64,000 bases of DNA from Antedon mediterranea (Eukaryota > Echinodermata > Crinoidea > Comatulida > Antedonidae): NCBI RefSeq assembly GCF_964355755.1, contig NC_092679.1, positions 16,420,932 to 16,484,931 on the forward strand, read 5' to 3'. The notes beneath the pieces were generated by a model, which saw only the letters and a program-made list of their open reading frames with translations, was not told the DNA's origin and made no database searches. Made by a program: the position numbers and the translations under genes. Shown one piece after another: positions 1 to 64,000 of the stretch. How positions within the stretch are numbered: position 1 is the first letter of the stretch; the number at the start of each line of letters is the position of its first letter.

Positions 1-65
1 TTTCGACTTATATAGTAGACTCACTTTATCTTTGGGTAGACAGCTTTGGGACCCAACAAAGTGTT

Positions 66-259
66 CAGTGATGTAAGGTAGAGGCATGAAACCCCTGGTT
101 TAGAGTTGCTAAGAGGCCCTCCAATGCTGTAGGCCTTGGGCATTTTTAGTCTTTTTCAGCATATTTTAATGCCTTATTTCTCCTCCAGGTCCTGCTCAGG
201 GGCCCCCTATAAGCCCCTTGGTTTAAGAGTGAGCTCATACTGTTGCTGTTACGCCACTG
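66..259. mobile_element. Short non-autonomous hAT-like element, copy 1
   Basis: About 194 bp with ends CAGTGATGTAAGG and the inverse of GTTACGCCACTG. It is flanked by AAAGTGTT (58-65) and AAAGTGTC (260-267), an 8-bp target duplication with one mismatch. The body shares CCCCTGGTTTAG and GGCCTTGGG stretches with the copy at 41271. CAGTG ends with 8-bp duplications are typical of hAT elements. Confidence 0.75.
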
Positions 260-760
260 AAAGTGTCACCTTGCGTATCCCAAATATATAATATAATATC
301 CAAATATGGGTTGACATAGTGTTAAACATTATATTGCCATAGGTTGTTTCACTGGAAAGTGTCACCATGCGTATCCCAAATATATAATATAATATCCAAA
401 TATGAGTTGACATAGTGTTAAACATTATATTGCCATAGGTTGTTTCACTGGAAAGTGTCACCTTGCGTATCCCAAATATATATAATATCCAAATATGAGT
501 TGACATAGTGTTAAACATTATATTGCCATAGGTTGTTTCACTGGAAAGTGTCGCCTTGCGTATCCCAAATATATAATATAATATCCAAATATGAGTTGAC
601 ATAGTGTTAAACATTATATTGTCATAGGTTGTTTCACTGGAAAGTGTCACCTTGCGTATCCCAAATATATAATATAATATCCAAATATGAGTTGACATAG
701 TGTTAAACATTATATTGCCATAGGTTGTTTCACTGGAAAGTGTCACCTTAAACAGGAGTG
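256..760. repeat. Tandem repeat, unit about 95 bp, about 5 copies
   Basis: Near-identical units begin CACTG(G)AAAGTGTCACC and contain CCAAATATATAATATAATAT and GTTAAACATTATATTG. They start near 256, 350, 445, 539, 634 and 729, and the last is partial. The long minus-strand open frame across it is a by-product of the unit length. Confidence 0.9.
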
Positions 761-1118
761 CACTTTGAATAGAATGTGTCTCAAAGGACAAAGGGGAGTT
801 TCCCAAAAGAGGGATGTCCTGAGGAGGGTGTCTACTGGAATTAGGGTACAGTACTGAACTGGTTGTCAAGAAATGGTATCTCTTGACAAATTACAGTATC
901 TCTTTTTGGTTCGTTCTATAAATAAACTTTTTATGTGGGCAACACAATTATTATATGTTTTGTATTTCATTTCATTTATAAATAAAACATAACAAAACCC
1001 ACGAAGGTGACAGGATTAAACAAGAGCAAACTTAGTTGCTGTACACATTTTATCCGCCGTCACGGGTGACATATAATAGACAATTTAACCGTGACTATTT
1101 TCAGTTCTTTCTTTTTGA

Positions 1119-2053
<935 letters not shown>

Positions 2054-4490
2054 CTTGGGTAAGAAACATTTCATGAATACAGTATTTAATAATAGTATAA
2101 ATTTTTAGCAGAATATAAATCCAAATTCTGTTAGCCTTTGACAGTAAAAAAATGGAAAGAAGTTGCGACTTCTGTTAAATAATATTTGTATTTTTATTAT
2201 TAAAATATTGCCAATAGTAGTAGTTTAATAATGTATTTTCAACTTTTTTATCCCACAGTACAGTAAACAACGATAGATGAAGATGTAGCACTGCGCCAAA
2301 CCCAAGTATTAGTACAATCAGATGAAATCACTGGTTTACGGTTTAAGACTCCCTTTTAAAGAGGAGTGCTGAGTGTGTAAAAACTAGAATATATCATATT
2401 TTATGGAATAGTGTGCATACCGTCATTTGATTGGTTAATTTTTAATCATGTGCCGTGCATGTTAAACATTTTTAGAATTTTGTTTGATGCTGTAGGCTGG
2501 TGGATAATGATCAAAATCCAACCTGTGGTGTGTGTCATCTTAACACCTCTATTCCGCAGCCAAAACCTTAATGCCGCCTTTTTCATGCGTAGCCTAACAA
2601 CTGCATTAAGATTGCGCAATACATGTTTTAGCCACTTAGTAGGGTCTATGAAATTGTGCCCAAGTATAAAATTATATAGCTGTTTTAAATAAAACAGAAT
2701 TTACCACCAATAATTGTTCCTAGTTACAAATGCTATGAAAAAAAAATCTGCAATAAAATAGGTCATGTACTATAGGTCATAGGTCAAATTATTTCAAACT
2801 ATGCACAATCTTTGTTTTTGTGTGTATATTATGTTTGGTTAAAAAAATCTGTGCTATCATATGAGAATAAACATCGCTTTTAGAATTAGTGAATTGTATA
2901 AAAACAAAACAAATTTATAATAGAGTAATCAATTTTAAACAGTACAGTAATTTCACTTTTTAAAAACTATATACAGAATGCGCCAACAATTTGTCCGACA
3001 TTAAAGACACTGAAGTGATACTATAAAATTGTTTTCAATACTTGACATCCTTTCTTTAACCTTCCAAATTTAGAAATGTTTAAGCAAATAAACTGTTCTC
3101 TGGCGAGTATACTGTGTTCAAAGCAACCAGTTGTTGAAATTTGGGCATTTTTCCAAAAACAATAATCCGTGACTGGGACTCTAGTTATTATATGAAAGAA
3201 AATTGTTAATGTACTACCTCTGTGTTTAGATATTGTAAATTCTCAGGTTGTTAAAAAGTGTTAATAAATACACAAAACAAAGTTATGGTATAATAATATA
3301 GAACTTCCCAACAAATATTTGGATCGTGTTCTGCTTTCGGCAAAAGCTAATATTCCTAATGGGGTTATTTGGCCGAGCTATAAATTCTTTCTTGAAATGC
3401 GGCCAAAATATCAAAGGTTTGATTTTGATAATACGGAAGACAAACAATATAACAAAGCCTAAAGCCTTGTCTACACTATCAAACTTTATGTGACAAAAAA
3501 ATGTAATGTTATGCACATAATTATGGACATAATGATGTCATATCACTACACATACTTGGCACATCACACTTTTTTTTGTCAAACTAATTTGATAGTGTAG
3601 ACAGAGCTTAATTTTAACCTGCATTGATAATTTTGTTGTCTGCTGTCTTCCAACTATAATTACAATATACAGTATTATTATTATATCAGATAAGCATGGG
3701 ATACAATCACAAAAACATTGTTTATAAACATTAATATATTATATCCTTGATTTTGGTAAAAACCGTTTTGGGTTTAGCAAAATAATCTTAATTGGAAGTC
3801 TATCTCTAAAAGAAGCCCCAAGGGTAAAGAGCTCATGGGCTTCTTTTTGAGGTTTTACAGAATATGACAAATTTGTTTTTAATTTTTATACAGTTTTAAC
3901 AGAATAACACATGTAATGTATTAATTTTGTATAAAAAAATGATCCAAATTGCTGTATATTACTACCATGTTGTTACTGTACATATTACTATATAGTTTAC
4001 AAAACAGATCATGTTTTTTCGTGGAAATAAATCCACTTTAAATATATAATGCTAAAGTATATAAATGTGCTTTAAGGTTTTTAAGATGAAATAAATGTAG
4101 GAAAAGTAGTAGAGAATATTCTATTTATTATATTATATTATATTCATTTGCAATCATATTGATGGATAATTACACCAATTTCTGACAGCAAGTGGTGCTT
4201 TTTGAATATGGTTGTGTATTTTTAAACAATCAACATATTACCCCTTGAATTGAAGACTTCAGAGCAAGAATTCTTATCTGGGCTAAAAATGGGATGGGAT
4301 GGGGGGTACTCTGTTGTACTTCCTGGATCTGCACTGTAAACAGTCTAATCTGGCTTAATGCCAATGAAGCACATCTGCTGTCTCTAATCTCAGAATTTTA
4401 CTACACAAATAAAATGAAATGACTTTAAGGTCTATTTTTTTTGGTAGAAGGGGTTTGGTTCTTTTATATTTAGGCAATTTGACAAAGGTA
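2054..4490. other. EGLN 3' region and AT-rich intergenic DNA
   Basis: No gene is visible beyond the likely EGLN 3'UTR, which may end after AATAAA at 2688-2693. The stretch is AT-rich, with one MITE at 3459-3611. Open frames here are short and lack known motifs or splice context. Confidence 0.5.
3459..3611. mobile_element. TTAAGC-TIR MITE, copy 1
   Basis: Inverted ends AAAGCCTTGTCTACACTATC and its complement, with the internal CACATCACAC and ATGATGTCAT words of the family. Confidence 0.85.
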
Positions 4491-4494
4491 CAGT

Positions 4495-4745
4495 AAGTTG
4501 GATAGCCGAGTGGTTAGGACACTTGACTGTCATACAGATAGACCCGGGTTCAATTCCCGACAACCCCCACTCCACTCAGCTGTAAATGAGTACCTAGTTG
4601 AAAATACTAGGGCGAAAAAGGCGGCGTGGAAAGGAACTGGCCACCCTACCACATAATACCGAGGATTAGTACAATAAGCTCCTAACAGCTTATTCCCCTA
4701 TGTTCAGAATGAACACAAGACTCGCCTTTACCTTTACAGTAACTA
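4495..4745 (+). repeat. tRNA-derived SINE with intact Pol III boxes
   Basis: The head has a perfect A box (TAGCCGAGTGG) and B box (GGTTCAATTCC) in a tRNA-like segment of about 72 nt at 4498-4569. A non-tRNA body follows (AAATGAGTACCTAG, GGAACTGGCCACC), ending in CTTTACCTTTACAG. The body and tail make a SINE far more likely than a functional tRNA. Confidence 0.65.
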
Positions 4746-5059
4746 TAAGTGATTTTATTCATTATTCTTAAAGTGAATCCAAACAAGATGCTCAACAAGT
4801 ATTTTGGAGTGGAGTTGGATTTATTTGTCATGAAAAAAATCTTGATATTTGACCTTCAACCCCGAGATAGGTAGCCAAACACGTTAACCATCAAGTTATA
4901 ACTCCACTACATGGGGAGGTTGTTTGAGTGCACTTAAATACTTCAGACCACGCCCACCTGGTTAGTGCTAGAGTGTCCATCTGCCCAAAATGCAACTTTA
5001 AAGGGTATAGCTCCGGGTTTAAAATGTCTAATATAACCCCAATTACTTTCTGACAACAG

Positions 5060-5212
5060 TAAAGCTTTGTCTACACTATCAAACTTGTTTGACAAAAAAA
5101 AGGTGTGATGTGCCGAAATATGGTAGTGATATGCTTATATATGGTATTGATATGACATCATCATGTTCATATATGGGCACATATTTGTTTGAAAGTGTAG
5201 ACTGCGCTTAAA
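5060..5212. mobile_element. TTAAGC-TIR MITE, copy 2
   Basis: Inverted ends around TAAAGCTTTGTCTACACTAT and GAAAGTGTAGACTGCGCTTA, with one internal ATATGGTAGTGATATG unit. Confidence 0.85.
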
Positions 5213-5456
5213 ACAGAACAAGTGTTTTAACCCCGAACTCGCCCTTTAAACAATAGGTGGGCAGCATAGCTTGCAAACAATTGGGTACAATCCATCATCA
5301 TTCATTATATGCAGGAAGTTATTTACATTGAAGATATTATTTTTCTTTGGTCTAAATTATTTTGTTGAAGTAGTTAGTAATTTTCTCGATATAAGTAGTG
5401 CATTTCGAGTAAGGTGCGGTGCCATTGTTCAAACCTCACCAAACAGACTGTCTTCC

Positions 5457-5638
5457 TTATCTATGGTCTTGTACACTGTTTGTATATTTGATGCAACTTG
5501 ATGCTATTATGCTTGCTATACTTGTTTTCACTTCTGGAAGATGCCCACAAACAATCTTCACATACTCATGGTCTATATAAAATGTACAAATTCTGTGTAT
5601 TAGTGCTTGTATGACAGCATGTTTTATAAATGAACCAT
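5457..5638 (-). CDS. Possible last exon of the TAF1A-like gene (unrecognised sequence)
   Basis: An open stretch of about 60 codons on the minus strand could follow TAF1A exon 10. The donor GAAG|GTAGGT at 7474 leaves one base, and an AG at 5640-5639 opens the phase needed for a residue D followed by GSFIKHAVIQALIHRICTF. The stop is at 5457-5459. The amphipathic spacing looks coding-like, but I see no clear match to the vertebrate TAF1A tail and the acceptor tract is poor. If the join is real, the intron of about 1.8 kb holds a SINE interrupted by a 1.19-kb hAT-like element. It could equally be a chance open frame. Confidence 0.3.
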
Positions 5639-5829
5639 CTCTCCTCAATCAAAGAATATTGACAACAAAAAAGAATACCAAAAAATAGGCTTAGTTGATG
5701 ATACTTTGTGCACTGAAGCGTATGAACATTTTGATATTTTTTATTTCACCTTAATTATGGAGGGTGACCCTAAACAGCATATGCTGACAATCAAGGGGCC
5801 CTTGTGATGAGTTATGATAAGTGGCTGTG

Positions 5830-7300
5830 TGCATACTAATACACACCGGGTAACACCCTCCTCATCTCGGGGTAACCCCCTCCTCATCTCGGGATAACCC
5901 CTCCTCATCTTGGAAGATGTACTAGGTTCTTTAAAGTGCACATGAGCCAGATGTGTACACTGGACCTACGGTTTATAGTCCTAGACTCGTTCTACCAGCA
6001 GAACCATGTAGCAAGTGGGGCTTGAACCCTTGCCGATGTATGGCAAGGTCAGTGGCGTATCCAGTGGGGGGGGGGGGGGGGGGTGGGGGTGGGGGCACCT
6101 CATCGCGTCCGTCGGCAAACAAAGGTGCCGGGAAAAAAATAAAGTTAGGGAAATAAGAATAAACTATTATTCGACAATAATTGAACTGTAAACATAATTC
6201 TTTTGAGTGTTTGTTTATTTACATATCATATCATTGATCCCTTCAGATCAACTATTTTTTATTTTCATTACATCGAACGAAACACGTAAAAAATGTGGTC
6301 AAAATATCTTATTACCTGGAACGGATTTGTATGGTTCCTACGCTAAGATTATATAGTTCCACATGCCATGTGCTTTTTTCTCTAAGATATATTTATTATG
6401 AGTGCCAAAAACCGGGGTTTTTTTTCTCGATATGAGGCCTTTATTATTAAAATTTCCTAAAGAAAAAGCACACATACCATAAAAAATATCCATGTATTTC
6501 ATTTTTGGAACAGAATAGTCCGCGAGGCTCAACTACAAAACCACCATTTTGTGATATGATGTCATCGTAAGCCAATCAAAGCTGAGCTTTCTCGTGATTG
6601 GCATTGCTCACGGTTGAATGATTTTGGATTCTGGCTGATTTGATTGGTGGATGCGAATCACCCGCAGCGGAATGTTTGCTCTCGCGCGTGTAGGCCTACC
6701 ATGAATCTCTCTGATCGTTACTACACACAAAGTTAGAGCAATGAATTTTTCCGAATTCCGTTAATTAAACAACTTTATATATTTTATAAGCATTTAATAA
6801 CATGTTTTATTGATATTTCTAATGGTGATATATAAAATAAATTACTAAAAAACGTAATTATATGTAATTATTTTAACCAAAAATGGCGTGGTTAATAGAA
6901 TTGTCAACTGAGGCTGCAAATTGTTTTACTTCTTTTCGTGGCTAAAAACGATAATTTTCGGCGATGTTTTAGACCATATATTTCGAAAACTACAAGTCAG
7001 ATTTTCGTAATTCTTTCTTTATTGTAATATTAATACAACATACTAACAGATAATGTTTAATTTGGTTTAATTTTGCATCGTTATCCCATATAAGACAACA
7101 TGACTAGGCCTATGCAATCCTAGAACATATATTGATGTGTAGGCCTAGGCATGTACAGTACAGGTAATGACGTTGATTTTGTCGGCAAATTGGCAATTCC
7201 TGGCCCCCCCCCCGACTTTAAAATCCTGGATACGCCACTGGGCAAGGTATTATGGTTCCACTGTCTTATAACATGCCTACTGCTCGGCCGAAATGTGTTT
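5830..7300 (-). repeat. tRNA-Leu/Ser-like SINE split by a hAT-like insertion
   Basis: 5830-6049 carries the SINE body (GGTAACCCCCTCCTCATCTC, GTTCTTTAAAGTGCAC, TGTACACTGGACCTACGG). 7241-7300 carries the tRNA-like head (GGTTCCACTGTCTTATAAC, CTGCTCGGCC). Together they match the uninterrupted minus-strand copy at 13690-13975. Confidence 0.7.
6050..7240. mobile_element. 1.19-kb non-autonomous hAT-like element with perfect 8-bp target duplication
   Basis: The ends are CAGTGGCGTATCCAG and CTGGATACGCCACTG, exact inverse repeats. Both sides carry GGCAAGGT (6042-6049 and 7241-7248). The left end is followed by a G-rich run and the right end is preceded by a C run, which extends the inversion. I see no transposase frame inside, so it depends on another element. 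It sits inside a SINE. Confidence 0.88.
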
Positions 7301-7473
7301 AAAGAAATTATCTTCAGCAATTTCAATATTTATAGGGATTTTACAGAGACAAGTAAAAATTGTCTGTAGTTGTAAGACCCTTTAGAAAAAAAAATTATCA
7401 CAAAGAAAAAGCATGAAAAAAGGTTTTGCCAAGTAGGCCTAAAGATAGCTAGCACAGACTAGACTTGACCTAC

Positions 7474-10400
7474 CTTCTCCCAGCAACAGGCCTGCTATTG
7501 TAGCTTTAATAGGAGCCAATTCCGGATTAGTGTCTGCAATGACAACTGCTTGGTCTTTTCGAAAATGATAGGAAGGCCACCATGATATTCTTAACTTCCA
7601 GCAATTTAGAATTACATCTAGGCCACTATCATCATGTCTAAAGGAGAGGAATATAGAAGAAAAATGATCAGCTCTGAGGAATTACCAAACAAGAAGGGTG
7701 CACCAGATACAAAGAAATATAATGATTCAATAATATACAAATAATTAATGTTTAAGAGTTGAATGGTGAGAATAATTAAAAAATTGACTGCTCTATTTAA
7801 TGAGCAAAGCCAATAAACAAATACAAAACATTAATTATTTGTTTGATAACAAACCTACTTTTATTCAAGTTATCCATTGTAAATCATTGACAAATGCTAG
7901 GCCGGAACCTAAGCCATTAAAAAAGGCAGTGCTCCAACTTTAGACGTGGAATAGAACAGTTATGGTCGGCTTGCACAGCAAGTTGATTTCCGAAAACGAA
8001 CAGTCAACAACGTTGCGTGGCAAAAAATCTCAAAATGTTTACATAAAGCTGAATGTGCATTAGAACCATTCATTATCACCATAAGATATCACTTTTCCAT
8101 GAGATAGGGTAAATTTAAAATGACATGCGATGCTCAATTGACAAATCAAATTGCAAGAATACAATCAGGTGTGTTATAATATAAAATGTATCAAAATACA
8201 CTACATAAAAAATATGGTATTTAATCAATCCACCTAGCTACTAGATGCTGTCTTACAGCCTGTTATATGGCCAGCATAATTTTTTGTCTCTTGATAATGC
8301 TAATTGTATACAATTACCGTTTTCTGACTCTTGTTATTTCATCACACAACAACTTCCATGGTTGAACTGTATCTTGCCAACAAGCATAGTCTAACATGTC
8401 AAACAGCATAACAATGCTCTTTCTTTTAACTTCAGCTAATAAAAAAAGAATGTAATTTCAATTTTAAAGGTAAAAGGTATTTGTATTTGCCTTCAAGCTT
8501 AACTGGAAACGGAGGACATCTGGATTAGGCCTTCCACAGACACATGGCAGCTAGCAGTGCAGCGCCTACCAGATCAGCACACTGGGAGACGATCTCCACT
8601 CTTTGGGAAAAGTGTACAAAGTTCTTTAATGTGCACTATGAACATTGGACCAACTGGTTTACGTCCCATCCAAAGGATGAGGCAATGTGAGTAAAACATC
8701 TTGAGTAAGGATACAGTTACAATGGTACAGATAGCTAGTCCGATATTATCATTACACCATCACTCTCTGGTATATACAACACCTGCCGCGAATCCAGACG
8801 GTCTCCCATCAACGCTGTATGGCCGTTTACTTGTCATACAGAAGAACCCCTCTTGTCCTCAGTTAACATTCTGTTATGCCCTGTCTACACTATCAAACTC
8901 TATGACAAAAAAATGTGATGTGCCTATATATGGACATGATGATGTCATATCACTACTATATTTGGGCATATCACTACTATATTTGGGCCTATCACTACCA
9001 TATTTGGGCACATTTGTCAAACTGGTTTGATAGTGTAGACAGAGCTTTATTATCATCATCTCCAAGTCTGTTGATATATCTGCATGGAATTTATTTTTTT
9101 CATGACAGAAAACAGTAGCGTGGTAGCTTGGTACTAAAAACAGTAGTATACCACAAGTAGCGGCAGGGAGTAAAGGAAGTATGTAATAAAACAATGCCCA
9201 ATAAAACAGCAAGATCAGTTTACAATTCTATCCAGTTATAAGCCCATGTGATACTTACAAGTGATTTTTCTTGATTTCTTTCTGCGTTCAAGAATATGAA
9301 GACGTTCGTAAAGTTCCAAAACAAATTCACTAGAAGGAACTTTGGCTACAAGTTTCTTTAAATTAAAACAAACAATAAACAAACAATAAATCAAAAGAGA
9401 TTAAATTCAGAATGTTTTGTTGAAGACCAAAGTACAGATCTGCGATAAAAAAATTAGGGTTTCCCCTCTAAATTTCTTTCATATTTATTTAGTCATTGTT
9501 TATAACTTTACAATTACAGTACAAAATTAATGGCAAGGATCCTGCATAAAGAAGTTTACAATTCTGTTTTTGCAGGACCCTTTTACATAAAACATAAAAA
9601 ATAAAACTCAACATAAATAAAATAAAAGTGTATAAATAAAATTTTAGTGTTGTTCATCAGCATAAAACGATAAATATCGTTTTTAACGTGTTTATTTATA
9701 CATTTATTTTTTTCTTTTTGTTGTTGGGACTGAGGCCACGACGGCCAATAGATACTGTAGCATATCTTGACAACAGTGTAATAAAAATAAGTTCAGTACA
9801 GTGTATATATATATATAATTTGAAACGATAAAGATGAGAAAATCTGTGAGAATGAGAAAAAGTCGCCCCAACAGAGACTCGAACTCGGACCGTCTGCTTG
9901 ATATGCAGTTGCCCTAACCATTAGACCACTGGGGCTTTCATGGTATTGTTCAAACTCGATTGGATAGCGACTCTTTAACATTCTCGGCGTGGTACGGTGG
10001 GGCGACTTTTTCTCATTCTCACATATTTCCTCATCTTTATCTTTTCAAATTAATTAATTAAATTTCAGTATATCACCGGGTGGTTTAGAATTGCCTAATG
10101 TGTTTATATATATATATCCTCATTTCATTAAATTTACCATGATTAATTTATGACATATTTGTATTTGCATTTAATTTTTTAATTTATATTTTAGTTATTT
10201 TTTATTATTTTAATTTTATATTGTATAATAAGGGTCAATATGAGACGAAGTACCCACTTCTAATCTTGTTCCTAATAATGGTTTTTTTAAATTTATTTTT
10301 GTTCTTTATTTAATTCAATTTTGTTTGCTTTCATGTTATTTCAATCAATTATTATTGATTATTGTTATTTTATTACCATTATATTATTACTGTAGCTTCA

Positions 10401-13400
10401 TTATTGAAAACATTGTATGGAACTGAACTGAACCACTAGTTGTCCCTGTCCCTGTTTCATTTTTTTTCAGTTTTACAATTTTACAAATTTACTTTTATTT
10501 TGTTGTGCATGAAATGAAATAAACTATTTCTGTCAAGTGGCTCACCAAAATGAAAAATGAAAGGGAAAAAAAATATATAGGAAAAAAATGGTTCTCACCT
10601 CTAAAATAGAAATTTGTTCTTTAAGTGGACCATCTGTACTTTGTAGATATTGGTAAAGGTAAACATAACTATTAGGATTTCCAGGATTATCCTCATTGTA
10701 TTTCATCAACACTGATTTAAGTTTCTTGTTATCATCAAAAGGCTTCATCAACTACAAAGAACACGTGCATTAAGTTTATTCTTGTAAGCTTGGTTCCCAC
10801 TAGAACGTAACGCAAGGACGTAAACGCAACGCAAGCGTTTTAACCAATGACAAGCGAAGTTATAGACAGTTAGCAATCACAAGCGAATAAGCCATCGCTT
10901 GTGATTGGTCAATTCACTTGCGTTGCGTTACGTCCTTGTGTTGCGTCGCTAGTGGGAACCACGCTTTAGGAGCTTTAGATTTTGTTTGTTTCTGTGATTC
11001 AAGCTCAAGGAATGACATGCTATGTGTGCCAAAATATCTGACATCAAAATCTATTGTTTTGTAAAGGCCTATTTATACTAGCACAATAACAATTGACAAT
11101 AACTGATAAATATGCATCTAGAACTATATGATATATAAATTAATTTTTTATTTACATTAATTTTTATATTAACATTTCACATTTCAATTTCACATGTCCA
11201 ATAAAATGACGTCATGATTACTAAGTAATAATATCGTGAGGATGCAACAATTTTATTGCTCTTCTTGATTATGAAATCATTTGATTGGACTTATATATAT
11301 TATTTTTATCAAAGACAGCTTAAATGATCTTATAGTTAGGTTATGTAAGAAAAATGTATGTTTATCTATTTATCGTCAATTGTTACCATCTTAGTGTGTA
11401 GCAGCCTTAATAGAGTATCCAACTCTACTAAAACACATACAGTAATGTCATACCTATAACTCACCTCAATATAACAAAGAATAAAGACGTCCCATATACC
11501 AGGAGTATCAAGAATAGACATGATGTTATTAATGGCCAACTCTCCATGCTTGTCACTCTGTTTTGATTCCTCTAAACGCAAAGCATGGAACAAACATATA
11601 TTAGTATTTATAAACATTGAAATCTATCAAGAAATATATATACAAAAGAAAACACAAACATTAAAGTCTCAGTTAAGACTAACTGAGACTTTTTCGAGGT
11701 CTGAGGTCTTAGATTAAACCTATGATTAAGTAGGCATTTCCAAGTTCCATGCCACATTTCATGAGTTAAGGTCAGCCTTGCACAAAACACCCCCACCTCC
11801 AATTGAATTGAATAACGAACAAATATTTTCGATAAAACTAAAGTAAAACATCTATTAAGGGGACCACAGAAAAGTGTCCCCTTAATAGGAATTGGTTAAA
11901 TGTTAAAAGATATACTGCTCCTTATACAGTTAACAGGAAAGTAGTGTTAATATAGTTGTCTCTAAAGACTAATTTACATAGACGAGCGGTGACGGTAAGC
12001 GAAAAACCATGTAGCTTGTCACACATAGATTCTGTATCTATCCTCAGCCTGCTCCATGCTTTGTGTAAATGGTGATAAGGAATAACAAAGATTCTATATT
12101 TTTATTACCGTTACCACTCGTCTGCGTAAATTGGCCTTAAGAAGGCTTTCTACTGCATACCTTCATTTTCATCATGGTCTTCGGTTTGTTCTCTTTGAGT
12201 CCAAAGTGCAAACTCAATGAGTCCAGTATACGCTACTATCAATTTTTTCCATTCCTTTTCCGTCATTTCTTGCCATTTCGTTTTCTGTCCTGCCTTTCCT
12301 ACTTTGTCCTGTATTACTTTATATGCTTCCTCAAACTGGTTTTCCCGAAGGAGATTAAATACTCTTTCCATATGTTTCTCTTTACAGTTATAAAAGTTGG
12401 ATGTTTCAACCTTCCTAAAACAAAACAAAAAATAACCTTTTCTTTGATGGAAACCAAAGGAGTACAATATTGGTGGTTAAAATGCTTGCCTTACAATCCC
12501 AAGGTCCAGCATTCAATCTTGACCTATTGGCAGGGTTCAATTCTGATCTAGTGCCAGGGATGTAACACACAACTCTTTTAACTCCACTCTTTAAGACTTA
12601 AATGAGACTTAATTTATGAGCACTATAAATTACAAAATAGTTTATCCATCCTGTAATTGCTGAAATATAAAATATCTTATCTATCTGAAATTAAAACTTT
12701 AATTTTAACTTTAACTTATAGATGAATAAGAAGAAAACAAGAATAAATTAACTTTCCGCACCAAATATGGCTGAGTTCAGTGAATAGAGTGTACGCATGA
12801 AGGGGGTTTCTTCTGTAGTTTTATAAGATTATTTACCTGAAAAACAGTTCCTTAATTTCTTTATTAGATGCTGCATGCTGATAGACCACTTCTGCCCCAC
12901 ACTAAACAAGCAAAATTAGAAGAAAAAAAAAAATTTACAAATATGTGATACACTAAGACTAGAGACAGGCAATGTGCTCTTTACACAGATAGTCTCATAT
13001 GAAGTAGCTATTTTCTTGCACAAATGTTTATACAGTATCGGGTTTAAATTCCCTAAAGCTCTGTCTACATTATCAAACTAGTTTGACAAAAAAAAGTGTG
13101 ATGTGCTCAAATATGGTAGTGATGATGTCATATCACTACCATATTTAATAGTGTAGACAGAGCTTTAGTTAGGTATTAAAACAAATGTTGTTGTCACCTG
13201 AAAGCAGATTCATGTGTTCCTCAAAATCATAGCTTACAAACCTATTTAAAAGGTCGCTTATCTATTTTTCCTACTACTGTTATATCATAGCTCTCTAGTT
13301 ATAATATGCTGTGCATTGTAAATGTTAAAATACATAATCAAGTAAAAGAAAAGTAACATTTTTGTATAAAGTATGTTACCTTCCAGGTATAGTCTCTAGT

Positions 13401-16127
13401 TGTCCAGATTGAATGGCGCGCAAGGCACATAAGAACATCATTTGCTTTATACCAGCGATGCGTTAGAAGAGTTTCTCGTAGTGCTGATATTAAGCATTCA
13501 ACTGCAAATTAAACAAATAAATTAAAAACAAAGTAGCAAAAACATAGGGACTCAAAATTATTCTACTCCAGTCACTACATTTACACATAAAATTCAAGTT
13601 ATATTATCAAGACATCTGATACAAATTTTTGCTACACCGTGTAAACTTGATTGATTGATTGAAATTTATATTTATACTGGGTAACCTCTTCAGTCAAAGA
13701 CTGGTCTCCCAGAGGGCCCAGTTGGTGATCAGTGGCTGTGATGTACTAATAAACCGGGGTAACCCCCTCCTCGTCTCGAAAGATGTACTAGGTTCTTTAA
13801 AGTGCACACGAGCTAGATGTGTACACTGGACCTACGGTTTATAGTCCTTATCCGAGAAGACTCGTTCTACCACCAGAACCATGGAGTGAGTGAGCCTCGA
13901 ACCCCTGCCGATGTTATGGCTACGTAATTACGGTTCCACTGTCTTAACCGCTCGGCCACTCACTCGAACAGAATTTCTCTTGGAAAAACAGTACAGTTGG
14001 CTCTACCATTGTACTCAATAAAGAGAATGGTGAGTAAATGACGAAAGTGGCATACCTGGTGATTGGAGATGATTAGAATACGACAGGGCGTGGTAATACT
14101 TTACCAATATAATTTGTTTAAAGAAATACATTTTTATATATAATATAATTATATCATTTTAATTCATCAATTTATGTTTGCTTTTTAGTTTAATGTTTAA
14201 TATGATTTATCTTTTATTCAATTTTATTATTGAAGGCCAAATTATAAATAAACCCTGTACTTATACTATATATTATTTTTATTACTATATTTGAAAAAAA
14301 AATATTAGTATTATTATTATTATCAAGGAAGACTGAAATTAATCTTCTTTGGTTATACTGTAACAATATACACTGTAGTTAAACTCTATCTATAACAACA
14401 TTTCAATCTTCTATCAACTAAAGTATAGTCATGTCCCGGGACCACACTCTATTAGTCACCACAGATAGACTTTCTTTATCAGTGCTTCTATGAATGGATG
14501 ACTTTTGGGAGCAGGAACGCTAGTAGACGTAACCCAGTAACGTTTTGATTCCGATCATTCGGGACATTTTCCTCATGTCATTGAATAAAGTTTCCAAAAA
14601 TGGACTGATATATTATTACTGTTACTGGAAATCAAATCGTGTACAGTAATTGAACGTTATGGCTAAAGATACGGTACCGTATTCATACTTCTAAAAACTA
14701 AAGGTACGGTAATTATAGATTGTGTTATGTAAGATAGATGTTAATCAAATAGGTTGTGGCAATGGTTTTCAGCAACCAGCTGTGTGGCGTGGTGGGCTTG
14801 TGATGAGGCTATGGCTTAAGGGGTTGCAGGTTCGATTCTCTACTTGACGTTTTTTTTTTAGTTTTTAATATAAGAGAAATTGTTTAGAGAGTTAGGTTTT
14901 TAAAATTTAGGAACGCGTTTAATATTTAGGAACAAGTTTTAATATTTAGGAACGAGTTTTATATTTAGGAACGAGTTTTATATTTAGGAACGAGTTTTAT
15001 ATTTAGGAATGAGTTTTAGGAATGCAATTTTACCGTACCTTTAGCAAACGGAAGCGCCCTCTATAATTACCATACCTTTTCTTTTTAGAAGTATGGATAC
15101 GGTACGGTACTTTAGCCACGGCGTTAATTGAATACCTTGGTTCATATCTCCAGCACGATTGTTACTATCCGTTTTAAATGGAGTAGTCTTTCTTAAATGG
15201 AACTCTACATCTCGGTTTTTTTTAGTGCTCCTGCTGCTGGAACAACAGGATGTTTCCGAGGGAGCTAACTCTTCATCAACCTGGCACAAATAGATAAGTC
15301 ACAAGTTTTAAAAGATGTATCTTCCTCAAAAATAAAGATTATAAAATCAGACTTTGAATAGGCCATATTGTAGTTAATAAAGTTATTCACTTTCATAGAA
15401 AAAATACTGATTTCACTTATAAATAAAAAGAAAAAATAAACAATTCAATATAACCAAAACCATTGTCTGACAGTCAATTTAAATTTTTTCTTAAATTACA
15501 GTTTTTTTTCAGGTAAAAATATATATTCTTTTTCAGTCCAATTTTTGGACAAAGTGAATAACTAGTGACATTAAAATGACATTTTGAACGACAAAATTAA
15601 CATTTTTAACCTACAATTTTTTATCCTGACTAACTATCCTATCTTAAACTAATGTTTTGTTGTACTTTTCGATCCAGCCAGTTTCAATAAAATTTTAAAA
15701 ACAATAGCATTTTTAATTTTAGATTCAATCAATAACATAGACTATAGTCATATAGAATAGATAGTCAAGATTCTTGAATCATCCATTCTGTAGACTTACT
15801 CATCCTTCCAACAAATGTTACAAAACTGTATATTCTATTTATTTTCGTTCTATTCAGTTTTTCATTCATATTTGTCTAGCTAGGCCTAGGCCTAACACTC
15901 TCGTCTGTGTACCCAGTCGGATGTTGACGGGCCGGGAAGCCGTTAATTCTGCTGTAGTAAGTGTAGGAGTACAGTGCCACATGTGAAGTTGGGCCTAGGA
16001 AAATTATCAAAGATTTAAATACATTTTTGTATAAATACAACACTTATACTATATTTTTGGCACTAAATTCGACATAATTAGTTACATATTCTACTTGTTC
16101 TTGTATGCTAAGATCACTTGCACTCAT
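7474..16127 (-). CDS. TAF1A: TAF1A-like subunit of the RNA polymerase I SL1 promoter selectivity factor
   Basis: Ten minus-strand exons join in frame: 16127-16050, 15280-15136, 13501-13380, 12901-12837, 12414-12161, 11571-11465, 10751-10599, 9355-9259, 8435-8318 and 7637-7474. Matches to TAF1A (TAFI48) run in order: LLTHRWYKANDV near the N-terminus, IVAYTGLIEFALW, the TPGIWDVFILCYIE block (human IPGVWDPFVKSYVE), NPGNPNSYVYLYQYLQ (human NPNAHIYLYNFLK), then SWWPSYHF and AGLLLGE near the C-terminus. TAF1A is a helical-repeat protein that places TBP at rDNA promoters in the nucleolus. I chose the ATG at 16125-16127 because its 26 codons end in phase 0 and fit exon 2; that small exon is the weakest join. 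The C-terminus is open: read-through stops at 7439 (445 aa), or exon 10 splices to the candidate at 5457-5638. Introns hold several MITEs and SINEs. Confidence 0.9.
8470..8700. repeat. Diverged SINE-like segment
   Basis: Shares AAGTTCTTTAATGTGCAC-type sequence with the SINE bodies at 5920 and 13790, on the same strand as those copies. The rest is too diverged to define ends. Confidence 0.4.
8878..9049. mobile_element. TTAAGC-TIR MITE, copy 3, with three internal repeat units
   Basis: TIRs CTGTCTACACTATCAAACT and the inverse, with TATCACTAC(T/C)ATATTTGGGC repeated three times in the centre. Confidence 0.85.
9830..10060. mobile_element. Palindromic repeat carrying a tRNA-like segment (copy 1)
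   Basis: The arms near 9826-9870 and 9998-10048 are inverse copies (GATAAAGATGAG, GAGAATGAGAAAAAGTCGCC). Between them, 9865-9935 on the minus strand folds as a tRNA with anticodon loop ATATCAA. Related copies are near 35926 and 57873. Confidence 0.7.
10080..10530. other. AT-rich repeat-like DNA in a TAF1A intron
   Basis: Long T/A runs and a tail-like TGAAATGAAATAAACTAT near 10510 suggest the 3' end of a decayed retroelement on the plus strand. No protein fragment is readable. Confidence 0.3.
10785..10970. mobile_element. GGTTCCCACT-TIR MITE, copy A
   Basis: Ends AAGCTTGGTTCCCACTAG and CTAGTGGGAACCACGCTT, with inner inverted words AACGCAAGGACGTAA and ACAAGCGAA. Further copies lie at 20317, 50000, 51416 and 52055. 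Confidence 0.85.
11964..12142. mobile_element. TIR MITE of the GGCCAATTTACACAGAC family, copy 1
   Basis: The ends around CTAATTTACATAGACGAGCG and the inverse CGTCTGCGTAAATTGGCC are mirrored, and TTTTATTACCGTTACC is inside. A second copy lies at 19771-19943. It occupies the TAF1A intron next to exon 5. Confidence 0.7.
13054..13169. mobile_element. TTAAGC-TIR MITE, copy 4 (short)
   Basis: TAAAGCTCTGTCTACATTAT at the left and TAGTGTAGACAGAGCTTTA at the right. The right half is internally deleted. Confidence 0.85.
13690..13975 (-). repeat. tRNA-Leu/Ser-derived SINE, most complete copy
   Basis: Read on the minus strand, the head has the A box TGGCCGAGCGG and B box GGGTTCGAGGC. The body carries AGAACGAGTCTTCTCGGAT, TAAACCGTAGGTCCAGTG and GGGGGTTACCCCGG. 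It lies in the TAF1A intron between exons 2 and 3. Confidence 0.7.
14647..15132. mobile_element. TIR element with inner 20-bp satellite, abutting TAF1A exon 2
   Basis: Arms of about 60-70 bp (TATGGCTAAAGATACGGTAC and TACTTCTAAAAACTAAAGG) mirror 15057-15130. Inside are a tRNA-like B box (GGTTCGATTCT near 14831) and about six copies of a 20-bp unit (ATTTAGGAACGAGTTTTAT) at 14900-15025. The right end stops within a few bases of the 5' splice site of TAF1A exon 2 (15136). Confidence 0.75.
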
Positions 16128-16958
16128 CTCTCTGAACACGTGCGGCGAGGAGAATAACAACAACAAACTTTTTTTTTAGTTGACCAATGATAATATTTGC
16201 GGTCCGCAACGATTTGTTAACATATTGGGAGTGAATTATTTTTATATTTATCCATCCATCAATAGGCTCAGGTTAAAGGTTAAGCCAGCTCAGCAGTGTT
16301 GAGTTATTTTGATTTCTCATCATACAAACAACAGCTGTTACTTTATTATTTTGGTAGTAGTAGGCCTAGGTAATTATTAACTAGTACACCTGGTAAATAT
16401 GTATATTAGATATAACCTAAGTAGAGTAATAATGGAGTTATAGACTAACGTCATACCGCGCGGTAAACTAATTTATAATGTCTTGTCTCGCCTTTTTAGT
16501 TAGTTAGCTAGCTAGCCTGGCGCCCTACTACTACTACTAGTTAGCAGGAGGGTAAACCAGCAGGAGCTAGCTAAGTTAGGCTAGTGTAGTGAGACTGTAT
16601 GGCTGGTTTAAGAAACCTGAAGGAGGAGGGGATCCATTCCCGTAGTAGGCCAGGTCCGGACTCTAGACCTTTGGGGTGGGATGTTTTCAGATCAGTTTCT
16701 TAAAGGAATAAAAGGGTGAATTGATCACGGTGATCCTGGGGAATAAAAAGATCACCTTTTTCATCACTCCAAATTTATGATTTGATATGAAGTTATTATT
16801 TACGGTGTTATAATAATTTTATATATTTATAATCATATTTATTATTCAAATTGCGCAAATCGTTCAAATCGCGCATAACATATACATTTTTAAATAGAGT
16901 AAAATTATGTCGTGATTGAAATATTGATTTTAACTTTTTTTTTCTAGGTATTAAAATA
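16128..16958. promoter_or_regulatory. Head-to-head intergenic region of the TAF1A-like and MCFD2-like genes
   Basis: The divergent start codons are 831 bp apart, so the promoters of both genes and the unseen 5'UTR exon of MCFD2 must lie here. A CCAAT word (GACCAATGAT) lies near 16182-16191 and a few CpG-rich words (CGCGCGG) near 16457. The final T-rich tract and CTAG at 16932-16947 form the MCFD2 intron acceptor. I could not fix transcription start sites. Confidence 0.45.
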
Positions 16959-18477
16959 ATGAAATTAATGGAGAGAATGTTACTGTTATTTGCATTGTGT
17001 GCTGTGCATGTGTCTGGGCAGATAGATATAAACCAGCAACAACAGCAGCACAACATGCATCAACAAAATGGACAACAACAGCCCATTGAGAACTTGCACG
17101 TTCAAGCTCAAATGAATCAGCAGCAACAACAGCCAAATGTAAGCCTACCAATCCTATGTCCCCTTAATAAAGGTGTTCCCTGAATAGGGAAGGCCCCATA
17201 GTGCTAAAACATGTTTCCCCTAGTTAGTTTCACAGGAATATGTCCCCTTAATACTAATACAGTAGGGGTGTTTCACATGAATATGTCCCCTTAATAGGGG
17301 TGTTTCACAGGAATATGTCCCCTTAATAGGGGTGTTCCACATGAGTATATTTACACAGTATTAATATTATTTTGTATTTTTCTTCTATGATTTTTATTAC
17401 TGGTATATTTTCTTTTTAATTGTTTAGATAGTAAATCAAGCAAATGTACCTCCTCAACAAGTTCCAGTTAATTCTCATCCACCACCAGAGGGCGATGTAA
17501 CAGGAAGAACAAATAGATTGAGAGATAAAAGTCACATTCATGATAAAGAGTGAGGTTTATTTTATTTAGTTCATTGTGAAATCATATTCATTTTAAATAC
17601 AATCAATTCTTGGTAATTCGTTTTTTTTTTATCCTTCGTTTTCTTTATCCTTTGTTTTTTTTATTCTTCGTTTAAATGTATCTCTGTTTCACTCATCTGA
17701 TGCTTTACCTCCAATTGGAGACACCTCATCTTTCCTATTCTTATCACCATTCCGAACTTTCCAAACCAAAGTGATTTGTCTTCATTCTGTTGCTTTTGTA
17801 CCCATCCCTGATACCATTGTCAAACCACCTGTCACAAAAAAAATGTTAATTCCAGTCATACATTTTTGGAATTTAGTAATATGTTGAATATGTGCTAAAA
17901 TATACCCACAAAAATAACATCAATGTATTTTTACATGTCACCTAAATACTGAGTCGCATAAATACTGTGTCACTCGCATAAATACTGTGACGTCACTTGC
18001 ATAAATACTGTGACGTCACTTGCATAAATACTGTGTCCCATAATTACTGTGTGTCCCATAATTACTGTGTGTCACATAAATACTGTGTCACATGACAGAC
18101 ACTGAACAATAAAATCAACAGAATGGTGGCCACATCACTTTGGTTAATCTAACCAATCATACCATTCCCTCCACAGGCATATAAAAGAACATCTTCAAGA
18201 CGTTATCAGTCCAGAAGATTCAGGCCGTGAAATGACGGAAGACGAGCTTGAATTTTATTATTTTAAATTACATGATTACGATCAGAATAATCGACTAGAT
18301 GGCGTGGAAATTATGAAAGCTATGTTTCATTTTGATGAAAAAGATCACCAATCGGATACAAAAGTAGACGAAGAAGAAATCTTTAACTTAGTATCCGATG
18401 TTTTGGAAGAATTTGATAAAAATTTGGATGGCTTTATTGACTATCCTGAATATTCAAGTGCTCAACTCAACGGTTGA
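16959..18477 (+). CDS. MCFD2: MCFD2-like EF-hand cargo adaptor for ER export, isoform with terminal exon A
   Basis: Exons are 16959-17138, 17428-17549 and 18177-18477, giving 200 aa. MCFD2 is a luminal calcium-binding partner of LMAN1 (ERGIC-53) in ER-to-Golgi glycoprotein export. Residues 1-20 form a signal peptide (hydrophobic LLLFALCAVHVSG). Residues 21-60 are Gln-rich, an insertion compared with the human protein of about 146 aa. The diagnostic HDKEHIKEHL and FYYFKLHDYD blocks follow. Two EF-hand loops sit at about 134-145 and 181-192, each with acidic ligands at positions 1 and 9 and Glu at 12. An acceptor at 16946-16947 shows that a non-coding 5' exon lies upstream. A poly(A) signal AATAAA is at 18755-18760. 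The gene is head to head with the TAF1A-like gene. A second copy of the last exon lies 1.5 kb downstream. Confidence 0.93.
17215..17350. repeat. Short tandem array of the TGTCCCCTTAATAGGGGTGT motif
   Basis: Three to four copies of AATATGTCCCCTTAATAGGG with GTGTTTCACA spacers lie in MCFD2 intron 1. The same word occurs in other introns across the window. Confidence 0.75.
17940..18090. repeat. Minisatellite with TGACGTCA words in MCFD2 intron 2
   Basis: About seven units of CATAAATACTGTG with spacers. Two units carry GTGACGTCACTTG, the palindromic CRE core. Confidence 0.8.
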
Positions 18478-19311
18478 TAAATTATATAATTTTTTTAATT
18501 GTTTAATTTTCACACTATATTTTTATATTAATATGCTTTAATTTCTAATATTTGTTTAGAAATTCACTCAGGGCCACAGATACAGTGGTATATAGCTTAT
18601 TGTAGTAACATGCCCACCGTGCCCCCTAGTTTGATACAATTTAAGCACAATTTTGCACAGTACTGATAGTCGGAATGACTATTTAGTCTAGTTATTAATT
18701 ATTTAAAAAGCAACATTTTAGACGTTTAATACTTTACAAGGTGCTTTTTTAAAAAATAAATATAATATATTGTGCTATAAATTAGTTTTTTTGGATATGC
18801 TATTTTAATGTAACACAATAGTTATTCAGTTTGTCAAAAAATTGGACCGAAAAAACAACATTATTTATATTGACAAAAAATATGTTTTCCAAAAACTTGT
18901 AGTATTGGGAAAATACATCTATAACTAGTAACTTTTTAAACTTGTAATGCTGTGTGTAGGGGGAGGGGGTGGTCGGAGGTAGTGATCGGGTGTTTTTAAG
19001 CCAAAAATATCTTGTTACATTACACAATGTGTAAGGTCTGAGACGGCACTGCTCACAAAGATAAATAATAATTGTAAGAGTTAATGAAAATGAAACATGT
19101 ATTAACAAGCAATAACAAATAAAATGTTTCTTATATAAACTGTCCATCCATTGAAGATGAAGAACTAATACGAGAGCAATAAAGTTTGAATTCATATATT
19201 GGTGGTTAATTTAATTACAATCTGCTAAGCTGAAAGGTGTAATTGCGAAATAGAATGTAAGCACAAAGTATGTATTCATAGTCGCATTGTTACGAAATTT
19301 AAATTCACTTA

Positions 19312-19483
19312 TGCTCTGTCTACACTATCAAACTTTATGTGACAAAATATGCGATATGCCCACATATGATGATATCATATCATCGTGCCTATATATGGAC
19401 ACGTCACACTTTTTAAAAAAAAACTATTTTGATAATGGAGGTATAAATACCTCAATGGTTTGATAGTGTAGACAGTGATTTAG
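19312..19483. mobile_element. TTAAGC-TIR MITE, copy 5
   Basis: GCTCTGTCTACACTATCAAA at the left and TTTGATAGTGTAGACAGTG at the right. The centre is diverged and lacks the TATGGTAGT unit. Confidence 0.85.
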
Positions 19484-19770
19484 AGTTGAGGTTATTAATA
19501 TTTCTAGTCTTTGAAAGCAACACCTATGAAAAAATTGCGTAACAAACAACAAGCAAGTTTATTTTGTCGGTATTAAAGAAAGAAAAATCTATATAAGCTT
19601 AAAATAATTTCCCGTACGGTAATTGTCGGAACCGAGGGTTTCCCCGGATTCCGTTTTCTGGAGGTTTCGGATATTATTCACAAATAGTAGTAGGGCCTAC
19701 CAAATGAATGCTTACAACGAACGATATCGTAGTTAGCACATGGCCCAGTGTATCGTTTTATGATGCATAT

Positions 19771-19943
19771 AAAGGCCAATTTAGACAGGTAAGGGAAAAC
19801 CGCGTAGCTTGAACAATGTAAAATCTGTATCCTAAGAAGGAACCGCCTATCCGCTACGCGTTGTGTGTAAATGGTCATAATTAAGGAATAGCATATTCTA
19901 TATTTTTATTACCGTTACCGCTTGTCTGTGTAAATTGGCCTTA
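19771..19943. mobile_element. TIR MITE of the GGCCAATTTACACAGAC family, copy 2
   Basis: AAAGGCCAATTTAGACAGGT at the left and CTGTGTAAATTGGCCTTAA at the right, sharing TATTTTTATTACCGTTACCG with 11964-12142. Confidence 0.75.
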
Positions 19944-20017
19944 ACGTTTTAAAATATCGATAGTTGTTAGTTTTCTAAAGCATAACCGACACATTATATT
20001 TGTTTTTTTTTTCTCAG

Positions 20018-20318
20018 TCATATTATGCACCATTTGGATTCCATCGTAGACAAACCAACATCAGAAATGACGGAAGAAGAATATCAATTTTACTATTTTA
20101 AAGTGCATGATTACGACAACAACAATGTACTGGATGGCATTGAGCTAATACAAGCGATGACAGACTTCCACTTGGAAGAAGATGACGACCCCGAAGACAG
20201 GCTTAGTCTAAGTGATATGGAGCTATTCGAAATGCTCGAACCGATATTCGACGAGGATGACGTAAATAGGGATGGCTATATTGACTATGCTGAGTTTGCT
20301 GCTTCGCCAGATTTATAA
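20018..20318 (+). CDS. Second MCFD2-like terminal exon (exon B): alternative last exon or end of a duplicate gene
   Basis: This exon encodes a full EF-hand pair homologous to exon A of the MCFD2-like gene. It is also exactly 301 nt and starts in the same phase: the GA left by exon 2 plus T gives Asp, where exon A gives Glu. The acceptor is a long T run ending TTCTCAG at 20011-20017. The product reads HIMHHLDSIVDK, EEEYQFYYFKVHDYD, then calcium loops at about 132-143 and 182-193, each with Glu at position 12. The frame is intact and the key ligands are kept, so it is under constraint or young. I found no second signal-peptide or linker exon between 18478 and 20017, which favours alternative splicing over a separate gene. 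The stop codon coincides with the first bases of a MITE. A distant AATAAA is at 21216-21221. Confidence 0.8.
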
Positions 20319-20445
20319 AGCTTGGTTACCACTAGGACACAACGCAAGCGTGTTGACCAATGACAAGCGACAGCGCGAATAATCCAGCGCTTGTGATTGG
20401 TCAAACACTTACGTTGCGTGACGTCCTTGTGTTGCGTCTTTAGCA
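20317..20445. mobile_element. GGTTCCCACT-TIR MITE, copy B, starting at the exon B stop codon
   Basis: TAAAGCTTGGTTACCACTAG begins within the last codons of MCFD2 exon B. The inner inverted CAATGACAAGCG and CGCTTGTGATTGG words match copies A, C and D. The right end is degraded. Confidence 0.8.
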
Positions 20446-21542
20446 TATCCCCAGATATGCCCCCGACTATTATATAGGCTTATATTTGGCCATCATCGCC
20501 GTGACTTGACACAGTAAACTAAAAATTTCAAATGCAACTAGGAGAAACGTCCGTGGCAAATGTGGGACCATTACGGGATTCAGAGAAAAAATATCTGCGA
20601 TAGTCGGGAGGAAAATACCATGGTGTCATTTGTCAAGAGTTAGTACGGAGCGAATACAGTTTGTAAAGTCGCCACAGACTAGGGCTAACTATAGGCCTAT
20701 TTAAGCAAAGAAAGGGTTTACCGCTATTTACCAAATACCACTAAATTGTGCAATGTATCACCAACAGAGGCCTACTGTATTTTTACTTTCTCACTTCAGA
20801 ACTGGTTATTGATACATAAATTGATAATATTGTCTTGTAAATGATATATTACTTTTAATTATTTAAAAAATCCTTAGTTTTATTAGCTATTAGGCGGCTC
20901 GAAGAGCAATCGGTATTTAAACGGTCGTGCGATTGTTAAATGCGGTCGTACGACTGTTAAATGCGATCGTACGATTATTAAATGCGATTGTTCAATCCGG
21001 TCGTGCGATCGTTTTAAAAGGCGATTGTGCAAACTTTTACATTTTTTTTACAAGTTTCATCGCTTTCAATGCGAATATTTTTTTTGTTGATTTCCGACAT
21101 TTTAGATTAGCATCAGCGTGAACAATCCACTGTTACTTGTACCTACTTATTATTATACAAAAACTTGAAAGTAATTCGTAATATTAGAACTTTTAAATGT
21201 ATTTTAAATGAAAAAAATAAACACAAATATGCAAGTTCCATTCCTACAATCTTCCAGGTGATAAAAAGTGCGTCTTCCTAAAAAGTGTCTTCTTATTTTA
21301 TAGTGCCCTCCTGACCAATAGTGCCTTATGAGTGAATAGTGTATTTTAAATTAGTGTACCTCAATATTTATAGTCTTTCTGTAGCATTATGAATTGGACA
21401 GTTTTATTAATACATTAGTTAGAATTTATTCAATAAAAAGAAATAATATTAATTGTCTAGAGTTTGTACTGTTTATTTGGTATCATGTAAAAACAATTAA
21501 AAAAAAAAGTACTATCACACGATCGTTTAATAGTACCGTTTA
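20446..21542. other. Region downstream of MCFD2 exon B
   Basis: No coding exon is recognised. It holds a tandem array at 20905-21012 (unit about 22 bp, TTAAATGCGATCGTACGATT) and a distant AATAAA at 21216-21221. Confidence 0.5.
20905..21012. repeat. Tandem repeat, unit about 22 bp, with palindromic CGATCGTACGAT core
   Basis: Four to five diverged units of the type GCGATCGTACGATTATTAAA. It gives a short LLNA(I/V)VR periodic frame that is not a gene. Confidence 0.8.
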
Positions 21543-21919
21543 TATAACACCTATATAAATTCCTGTCATTTGATTGGACGAATGTGGGTCACATGGCGTG
21601 CAATAGTACGCACTATTCAACGATCGTTAAATAGTACTTTTTGAAACATTTTTGTGTACGAAAAAAAAACGTCTAGATGTTATATAAAACAAATAATGAA
21701 TGTTTTGTATTCGTGTAATGGTACAAATAATGGCACTTGGTGAATGATAAAAGGTTATATCAACTCGGCTTTGCCTCGTTGATATAACCTTTCATCATTC
21801 ACCTCGTGCCATTATTTGTACCATTGCACTCTTAAACATTCATTATTTGTATACTATTGAACGCCATGTGACCCATGATCGTCCAATCAAATGACAAGAA
21901 TATATATAGGTGTGTTATA
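21543..21919. mobile_element. Foldback element with nested hairpin
   Basis: The outer arms 21543-21612 and 21850-21919 are inverse copies (TCATTTGATTGGACGA, GTGGGTCACATGGCGT). A second perfect-looking hairpin at 21718-21832 (GGTACAAATAATGGCAC, AAAGGTTATATCAAC) sits in the centre. No frame is present. Confidence 0.85.
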
Positions 21920-22874
21920 ACAATTATCATTAAATGACTTTGATAAGTATCTATCATTCATTTTGATACGCCACTATACATAAATATCCCATTCTAATCA
22001 AGGAGATCTTTGTGGTCCGAAATACAATACCATATAAGGCCTAACAATGCGGTTATAGGCCTATAAATGCAAACATGCCACCAGCTCAAATTCATCTGAT
22101 TTAAACGTTCAGCAATTATTATAAGGTAGGCCTAAATTAAAAAAATAGCTGGTTAAATTGATCGTTTCTCTACACCTTTGGTGCAATTTTTATGTGGAAC
22201 ATGATTTTTTTAGGAAATACAATAAGCACAAAATATTCCATATTCAATCTAACGATAATTGATAATAAATTAATTGAAATTTGTATTTTTACGATGGCCT
22301 TGAAATATCTTTGAGCTAGTAGTACAGTGACTATTATAATAGTTAATAGTTATATCAGGGAGTTGTTACAACTCCCTGGTTATATTTCCCCCCTAAAAAA
22401 ATTATTTTTAAAAATGTGTTTGTTGAATATGCCTTTTTAATGTTACATATTAACAGTTATTCACTATTACCAAAAACTTGAAAAAATGAAATTAAAAGCA
22501 AAAACACCTACATTTTTTCTATGGAAGTGATTGGTTTTATTAAAACTGCAAAATGGCCTAGTCAAAATCTGATTTTATTAATCCGTTTATTTTTCCTGTT
22601 TTTGGAGACAATACATCTTTAACAGACTACCAATTCTACTACCAGTACGTCACGTGCATCCTGCTAAACTGGCTCACTAATTTGTTAAATATAATCACAA
22701 CTATTTAATTTGATTTTGCTTATACGCTAATTGTCATTGGACAGGATAATAGTAAACGATGCATTGTGTTTTCTGTGTAGGCCTAATGAGAGCAGTTTAC
22801 AAGCCACGTTAATTACTCATTAACAAACACAAACAACTTGTTAGATAATGAAGAGAGATAGTTTGATAAAGGCC

Positions 22875-23040
22875 TTAAGCTCCTGTCTACACTATCAAAC
22901 TTTATGTGACAAAAACAATGTGATGTGCCCATATATGGACATGATGATGTCATATTATTACTATATTTTGGCATATCACTACCATATTTGGGCACATCAC
23001 ACTTTTGTCAAACTAGTTTGATAGTGTAGAGCTAGCTTTA
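22875..23040. mobile_element. TTAAGC-TIR MITE, copy 6
   Basis: TTAAGCTCCTGTCTACACTA at the left and TAGTTTGATAGTGTAGAGCT at the right, with internal ATATCACTACCATATTTGGG. Confidence 0.85.
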
Positions 23041-23547
23041 TACCGTATAATTCATTTATCAGACCGTTGATTCACCATTAATCATCTATAAGTATATTCA
23101 TTCTTTAGTCAATAAAACCATGAATTAATAACATTATTACTATTTTAATATTACTCCATGATTTTTATCATTACCGTATAGGTCCTACTTTTTTCTATGT
23201 AGACCTCAGTATTACATGCTTAGCGATAATTATGTCCAAATTGAAGTTTCTAATTTCCGCAACGCGAAAAACAATGCATTTCAAAGGTAACGTGCACATT
23301 TGTCATAGTCTTTTCGCTATAAAACCTACTATAACTACGCTACGGTAACATACCACTTACTGATTTCTTCCTTAATTTAGGCATATTATTATCGGACATC
23401 GGACAATAGTGGAATTATTTCGTTTCTTTTTTCCCCTATAGTTTGAATCATTTTCTAGCGTGGCTCGGAATACAGATACAGATACCACTATCAGTCATGT
23501 TTAGGCCCAAGTAATATGACCCAGAAAATAGAATAAATACTTAGGAG

Positions 23548-23758
23548 CACCCTTTATAATTGTCCGCCACCCCTTTCCTAATTGTCCACCAACCTCTTTT
23601 TATTTGTCCGTCACCCTTTCCTAATTGTCCACCATCCCTTTCCTAATTGTCCACCATCCCTTCCTAATTGTCCACCACCCCTCTTCCTATTGGCCACCAC
23701 CCCCTTCCTAATTGTCCGTCACCTCCTTCCTAATTGTCCGTCACCCTCCTAATAAATT
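23548..23758. repeat. Minisatellite, unit about 18-20 bp, about 11 copies
   Basis: Degenerate units of CCTTTCCTAATTGTCCACCA with CCGCCACC and CCGTCACC variants. Confidence 0.85.
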
Positions 23759-24299
23759 GCTAACACAAATCATTAACTGTAGGTCGCCTACGTTGATTTA
23801 GGCTGTGACAATACAGCGATTATATCGCGCGTGCCAACATATTGTATATTTAGACACAACAAATAACAAAGGTATTTGTAGCACAAAACACAACCAAAAC
23901 AATTATACAATAGAAACATAACAAGTAAACAAATATGTTAAAAAACACAAACAAATTATATTAAATAAACAAAGACAAGGAAGGTGAAAGTATTAGTAAT
24001 ATCTTAGCTTCGAATGGTCTGTCTTCTCTACTCTCTAAAGAGCTTTTTGCACAAATGGTTATTAAATAAAGTTCACAAGAAAAAAATCTACAATGACTAA
24101 GAGAACGTGGAAGATAAGCACTTACTTAGATAAAACTCTTTCAGTATCGCCTATAAGTGCATGCAACTTTTTAATAAGTTCGCCCAGACCATAATTATAC
24201 CAACGTCACTGGGGTGGGTGTCTGTAAAAGAAATAAAATAGAAAAACAAAACCACGTTACTAAAATTTGCGACACCTAAATTCTGTAGTATTTGTCCAT

Positions 24300-24662
24300 A
24301 GTATTTCAAGAACGAATTCTGCTCATTATAATTGTTTTGACTCATTTCCACATCTGTTTTATAACTTGCCTCCAAATGTTAAAAATAGTCTAGTTTTTTC
24401 CCTGTCATCATTTGTATATTCACCTGCTTCAAATACCTGTCTAAACTCAATTAAATGTTATTTTAAACTGTTACACATATACTTGTGTTGCTTTTTCTGT
24501 ATTTAAGTTTATTTCATTTGTACACTTTAAAGTGTCGGAGACTCACTCGATAGTGTTTTGTTTCACTTTTTGACAATCCTGTCTACCCCACTAAAGTTCT
24601 CTGTACCTTGTGACCTGTTAATTTTGTATTATTTATTAAAAGATGAAATAAATGAAATGAAA
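24300..24662 (+). mobile_element. Decayed 3' end of a non-LTR retrotransposon (LINE)
   Basis: The frame reads FYNLPPNVKNS, the common end of LINE reverse transcriptase ORFs, followed by an untranslated part and an AAATAAATGAAATGAA tail at about 24645-24660. The upstream ORF is missing, so this is a 5'-truncated dead copy. Confidence 0.55.
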
Positions 24663-24844
24663 CCATAATGGTTACAACGGTTGTGACTAAATTGAAACTA
24701 CTATTCAATCTAAACATACAATTAAGTTATGATTCCATCCTTAAATTAAATTAAGAACACAAAAATAATTTTTTTTTAATGAAAAAAAATACCTATATAT
24801 AACATTACCCTACTAGGCTATACCATTAGTAAGATGAACTCGTT

Positions 24845-25045
24845 CAAAGTTGCAGGCGATAAACGGAATAACCTACCAACTGAAATTAAATATTCCCCAA
24901 CAATTGCTTCATTCAAAACTAGATATTGATCTCATTTCTTCTCTCACAAAACTAAAAGCTTTCCTTATGCAATACAGGTATTCCTTTACCTGATTGTGTA
25001 ATGCTGTATAAAGATGTTGTTATATAAATGAAATAAATAAATTTA
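24845..25045 (+). mobile_element. Second decayed LINE 3' end
   Basis: Reads RNNLPTEIKYSPTIASFKT, again the typical LINE C-terminus, then a short 3' part ending in AAATGAAATAAATAAA. Same orientation as the relic just upstream. Confidence 0.6.
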
Positions 25046-27284
25046 GGTTTAAAAGGCAAATCACCCATGCATGATCGGGTAGTTTTATTGTGACAAAACT
25101 CATCATGCACACCCATTAGAATAATGTGTATGATACAGCGTAACCAATACTATTAAGAAGCAGGGGAAGGTTTCCTATGAAACGAGCAAAGGAAAATATA
25201 CTTTTCAATACTAAAACCCTATTTAGGGGCGGCTAACTAGTATTGCCATCTCGGCCCCTTAATAGGGGTTCTATTTTATAATAATTAAGTATTTTTTTAT
25301 ATCTCTGATATTTGCTTCTTGTAGAAAACTTGCTTTTTATATTTTAATGCGCCAGAAAACTGAGAAACAACGCAATAAAAAAACAATCATACTCTATTAC
25401 AAGTTGTAAACCAGATTTATAACATAAGCCTACAAACTTTCAATGTAAGACCAATAATAAAGGAACCAGGGACCCCTTCTAAGTAAGAACAATTCCGAAA
25501 TCAAGGCATCCGCTGAGGTTTAGTATTCAGTAATACCAGATTTACATAAGCCAACAGAAAATAAAACAAAGACATCACTCAAAACACTTGTTCGAAAATT
25601 TATGAACAGAATGTCTAAAATCGGATTACCGATTCCTCTACGAGAGAACTGTACGATGAGCACCTAATTTACACTTGAAAATACTAGAGAGACGCAACCT
25701 TGCGAGGGAAAAAAAAGATACCTCGCTAATGACGATCAAATCGGTAACGCAAGTAAATTTGATTATAATGAAAGTCTGGCTGAGCGAATTAACCGCGCGC
25801 TCTAATTACGCAGACGATGAAACGGTCATTTGTTAAAAATGGAAATCGTCAATCGGGCGTAATTCAATTGTTGATTACTGTAATGAAGTAGATGACTGTC
25901 TAAAGAGAAAGCAATATACAACACAAGCTACCTTTTATCGTATTTTATTGTATATTATTCTGTTTACTGTTCAAGTGGAGGATTCTGGTATAAAGCTCCG
26001 TCTACACTATAAAATTTGACAAAAAAAGTGTGATGTGCCCAAATATGATAGTGATATGCCCAAATATGGTACTGATATGACATCATCATTTCTATATACA
26101 TTTTTTGTCACATAAACTTTGATAGTGTAGACAGTGCTTAAGATGTGTTCACTCTTCCCTGCTTAGTATATTAAGTTCATCTTGATTACTTTACGTTTTC
26201 TCCGAATCTCAAATCAATAAAACCATTATTTTGCTCTTATGATAAGACCCACTATAACGCAAACATAACTCACTGATAGTTTTTTATTTATTTAATTAAA
26301 AAAAATTTAGTTTATGCATTTTCCTCTTAACATACAATGGTTTATTTTGGTACTTTTTTCATTCTTACCTTTTACTTGAAATGACTTTGACACATTTAGG
26401 AATGTATTTTTACTTTTTGCCAAACTGTTATCAGGAACTTATTCTCAAAAAATTACTACTGAATACATAATACTTTTAAGAATTGTATTGGTCCACTTAA
26501 AAAACATACATTATACATGCGATCCAAACAATTTATCTTCTTAATAGGGGTTTCTCATGAGTTACCAATAAAGTTGCTTATCGAGCTTATCGAGACCAAC
26601 CACTTTAATTTTAAGTTGCCCTAGCCTACATTCATTTTTGGTTGCCCCGGGACCGAGGGCAACTGATTTTGCGAGCCCAAAGATTGATATTTCCAAAGAA
26701 GGAACAAGGATCTACTGTATTAGTAGTGTATACGGAATAAACTCTATTTTCTATAATGTTGAACGAACATTACGACGTTTGTAACATTATTCCTATAACT
26801 TGTTTGATTCCAATTATTTTCAGGTCAATTAAAAATCAACTACTATTACTATTTATCACAATATAAATTGCTGTTCTTTTTTTAACAGTGTTTTTAAACA
26901 AACAGTTTGACCTTGTCAGAAGTGTTGGCAGACGTACCTACATCTGTCAACGTATCTGCTATTATGTTGTAAGTCAACCAATAGAAGTAGTTTTTTCCAA
27001 ACCGAAACAAGTAGTTATTTTGCTAATAACATGTGTTCTATTCATACTAGAACAGCATGCATTGTATAATCTTGTTGGTATTCCAATAAAACAAATTGAA
27101 TAAGATATAAATGAGCTTAAAATTAATGTCTTTATTGAAATCTGGAATAGAACAATTGAAGTCAGGCGAAGGTGGCACGCGCGACCGACAATGGGTTGAC
27201 AAAAGATTGTTAGCTAACTAACTGAAGAAATTCAAGTCAAGAATCACTGCACTATTGTCTATTTACTATTCACTTTCGAGCAAC
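25046..27284. other. Gene-free region upstream of the homeobox gene
   Basis: AT-rich, with MITE copy 7 (25991-26141) and single TTAATAGGGG words near 25250 and 26540. An open frame at 26888-27103 follows an acceptor-like TTTTTTTAACAG but has no recognisable domain. The region may contain cis-regulatory DNA of the homeobox gene. Confidence 0.45.
25991..26141. mobile_element. TTAAGC-TIR MITE, copy 7
   Basis: TAAAGCTCCGTCTACACTAT and TTGATAGTGTAGACAGTGCT ends, with two internal CCAAATATG(A/G)TAGTGATATG units. Confidence 0.85.
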
Positions 27285-27400
27285 GCGATTGGCTGAGTAA
27301 GTTTTATGATAATCACGTTTAATGTAATCTGATTGGCTATAATCGAGTGAAATAGATTTCTGCAATGAATATAAGATGGCAATATATTAACAGCAAAACA
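27285..27400 (+). promoter_or_regulatory. Candidate promoter of the homeobox gene
   Basis: Two ATTGGCT motifs (reverse CCAAT boxes) sit near 27289 and 27331, and an ATATAAG TATA-like word lies near 27368, about 95 bp before the start codon. The spacing suits a core promoter with a start site near 27400. The evidence is motif only. Confidence 0.4.
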
Positions 27401-27464
27401 CTTTAAATTAGGTTGCTAATTTCATAAGTCACTCTGAAGCACCAATTACTTGAACATCTTCAAC

Positions 27465-29643
27465 ATGTCTTCTATTTCTCAATCTATGTCGCTAGCTTCT
27501 GATCCACTAGGCCTGAATCTACAGGGAACCAAAACAGAAAAATGTGAAGATTTTTCTAGTCTTTATCTCGATTCGAATCAAAGACACGGGATACCAGACA
27601 CACCAGGTAAGCAAAAACGCGACTGAATTGGGTTTTTTTTGTTAGATATTTCAAACAGTTTAAACTGACATCGATCTAATTATCTCTTTATTTTATTTTT
27701 GTAAATTCATTAAAATAATTGAGTGAATAATATAATTTCAAGTTTTGGATAATTTTAAAAATACAAATAAAGTTGAATAGATTTTTTTTTAGATGTTTCA
27801 GATACATACGACCGAACACGCGCTTTAACATTTTCTTTTTTTCTTTAAACCATATTAATTTATCAAACTATATTATTTTTTTGCGCTTATTTTTTTAAAA
27901 GCTCTACAGTCAACTTAAGTTAGATCTATCACCTGAAATATGTACTATTTAACTATTCATTTTATTTCATTTCCTAATTTTTCGGATACATACATACGAC
28001 CGTACTCAAAATCACTAAAATGGTCGTAATATACCATATTTTATAAAACTAAATAATTGTTTGCGCATCTCTTATTTAAACTCTACAATCAACTTAAGTT
28101 AATTCTATCGCTTGATATATGTACTTTGTAACTATTCATTTTATTTAACTATTAAACAAAATGTTCGTAATTGCAATGACCATTCCTTGTTTTCTTTATA
28201 CATTCATAAGTTATCAGCAATCTGTGGTATCTTAATGTATTAGAAATACAATTGAATAGATTTTATAATGTTTAAGTTACATAGACAGTACCCGTAGATA
28301 ACTAAACTCTTCTCTTGTTCCTAACACGATATTGTTATAAAACTAAATTTATTTGTTGTGCATCTCTTTTATCTCTTTATGTAAAACGCTACAGTCCACT
28401 TGATTTAGATCTATCGCTTGTACTGTACTTAAAAAAAAATATTAACATTATTTAACTACTACTATACGGTGTCTTATTGTAGAATTGTTTCTAAATATCA
28501 ATATTCATATTCTTTTTCTACAGAAAATTCGCTCTTCCAAGATTGTTCAGAAGGCGCATTTAAGAAGATGAAACCGACGATAGCATCGGTTCACATGGGA
28601 GCCACATTGCAACCAAACCCTATAACGTGTCCACCAACACCAGCAAGACGACGTCACAGAACCACATTCACACAAGAACAACTCCAGAAACTAGAAACAG
28701 CTTTCAGTAAAAGTCATTATCCAGATATATATGTGAGAGAAGATCTTGCAAAACAGACCAAGTTAAACGAAGCAAGAATTCAGGTAAATATAAGTTACTA
28801 GGCCTTGCTAACATTTGTTTTCACAATGCGTCAGGCGAATATGGGCAGCGCTTGAGTCTAAAAGTATGTTCATGCGTACGGAGCCTGTAATGTCACGGTA
28901 ACTTTTAAAAATATCACGGCAATTTAAAAAAAAAGCCACCGTCGGCAATTTGCTGAGACAGTTTTTGACAGTCTAGTTGCGTAATAAAAACCTCTTAAAC
29001 TTTACTACCAAAAATGGTTATGTACAAAAAGGTATTACAATTCTGAATACTGAAATGAATTATTGGAACGTGTGCAAAATCTTGGTTTTGCAATATTTTT
29101 AAATCTTAATCAAATTAAGACAGCTTCTTCAGATAATGTTAAAAATCTTTAATTGTGCTTCTAAACTTGTATATTGAACATTTTGAACGTAAAACCACAG
29201 TAGGGCCTACTAGGCCTAATAAAATTACGATTATGAACTTCGGTAAAATTACAATTTATTAACTGTTTTGATTTTTATCTCGTCAGGTCTGGTTCCAAAA
29301 TCGCCGAGCTAAATATCGCAAACAAGAGAAACAACTCGCAAAGTCCGTATCTCCAGTGTTACCATCATGCAATGGTATTATGCGCAACTTCTATCCAAGT
29401 AATCAACGTGCGTACCAATATCCACCAATGAACAGCATGGCGCGGTACCCCCAAATGACGTCAAGTACATACGGAACAATGACGCACACGCAATTCCCAT
29501 CAATGAGTTCTAGCTGTAGTGGTATGAGCATGCGTAGTGATGCTCACATCGAAGACGATTGGTATAACAAAAGTTTATCGGCTTTACGCATGAACTCGAC
29601 GCAGTGTAATTTTTCATCATCGATGCTTCAATACCAATCATAG
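27465..29643 (+). CDS. Paired-class (Q50, no paired box) homeobox transcription factor, Prop/Phb-like
   Basis: Three exons, 27465-27606, 28524-28783 and 29287-29643, give 252 aa. The homeodomain is residues 89-148. It starts [13 protein letters not shown] and carries YPDIYVRE typical of the paired class. The third helix reads [14 protein letters not shown], with W48, F49, Q50, N51 and R53. The intron between homeodomain residues 46 and 47 is the classic paired-class position. Lys-Gln-Glu-Lys after the homeodomain and Tyr56 suggest the Prop1/unc-42 group or the related echinoderm Phb genes; this is from remembered family patterns. A C-terminal block [14 protein letters not shown] resembles a degenerate OAR motif. 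The product is a sequence-specific nuclear DNA-binding protein. The ATG was chosen as the only upstream Met that reads in frame to a good donor (CCAG|GTAAGC). Two ATTGG (reverse CCAAT) boxes lie 130-180 bp upstream. AATAAA signals lie at 30422 and 30549. Confidence 0.92.
27780..28440. repeat. Three diverged tandem copies, unit about 200-250 bp, in homeobox intron 1
   Basis: Each copy carries a CTACA(G/A)TC(A/C)ACTT word followed by TCTATC(A/G)C(C/T)T and TGTACT. The first two also share ACATACGACCG. They fill most of the intron. Confidence 0.7.
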
Positions 29644-29667
29644 AACTTAAATTTTACGACACAAATC

Positions 29668-29912
29668 TAAGGATCTGAGCTCCGGAGATCAAAGCGTTTA
29701 TCTGTGGCTGTGACACGATCAGTTCCACGCACCCTAAACGTTTTGATTAGCCAAAGGTTTGGTTAACAGCACCGCGCCGCGGAGAATATGTACAGGCCTA
29801 CTCCAGTAGAACTGTTGGTATTTGTCGCAGCCAGACATAATATCAAAGGACGGTTACGAGTTCCTATCTTGGCAATGCGAGCTCAGCTTCCTGATATTAG
29901 ATTGTATTGTCT
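29668..29912. mobile_element. TIR MITE of the GAGCTC family, copy 1, just after the homeobox stop
   Basis: Shares CTGAGCTCCGGA, ATCAAAG.GTTTATCTGTGG, ATTTGTCGCAGCCAGACAT and GAGCTCAG with 48774-49005. It starts about 25 bp after the homeobox stop codon and so should be part of the 3'UTR. Confidence 0.75.
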
Positions 29913-30890
29913 TTAAAATACCAAAGAACGTTCAGTGAATGTAGGCGTTCGCGCCTCATCGCTGAATTTCCGGGTGTTCGTGTACATTTCGGCATATTAT
30001 GTAACTTGTACAGCATTTGTGTATCAATTTTGTAATTATTAAGTGAAATCAAAGAGCGTATATCTTTGAGGTGCAATATATATTATACATTTCGGTATAT
30101 TTTAAAATGGTGAATACTGTAAAGCTCTGTCTACAATACCAAACTAGTTTGTGATGCGCCTAAATATGGTAGTGATATGCCTAAATATGGTAGTGATATG
30201 CCTAAATATGGTAGTGATATGCCTAAATATGGTAGTGATATGCCTAAATATGGTAGTGATATGCCTAAATATGGTAGTGATATGCCTAAATATGGTAGTG
30301 ATATGCCTAAATATGGTAGTGATATTTACTGTATATTTAAAAATGAAAATAGAAACAAAGACATTATGTTATTTAATATTACCGTATTTATTATGATAAA
30401 TCAACTCGTGTACAAAGTGAAAATAAATTTTAATGACCATAATATATTTGTGTCGAAGTGTCCTGTCAATTAATAATGTTGGCCTTCAATCTTAAAGTAT
30501 GTATCCTCCGCGTACATTATAGGCCTATGTGTGGGTGGTGAATGTGAAAATAAAGAATTGAATTGAATGAAACTTGAAAAAAATCTTGAATCAAACAATC
30601 GAGCACCATTTGCATTCTAAATAGCACCAAAGACCGTCATTGATTTGCAGTTTCATTTTGCAGTTATTTGCTGTACGAGTCACAATAGGAGGACGTCACA
30701 ACTTTTTAACAAAGAGGCAGTGAATGCACCCGATTCCCAGTGCTGTATTTCCACCCTCTCTATTTGGTCTGGTAAATGTCGTGTCTTTCAGCTGTCATCA
30801 AACGGTGCTCATTTTGATCCACTTGATCTGACAAAATGTAACAGCAGCATTCGATCCTCATAAGCGATTAAAGAACTTGAAACTTCGTAT
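29913..30890. other. Homeobox 3' flank and intergenic DNA
   Basis: Holds MITE copy 8, two AATAAA signals (30422 and 30549) and a (GAATT)n-like tail near 30555 that suggests a retroelement end. A GCACCCGATTCCCAGTGCTG word at about 30727 recurs near 61298. No gene is seen. Confidence 0.5.
30119..30330. mobile_element. TTAAGC-TIR MITE, copy 8, with expanded internal minisatellite
   Basis: The left end AAAGCTCTGTCTACAATACC is present and the right TIR is missing. In between, the 21-bp unit ATATGCCTAAATATGGTAGTG is repeated about eight times without visible variation (30155-30325). Confidence 0.9.
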
Positions 30891-30892
30891 AA

Positions 30893-31178
30893 GAAATTGC
30901 ACAGGTTGGTGTATATTTCTAGAAGTTTAAAAAGTACTTTTAGAAAGATCTCTTTCTCAAGTTTGACGTTTCGTTACTATTCTCAGAAATTGCGCAGGCT
31001 GCTGGTGATTATTTCTGGAAGTTTAAAAAGTACTTTTAGAAAGATCTCTATTCTCAAGTTTCATGTTTCGTTACTTTTCTCAGAAATTGCACAAGTTGGT
31101 GTTTATTTCTAGAAGTGTAAGAAGTACTTTTCGAAAGACCTCCATTCTCAAGTTTGATGTTTCGTTACGGTTTTCTTA
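30893..31178. repeat. Three tandem copies, unit about 95 bp, overlapping the TMED 3' end
   Basis: Copies at about 30893-30985, 30986-31082 and 31083-31178 share GAAATTGC, TAAAAAGTACTTTTAGAAAG and TCTCAAGTTT. The last includes the TMED stop codon and the minus-strand poly(A) signal. Confidence 0.85.
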
Positions 31179-31882
31179 TCCGTGAAAAAGTTCCTCATAA
31201 CAACAGTTTGTCCAATTCCAGTCAACAAAATCACAATGGCCACCGCAAACGACCAATTGCTGATACGCCCAAGAAGTTGTTCAGCATAATGGCGCCCTAC
31301 CTGCTCTCGAATTCGATACTGTTTCTGATCTTCAATCATTTCTAATAGATTCTGATAAATCTCCTCTTGATAGGCCTCCAATGCAGTCATTACCGTCTGC
31401 TTACCGTGTCCAATCTTACGAGACAAAGTACTTTCAGTGTCTGGGAGAAACTGGAAGAAAACCGTCTTCTTCGTCATTGTAGAAAACTTATTACTGAAGC
31501 AGAATTGGTACGTTCCTTTCCCGGTGTCGAATGTTACCTCCTGAGTTGTTTCCTTCTGGAAATGGGCAACTGTTTTTCCACCCGGTGACGTAATTATGAC
31601 GTCGACGTCACGGTTTCCACCCGAAACTACCTTAAATTGAAATTGGTAGCGGCTCCCGGATGGAAAGTTTTCGTAGAAGCAGGTTTCCTCGCGTTCGCCG
31701 AGTCTGAAAGTTAAGGCAGACCGAGGAAGCTTGCCGGCTGTGTTGACTTTTTCGTGTTCGTGATCTTCATGATGATCCATTAGGTCAACGGCCATTTTAT
31801 TGACGTCAAATTGCTCGATGTGCTGGCAAGACACAAAAGCCATTAGATGTAAAGATAACACAACCACGAAGATTTTCATCAT
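31148..31882 (-). CDS. TMED (p24 family, gamma-like) cargo receptor, single coding exon
   Basis: An uninterrupted frame encodes about 244 aa with the full p24 layout. There is a signal peptide (MMKIFVVVLSLHLMAF), then a His/Asp/Glu-rich linker, then a GOLD domain that starts RSALTFRLGEREETCFYE and has its second Cys in the GTYQFCFSN strand. A coiled-coil stretch (EEIYQNLLEMIEDQKQYR) and one membrane span (FAVAIVILLTGIGQTVV) follow, with a short cytosolic tail holding FF and KK for COPII/COPI binding (MRNFFTDKKTVTKHQT). Such proteins cycle between ER and Golgi selecting cargo. The gamma-type tail resembles TMED1/5. I chose the ATG at 31880-31882, since 31 in-frame codons above it add a non-signal-like leader. 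The lack of introns is unusual and suggests a retrocopy or intron loss, though an acceptor-like TTTATTTTAG just upstream could end a 5'UTR intron. A poly(A) signal on this strand falls at 31102-31107. Confidence 0.93.
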   Translation of the reverse strand: MMKIFVVVLSLHLMAFVSCQHIEQFDVNKMAVDLMDHHEDHEHEKVNTAGKLPRSALTFRLGEREETCFYENFPSGSRYQFQFKVVSGGNRDVDVIITSPGGKTVAHFQKETTQEVTFDTGKGTYQFCFSNKFSTMTKKTVFFQFLPDTESTLSRKIGHGKQTVMTALEAYQEEIYQNLLEMIEDQKQYRIREQVGRHYAEQLLGRISNWSFAVAIVILLTGIGQTVVMRNFFTDKKTVTKHQT

Positions 31883-32039
31883 AAAAGTTGCCTTTCGTAT
31901 GCTTCCGTACAAGAAGACTATCCGGACACGTAGTAGCCGATTAATTGTGAATAAAATCAAGCTGTCGAAGCACACACTTTAAACCAACTAAAATAAATAA
32001 AATCAATCGCATACATTGTTAACAGTGTAACAGGTTGTC

Positions 32040-32095
32040 GCAATGATATTGGCGGGCTTTGTTCGTCTCGCTAAATTGCAATTGATTGGTTGTCT
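32040..32095 (-). promoter_or_regulatory. Candidate proximal promoter elements of the TMED gene
   Basis: TTGATTGGTTG near 32080-32091 reads as a CCAAT box on the minus strand, and a GGCGGG word lies near 32050. Both are 160-210 bp upstream of the chosen TMED start. Motif evidence only. Confidence 0.3.
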
Positions 32096-32369
32096 GTTTG
32101 TTACGTCACATGTTCATGTGGCAGGTTATTACGTAACTAAAACAGTGTACACAAAAGCTAATCTGGGCTCCAGACGGAGTTTTGTCTTAATATTAGTAAA
32201 AATATAAATATTTTTGCACATATGGCGTTTCATACGTGTATTACTTGAGTTTGTATTTTCAGAAAAAAATCGAAAAAAAAAAAAAGACAATGAATACGGA
32301 CTTGGGGCAAGTCTACACAAACGCATAATTAAATCGTTACATTTACTTAAATGCATGTAAAAGTGAAAT

Positions 32370-32768
32370 AAAAATAAAAACCGTTAAGCAATACTGTTAA
32401 AACCGATATATTTCTTTTATTTACAAAAATGTTTCAAATTGGTATTTATTAGAAAGAAATCTAATGAATTTATTATCGCTTGTTGTGACACGTCATCGCT
32501 TGCAATGTTTTTCTGTAGGCCTATATTAAACAATCAGGGGTGAAATGTATGTTCCAGTAAAGGGAAATTAAAAAAAAAACGTTAAGCAATACTGTTAAAA
32601 CCGAAACACCGTGTTTATATTTCTTTTATTTACAAAAATGTTTCAAATTGGTATTTATTAGAAAGAAATCTAATGAATTTATTATCGGTTGTTTTAACAC
32701 GTCATCGGTTGCAATGTTTTTCTGTAGGCCTATTATACAATCAGGGGGTGAAATGTATGTTCCAGTAT
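32370..32768. repeat. Tandem duplication, unit about 195-200 bp, two copies
   Basis: Both copies share CGTTAAGCAATACTGTTAAA, TACAAAAATGTTTCAAATTG, CGTCATCG(C/G)TTGCAATG and GTGAAATGTATGTTCCAGTA at about 95 percent identity. Confidence 0.9.
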
Positions 32769-34221
32769 ATTAAAAATGTTTAGTTTGTAAAGTAGTAATT
32801 TATTTCTACAACATATTAATATATTTTCTTAAATTCTGCTCAGTTGTTTTCTTAATATATTTCATGCTATAAATTCTATGTAAAACTGATTATAAATCCT
32901 TTCTTGTTTAAATTAAACTAAAATATGTTTCTCGTGCAACTAGCAGTAAAGAGCTAAACAAATTTTAAGCCAGTGTACGCTCATTGTTATTCGGTGAATT
33001 TAAACTCCGCGTGACACTATGAACGCTTATGTGGAGCCATGTTTTGGGTTTCTAAACAATTATGATATCTTAAGCTTAAACTATCAACCTATAGACGAAA
33101 AATAAGTGATGTGCCCATATACAGACACGATGACATCATATGACTACCATATTTGGGCACATCACACTTTTTTTGTCAAACTAGTTTGATAGTGTTTTTT
33201 TATAAACAATTGTAGGCACACACAATCGACCCACTTTTCAAGAGTTGGGTTCACTTGTTTTTAATAGATTTTATGTAAAAATGCTGATATCGCATTTGTT
33301 ACTACTGTATTTAAGACAATTGCGCACTCAAAAGATTGTTTTTCAAACAAAAATATTGGCTGTATGTACTGTGTTTATATTAACTTTAAAAAAAAAATTT
33401 TTTTTCATTAACAAAATTTAGGAAAGACAGTCTCTGCCAATTCCTATAGAAAATCATGACATTATATTGCACAACAATAATTTCCCCGCCACCAATCCCA
33501 CCCACATACTTCTCAACCTCTCCGCTAACTTCTCTGACACCAGCGTTGGAAAGACTGTATTATTATAATACGTCCAAAAACACTGTAGTTGGCCCCACTT
33601 TAGTTTTCCCTACTTTACTTGCCCATGTTTTACTTGCCCATACTTTCTTTGTCATGCATGAACAAACATCTACCAATCATGCTATATTTTAATCTCTTTA
33701 CAGTTTTAAATTGTTAAAATTATAATTATTTTCTTCTGTGCCTCATTTTAAGTCACGTGCAAGGCGATTTTACAGCTCACTATGTCGGTCGGTCGGTAAA
33801 CACTAACTTGAGCACGCGACTGCAGCCACGTATATGGCCTTATTCTTTCTTGTTTTTGTTTGGTGTGCATTGAAACGATGTCACCAACTGCAGTGGCAAT
33901 AATAATGTATGCTGCTACAGTGCTATAGTATATGTCTCTCGACAAAGTAGGTCAGAGTGTTAATAACCCCCTTTTTGTTCTTAAAAAAACTATTATAGTC
34001 TCGCATTATTTCTTTTTAAAAACAAAATATCCGAATAAAATAAAAGCTATGTGAATAAGAGATGTCTTATACCGGCTAAACTGTTCCCGCATGCATATTC
34101 CTATTTATAATATAACATTATAAAGCTGCCCCAGCTTATTCTTTAATATTTGCAATTTCAACACCCCTGTACAAATATCTGGCCAATGACAATGAATAGC
34201 TGCTGTTTTTGTATGTATTTG
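32769..34221. other. TMED to EXOC5 intergenic region
   Basis: AT-rich DNA with MITE copy 9 (33070-33198). A segment at 33772-33842 (TATGTCGGTCGGTCGGTAAA, GCACGCGACTGCAGCCA) recurs at 41935-42010. No gene is recognised. No canonical poly(A) signal for EXOC5 was seen within 200 bp of its stop. Confidence 0.5.
33070..33198. mobile_element. TTAAGC-TIR MITE, copy 9 (degraded)
   Basis: TTAAGCTTAAACTATCAA and CAAACTAGTTTGATAGTGT ends, with the central CACATCACACTTTTTTTGTC. Confidence 0.75.
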
Positions 34222-37200
34222 TTACTTAAGTTGTTGAGCAATCTTTGCTGTCTTAAAATCTGCCCTCAACTGAACAAAAGACATCACAGTTGATCTGTCT
34301 AACCCAGCCTGTAATATCATAAAATTAACAGAGTTAAAATAATATAATTTTTCCTATACATGTCAATGTAAATATTGATACATGCTTTACATATTTTAAT
34401 TTGTTAATCAAATACTCCATCTTAAATAAAATACACTTGTTATGGTAATGGCTCTACAGTAAATAGTCATAATAATCCCATACTCAAGTTTAATCCCATG
34501 CCTAAGTTTAATCCCATGCCCAAGTTTAATCCCATACTCAAGTTTAATCCCATGCCCAAGTTTAATCGAAAGCCACAGAATAATCCAACTCTAATTTGGA
34601 CATAATAAATGAACTTCTATAACTACTATAAAAATACTATACTTACCATTTGTTCTCCTGTGATAATCTGTTTCAAATTTTCAGGGACGACAACAAGAAG
34701 GTTACACAAGGCATGGAGCATTTCAAAAAGAGAATTCACAAGACCACTCTACATAAAAATAAAAGACAAAGGTTAAAAAAGTTCCCTTAAGGGTGTCCCC
34801 TGGAAAGGGGTTGGTTGTAAAAAAAATATTGCCTCTTGTTCATTTCACAGGAAAGTGTTCCCTCAATAGCGGTGTCCCCTCAATAGCGGTGTCCCCTTTA
34901 ATAGAGGTGTTCCAAAGGATAGGTTCTATTGTAGTTTGTGTACTAACCAATTGTTAAAGGTTTAATGTATTAAACTATTTCAAAAGCCTTTAGAGCCAGT
35001 TTGTTAAACGGTGCATTAGAGTATGTATATCATGATCTAATGCGATTATTTTCTTTAAATGTGTAAACACTGTATTATTTGTATATATTATATATTGCAT
35101 TACCTTATAAACTTGTAGAAGAACACCTTTATTTTATGGTGAACAAGCTTTATATTTTGTACTATTGTATTTTATATTTTGTGAATAAATAAAGATTTTG
35201 ATTGATTGATTGATTTAATATTTCTCAAATATATCTGTCTTTTCAATTTATCATATTATTTCAACCACCGTTAGGGCACAATTTTTTAAACAGTGCATTA
35301 GAGTATGTTAACATGATTTATATGTTTGATATTACTCAAATATGTCTGTCTTTTGTCTGTCATCATGCTATATTTTGAAAGCCTTTAGGGCACAATTTGT
35401 TATAAACGGTGCATTATAGTATGTATACTAATAAACAGTGTTCGTTGAAAAGCAAGATGAAAACATACAGTGAATGCCTTAGCAGTTCTTCTATATTCAT
35501 TAACATCACAAATGACCAGCATTGCTCCCATTGAGTTATAAGTGAAGCTTTGTAGATGATCTAGGATTACACGATGAAATCTTATTCCAAACTCGAGTCG
35601 CACAGCACCGACATTTTTGCCGTCAAGACAAGCGTTCAATTTGCCTGCCTGCTGCTCAACAAACTTAAGAACTTTAGCACAGGCCTGAAAAAAGAAAAAT
35701 TTCCTCATCTTTATCGTTTAAAATTATTAGTATATCACCCGGGTGGTTTAGAATTAATGTTCGGGACCTGTAGTGTATTTATATATATATATATGGTAAT
35801 TGATGTGGGCGTATAAATTTGATTTCTGGTGCGCGTGCACACAATTGAGAGACTAGTGCTCCGCCGTACCACGCCAAGAATGTTAAAAAGTCGTTATCCA
35901 ATCGAATTTGAACTATACCATGAAATCCCCCGTGGTCTAATGGTGAGGACATCTGCATATCAAGCAGAAGGTTCCAGGTTAGAATCTTGGTTGAGGCTAC
36001 TTTTTCTTAATCTCACAGATTTCCTTATCTTTATCGTTTAAAATTAATTAATTAACTTTTAGTTTATCACCGGGTGGTTTAGAATTTATTCTGTGCCTGT
36101 GATGTTTATGTATGGTAATAGACAAATTTTCCATTTTTTACAATGTAAAAAAAGAGCCTGTGATTTAAAGAAAACTACAAAACAATTGACAAAGATTTAA
36201 ATAGAAGCACACAAATGCAAATCTAACTTACCTGTGTTGATAACTCTGTAGGCATTTCTTCAGTTTCAGGTTTAAAGTCAGATTTCTTTTGCTCTGCTGA
36301 TAAAATATGCTTTATCCATCCACACCAACAATTCAACGTTCTGAAAAAAACACCACATAAATAAATTAGCAGAAATAGTAATATTTCCAACAATATACTG
36401 CAGTAAAAGTAAATTAGACTAATGTTTTCTTCTTCATTATAACATGAGTTCAAGGATGTAGCCAATCAGACGCGCTGAAATGAGTCATGTGTGCGCTCTT
36501 TATTTTTTTACTAGAGCACAGCAAAAAAAGCATAACAGCACTGCGTGTAAATCTTATGGCAAAATACCAATTACGCTAGGGGCTGCACGATTTACGGGTA
36601 GGAACCAGTGGTCACCACAGCTCGCATTAATTAATTAATCATTAATTTGGTCGCCGAGCAGATTTGTGCTTGCTGAAGTAGGCCTAGCTTCTAGGCACAA
36701 AAAGATAAGTGAAAATAGTTTCCTACCTGTCTAAACCATTTTCAATTTTTGCTTCCATTTGCTCCTTTATCTCTCGTTTCTCTTGCACACACTGGCTGTA
36801 CATTGGCGAGGAACTAAATACAGAAAATATAAAGTACAATAAAAATATAAAAAATATACACATAATATAGAAAATATACACATAATATAGAAAATATACA
36901 CATAATATAGAAAATATACACATAATATAGAAAATATACACATAATATAGGAAATATACACATAATATAGAAAGTATACACATAATATAGAAAATATACA
37001 CATAATATAGAAAATATACACATAATATAGAAAATATACACATAATATAGAAAATATACACATAATATAGAAAATATACACATAATATAGAAAATATACA
37101 CATAATATAGAAAATATACACATAATATAGAAAATATACACATAATATAGAAAATATACACATAATATAGAAAATATACACATAATATAGAAAGTATAAC

Positions 37201-40200
37201 ACTCAAGTTATGTAAGACATATTAAGATATTGGACATGATCTTCAAGTATATTAACAAATACTACCAAAACAATACTGTATAACTACTGTATTATCTATA
37301 TTACGGGTTTTTGATTTGATGTCAATTCATTTTGAGCATGTATTGGGATGCGTGTCCTCGTTCCAATCCTTGTGACACAGGTTTGATGGTTTCTAGGTCG
37401 AGACGATGACCGATGGCACATCGATTGACCTGATCTAGGTTGGTCATCCAAAATATGGTCGTAATATCAATATGGGACTGTTGTTTGTTCAATTTTAAGA
37501 GCAAGTATAAAAAAAGCATTGTCAAATGTCAAGGACGACAGAAAGACTAACCTAATAAGTGGAACTAGAAGTTCACTGAACTGTTTCTCTAGAAGATGAA
37601 AGACTGCGTTTGCCTGCCTTGCTACATCAATAAAGTAGCCCTGAGGTTCTGTCTTAGGCTCATTGGATGGTATGCCTTGCAAGCCTATTTCCAAGGCATA
37701 GTCTATGTGGTCTATGCATAAGTAGTGGGTTAGGAGCTTAAAGATGTTCACAGCATTAACAGCAAGGTCAGATTGGTTTGAAAGCTGAAATAAAATCAAA
37801 ACTGATAATTGCTGCAATTCAAATGACAATACATTTTTAGGCTAAAACATAGTAAATGCACGGTGTTTTAAACTGGCCAATTACATTGTATCATTTTGTG
37901 AAGTGGCCAAGCAGTCAAGTCAGGGGCAACACCTTAATCCTAGTCATAATAGTTAATTAGTAGGTTTAAGTCTTCTATTATTATAGTTTAACAACTTAAA
38001 AATAGGGGTCCAGTGTACATGCATTATATGGTTCATACACCCTGAACCCAGGGCATCTTTCATGATTTGATGTTACAGCAGCTATGGTGAGCTGCTGTTT
38101 ATATCGGTTTCACCTGCACCCTTGAATCACATTATACAGTAGCTTTAATTGCAATAAGGATTATCCCACCAAGAAATTTAAAACTGTCCTGGTTATAGAA
38201 TAGGGACAATTACAGTAGAAACCCCCCTTTGGATCACCCCTATTAAGGGGACATTTTTATATGAAACAAAGAGAAATATATGTATTAACACTATAGCAAA
38301 CTATAGGGACATTTTGTTTGGATCCTAAGGTGTCCCCTTAATATGGGTTTTACTGTAAGTATAAACCTTGCTACACTTAGAGCAGATAAAAAGAAAACAT
38401 ACCAATTTGCATCTGGTTAACGCATGTTTGGATTCGTTGATTAAGTTTAATGACAGCTCTTGAGAGATGAATGGTTCTCCCCCATAGTCAACATGACTGC
38501 TGCCACCAAGATTCAGATTAGACAATGGAGTTTTGGTTCTCAACTTGTTCTGAAGTTCATGTAAACTGTGATATAAAGTGATATTAATGTTAATCTTGTT
38601 CTATAAGCTCAAGCTTTCAAAAACATGATAGCCAACTGTAATTCCATGTCTGTCCCTCATTAAGCTATGTCTACACTATCAAACAATGTGACGCTGTGCC
38701 CATATATGGACATGATGATGTCATATCAATACCATATTTGGGAATATCAAACTAGTTTGATAGTGTAGACAGTACATGTACACTTGAAGCATAGTGTAGT
38801 AAATCAGCAGACCTAATTCCTCAAACTTTTTACTGTTTATATGCTAGCAGACCTAATTCCTCAAACTTGCGCTGTTTATATGCTAGCAGTTGGAGTAGAT
38901 CATCATACCTCTATCATTTTTCTCTTTTTTGTGCAGAGAATCATATAGACCATGCCCATTTATGCCTGTGTGTTGTATCATGATGAGTACAACTACTAAT
39001 TCCCCTATGGAAGGCCTTGGTGCACTGTATCTCAACTGCTATTCCCCTATGATCCTCTAGATCATGGGACAACTAGAACTGTACATCTGGAGATAGGCAC
39101 CACTGGGAGAGATGGCTTATGCCTGTGTATCGTATCATGATGAGTGCAACTACTAATTCCCCTATGGAAGGACTTGGTACACTGTATCTCATCTGCTTGG
39201 CCGATACGATCCTCTAGGTCATGGGTCAACTAGAACTAGAATGCGACAATACATACCCTCCTTGCTGGTCAAGTCTCTTCTTGGTATGGTTAAGTGATTT
39301 GTAGTACAATCTAAGATGCTCCGTCATCTTGCTTTTCAAATGGTCCATCTCCAATTTAACATAGTCATCTAAGTATTTTCCAAACACATGTTTCATCTGC
39401 CGGTTCAAGAAGTTTGAGTCTGAGCCCAGTCGGAAACTACCTAACCCTTTGGTAAGTTTTGATGTTCTGTAAGATAAGCAATACATGATCAAGGCTTAAT
39501 GTAGAATACAGTACATTTAATAAATGATTGGCTAACATTGACCATTGAAATTGGTGAAGCGTGAAGTTAGTACTGTGCTATATTATGGTAGTTTCTATCA
39601 ACATAGACCCACTGTAGTAATTAATCATCATGTGATGTTCCCATATATGGACACGATGATGTCATTTCACTACCATATTTGAGCATATCACTACCATATT
39701 TGGGCACATCACACTATTTTGTCAAACTAGTTTGATAGTGTAGACAGAGCTTCAGAGTACATGTACAGTTGAAGCATAGTGTTGTAAAGTAAATTGTAAG
39801 GGTTTAGTAACAGTGGAGATATCCTGCCCTGAATAGACATAGCTTACGAGTACATACAGAGTAGTTAATAGCGATATGTGCCAATAAAGACATTGCTCTG
39901 TTTCAGAACTGTTTAGGCAACAGAGCAAAGAAAAGCATATACTGTACCTTGCATATAGCTCATACAGTTGAGAAAGAAATTTATCCGTGTCTTCTCTTGT
40001 ACTACCAAGTCGATGTTGAACATGGCACTGCAACCAAAACAATATAAAATTCAACTGTACAGTGGTGTTAACTGCTAGTATTAGCACTCAATGGCTAAAG
40101 GGACTTTGTTTTTTATGCTAAATACATATTACAATTGCAAAATTATAATGTGGTTGGTATGTTATATAGCTCTAAACCTATGTTTTTCATTGTTTTCCCA

Positions 40201-43200
40201 ACAAACAATAACAAATGGGGGTTTCCCAGTGTACTACTTCACACACAGCCACTGTCCCAAACTCATCATGTATTTACACTGGGCCCTCTGGAAGAGGCTA
40301 CCCAGTATAAAGAATAAATAATAATAATAAACTTTAAAAAAGGCATTAAAAATGTTGAAAAAGGCTAAAAACGCCCTTTTATGTCCCTAGCGTTAGATGC
40401 CCATTATGGGCCCTAAATCTTAGGCTTTCGCCATTGTGTATATACATTATTAAAGTATGCTGACATGTTTAATATGGTCAGATGTATATCATTAGTATTA
40501 GTCCTATTATTGCCACACCTAAATCTAAATAGTGTCCTACCTTTAACACTTGTTGGTACAGACACTGCACAAACTTGCCCATTACAAGTTCTGGTGTACT
40601 GAAAACTTCTTGCGTTAAGAAGTTCACCTGTCTACAGATTGGCATAAGATCATCATAGATGTCTCTAAAAACTTGTAAACTCTGTGAAATAGATTAAAAA
40701 TAACACACTTTATTAAGATTATGCGAATCCAGGAAGTTCGGACAGTGCCGAAAAGCCACACTTTTAATATGCTTTTATTTTTCGCTTTTTATCTAGTTTT
40801 AAAACATGTTTGAACTATCGTCACATTGTTGTAAACACAATAACAATACCCACATTTTTTGGATTTTGGTATTGGAAGACTTGTATCATATACTGTATTT
40901 AAATTGTATATAATATTGTTAATTTTACTATATTAAAATGAATATGAAAATTTACCCATATTTAAATTGTATATAATATTGTTAATTCCAGTATATTAAA
41001 ATGAGTATGAAAAATACCTTTTGGTTTGTTTCAATGAAAGACTCAACACATCGGTTGTAACCCTGAAAAAAACATATTACTGGATTAATAAGGGCTAATT
41101 ATGAGGGCTTAAGCTCTGTTTACACTATCAAACTTGTGACAACAAGATGTGATGTGCCCATATATGGACATGGTGATGTCATATCAATACCATATTTGGG
41201 CACATTAGAGTTTTTTGTCAAACTAGTTTGATAGTGTAGAAAGAATTTCATGTACAGGCCAGTCATTATTCAGTGGCGTAACGCAGAGGCCTGATGCCCC
41301 TGGTTTAGGAACCCTAAGTGGCCCTTCAACGCTGGAGGCCTTGGGTGTTTTTAGCCCTTTTCGACATATTTTACTGCCTTTTTCCTCTGGGCACTGCTCA
41401 GGGCCCCATAAGCTCCGGGGCCCCTGGGTTTAGCCAGTAAACGCTCATAGCCGTTACGCCACTGTCATTATTATCACTAGATGTGGGTGGATTACCTTAA
41501 AATTAAGCAAGATGTCCGCCAGTTCTCGCATTCTTTGTTTATCACCATCTTTATGAGCATTGTCAAATTCACTGATTAAATTACTTTCAATAGTAATGTA
41601 TTGGTCTGCAAAGAAAACAATCATTCAGAAAACATCGTGTCTGTATATGAAACAGAAATTCTAATAAAGAATATCTGTTGTTGCTTCTCTTTAACATTTA
41701 CAAACTATCATTTATTTCTGCATTATCATGTACTATCAAGGCCAGTAGCGAGAAGTTAAAAACAGACGATGCAAAGATGTTTTAAATATGATTATTAATA
41801 TAAAATATACGATATGTGCTGGGTAATTGAAGTGGGTGGGTGGTGAAAATTGACAATGAGATGAGGCGAGCATCTCGTCTGCCTCATGCTAGCTACGGCA
41901 TTGACTGTCATTGGTATTTTTACATTTGTAGCTCACTATGTCGGTCAGTTGGTCGGTCGGTAAACACTAACTCAAATTTGAGCACGCGACTGCAGCCATG
42001 TATATGGCCTTGTTGGTATTCATCACTGTATATTTAATCTATATTTCAGTACATATACATGATAAATATCAGAAGACAAGTCTTATTAATTTTAATCATT
42101 ATAATTATGTTTATATCCTTTGGCAAGATTCTTCTCTAGATTTATGTTTTATCTCTCACTGAAGAACGGAATAAATATTTTTCTAACCTGTTATTCTTTT
42201 CTTTGGATGTGCAAACCTATCAAAGAAGAAAAAATGGATTAACAAAAAAAACGGTTTTTAGTACTAAGGAATGGAGGAAAGTATGTTGGTAAAAGTAGTA
42301 GAGAAATAATAGGACATATTGTTACATACTTATCTGAAGGCAGCTCTTGGGCAATTAGATATAACTTTTGTATCACATCTGCAGCTTCATTTAACTAAAT
42401 AAAAAAATAATGGTAAAAAAATTAAATTATTACCAAAACATAACATCACCACATTAAAGGACAACTTTACCGAGAACCATATTTTGGCAACATATTTAGA
42501 ATGTACATATGATTTCAGAACAATTGCGCGAATTAGTATTTTGCCGCGCACGCTCTTCCGAAGCGCCAACAATTGCTAGTAAACACACTTTTTGAATAAA
42601 TTGTTGAAAAAAATATAAATGTAGAATTTGTTTATTGTTTAAAAATTGGATATTGAAGTGTTTCAGACTAACAGACTAAACATTTTGGCAAATTTAAGCA
42701 AATTAGGTCAAATTAGCAATTTGAAATGACGGATACCTATCTCTTGTATGTTAATAACAGTGAAAACTCATGTGGTAGATTTTGCTAAGCACACTTGACA
42801 TCATAGCAATTTACGGCAATGGCTGTACAGCGAGAGCGTGCGGCAAAATCGCAAATCTAAATACGTTGTCAAAATATGATTCTCGGTAAAGTTGTCCTTT
42901 ATGCACTTGTCAATTGTATGACCCACTATACAACCCCCGGGAGAGGTGAGTCATGGATGCTTCATTTACAAATAAATACTGACGCAGGGGTGCGTCAAAA
43001 AACCTAGATGGTACGTCACATCAATGAACAATGGTGGGTCAATGTCCGTCCCTTTACCACCCACCATATCAATAAACAACATGGTCACAGTGCGTCAACA
43101 TGGGTGCGTCATGGTCACCAAAAGTAAGTTACATTTTTGACGCACAAGTGCTTTATGGTATTCATAAAGTTATGACACACATCGGAACGAATGACGCACC

Positions 43201-45220
43201 TCTCCCAGGGGTCGTATAGTGGGTCATACAATTGACAAGTGTATTAATACACAAATAAATAGAAATGAATAGCGAAAAAAAAATATTGAAATTAATGCTT
43301 TTCAACTGTATGGCTTAACAAACCTTACAAATTTTTCACCTGATCTACACTAGAATACTTCGAAAAAATTTGGAGTTTGTTTAATTAATACCTGAAATGG
43401 GTCACTGAATATTTCAGCTTGAGGTTCAAATTCGTTAGTGAACATAAAGAAGTAGTGTATGAGTTTTTGGGCTTCCTGGTCTCTAGCTCTGGGTGTGTTT
43501 ACACCTTCAAGTTGGTCACCAAGATGGACGACTTTTGTTGCTACAGAACTAATATGCTCATCCAACTCTTGAAAGTTTGTAAAAGCTTTCTGTAAAATAA
43601 AAACAAGTAGGTTTGGTTTAAGCTCTGTCTACATTATCAAACTAGTTTGACAAACAAAGTGTGATGTGCTTAAACATGATAGTAATGTGGCCAAATATGG
43701 TAGTGATATGACATCATATTTTAGTGCAGAAGTTTACCAAATGTAAGCGTGTTGTAAATCGCACACCTCAAAGGCAGTTTAGGGAGTGTGCCTGAAAAGA
43801 CAAGGCCTGGGGCACATCACATTTTGTGTCCTATAAAGTTTGATAGTGTAGACAGAGCTTACAAAACAATATAGTAGGCCTTTAGCTGTCTAAATATTTG
43901 TGGTCCTAATGTAGCTTTTTTTAAGGCTTGTACTGTAAGATTTTCAACCAGCCCAAGAAAAATGAAGAGATGTAGTAGATTATTGAAGAGATAGAAATAT
44001 ATTAATAAGTAATTTGACAAATCACAAGCAATTGACATGAATCGTTTATGATTGGTCAAATACCTTTGTGTGTATGTGTTTATGTTGCACACTGGGAGTA
44101 AATCTTTTACAGAACCGCACTTACCTTATTAGTCTTGCGAAGTCCGTCAACACTCACAGCGTGCCTTGTCCTTTCACTCTGTAGTGATAATTCTTCCTTT
44201 TTAATTTTTTCATCCATCTTCATACTCATTAGCTTAAGTTCTTCTATGGTACATTCAAACGCGATAAGCATTTTCTTAGCATCAAATGTTCCCGTCTCAT
44301 CTCCATTTCTTTTATTTTCACCTTGAACCCGCCAAGCCAACTGTTCAACAAAATGGCTAGGTTCAAAGTAAGGATTCTAAATTAAATACAAAAACAGTAT
44401 TTAATTTCTTAATATTAATAACAGGCCTACTTTTATAACCAATTTGATAAAAAAAAATTAACTAGGCCATTTTTTTTTCAATACATTCTTTAGAAATTGG
44501 ATTCTTCTTCAATCATAATTGTATAGGCCTAGGCTAACTATGCCTAAGCCTAATATTATTATAAAATTATCATCATCATCATCATTCATAAAAACCATCT
44601 ATTATATTATCTAACTAGGCCTATAACATATACTCCAGGTCACGCCCAACTACTTGTTTAGCTGAGATAAGAATGAAATAAGCCTTATCTCATCCCAAGT
44701 GTTTAGTTTTATTACCCTAATTTGATAAAGAAAAGTTTTTAAAATAGGCCAACTTTATATTTAATATTTAGAAATTAGGATCTTCTTCAATTCAATCATA
44801 TATAGGCTAGGCCTAGGCCTAGGCCTAATTTAAGTCTAAAATATTACTAATTATATAGGCTTATAAAAATCAGAAAAATGTAACCATATCTGTTAATATT
44901 ATCTATTCTAGGCCTAATAACTATCTACTATACTATACGACTAAGTGTTTAGCTTTAGCCTAGTTTATAGTAACATTACTATATTAATGGACGAAACGAC
45001 CACAAAACACAATATAAGGCAGAAACAACACTGTTCCTCCTATCATGTTTTGTTAGCTGTGGGGCGAGGCCTACTCTAGTTTGGGGTTAGACTTCGAAAT
45101 AGGGTCTTAGTATTAGGTAATATAATTTGATAATCATTAGTTCGTACATGTAACAATTGCTGAACAAATTAAACTTAAAACTAACATGATTATTACCTCA
45201 AATTCTTTCATAGAAGACAT
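34222..45220 (-). CDS. EXOC5: Exocyst complex component 5 (Sec10), complete
   Basis: Seventeen minus-strand exons join in frame to 716 aa (human EXOC5 is 708): 45220-45197, 44376-44125, 43589-43392, 42394-42330, 42216-42188, 41605-41496, 41062-41018, 40681-40541, 40027-39948, 39466-39257, 38565-38403, 37784-37552, 36813-36727, 36340-36232, 35684-35469, 34748-34647 and 34308-34222. Clear matches include ATKVVHLGDQLEGVNTPRAR, EAADVIQKLYLIAQELP, LTHYLCIDHIDYALEIGLQG, ILSAEQKKSDFKPE, MLHALCNLLVVVPENLKQ and the C-terminal SFVQLRADF. Sec10 is a rod-like subunit of the octameric exocyst, which tethers secretory vesicles to the plasma membrane. The start is a short 8-codon exon (MSSMKEFE). Exon 5 is only 29 nt. 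Introns carry MITEs, two palindromic elements at 42457-43241, a hAT-like copy at 41271-41464 and a 20-bp satellite by exon 13. All joins keep phase. Confidence 0.97.
34485..34570. repeat. Tandem repeat, unit 18 bp, about five copies
   Basis: Units of CAAGTTTAATCCCATGCC type in an EXOC5 intron. Confidence 0.8.
34775..34935. repeat. TGTCCCC/AATAGGGG motif cluster in EXOC5 intron
   Basis: Several GGTGTCCCCT(C/T)AATAG words are repeated over 160 bp. Same word family as 17215-17350. Confidence 0.6.
35698..36110 (+). repeat. Repeat with tRNA-like segment, copy 2
   Basis: Contains CTCATCTTTATCGTTTAAAA, TATCACCCGGGTGGTTTAGA, a tRNA-like part at 35926-35998 with anticodon stem TCTGC/GCAGA and loop ATATCAA, and a second CTTTATCGTTTAAAATTAAT end. 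The left edge lies about 14 nt from the EXOC5 exon 15 acceptor. Confidence 0.65.
36851..37190. repeat. 20-bp satellite, 17 copies, beside EXOC5 exon 13
   Basis: Unit AAAATATACACATAATATAG in almost perfect register, with only two or three base changes. It lies in EXOC5 intron 12, about 37 nt from the exon 13 acceptor, and opens all three minus frames as an artefact. Confidence 0.97.
38660..38773. mobile_element. TTAAGC-TIR MITE, copy 10
   Basis: TTAAGCTATGTCTACACTAT at the left and TAGTTTGATAGTGTAGACAG at the right, in an EXOC5 intron. Confidence 0.85.
38790..39240. repeat. Two local direct duplications in an EXOC5 intron
   Basis: CAGACCTAATTCCTCAAACT and TTTATATGCTAG occur twice (38807-38887). 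A block with CATGATGAGT, CTACTAATTCCCCTATGGAA and CACTGTATCTCA also occurs twice (about 38964-39050 and 39121-39195). Confidence 0.8.
39626..39753. mobile_element. TTAAGC-TIR MITE, copy 11 (left end lost)
   Basis: The right half is intact (CACATCACACTATTTTGTCA, TAGTGTAGACAGAGCTT). The left terminus is missing. Confidence 0.75.
40205..40335. repeat. Retroelement-tail-like segment in EXOC5 intron 8
   Basis: CACTGGGCCCTCTGGAAGAG, then CCAGTATAAAGAATAAATAA and a trinucleotide AAT tail, resembling a LINE or SINE 3' end. No protein is readable. Confidence 0.35.
41109..41251. mobile_element. TTAAGC-TIR MITE, copy 12
   Basis: CTTAAGCTCTGTTTACACTA and TTGATAGTGTAGAAAG ends, with inner GATGTGCCCATATATGGACA. 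Confidence 0.85.
41271..41464. mobile_element. Short non-autonomous hAT-like element, copy 2
   Basis: Ends CAGTGGCGTAACG and CGTTACGCCACTG, with perfect 8-bp target duplication TCATTATT at 41263-41270 and 41465-41472. It is 194 bp long, the same as the copy at 66-259, and lies in an EXOC5 intron. Confidence 0.88.
42457..42899. mobile_element. TIR element with TA target duplication (Tc1/mariner-like MITE) in EXOC5 intron
   Basis: The arms AAGGACAACTTTACCGAGAA and the inverse are exact over about 35 bp. TA flanks both sides. No transposase frame. Confidence 0.8.
42904..43241. mobile_element. Second TIR element, immediately adjacent
   Basis: CACTTGTCAATTGTATGACC at the left is mirrored by GGTCATACAATTGACAAGTG at the right, with arms of about 45 bp. 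The inside is rich in GTGCGTCA words. It starts two bases after the target duplication of the previous element. Confidence 0.85.
43618..43862. mobile_element. TTAAGC-TIR MITE, copy 13, with an insertion
   Basis: Ends TTAAGCTCTGTCTACATTAT and TAGTGTAGACAGAGCTTA. About 90 bp of foreign DNA (AGGCAGTTTAGGGAGTGTGC) sits in the middle. Confidence 0.85.
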
Positions 45221-46353
45221 TTTCTAAGCTAGGCCCTAGGCCCTCTGGAGAAATTTTACACAGCAGAGAGATTTGTTTTCATCACCGGCCCTCTATCGAC
45301 GACTTCAAACTTTTTTTTAATTGGTCAGCTATCAAAACTTATAAATTTACATATTATATTATATGGTGCACGTGCATGCCATTTTATAGTCAAGTCTATA
45401 GTAAAAATGCGGTAAAACTAAACTACATTCTGTGCCTTTGTTCGTTATATACATTGTTGCTATTGCAGGCATGGGTTATCACATATTGGAAATGGCCTTT
45501 TGAAGGTTTAAACGACATTTGAAAACTACTAACACAGTCGTAATCGGCCCTTTATTTGTTTTTCCATGATGATACTGATATCAGGATAATTGTTGATTTA
45601 TAATCTATGTGAAAAATATACATTGAAAACACCTGTTGCATCTATTATCAGCTTAGGTTACTGACATAAACTGAGACAGACAAACATCGGAGTTAAAAAC
45701 AAAAATCATATGGACAGTTTGTTTGAAATCAAAGTTGAATTGAAATTATACAGAGAGTGCAGTGCGCATTTCATCAAAGAAATACATCACACCGATAGAA
45801 AAAAAAAACTTTTACACAGGGGTGTAGTGTAAAAACTAGTCTTAGAAATTATTGTGTGTATAATAATAGTAGGACTAGTTCATTCTTTAGCGCACATAAG
45901 CAAGCTGTCAATGCACTGTATACCACCCATATACAGTAGGCCAAAACAATTATTATTCGTCCCACAGTTCCAACAGGTACAAATATAGGGCCTAAATTGT
46001 AAGTTTTCATATTTAATAAAATGAAACAATTAGAGCTGAAATGTTGAGTTCGGTGGTCATCGGAAGTTTATAATGTTAAATATTAACCAACTGTTATCTA
46101 CTCACTAAGCATTGATAAATAAAATTAATTTTTCACGACTAATAAACGACGTACATACATTTTGATGATGAGATCGTGTAACTTTTGCCACACGGTGTCT
46201 GATTATAATGCGCTTATCGTATATCGCCTGATATACGTGACGCACGCACGGACAAAGATCGTGTTGCATGTTATATATTCCAAATTATTTGTTATACTAA
46301 TTATAATCATCATTGTGTTCGATTGATGTGAAATGATCATTTTTAGAGACACG
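45221..46353. other. Divergent intergenic region between EXOC5 and the SRCR-ZP gene
   Basis: A minus-strand CCAAT box (AATTGGTCAG) lies near 45320, about 100 bp above the EXOC5 start. The rest has no recognised gene or repeat. The two genes are transcribed away from each other. Confidence 0.45.
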
Positions 46354-49300
46354 ATGGCATTTTCAATGGTACCGGTACTCGTCTTATGTTTGTTGCCATT
46401 TTCAATGGGTAAGTACAAGGTGGCAGAAAAAGACTTTGTTTTAAGCCAATGATTTTCCTTAAGCTCTGTCTAAACTATCAAACTTTATGTTACAACAAAA
46501 TGTGATGATCCCATATTCGGTCATATCCCTACCATATTTTATCATATCACTACCATTTTTGGGCACACCACACTTTTTTGTCAAACTAGTTTAATAGTGT
46601 AGACACAGAGCTTAAAGTATTTTTTTTAAATAACTTAAGCAAATATGTTTACATTATGTTTTCTTAAATCTTAGATAGAGACATCCTTTCCATAAGATAA
46701 AAGGAGCTGGTTTGATAAATAAAGCCTATGAGTTTTTCACTTAATTAATGTCTTCTTAACTATATTGGCTTCTATAGGCAAAACGATTCATAAATGCTCG
46801 CCATATTGTGTTATACAAAACCATGTTATACATCTACACCAAGCTGTATAGTATATAACAAATACGGTAACAATATGCTTTTAACAAATACATTTTTTAC
46901 GACGGGTATAACTACAAGACCTCACATATCGAGAGTGATGTGACACACTTTGTAATTGTTTTTTTTTAGCTTTTCATTTATCTGTTTTTGTATATCTCAG
47001 AGCAAACATAATTTCTATGTATAAATATATGCAAATGACAATAAATGGAAGTAATTTTTCCACTGATGAATGAATGAATGAACAAAACTCAAATAATTAT
47101 AGAAATTACCTATCATTTATCACGGTATGCTATTGTGATGATGATGTACGAAGTTGGTGATGAGAATGACGACTTATTACGATCTGCGCAGCGTGTTTGC
47201 TGCTGGGAACTTTTGAAGATGATTCAGCTAATATGTGTTTTGTTTCAAACCTGTAAAACAAAGCAAATCTGGTTTATTTATAATCAATTATTTGGTGAAA
47301 TAATAACAAAAGATTCATCTCTAATGCATTCTCAAAACACTCGTCTTTCTTCAACCTGCTGAAATATACCATTTTACTTCCACATAGCATCGACATTACA
47401 TATGCGTTTGACGGGACCGCAACCACACGAAGGACGAGTTGAAATTTGGACAACCATTGGCCGTAACAGCGAATGGACGACAATTTGTGGCAACGGATGG
47501 GATATGCGAGATGCTAACGTTACATGTAGAGAGCTTGGGTACATGGAGGCCGAAGAAGCCTTCGCCAACAGCGATATGTTTGGTGAAGGAACTGGAGTGA
47601 TCTTTCTTAACGATGTCGATTGTCAAGGTACAGAATCGTCACTGGCTTACTGCCGGAATACGAATTGGGTCGAGCAGAACTGTACGCACCGTCGGGATGC
47701 AGGCGTCAGGTGCCGGCCTTTAGAAGGTAACGAAGTCTATTCTTTTGAAGAACATAAAATAATAAGCCGGTTGGTGCGTGTAGCTTGGTGATAGAAATTT
47801 AATTATAAGGATGAAAGAGTTTTTGTCACTGGTGGTGGTGGTATCTGGTGATGGTTTGTGGTAGCGAGTCTCACACGATTGCGTAACCATTGGAAGGACG
47901 ACGGTATCATTTTTTGTTTTCCTTTCTGTATTGCCTTGCTTCTGGTACGCATGAAATACTATAAGATGACGGATTCATGAGGGGTAGGGTAGGCGAATGG
48001 GGGGGGGGGGGGGGGGGGGGGCTTATTCTGTAAAAAGAAAATGGGAACACCCTCCTTCTGTCGCGTGTTGTTTAGCGATGGTCGCCATCCCTGGAAAAAT
48101 CCTGGAACCCCCTCTGTTTGTTGTTTCTGCCGACCATTAACAACCTCTTATAGTCTGTTCTTATTCTACCACTTTTCGCAATAGAGTCAATCCGATTAGT
48201 TGGAGGAAGCAACAGCTTAGAAGGAAGACTTGAGATAAATTATCAAGGTGTATGGGGAACAGTGTGCGATGACAGATGGTCAAACAGTAACTCGGACGTC
48301 GCTTGTCGACAATTGGGATACTCGTGGAGTACAGGTTTTTTTAGTGACGCACACTTTGGTGAAGGAACCGGCACAATTTTCCTGGACGATGTCTCGTGTT
48401 TTGGTGACGAAGATACTTTAGTAGAATGTAAAAATTTACTAGGCCCTAGGGGTAATTGTCTGCATGAAGAGGACGTTAGTATCGTATGCCATCAAGAATC
48501 AACAAGTATGTAAATCGACGTTTATGTCTTAAAATATTCTGGCAGATAAATGCGACACTAGTATCACAGAATTTGCCTATGATATTCCACAAAGTAGGCC
48601 CCAATAGATACAGGACCGAGTATCGACTAGCCCGAAATGTAGAGAGAGAAATATCCACTTAATTCAACATACGAAAGAACATCATTGCGTACGCTGACCT
48701 CTGCGACATAGCGCACTTATAACAATACACTTAAAATGTTAACGCTGCGTCAATGCGTTATAAGATCAAGGCAATCTAACAACAGGGTACTGAGCTCCGG
48801 ATATCAAAGGGTTTATCTGTGGCTGCTACACCATCAGTTCCACGCCCCTTAAACAGACACCACGCCGCTAGAATAATATACATAATGGTACAGTAATGTT
48901 TTTTATTTGTCGCAGCCAGACATGAGATCAAAGGACTGTTACAAGTTCCTGTCTTGTAAAGGGGAGCTCAGTGTCCTGTTGTTAGATATTGCCTGGTTAG
49001 ATTATTACTTAGTAATTCAACAACTTAAACATAGATTGTGAATGTGCTAAAATGCAAATAATGCGTGCGACGCAAAATGGCGTTAAAATAAAATTGATGA
49101 CGATTAACGAACGAAAAGGGACAGACAGACTATGTTTTTGTGTGTTTCGTGTGTGAACGTGTCATTTCATTCAAGGGAAAAAAAACCATTGTTCATATGG
49201 CAAACTTATCGCAGTTTCCATTATATTTAAATGCATTATTGTTATATTAATATGGTGAATGAACTTGAATGTGTCACAACCCTTTTTTGAATTTGCAAAG

Positions 49301-52300
49301 CCTATTAATATTATCTATATCTATTTGTTTTGCAGCCGCTCAGACAACAAATGCAGTTGTAACAGATGCTTACGAAGGTAAGACTATGATACATAATAAT
49401 TATATAACGTTTAGTTTACTAATTTAAAAATGTAATAATTTTTTTACGACGGCTTTATGACAATTACAATTGGTAAAGCGGTATTAAGCGGTAAACAGAA
49501 AACAAAACTATATACACAAAACGCGGAATCCGCTGAGGTTAGATGCACTTTGTACTACGTCACGTGGGACACAAGCTACGTGGTTTACCGCTTACACGTT
49601 ATCGCTCGTCTGTGTAAATTATGATCTATTTTTATCAATATTATTCATTTACATAAAAACCTAGATCCGTCCGCGATATTTCTTTTCGCATCCCGGAAGG
49701 TGATTATTTTTTCTACCGCAATAGATACATCATTAGGACAATTAGAAACCGTGCGTTAATACACTTTACCATCTTTATTTTTTCAGAAACGACTCAACAG
49801 CAAGAAGAAAATATTCAAACAGGTACAGTATAATATAAAACATACTTTTCACTGAAAATACATTTTAAATTAGGAGTTTCCAATGAGCTAAAAACATTGT
49901 TTTTATTATGTCGGTCTTGCTTTGACGCGAAGCAGAAAGGTTTACGATTGTTACGTAATATATACCATATTAAAACATACATAATTTCATCTAAAAAGCT
50001 AAAGCTTGGTTCCTACTCAACGCAATGACGTAAGCCGCAATGAAAGCGAATCGACTAATCAAAAGCGAGGGATTATTGTGAACTATCGCTTTTGATTGGT
50101 CAATTCGCTTACGTTACGGCTTACGTCCTTAAATTGCGTTCAAGTGGGAACCAAGCTTTACAGAGGATAACTGTTGGGATAGTTAAGTTTAGTAGTTTAG
50201 TGACAATTAGTAATATTTAATTACAGATGTCCAATGCGGTGATTCATTTATGACTATATTGGTTGGCGATAGCTCCCTGATCGATCAAACTCACTTTCCA
50301 CCACATCTACTGGATCCAAGTTGCACTGTGACGAGTCAGGTGGACATCGATGGTGTTTCTTGGCTTGCTTTTATGACAAGATACGATCAGTGCGGTACAA
50401 CGGTTGAGGTAAGGTAGCTTCTAACCCCCCCCCCCCTCCTCCCCTCAATAATTTTCTTCTCAAATAGGTCTCACACTTCCCGATATCAATTTTCAAATTC
50501 AACAAATAAATGTATCCCATGAATTTTATTGTGTTAGACAGCGCACAGAGACTATTTGTATTTTGCGCTATACAAATTTAAAACCATTTACCAATATTGT
50601 TATCAGTCCAAAATTGGTTATGAATGAATTATTGGTACTGTATTGTATACCGGTATAGTATAATAAGCAAACTCTGTGATACACTGTCAAATATGTACAC
50701 ATTACGTTTGTACCATAGGCCACATAATTGAGATTGAGAGAATCGGATGTAGCCTCATATTCAATACGTTCATGGTTGAACTATGACAACCGTACGTGGA
50801 GGACATGGAAGACGGTGCACTGCATCCTAATAACGGCAAATAATGAGAAAATTGCTGATTATAATTTTACCGATTCTTTTTAAAGTTTTCAGACGATTTT
50901 GTCGAATACTCAAATTCGGTATTTTTGAAACAAGCCAGTTTGGATAAAGTGATTTCAAGAGAACACCAATTTGAATTTCCCGCCAAGTGCAAACTTCAGA
51001 ACACCGGCAAATCGTCCGTTATATTCGACCCACAAGAGGTGTCCGTACTTGGTGAAGAAACAGACGGCAAAGGAAACTTTACGTTTACTTTAGATATATA
51101 CCAACGTGCAAACTTCACCAATCCATATGCTGACAGTGATTATCCAGTAGTTGTTGATCTTGGTCAGACGGTGTACTTTGGTGCGCATGTGCTGTCGTAT
51201 ACAAAAGACGTAAAATTGTATATTGACTCATGTGTTGCAACAGCAAGTTCTGATGAATCTGCGGCGTTGAGATATGATCTGATACAAAACAGGTATCTTG
51301 GTTTAGACTTAAAAAATAATGTTATCTAAACAATCTTCTTCTTTATAAATACCGTACATGCGTATACACACCACGTGGAGAAAATAGTAGGCCCAACCGT
51401 GCATAATCTCCAGGCGTGTGGTTCCCACTAGGACGCAACGCCAGGACGTAACGCAACGCAAGGTTATTTGACAGATCGCAAGAGATGGGTTATTCGAACA
51501 GTTACATATGATTGGTCAGCTCGCTTGCGTTGAGTCTACGCCTTTGCGTTGCGTCGCTGTGGGAACCATTGATGGCAATTCCTTGACGAACAGTTACGAA
51601 AACAACTTCTGCTTTAAATTAAGTATATGGTGATTTTTATATTTACCAACAAATCCAGGATTTTACAGTGACATAATCAATATGAAATCGTAAATAAAGA
51701 TACATAATAATGTCACCCAATTCTGTAGCTGTCATTAGTTACATCTTAACTGACTATTGCAAGTCATTGAGATATAAGCCTAGGTGCGGAATCCGGTACA
51801 AGGGAACTGGAAAACAATAGGCCTAACATTTAATCGGGGAGAAAAATGCGTCTAAACATTTTCTATAATTATCGTAAATTTACTAAATGTGTTTATTTTG
51901 TTTAAAGCTGCCCGTCTGATGCCACTACGTCGTTCGCAGACTCTCAGAGCACTGGACAAAATGTCTACTTTTTGTTCGACGCTTTCAGATTTGTTGAAGA
52001 CCAATACTTGGTAAAGTCATCCCATTAAACTGTTTATTAAAATAGGTACATATAAAGCAACGCAATAGCGTCGCCGTAGATGCAACCGAGTTGACCAATG
52101 ACGAGCGACCGTTCGGATAATTCATCGCTTGTGATTGGTCAACCCCTTACATTGAGTTGCGTCCTTATGTTCTGTATCTATTGGGAGAACAAAGTATAAC
52201 AAAGCATATGCGATGTCATTATGGTATGTTACAATAGAACTTTATCAAACGATTATTTCAACGGGTCGTAGCTGAAGGAATAACCGAAATCATATTTTTC

Positions 52301-53387
52301 TATATAAGGTTTACGTACACTGTGCGATGTCCGTATGCAACGGCAGCGACCCGACATGCAGCAGATCGTGTGAACAGCGTAATAAACGATCTCCAATGAC
52401 GTCATTGAAGACGAAAAAAGTAATAAAAGGACCATTGTTTTTACGCCAACCACCAGTAGAGGCCAACAGTGTGGGTAAGTAGGCCTGACGTTCGCAAGGA
52501 TGGTACCAAGGTTTTCATATGAGAGGCCGAAATCTTTATGTTTTTATATACGTGTAAAAGAGATGAACATACACCATTATTATTATTCTTTATTGACAAC
52601 TGGGGATAACAGTGTCCAACATGGCATACAAATAGTATGGTAGCCTACAAGCATGAACATAGCAATACCAAACTTCGATAATATTTTCACTAACTTTAAG
52701 AACTTCAAAAACAAATTTTGACAGGACAGTAATAAAGGTTCAATAGAAAATAAAAACAGGCTACGGCAATGTGTATATTAATAGTTTGGCGTATAAGTAG
52801 GCCTGGCATTGGTACCAAGGTTTTCATATGAGAGGCCGAAAGCTTTATGTTTTCATCTGCGTGTAAAAGAGGTGAACATACACCATACGTGTTAAAGCAA
52901 GCTACGCTTGTTGGCCGATGTATTTCATATAGAAAAATATTATGCCTGGTAGCAATATGATATCGGTACATAACACAATAAAGTGATAATGAAACGATGA
53001 TGAGTATATCTGCGCGAGTGAAAAAAGCTGCTAGGCCTATATTGTGCGCTAATATCCTTTGCCATTCTTACAAGCGGATTTGGACAAAAATGGCACTTTA
53101 GTTTGTTCTTCCTCTCCTGATGATTCTTTTTCGGTACCGGTATCGTAACCTTTAAAAAAGAATGAAAAACTTTCTTTCAATTCATCAATTCCTTTTCTTT
53201 TTTAGAATACCAAGCGGACGCTCCAAGCTCCAAGAATGGTTTCACCACCCTGCCCGTCACTTCAATGCTCATCGCCATGAACATGCTCTTAATCGTCGGG
53301 GTCGCTGTTTACCTTAGATACAAGTCTTCTAAGAAAAACTCTTCTTCGCATCAATATCACCCTCTGTTTCAAGATGTCGAGGAGTAA
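46354..53387 (+). CDS. Two-SRCR plus zona pellucida (ZP) domain type I membrane receptor
   Basis: Ten exons give 610 aa: 46354-46408, 47388-47726, 48185-48505, 49336-49377, 49787-49822, 50227-50408, 50886-51292, 51908-52010, 52309-52474 and 53206-53387. A signal peptide (VPVLVLCLLPFSMG) is followed by two one-exon SRCR domains (about 25-129 and 133-235), each with six cysteines in the group A pattern. Two tiny exons make a Thr/Gln-rich linker. A ZP module (about 267-520) starts VQCGDSFMTILVGD and contains LLDPSCTVTS and the C-G-T-T-V and EYSNSV signatures. A furin-type RNKR site lies at 519-522, a membrane span at about 566-587 and a cytosolic tail with YHPL (YxxPhi endocytosis type). ZP domains polymerise outside the cell; SRCR domains bind proteins or microbial glycans. 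The exon 7 acceptor is set at TTTAAAG because the TTTTCAG nearby breaks frame. Poly(A) signals lie at 53639 and 53651. Ligand unknown; DMBT1-like modules in a short form. Confidence 0.9.
46459..46616. mobile_element. TTAAGC-TIR MITE, copy 14, in SRCR-ZP intron 1
   Basis: TTAAGCTCTGTCTAAACTAT at the left and TAGTGTAGACACAGAGCTTA at the right, fully flanked by TTAA. Confidence 0.85.
48000..48020. repeat. Poly(G) run of about 21
   Basis: A pure G tract in SRCR-ZP intron 2. A similar run marks the hAT-like element at 6068. Confidence 0.9.
48774..49005. mobile_element. TIR MITE of the GAGCTC family, copy 2, in SRCR-ZP intron 3
   Basis: TCTAACAACAGGGTACTGAG and the inverse CTCAGTGTCCTGTTGTTAGA form clean ends. 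The body matches 29668-29912. Confidence 0.85.
50000..50160. mobile_element. GGTTCCCACT-TIR MITE, copy C
   Basis: TAAAGCTTGGTTCCTACT and AAGTGGGAACCAAGCTTTA are near-perfect inverse ends. This copy defines the terminal TAAAGCTTGG of the family. Confidence 0.88.
51416..51570. mobile_element. GGTTCCCACT-TIR MITE, copy D
   Basis: TGGTTCCCACTAGGACGCAA and GCGTCGCTGTGGGAACCA ends in SRCR-ZP intron 7. Confidence 0.85.
52055..52193. mobile_element. GGTTCCCACT-TIR MITE, copy E (decayed)
   Basis: Keeps the inner CAATGACGAGCG and TCATCGCTTGTGATTGGTCA words. Terminal repeats are worn. Confidence 0.65.
52475..52890. repeat. Direct duplication of about 100 bp in SRCR-ZP intron 9
   Basis: GTACCAAGGTTTTCATATGA and GTAAAAGAG(A/G)TGAACATACA occur at 52502-52575 and 52810-52885. 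Both are preceded by TAAGTAGGCCTG. The DNA between includes a retroelement-like tail in reverse (TTATTATTCTTTATTGACAA). Confidence 0.85.
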
Positions 53388-54300
53388 TTTAACAAAGAAT
53401 ATCGATACATAATTTTCATTTTTGGAAATTATAGGCCTATAGGTCTATATAAAAATAATTATATACAAATTATGTAATTGGTTTAGCCTTAGCCTACATT
53501 AATTGATAATAGTACAGAACTGTAAATGTATTAGTTATAATATAATATTAATAGTGAACCGTAAACCGCCGACGTCAACAACGTACGAGTTACGAAAGAG
53601 CTGTGAAAGTACATTATAACAAAGTTATTTCTGATTTTAATAAATGATTTAATAAAGTGTTTAAATTTACACTGAGCTCCTAATACTTTCATTGAGTGTT
53701 GTGATTTATTTAGTACTTAAAACGATGTTTAAAAACCAATAAAAAATGCTTAATACGGCACAATAGGCATTCGGTCACTTGCGGTATTATTGAACAGGGT
53801 AACACTCAAGAATTCGACGGTGGTTCGACTTTATCAAGAAACTTATTATAAAAGAATTTTTTTTTTATCCAGATGAAATCGGGGGCACACAAGAAATATT
53901 ATTCGATAAGCAAAATTGTTTTTCGTCTGGTTTTGACCTTATTTCCAGTTGCAACTCACATTAGTATATTGTACTTTTCTTGACCGTATATTAAATAACG
54001 ATTCATAAACGAATTTGAATTCTATTTAATCATTTTCAAGAAGAATCATCTTCATTCTTATGAATGAAAAGATCGCCCTCTGGCGTCAGTATTTACAATA
54101 ATTCTCCCACGTCAACAAAAACACTATTGTTATTGGCTAATGGTAGATTACTTATTCATGAAGCTTGAAAGAACCCGACAGTGACCGACACAACTTATCC
54201 ATTGATTAGTTGCTGCGCAACTTAACACAGAGAATTAGCCAGTGGAGTAACTAACGAAATCGAAGGTTTGGTAAAAATACAAAACCGCAATTAACGTTAA
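53388..54300. other. SRCR-ZP 3' end and PPP1R14 5' region
   Basis: Tandemly oriented genes. Poly(A) signals lie at 53639 and 53651. An ATTGG word near 54131 lies 170 bp above the PPP1R14 start. No other feature is seen. Confidence 0.5.
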
Positions 54301-57300
54301 ATGGCTGCTATAAACGATTCAAGGGTGTCTTTTGACGGTAATGGAGGACCGGTAATTACAGACGATAAGAACAAGAAGAGAAATTATAATGTAACTTGTA
54401 AATATAACAGGAAACTCATGCGGTTACGGTTGGAAATTGAAGAATGGATGGATGGGAAACTACGGGTGATCTTTGATTGTGAGGTAAGTAGTTACCAAAG
54501 GCGATTGAGGGCCCTGGCCCCTGGATGATGCTGAATGTTTTTATTATATAAATAGTACCCACAAATATTTAAGGGTCTGGTGGGGTGTGGAGTAGTTGCT
54601 TAAAAGATCAAATGACTAGTAGATTTGAGAGAAGAACTATTACTATAGGTTGACTAGAAAAAAAAACAAGAAATGGTCCAAATGTGATGATACTTAATAA
54701 ACTGGATATTCATTTACAAAATTATTAAATATACTATATTTGCAAACAAATATTTTGTATTGAAAAGACACCAAAATGATTATAAAATGCTTTAAATATC
54801 ATTTAAATGTTTAAATAACATTTTAAAATAATAATGATGTAGAATAGGGGACCACATAGAGGTTGGCTGTAGTGTATTGTTAAGACATAATATTTCCCCT
54901 TGTTTCACAAAGTGTCCCCTTTTTTAAGGATGTCCCTAAAGGTGGTGTTTGACTAATAGTATAGTTATATATTTAATAATACTGTATATTAAATATAATA
55001 TAATAATATAAAAATTAGATTAGAATAAAATTACATCCAAATTATTAACCAATATAAACTCTACAAATTCTTTATAATTTGTAAATCCAAACACTGCATT
55101 TGCCAATAGAAATGTCTTAGAATGCAGTTTCTGACGTATCGTCAGAAAATGTGATGAATGAATAAATTCACGTTTCATGACATTTCAAATACTTTCGTCG
55201 TATAATTTGCTTTCATCGTATCAATGATACGACTAACAGTTTTTAAGTGATGGCTTTCTGTCAGTATGCGTTATATTTACCTGTGATATAGTAGTACGAC
55301 ATAAAAACGTACATGTATTTTTATGTAAGCAGAACTGTATATGTGACCTGCTTAATTATAACAAATTATTGATCATTTCTGTACTTAAAATGACTATTAA
55401 TATGAGCTTGTACTGTATGTATTTTTAAGTGCAAGTCAGGGCTAAAAAACAAGTATAATTTTCTACTGTTTTATATGACATTTAGTTTTAAACGTGTGTT
55501 AAAAGGTCCAATTATTTAAATATCAACATGCACAGGGTTCATAATAAAAAAATGCAAATAAAGTTCTGCTTCCCAAACCTTTCAGTGTTCATTATACATA
55601 CACTATTACACCAGAACATCCCTGTTCTTTGCAAATCAAAAGCTCCTTATGATAATATTAGATGAGGATTAAAAAAATCCATATAGATTCACAACAAAAA
55701 ACTGCTCAGCTCAGTTTGATGAGTTTTTACAAGATATGCTTACCAATTATTTTGGTTTTATTATACCAGAGGATATACGGTAGTGTAAAAGGAATAAACA
55801 TTGTAAGTCTGAAAAAAAAAATAGATTAGTTAGAACATTACCACAAGATGTTCAGGAAACACTTTGTTCAAAAACACATTCCTTGACCTTAAAGCTGTTA
55901 AAGTCAATGTTATAAATAATTAGATTTTATATGGAGGTTCTGAAATTGAACAATTATTCTATAGAAAATGTGTTTCTTTGTCCAACACGCACAGTTCATA
56001 CTCATTATAAATTTTGGAATAATGTATCTTTAAATTGGTTTTAAATTACATGATGCATATAATATAGTATGTTCTAAAATACTTAGCAATCCGGCTTAAA
56101 GAAAAAAATCAGTAAAACAGAGAAAGATATTTTGGAAAAATCATAATACCAATTCTTTCCCATATATGACCTCGTAATAGTGGAGGAGTTTGAATTTGGG
56201 GAAAATTAGGGGGAAAATTAGGGGGAAATTACCTTAATAACTCAAATTAGGCCTACATACATTAGTCAGTGGGATTTGAGCCATATTTGCATATTTATAT
56301 GTTTAATTATTGATTGTTTGCAATTGAGAATGTGCCGAAGTTTAATAGTTTATAATTTAAGCATTTTAAGCAATAATGTCCAAATTAAAATCATAAAAAA
56401 ATGAGTTTTTCTAAATTAATATTATTACAGCCACAATATATTTTACACATACGTGTACACAGTACAGAAAGCGCAACAACGAACGGCAGAACATTTTTTT
56501 CGCTCTTCGACAGAGTTGCTTATTGGACTAATGTGCTTATTCGATCATTTACGGTGTATAGCTGAACACCTTTTATAAAATTATCAGATGTTAGAATATG
56601 CATACATATCGCTCTGTGAAATACACGATAGATGAAATGATATACTATGCAAATGTGTTCTTGAAATTGGAGTACTGCATAGAATACTAGTTTATTTGGT
56701 CTTTATACAATTTTAAGTGTTTTATACAATAATGTTTGTCTTCAAATATAAAGTGTAAATAATCTTTATCATTTCCCTGAATTTTTAGTAGCAATAATAT
56801 CCCTGGAATTGGGTTATTCAAATTTTAAGTGCAAACAGTTTTAAATTTGTGTACACAGTATAGGTGTCCAAGGGATGGGGGAAGCAGGCAAGGACTCCTG
56901 AATTGTTAAGCTCTTTCTACTGTACACTATCACTGTACACTAGTTTGACAAAAAAAGTGTGATATGTAGTGATATGCCCAAATATGGTAGTGATATGACA
57001 TTAGCATGTCCATATATAGGCACATCACATTTTTTGGTCACATAAAGTTTGATAGTGTAGATAAGGCTTAAAAGATAGAACAATAGGTTAGCACTTTTTA
57101 GACCCTCAGGCTGCTTATTTTAAAATCCTGGATCCACCCACTGATACTTAGTGCAAATACTGAGTATAGTTCATAACATTTACTATTTACTTAAATTTTG
57201 AGTAATGTACCACCTGTATACACAGTATTATATTTGCTACCCTATGTCCCTGATGAACACTACTTCATTGAGTCAAAACAATAAGTACATTTGTTTTTAG

Positions 57301-60300
57301 CTTGAAAATAATCTTTATGTTGATTGAGAACAAGTATTTTTAGTCTACACAAATCAGTTTATTATTGAATTGTTCAAATAATTAAATCAAATCATTGTTC
57401 TTTTAAAGTTCTCCACAAAAAGATTTATAGCACTAAAGTGTTTGAGCCAATGATCTTGACTGCTCACATGGGCTTATAATGGATAAGATCAGGGTTACAG
57501 AGTACATTTGGGTGTAGACAAGGTCCCTTCGGATTGGAGGGTCATGTAATAACCCAGTATCAGGTGTTGATATATACTTAATGTTATACCATACTTTAAT
57601 TTCAATATATTTCCACAATATTATAACATACATGATATACACAATGACATATAATGTTATGAGTAGTTTGTTAATAAATAAAATTGCATATAATAAATAC
57701 AATGAAAAGTAGTTCAGTCATGTGGTGGGTGGAGAGTCATATATAATTCACAAAGACTTTAAGTTCGACCAACCAAAGATATAACATTAAATACGAAAAA
57801 GAAAAAAATTACATTACATAAACTATATATAATAGAGTCGCTATCCAATCGAGTTTGAACAATACCATGAAAGCCCCAGTGGTCCAATGGTTAGGGCAAC
57901 TGCATATCAAGCAGACGGTCCGAGTTCGAGTCTCAGTTGGGGCGACTTTTTCTCATTCTCACAGATTTCCTCATCTTTATCGTTTCAAATTAATTAAATT
58001 TCAGTATATCACCGGGCGGTTTAAAATTAATGTTCTTTGCCTGATTTGTTTATATAAAAGAAAAAAAAGCTACAATTTCTATTTAAACCACTTCATCTGA
58101 TCTTAACTGGTCTTATGAAATATATATTTAACGTTCATCATATCTTGATAGTACTGTAGGCTGGTGGCCAACATTACAGTAGTTGACCATTGCATAGCTA
58201 CTATACTTACAATGTGTTTATATGGGTATTATATGGGTATATGGGTATGAAGGAAATATAATTCCTCCGTGGAGACATATTCAACAAATTGAATTGAAGC
58301 CTATTTTTCTTATTTGTCATTAAAATTTCTGGAAATATATTAGTAATTAGAATTAATTAGTTTCATCTTTTATCCAAATAACTAAAATTGTATTTACTTA
58401 TTTTTCATCAAGTAGTCCAATATCCACTCCAATAATAAAAATTATGTAAATCTATGATTTATACAACAATATTTATTATTATTCTTTTACTTTTATGTTA
58501 ATTATTATTTATTTGTGACTTTCATTGAAATTTCTAGAAATATATTAGTTAGAATTAATTAATTTTCATCATTTTTTTTATCCAAATAACTATTGTGTTT
58601 ACTTATTTTTTTATTAAGGCCAATATCCACTCCAATAATTAAAATTATGTAAATCTACGATTTATACAACAATACTTGTTATGTTAATTAAATATGTCAA
58701 TATAATTTCAATATCTTCTATGGCCTTATTTGGTAATAGAGAGATTACGTTGTTACCATGACTACTGTATATATTTTATTTATTTATTTATTCTATTCTT
58801 ATTCATCAATTATCCAATCCAATATTTTAAATTATGTAAATCTATGATTCATAGCACAGAATATTTGTTATTGTGTGCTAATTAAAAACAAATATTAAAG
58901 TAATGGAATCTTCTTTGTTATGGTTTCATTAATTGAGTTATGTATAGAATACAATGCTCTTCTCCTTTGTCTCTGTAATTGAGTTAAATGCTGTACAAAT
59001 AATACAGTATTTGCCACTTGTCCCTGGAATGAGTAAACCTATTATAGGTCTATCCATGGCAATATATGAATAATAATGCAGGTTAATTAAACAATAAAAA
59101 TAAAGGACAGTAATGCTATTTATAGTGTTTACAGTATAAATTAAAATACGCACTTTAAAGACGTACGTCCCCCTGAAAAATATTTTGTTTTGTTTAATAA
59201 TGCCATTTTAATGTCACATATAAGTTATCCATTTTGAAAATTGGATCTAAACAAAATTTATTTACCTGAAAAAACTGTAATCAAGCAAAAAATTGTCAAA
59301 TTGGCTGCCATTGTCAGACAATGGATTTTTTGTTGAGTTTAACCGGTGAAAAAAATTTTTTTTTCCTACAGAAGTGATTAACTTTATTAAAAATACAAAA
59401 TAACATATTCAAAGTCTGATTTAATTAATCTTCATTTTTCATATTTTTGGGGGAAAATACATCTTTAATATTCAGGGAAGTATAAAAATACCTCCCTGCT
59501 TCATTAAAGCAACAATTCGGCTCAAATCAGGGAATATTTTCACAGTGTAGCAGTAGCCAATGATCCACAATACCTATTACAATGTTATTGCTACATATTT
59601 ATCAAATGATGTAGCCAAAAATGCAATACAAAACTACAGTATGTTTTAAAGTCCAAATTTCTGATTAATCAGCAGAATATTGCTAATCAAAATTTTCTAA
59701 TAAAAATTGTCTCTGGAAAATTAACTGAAAATTGAAATTCTAAAGTACAAAGCAAAAAGAATATATATTTAAAAAAAAACCATTTTGACGCTAAAGCCAG
59801 TCAAATGAGAAGTTGTATTAGGAAAAAGGTGTGGAACGAACCAATTCAATTCAATTTATTCTCACAAGATAAATGAGAGTTTGAGAAGTAGAATGCACTA
59901 ATATGCTGGAGAAACCTAAACTTAAATAAGCCCAGAGGGCTTAAAGGCTAGTTCCACCAGGAACAATACATTTACAAATACCAGACTCTCTGAAAACCGG
60001 AAACTCTCCCAAAACCAGACTTTTCTTGAGGTGCAAAAAGGTCCCAAATTCATTTTTACCATTAGAAACACATTCTGAATACAGACTTGCCGGAAAACCA
60101 GACATAATTCGCCAGCCCAAAGGTATCCAGTATTGGGAGAGTTGACTGTACTGTATATACAAGCAGTACATGACAATAATTAGCTAGTTAAATATTATCA
60201 TTGGAAATTTCATCATTTAAGTTAACAACATACGGAATCAGATTGCAAAAATCACAGAACCCGATTGGTTGAGGTTACCTGTAATCGCCGTTTATGTTAA

Positions 60301-63300
60301 AACTACACTGTTAACGCGATGAGACTAAAAGGTTAAACCAAATTACGATTGGGTTGAACTTTTTATCACGCCCAATTACTATTACATCATACCCAATCAT
60401 CCATAAATATTTTTGTATACATAAAGGACACGCGATAGATAATTCAAGTGTTTAAAAATATATTACTTCATCATGATACCAATTGTTTTGGAGACGCAGT
60501 TGTGTTATGTACAAGTTTTCATCCATAATATTTTACATAACAATTGTATATAAACTATCATTGTTGATTTAATTATATTTACACATCGCACATTTTCTGA
60601 GGATAATCAATGGTTTATGGTGGTAACGCAGATGCTTACTATTTGCATGGTTCAATACGAAATTGAAATATTTAAATTTGTCAAAATGAAAAGATGACAA
60701 ATTTATATGCAAATGTTTCATTCAAAGTCTTGCACTATATGCATGCATTGTAATGGTGATGCTAAAATTGTAATACAGTTCAGTCAACTCTCCCAATACA
60801 GACACCTTTAGGATGCCCAAATATGTTGGGTTTCCAGAAAGTCTGGTATTCTGAATTTGTTTTTAATGGTAAAAATGAATTTCGGACTGTTTGGAAAATT
60901 CTGGTATTTGGAGAGTTGACTATCTAATAACAACAATTTATTTGATAACATGTAGAATTATGTTTTTAAAAAAGCCCAAAAAAATTTAATATAGTACAGT
61001 AAACTTTCCTCAATACCAGGCTGTCTGAAAACCAGACTTTTTCCCCCGAGTGCAAAAGCTTCAAAATTCTTTTTTAAATTAAAATTAATAATTAATTAAA
61101 AACACAATCAGAATAACAGACTTTCTCAAAAACAGATTGAGTTGACATTATATTGCATGATTAAATTTTGACTAAAACTGGCTGATATTACTTCACAAAA
61201 GAAGGAAAATAAAAGGTCCAACACCAGACACCCCTCGGGCTGGTCAAATATGTCTAATTTTTCATAAATGTTTGTTTTTTAAGATGTGTTTTTTATGCAC
61301 CCGATTCCCAGTGCTGTATCCCCACATACTATCTATTTCCGAAGTATCATAGGAATATTTGATACAACATCTCATTCATATCACATGTGGTGCCTGTATC
61401 ATGTAAGGTTAAAAGTCTGGTTTTCAGTTTCCAGAAAGAGTGGACTGTATTCCAACTTCACACCATTTAACATCTATGATATTATTTTGGAAAACGAATT
61501 CATTGAATTATGCTCTCAATGATCAGAATGTGAATTGATCTTTCTTGTCGTGTCGTATGGAATTACTGCACAGCAGGTACGGTAACGGTATCCTTGTTAC
61601 CCGTTAGTCATTGCGTATCAATTATTGAACCGGTAACTTAACTCTAACCTGGAGTATTACGTTCTTGAGTCATGGATATCAATGCCCTATTATTAAAGCT
61701 TCGTGTACACTATCAAAGTAGTTAGATATCCCCAAATATGGTAGTGATTCACCCAAATATGGTAGTGATATGACATCATCATGTCCATATATGGGCACAT
61801 CACATTTTTGTCACATACAGTTTGATAGTGTAGACAGAGCTTAAGAATGCACATTTTGGCAAAGTTAGTTTAGTGTGGACGAAACTTTCCATATCTCTAT
61901 AAAATTTACTTAATTTTTAAACTAACTGTTTTTTAATATAAAAAACAAATTCAACCATTATCTGCTTCGATAAACAATATTGTAATCTGAGATTTTAATT
62001 ACTCTGTATATAAGCAATACTTTCACAATTGTATGGCGCTTGATGCCAAATATAGCAACGTACTAGTAAACAATTAATGATGGTACATAGATTACTGCCA
62101 GAACTTTACAAAAAGCCATACACATCGTAAGATCCAACTGTTTAAAGTTAGTCAGTAATGATTGCCTTCATAACTACGCTCTATACTAGTTTCGTATTCT
62201 ACCCTAAACAGCTACACACCCTAGGAATGTTACCATGGGATCCCTGTGGTGTGACTTGATGTGTAATTGTACCCCGGAGTCTGTCACAACAAACATTCTA
62301 AGATGGTTTAACTGGGTGTGACCATGTATAAATATGTGTGTAATTGTTTACCACAAGGCACTGTAATTATTAAACAATTTGAAAAATTGCTAGAACAAAT
62401 AAAAACAATGTTTAATTAAAAAAAAAATTAATTAAAATTAACTACTAAGAAAATGTATATTTTTCATTTACTGATTCTCTTCATTTGCATGTGCCACATG
62501 TTATACATGCTCATAGTTTCTGAGTGTGCACAGAATGACTTTTCGACTCGACAGTGGGGTTCCCGACAAAGGAAAGTTGATAGAAGATGAAAAGTGATAT
62601 TTATAGTCTGTGCTCTAAATTGCTCTCTGCAATAAATGCCATGGGAAATGTACTCGACCAGGGGCAGATCTAGAGGGCCCCGGCCGATCCGCCAGATTAC
62701 AAAAAAAATTAAAAATAGGACATCAAATTAAGTTCAACCATTTTGAGGCCTTTCCTCCCCCCCCCCCCCTCTATTTCAAAATCCTGATCCGTACCTGTCG
62801 GTTTCCTAGCTTTCAATCTGTAGCTCAATCACTACAGTATGTACCCATTTCTACTCGTTGGTATATTGTACAGTGATATGAAAAAGGAATTAAACATGTA
62901 GCAAATAACAAGGCAACCTTCATCAATTCTATGTGTTACATCTTATTGTTTGACATTTGAAAGCAGATGACTTCTAGTGACATCATACATAATTATTTAT
63001 TCATAGAGTTTCACCTTCTCATGGAAAAACTACTATTTAATGGTTCCGGTAGACTAATTGAAACAGCCATGAATAAGTTGTGCAGGTATCCAAACCAATG
63101 ATGCATTATATAATATAGTATTACTGTAAATATTAAATAGACATTAAACAAATGTTTGCAAAAACAATTGATGGTAGATAATGTATTGTAGCACAACTTT
63201 TGGTAATATATTTTGAATAGCAATATCTGTGTGGGTGAACAAATCGCAGGGTGATGAATACCGTACAAAGATCTGAAGAAAAACAGTGCTATAAAGCATA

Positions 63301-63543
63301 TACTGTAAGCAGACGAAAGGGGGTCAGGTAAACTTTGAAAATGAAAAATAGAAAGATAGGACATGCAGTTTGAGCGCTTAATGTTGAAATATTTATGACC
63401 TACAGTATTTATTCATTTTGTTTTTTCAGGATGGTGAAGATTACGATATTGAAGTAGATATTGATAATGTTTTACTATTAGATGAAACAGAACGATATAG
63501 TAATTTAAAAGATTTATTGCGAGATGCATCTAAACCTACAGAC
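54301..63543 (+). CDS. PPP1R14: PPP1R14 (CPI-17/PHI-1 family) protein phosphatase 1 inhibitor, N-terminal exons; gene runs off the window
   Basis: Two exons, 54301-54483 and 63430-63543, are both phase 0 and separated by an intron of about 8.9 kb. They encode the first 99 aa. The core reads NVTCKYNRKLMRLRLEIEEW, equivalent to VTVKYDRRELQRRLDVEKW of CPI-17. Exon 2 reads IEVDIDNVLLLDE and LKDLLRDASKPTD, matching the IDELLELES and LLKSCGKPVE blocks. Thr32 lines up with the regulatory Thr38 of CPI-17, whose phosphorylation by PKC or ROCK makes the protein a strong inhibitor of myosin phosphatase. The residue after it is Cys, not Val. The remaining C-terminal helix must lie downstream of 64000. 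The start ATG is the first in frame and the N-terminus SRVSFDGN resembles PPP1R14B/C. Which paralogue cannot be told. Confidence 0.93.
56906..57071. mobile_element. TTAAGC-TIR MITE, copy 15
   Basis: TTAAGCTCTTTCTAC at the left and TTTGATAGTGTAGATAAGGC at the right. Internal ATATGCCCAAATATGGTAGT is present. Confidence 0.8.
57835..58040 (+). repeat. Repeat with tRNA-like segment, copy 3 (best tRNA fold)
   Basis: 57873-57943 folds as a tRNA: a 7-bp acceptor stem (GCCCCAG/TTGGGGC), a D stem GTCC/GGGC, an anticodon stem CTGC/GCAG with loop ATATCAA, and a T stem with one mismatch. The A box TGGTCCAATGG is perfect. The flanks GCTATCCAATCGAGTTTGAA and TTTCTCATTCTCACAGATTT are shared with 9830-10060. 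Confidence 0.7.
58300..58890. repeat. Tandem array, unit about 215 bp, two copies plus a partial third
   Basis: Shared words are GAAATATATTAGT, TTATCCAAATAACTA, CCAATATCCACTCCAATAAT and AATTATGTAAATCTA(T/C)GATT. Confidence 0.85.
59930..61450. mobile_element. Cluster of MITE-like copies with AGTCAACTCTCC ends
   Basis: At 59938-60152 (reverse), 60775-60925, about 60998-61150 and 61215-61450. They share CAGTCAACTCTCCCAATAC, AAACCAGAC and AATGGTAAAAATGAATTT. The last is interrupted by DNA with GCACCCGATTCCCAGTGCTG. Confidence 0.65.
61693..61843. mobile_element. TTAAGC-TIR MITE, copy 16
   Basis: TTAAAGCTTCGTGTACACTA and TTGATAGTGTAGACAGAGCT ends, with two internal CCCAAATATGGTAGTGAT units. Confidence 0.85.
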
Positions 63544-64000
63544 GTAAGTATAAGGATTTAATATTAACAGATAGAGAAAATATAATAAAAATAATGGTCA
63601 ATTATGTAAAAGCACCCCCCCCCCCCCTTTTTTTCCCACATACACTCCCCTGAAAACATCTGGGGATTTTAATAGCGAGCCTGTATTTCAATTGAATAAT
63701 TTTTTATGCCCAGCACTAAACACTTGATATGGTGTTAAAATGCTTTAATTTATAATGAATACAGGTTGGTAGGGTTGTCTATAAATAAACCAAATTTTCA
63801 TTTATTATAAATAAAAATTTATTGAAATACACATGCAGTTGCGACAACTGATAATTAATTAACAAAAGGCCAAATTTAACCAATTTACGTTAGTGCTTGC
63901 TTCATTGAACATGTCAAAAACATCAATTTGTAAAAAATGATTTGTCAAAAAGGCTCTATATTAAAAAGTTATTTATACCGTTTTGTAAACATGGCAGTGA
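63544..64000. other. Start of PPP1R14 intron 2
   Basis: Follows the GTAAGT donor. It contains a C/T run near 63615-63635 and AT-rich DNA; nothing else is seen. Confidence 0.5.

Follow-up and report, generated by a model that had tools for sequence, protein, structure and literature searches.

The window, the whole 64,000-nt stretch of the Antedon mediterranea genome analysed here, carries on its forward strand the predicted exons of a gene for the cargo adaptor MCFD2. Table 1 presents their coordinates together with those of the features discussed below. Since the window is free of any N, no exon is hidden by an assembly gap. Read from the sequence and the joined translation, the coding part of exon 1 consists of a hydrophobic signal peptide followed by a stretch rich in glutamine and histidine, and the exon exits in phase 0 at GTAAGC. 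A 10-residue hydropathy scan peaks at 3.02 at its start; by this measure, rather than by a dedicated predictor, the N-terminal signal peptide expected of MCFD2 is present. Exon 2 exits in phase 2, its last bases GA being followed by the donor GTGAGG at 17549. Together the two exons encode an N-terminus of 100 residues with glutamine runs, long enough that an extended lid is possible.

Table 1. Coordinates of the MCFD2 exons, nearby motifs and repeats, and a related exon pair elsewhere in the genome. Positions are those of the window except in the last line.
Feature	Start	End	Strand	Description
Exon 1	16948	17138	+	short 5'UTR piece and CDS 16959-17138; putative UTR acceptor AG at 16946-16947
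Exon 2	17428	17549	+	122 nt; common to both predicted isoforms; one of three frames open
Terminal exon A	18177	18477	+	301 nt including stop TGA 18475-18477; EF-hand pair; AG acceptor
AATAAA motifs after A	18755	19183	+	motif scan: 18755, 19118, 19178; could end a transcript of A
MITE-like dispersed repeat	19316	19477	+	inverted ends; between A and B
Terminal exon B	20018	20318	+	301 nt including stop TAA 20316-20318; EF-hand pair; pyrimidine-rich AG acceptor
AATAAA motifs after B	21216	21437	+	motif scan: 21216, 21432; could end a transcript of B
VIP36-like tandem exon pair (G000:C4:19756539-19756934)	19756539	19756934	-	two 162-nt phase-0 exons, 72 nt apart

Two terminal exons, here called A and B, lie downstream of exon 2, with 1540 bases from the stop of A to the start of B. 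Each supplies the third codon base left missing by the phase-2 exit of exon 2, and both joined reading frames are open, giving ...HDK-E-HIKEHL with A and ...HDK-D-HIMHHL with B. Both predicted isoforms are 200 amino acids long, each ending at its own stop. The preliminary description of this DNA had given the positions, lengths, entry phase and separate stops of the two exons, and all of these were reproduced. It had also stressed that A and B are identical in length. Both are indeed 301 nt long, but the equality is no signature of their relationship; the A-B alignment contains four gaps (2, 1, 2 and 1 residues) that cancel one another, so that the equal length reflects compensating indels. 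Similarly, B is richer in aspartate and glutamate as had been claimed (30 residues versus 28 of 99), but so slightly that an emphasis on acidity is unwarranted. Lysine and arginine number 4 in B versus 8 in A, and the net charge counted from these four residue types is -20 for A and -26 for B.

The proposed identity of the gene as MCFD2 and the presence of an EF-hand pair in each terminal exon were both borne out. Pfam detects EF-hands in A and in B, and a phmmer search of the PDB returns human MCFD2 as the top match for either exon, far ahead of other EF-hand proteins. Both matches go well beyond chance. For A, the match has an E-value of 1.7e-20 and 76.7 bits, the next protein scoring 27.2; for B, the corresponding values are 7.5e-27, 96.8 bits and 33.5. 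When aligned, A and human MCFD2 are identical at 41/92 positions, B and human MCFD2 at 48/94, and A and B at 42/96, or at 43/96 in a separate pairwise alignment. Since B is nearer to the human protein, A looks derived, and B is probably the ancestral-type form. AlphaFold2 models of A and B built from a two-row alignment had mean pLDDT values of 48.4 and 48.0, too poor to use.

By the general pattern of EF-hands, the calcium side-chain ligands of the MCFD2 loops are D81, D83, N85, D89 and E92 in the first and D129, N131, D133, D137 and E140 in the second. All ten positions hold the same residue as in human MCFD2 in A and likewise in B, so neither copy shows the loss of a calcium site. The preliminary description had held that the two exons encode different calcium-binding domains; the EF-hand bodies do differ, but at places other than the calcium ligands. 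The differences lie in the loop carrying half the zinc site, in net charge and in other surface residues. In human MCFD2, the zinc site is made up of H51, H55, H99 and H101, and a cryo-EM study suggests that it closes the N-terminal lid over the cargo site (PMC10944485). Equivalents of H51 and H55 are found at the start of both A and B. The loop of B has aspartate at 99 and histidine at 101, and thus three of the four zinc-site residues; the loop of A has histidine at 101 with a gap at 98-99 or, when read ungapped by eye, histidine at 99, again three of four. Two patient variants of human MCFD2 fall within the aligned region. The residue altered in D129E (PMC9022998) is aspartate in both A and B, while the one altered in D122V (PMC4183524) is serine in A and glutamate in B.

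Whole-genome searches at E<=0.001, covering 354 Mb in 18 contigs, found exon 1 and exon 2 once each and no EF-hand copy beyond A and B, although a missing match is no proof of absence; a third EF-hand exon was discarded as a candidate on the same result. Across 96 aligned codons of A and B, the Nei-Gojobori method gives a pS of 0.73, corresponding to a dS of about 2.7 that is near saturation, and a pN of 0.34. Differences fall at 54/96 third, 40/96 first and 24/96 second codon positions. A pN/pS ratio as low as the observed 0.47 occurred in none of 1000 neutral simulations, 98.8% of which gained a stop; this test on two sequences assigns constraint to the pair and not to A or B separately. By these measures the duplication is old with both copies intact, and the substitutions bear the mark of constraint. 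Bases adjacent to the exons, compared ungapped, are 30% alike over 40 nt upstream and 18% alike over 60 nt downstream. A blastn comparison of 17550-19300 with 19301-21500 for duplicated intron flanks recovered the exons themselves (96 and 30 nt), all remaining hits being short, with E-values of 0.011 or worse.

The most plausible reading of the genomic sequence is one MCFD2 gene in which an ancient tandem duplication doubled the final coding exon, with A and B used as alternative last exons; a probability of about 0.7 is assigned to it. It draws on a signal-peptide exon and an exon 2 that are each found once, together with two intact EF-hand exons that are both compatible with the phase-2 exit of exon 2. 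As expected for tandem duplicated exons, A and B are neighbouring and homologous, and both are entered in phase 2.

That B might instead be the terminal exon of a second gene located downstream, the outcome of a tandem gene duplication, is unlikely. Such a gene would have its own promoter and an unrecognised first exon, for instance one consisting of 5'UTR only, and translation would begin at an internal ATG (MHHLDS...) to yield an EF-hand protein lacking a signal peptide. The distance between A and B leaves room for a promoter, and an in-frame ATG does lie near the start of B. Against this, the preliminary claim that no second signal-peptide exon lies between A and B holds up: a scan of 18481-20017 found no signal-peptide-like ORF among eight ATG ORFs of at least 15 amino acids, several of them nested, and the genome searches turned up no second copy of exon 1. 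The candidate with the highest 10-residue hydropathy in that interval reached 1.15 versus 3.02 for exon 1 and was rejected. Under an approximate donor matrix, all eight ORFs lack a phase-2 donor with a score above zero; exon 1 is no control for this step, its own donor being phase 0. An MCFD2 body without entry into the ER would furthermore forfeit the known role of the protein, and the human-type phase-2 junction kept by B is relevant only if B is spliced to a coding exon.

Two further alternatives concern what the second exon does. That B, or for that matter A, is a relic out of use is very improbable. Both frames are intact at a near-saturated synonymous distance, whereas nearly all neutral simulations acquired a stop, and identity to human MCFD2 and all ten inspected calcium-ligand positions are kept in each; the closeness of B to human MCFD2 makes it hardly a relic. 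A variant of the alternative-last-exon reading, whose odds overlap with it, is that the A and B proteins are functionally equivalent, the only use of the duplication being to provide different 3'UTRs, which could affect stability or localisation. While the shared calcium ligands, the many core residues common to A and B and the dissimilar exon flanks would fit this idea, it is judged rather improbable, for A and B differ between themselves about as much as each does from the human protein, a divergence that leaves room for different surfaces.

Under the preferred reading of one gene with alternative last exons, splice and polyadenylation signals should govern the choice. In a usual layout of alternative last exons, the proximal exon has the weaker acceptor and the distal exon the stronger. 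Among the 1646 YAG sites on the forward strand of the window, 1.0% reach the pyrimidine content of the B acceptor, while 6.0% reach that of A and of exon 2. With the same approximate matrix, the exon 2 donor scores a low 1.5 versus 3.7 for exon 1. No donor of the form GT[AG]AG for splicing out of A occurs in 18177-18600. The AATAAA motifs that follow each exon, with a further one upstream of A at 18108, were considered as support for two 3' ends and rejected as such, since they occur no more densely than across the window as a whole: three are seen versus 3.37 expected in 18478-20017, and two versus 2.59 in 20319-21500. The forward strand of this AT-rich window contains 140 such motifs, and 932 of 1266 random 707-nt stretches contain at least one. 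Separate 3' ends are therefore allowed but gain no support from the motifs, and on this account the probability of the alternative-last-exon reading was lowered slightly, from 0.72 to 0.70.

Several repeats are found around the terminal exons. The intron just before A contains repeats of about 23 nt at 17949-18089 (GTCACTTGCATAAATACTGTGAC-like, from a five-copy family). The MITE-like element listed in Table 1 has a second copy at 22883-23030, and a DNA search with it gave at least 69 matching rows (40 of 933 candidates scored); many places were matched on both strands, so not every row stands for a copy of its own. Downstream of B, an inverted repeat at 21713-21829 has 57-nt arms that are 89% complementary and 3 nt apart, and 23550-23767 is taken up by a tandem array whose unit (CCTTTCCTAATTGTCCACCA-like) recurs about every 22 nt. 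Elsewhere in the window, ARAGORN identifies two tRNA-Asp sequences of 72 bases each with anticodon atc, at 9864-9935 on the reverse strand and 57873-57944 on the forward strand, which may be genes or tRNA-derived repeats.

If A and B are alternative last exons, exon 2 would join A in transcripts that stop somewhere short of B, or would skip A and use the B acceptor, which is richer in pyrimidines. The choice would be settled by the competing acceptors and by the formation of a 3' end downstream of A. The products would be two ER-lumenal MCFD2 proteins with a common N-terminus and different EF-hand bodies. Both may then dock on LMAN1, for which a single gene was found, and in doing so alter the cargo, or the calcium or zinc condition, that is served.

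The genome search placed this LMAN1 gene on C2, with matches to ERGIC-53 in its N-terminal and lectin exons. It turned up one other L-type lectin gene, on C4, which is VIP36-like and contains the tandem exon pair of Table 1. The two copies are identical at 33/54 residues, and VIP36 is the best match for both; on that basis the duplicated lectin exon was rejected as part of LMAN1. With a gap so short (72 nt), the pair looks like a candidate for mutually exclusive exons. The calcium-binding loops of ERGIC-53 comprise residues 155-161 and 176-185 according to a figure legend in PMC3912170. The second VIP36-like copy aligns to residues 165-213 of full-length ERGIC-53 and spans the second calcium- and sugar-binding loop but not the first, so that exon choice might change sugar binding.

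A broader and decidedly tentative proposal follows for MCFD2, namely that the one LMAN1 is served by two splice-selected adaptors with rearranged zinc sites, one loop histidine being changed in each, and that the choice of last exon would switch how ER export responds to cargo or metal. As the VIP36-like gene of the same genome also has a tandem exon pair, exon duplication, rather than the addition of genes, may be how this lineage diversifies its ER-export lectin system. PMC9022998 still regards the part played by MCFD2 in cargo transport as unclear. If the alternative-last-exon reading is true, the gene would amount to a ready-made swap experiment, in which two natural EF-hand bodies share an N-terminus and a single LMAN1, and it would show that splicing can diversify an ER cargo adaptor.

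In its overall plan, the gene resembles human MCFD2, with which it shares a signal peptide, an EF-hand pair, all ten inspected calcium-ligand positions in both A and B, and a phase-2 intron corresponding to human intron 2 at c.149 (table in PMC4183524). It differs in that the last exon is present twice. The same table assigns c.210-244 to exon 3 and c.365 to exon 4, such that in human the EF-hand region is divided between two exons, whereas A and B each encode it in one exon without that intron. The N-terminus also differs, with 101 residues before the H51 equivalent versus 50 in the human protein.

Among the matches listed in the literature search, which covered titles and abstract openings and a minority of subscription papers, none dealt with MCFD2 terminal exons that are duplicated or alternatively used, and no paper combined 'MCFD2' with 'duplicated exon'. 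Exon duplications of this type are nevertheless described for other genes. In a study of tandem duplicated exon substitution, the C-terminal type made up 77 of 236 human events (PMC9741552), and the main text of that paper contains no occurrence of MCFD2. Its C-terminal type has homologous last coding exons in tandem with one per transcript, whereas for the pair here such use is predicted. The ACTN1/ACTN4 exon pair, as presented there, is alike in that the swap of a duplicated exon alters an EF-hand; it differs in that calcium binding is kept in only one of the two regions, while A and B both retain the ten inspected ligand positions. Duplicated terminal exons also occur in Drosophila pip (PMC9013439), where, in that source, eight clusters are treated under UTRs and competing RNA structures are discussed; A and B differ from these in being coding and in having unlike flanks. 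The A/B pair is thus an instance of an already known kind of event, C-terminal exon duplication, and is of interest as a natural domain swap.
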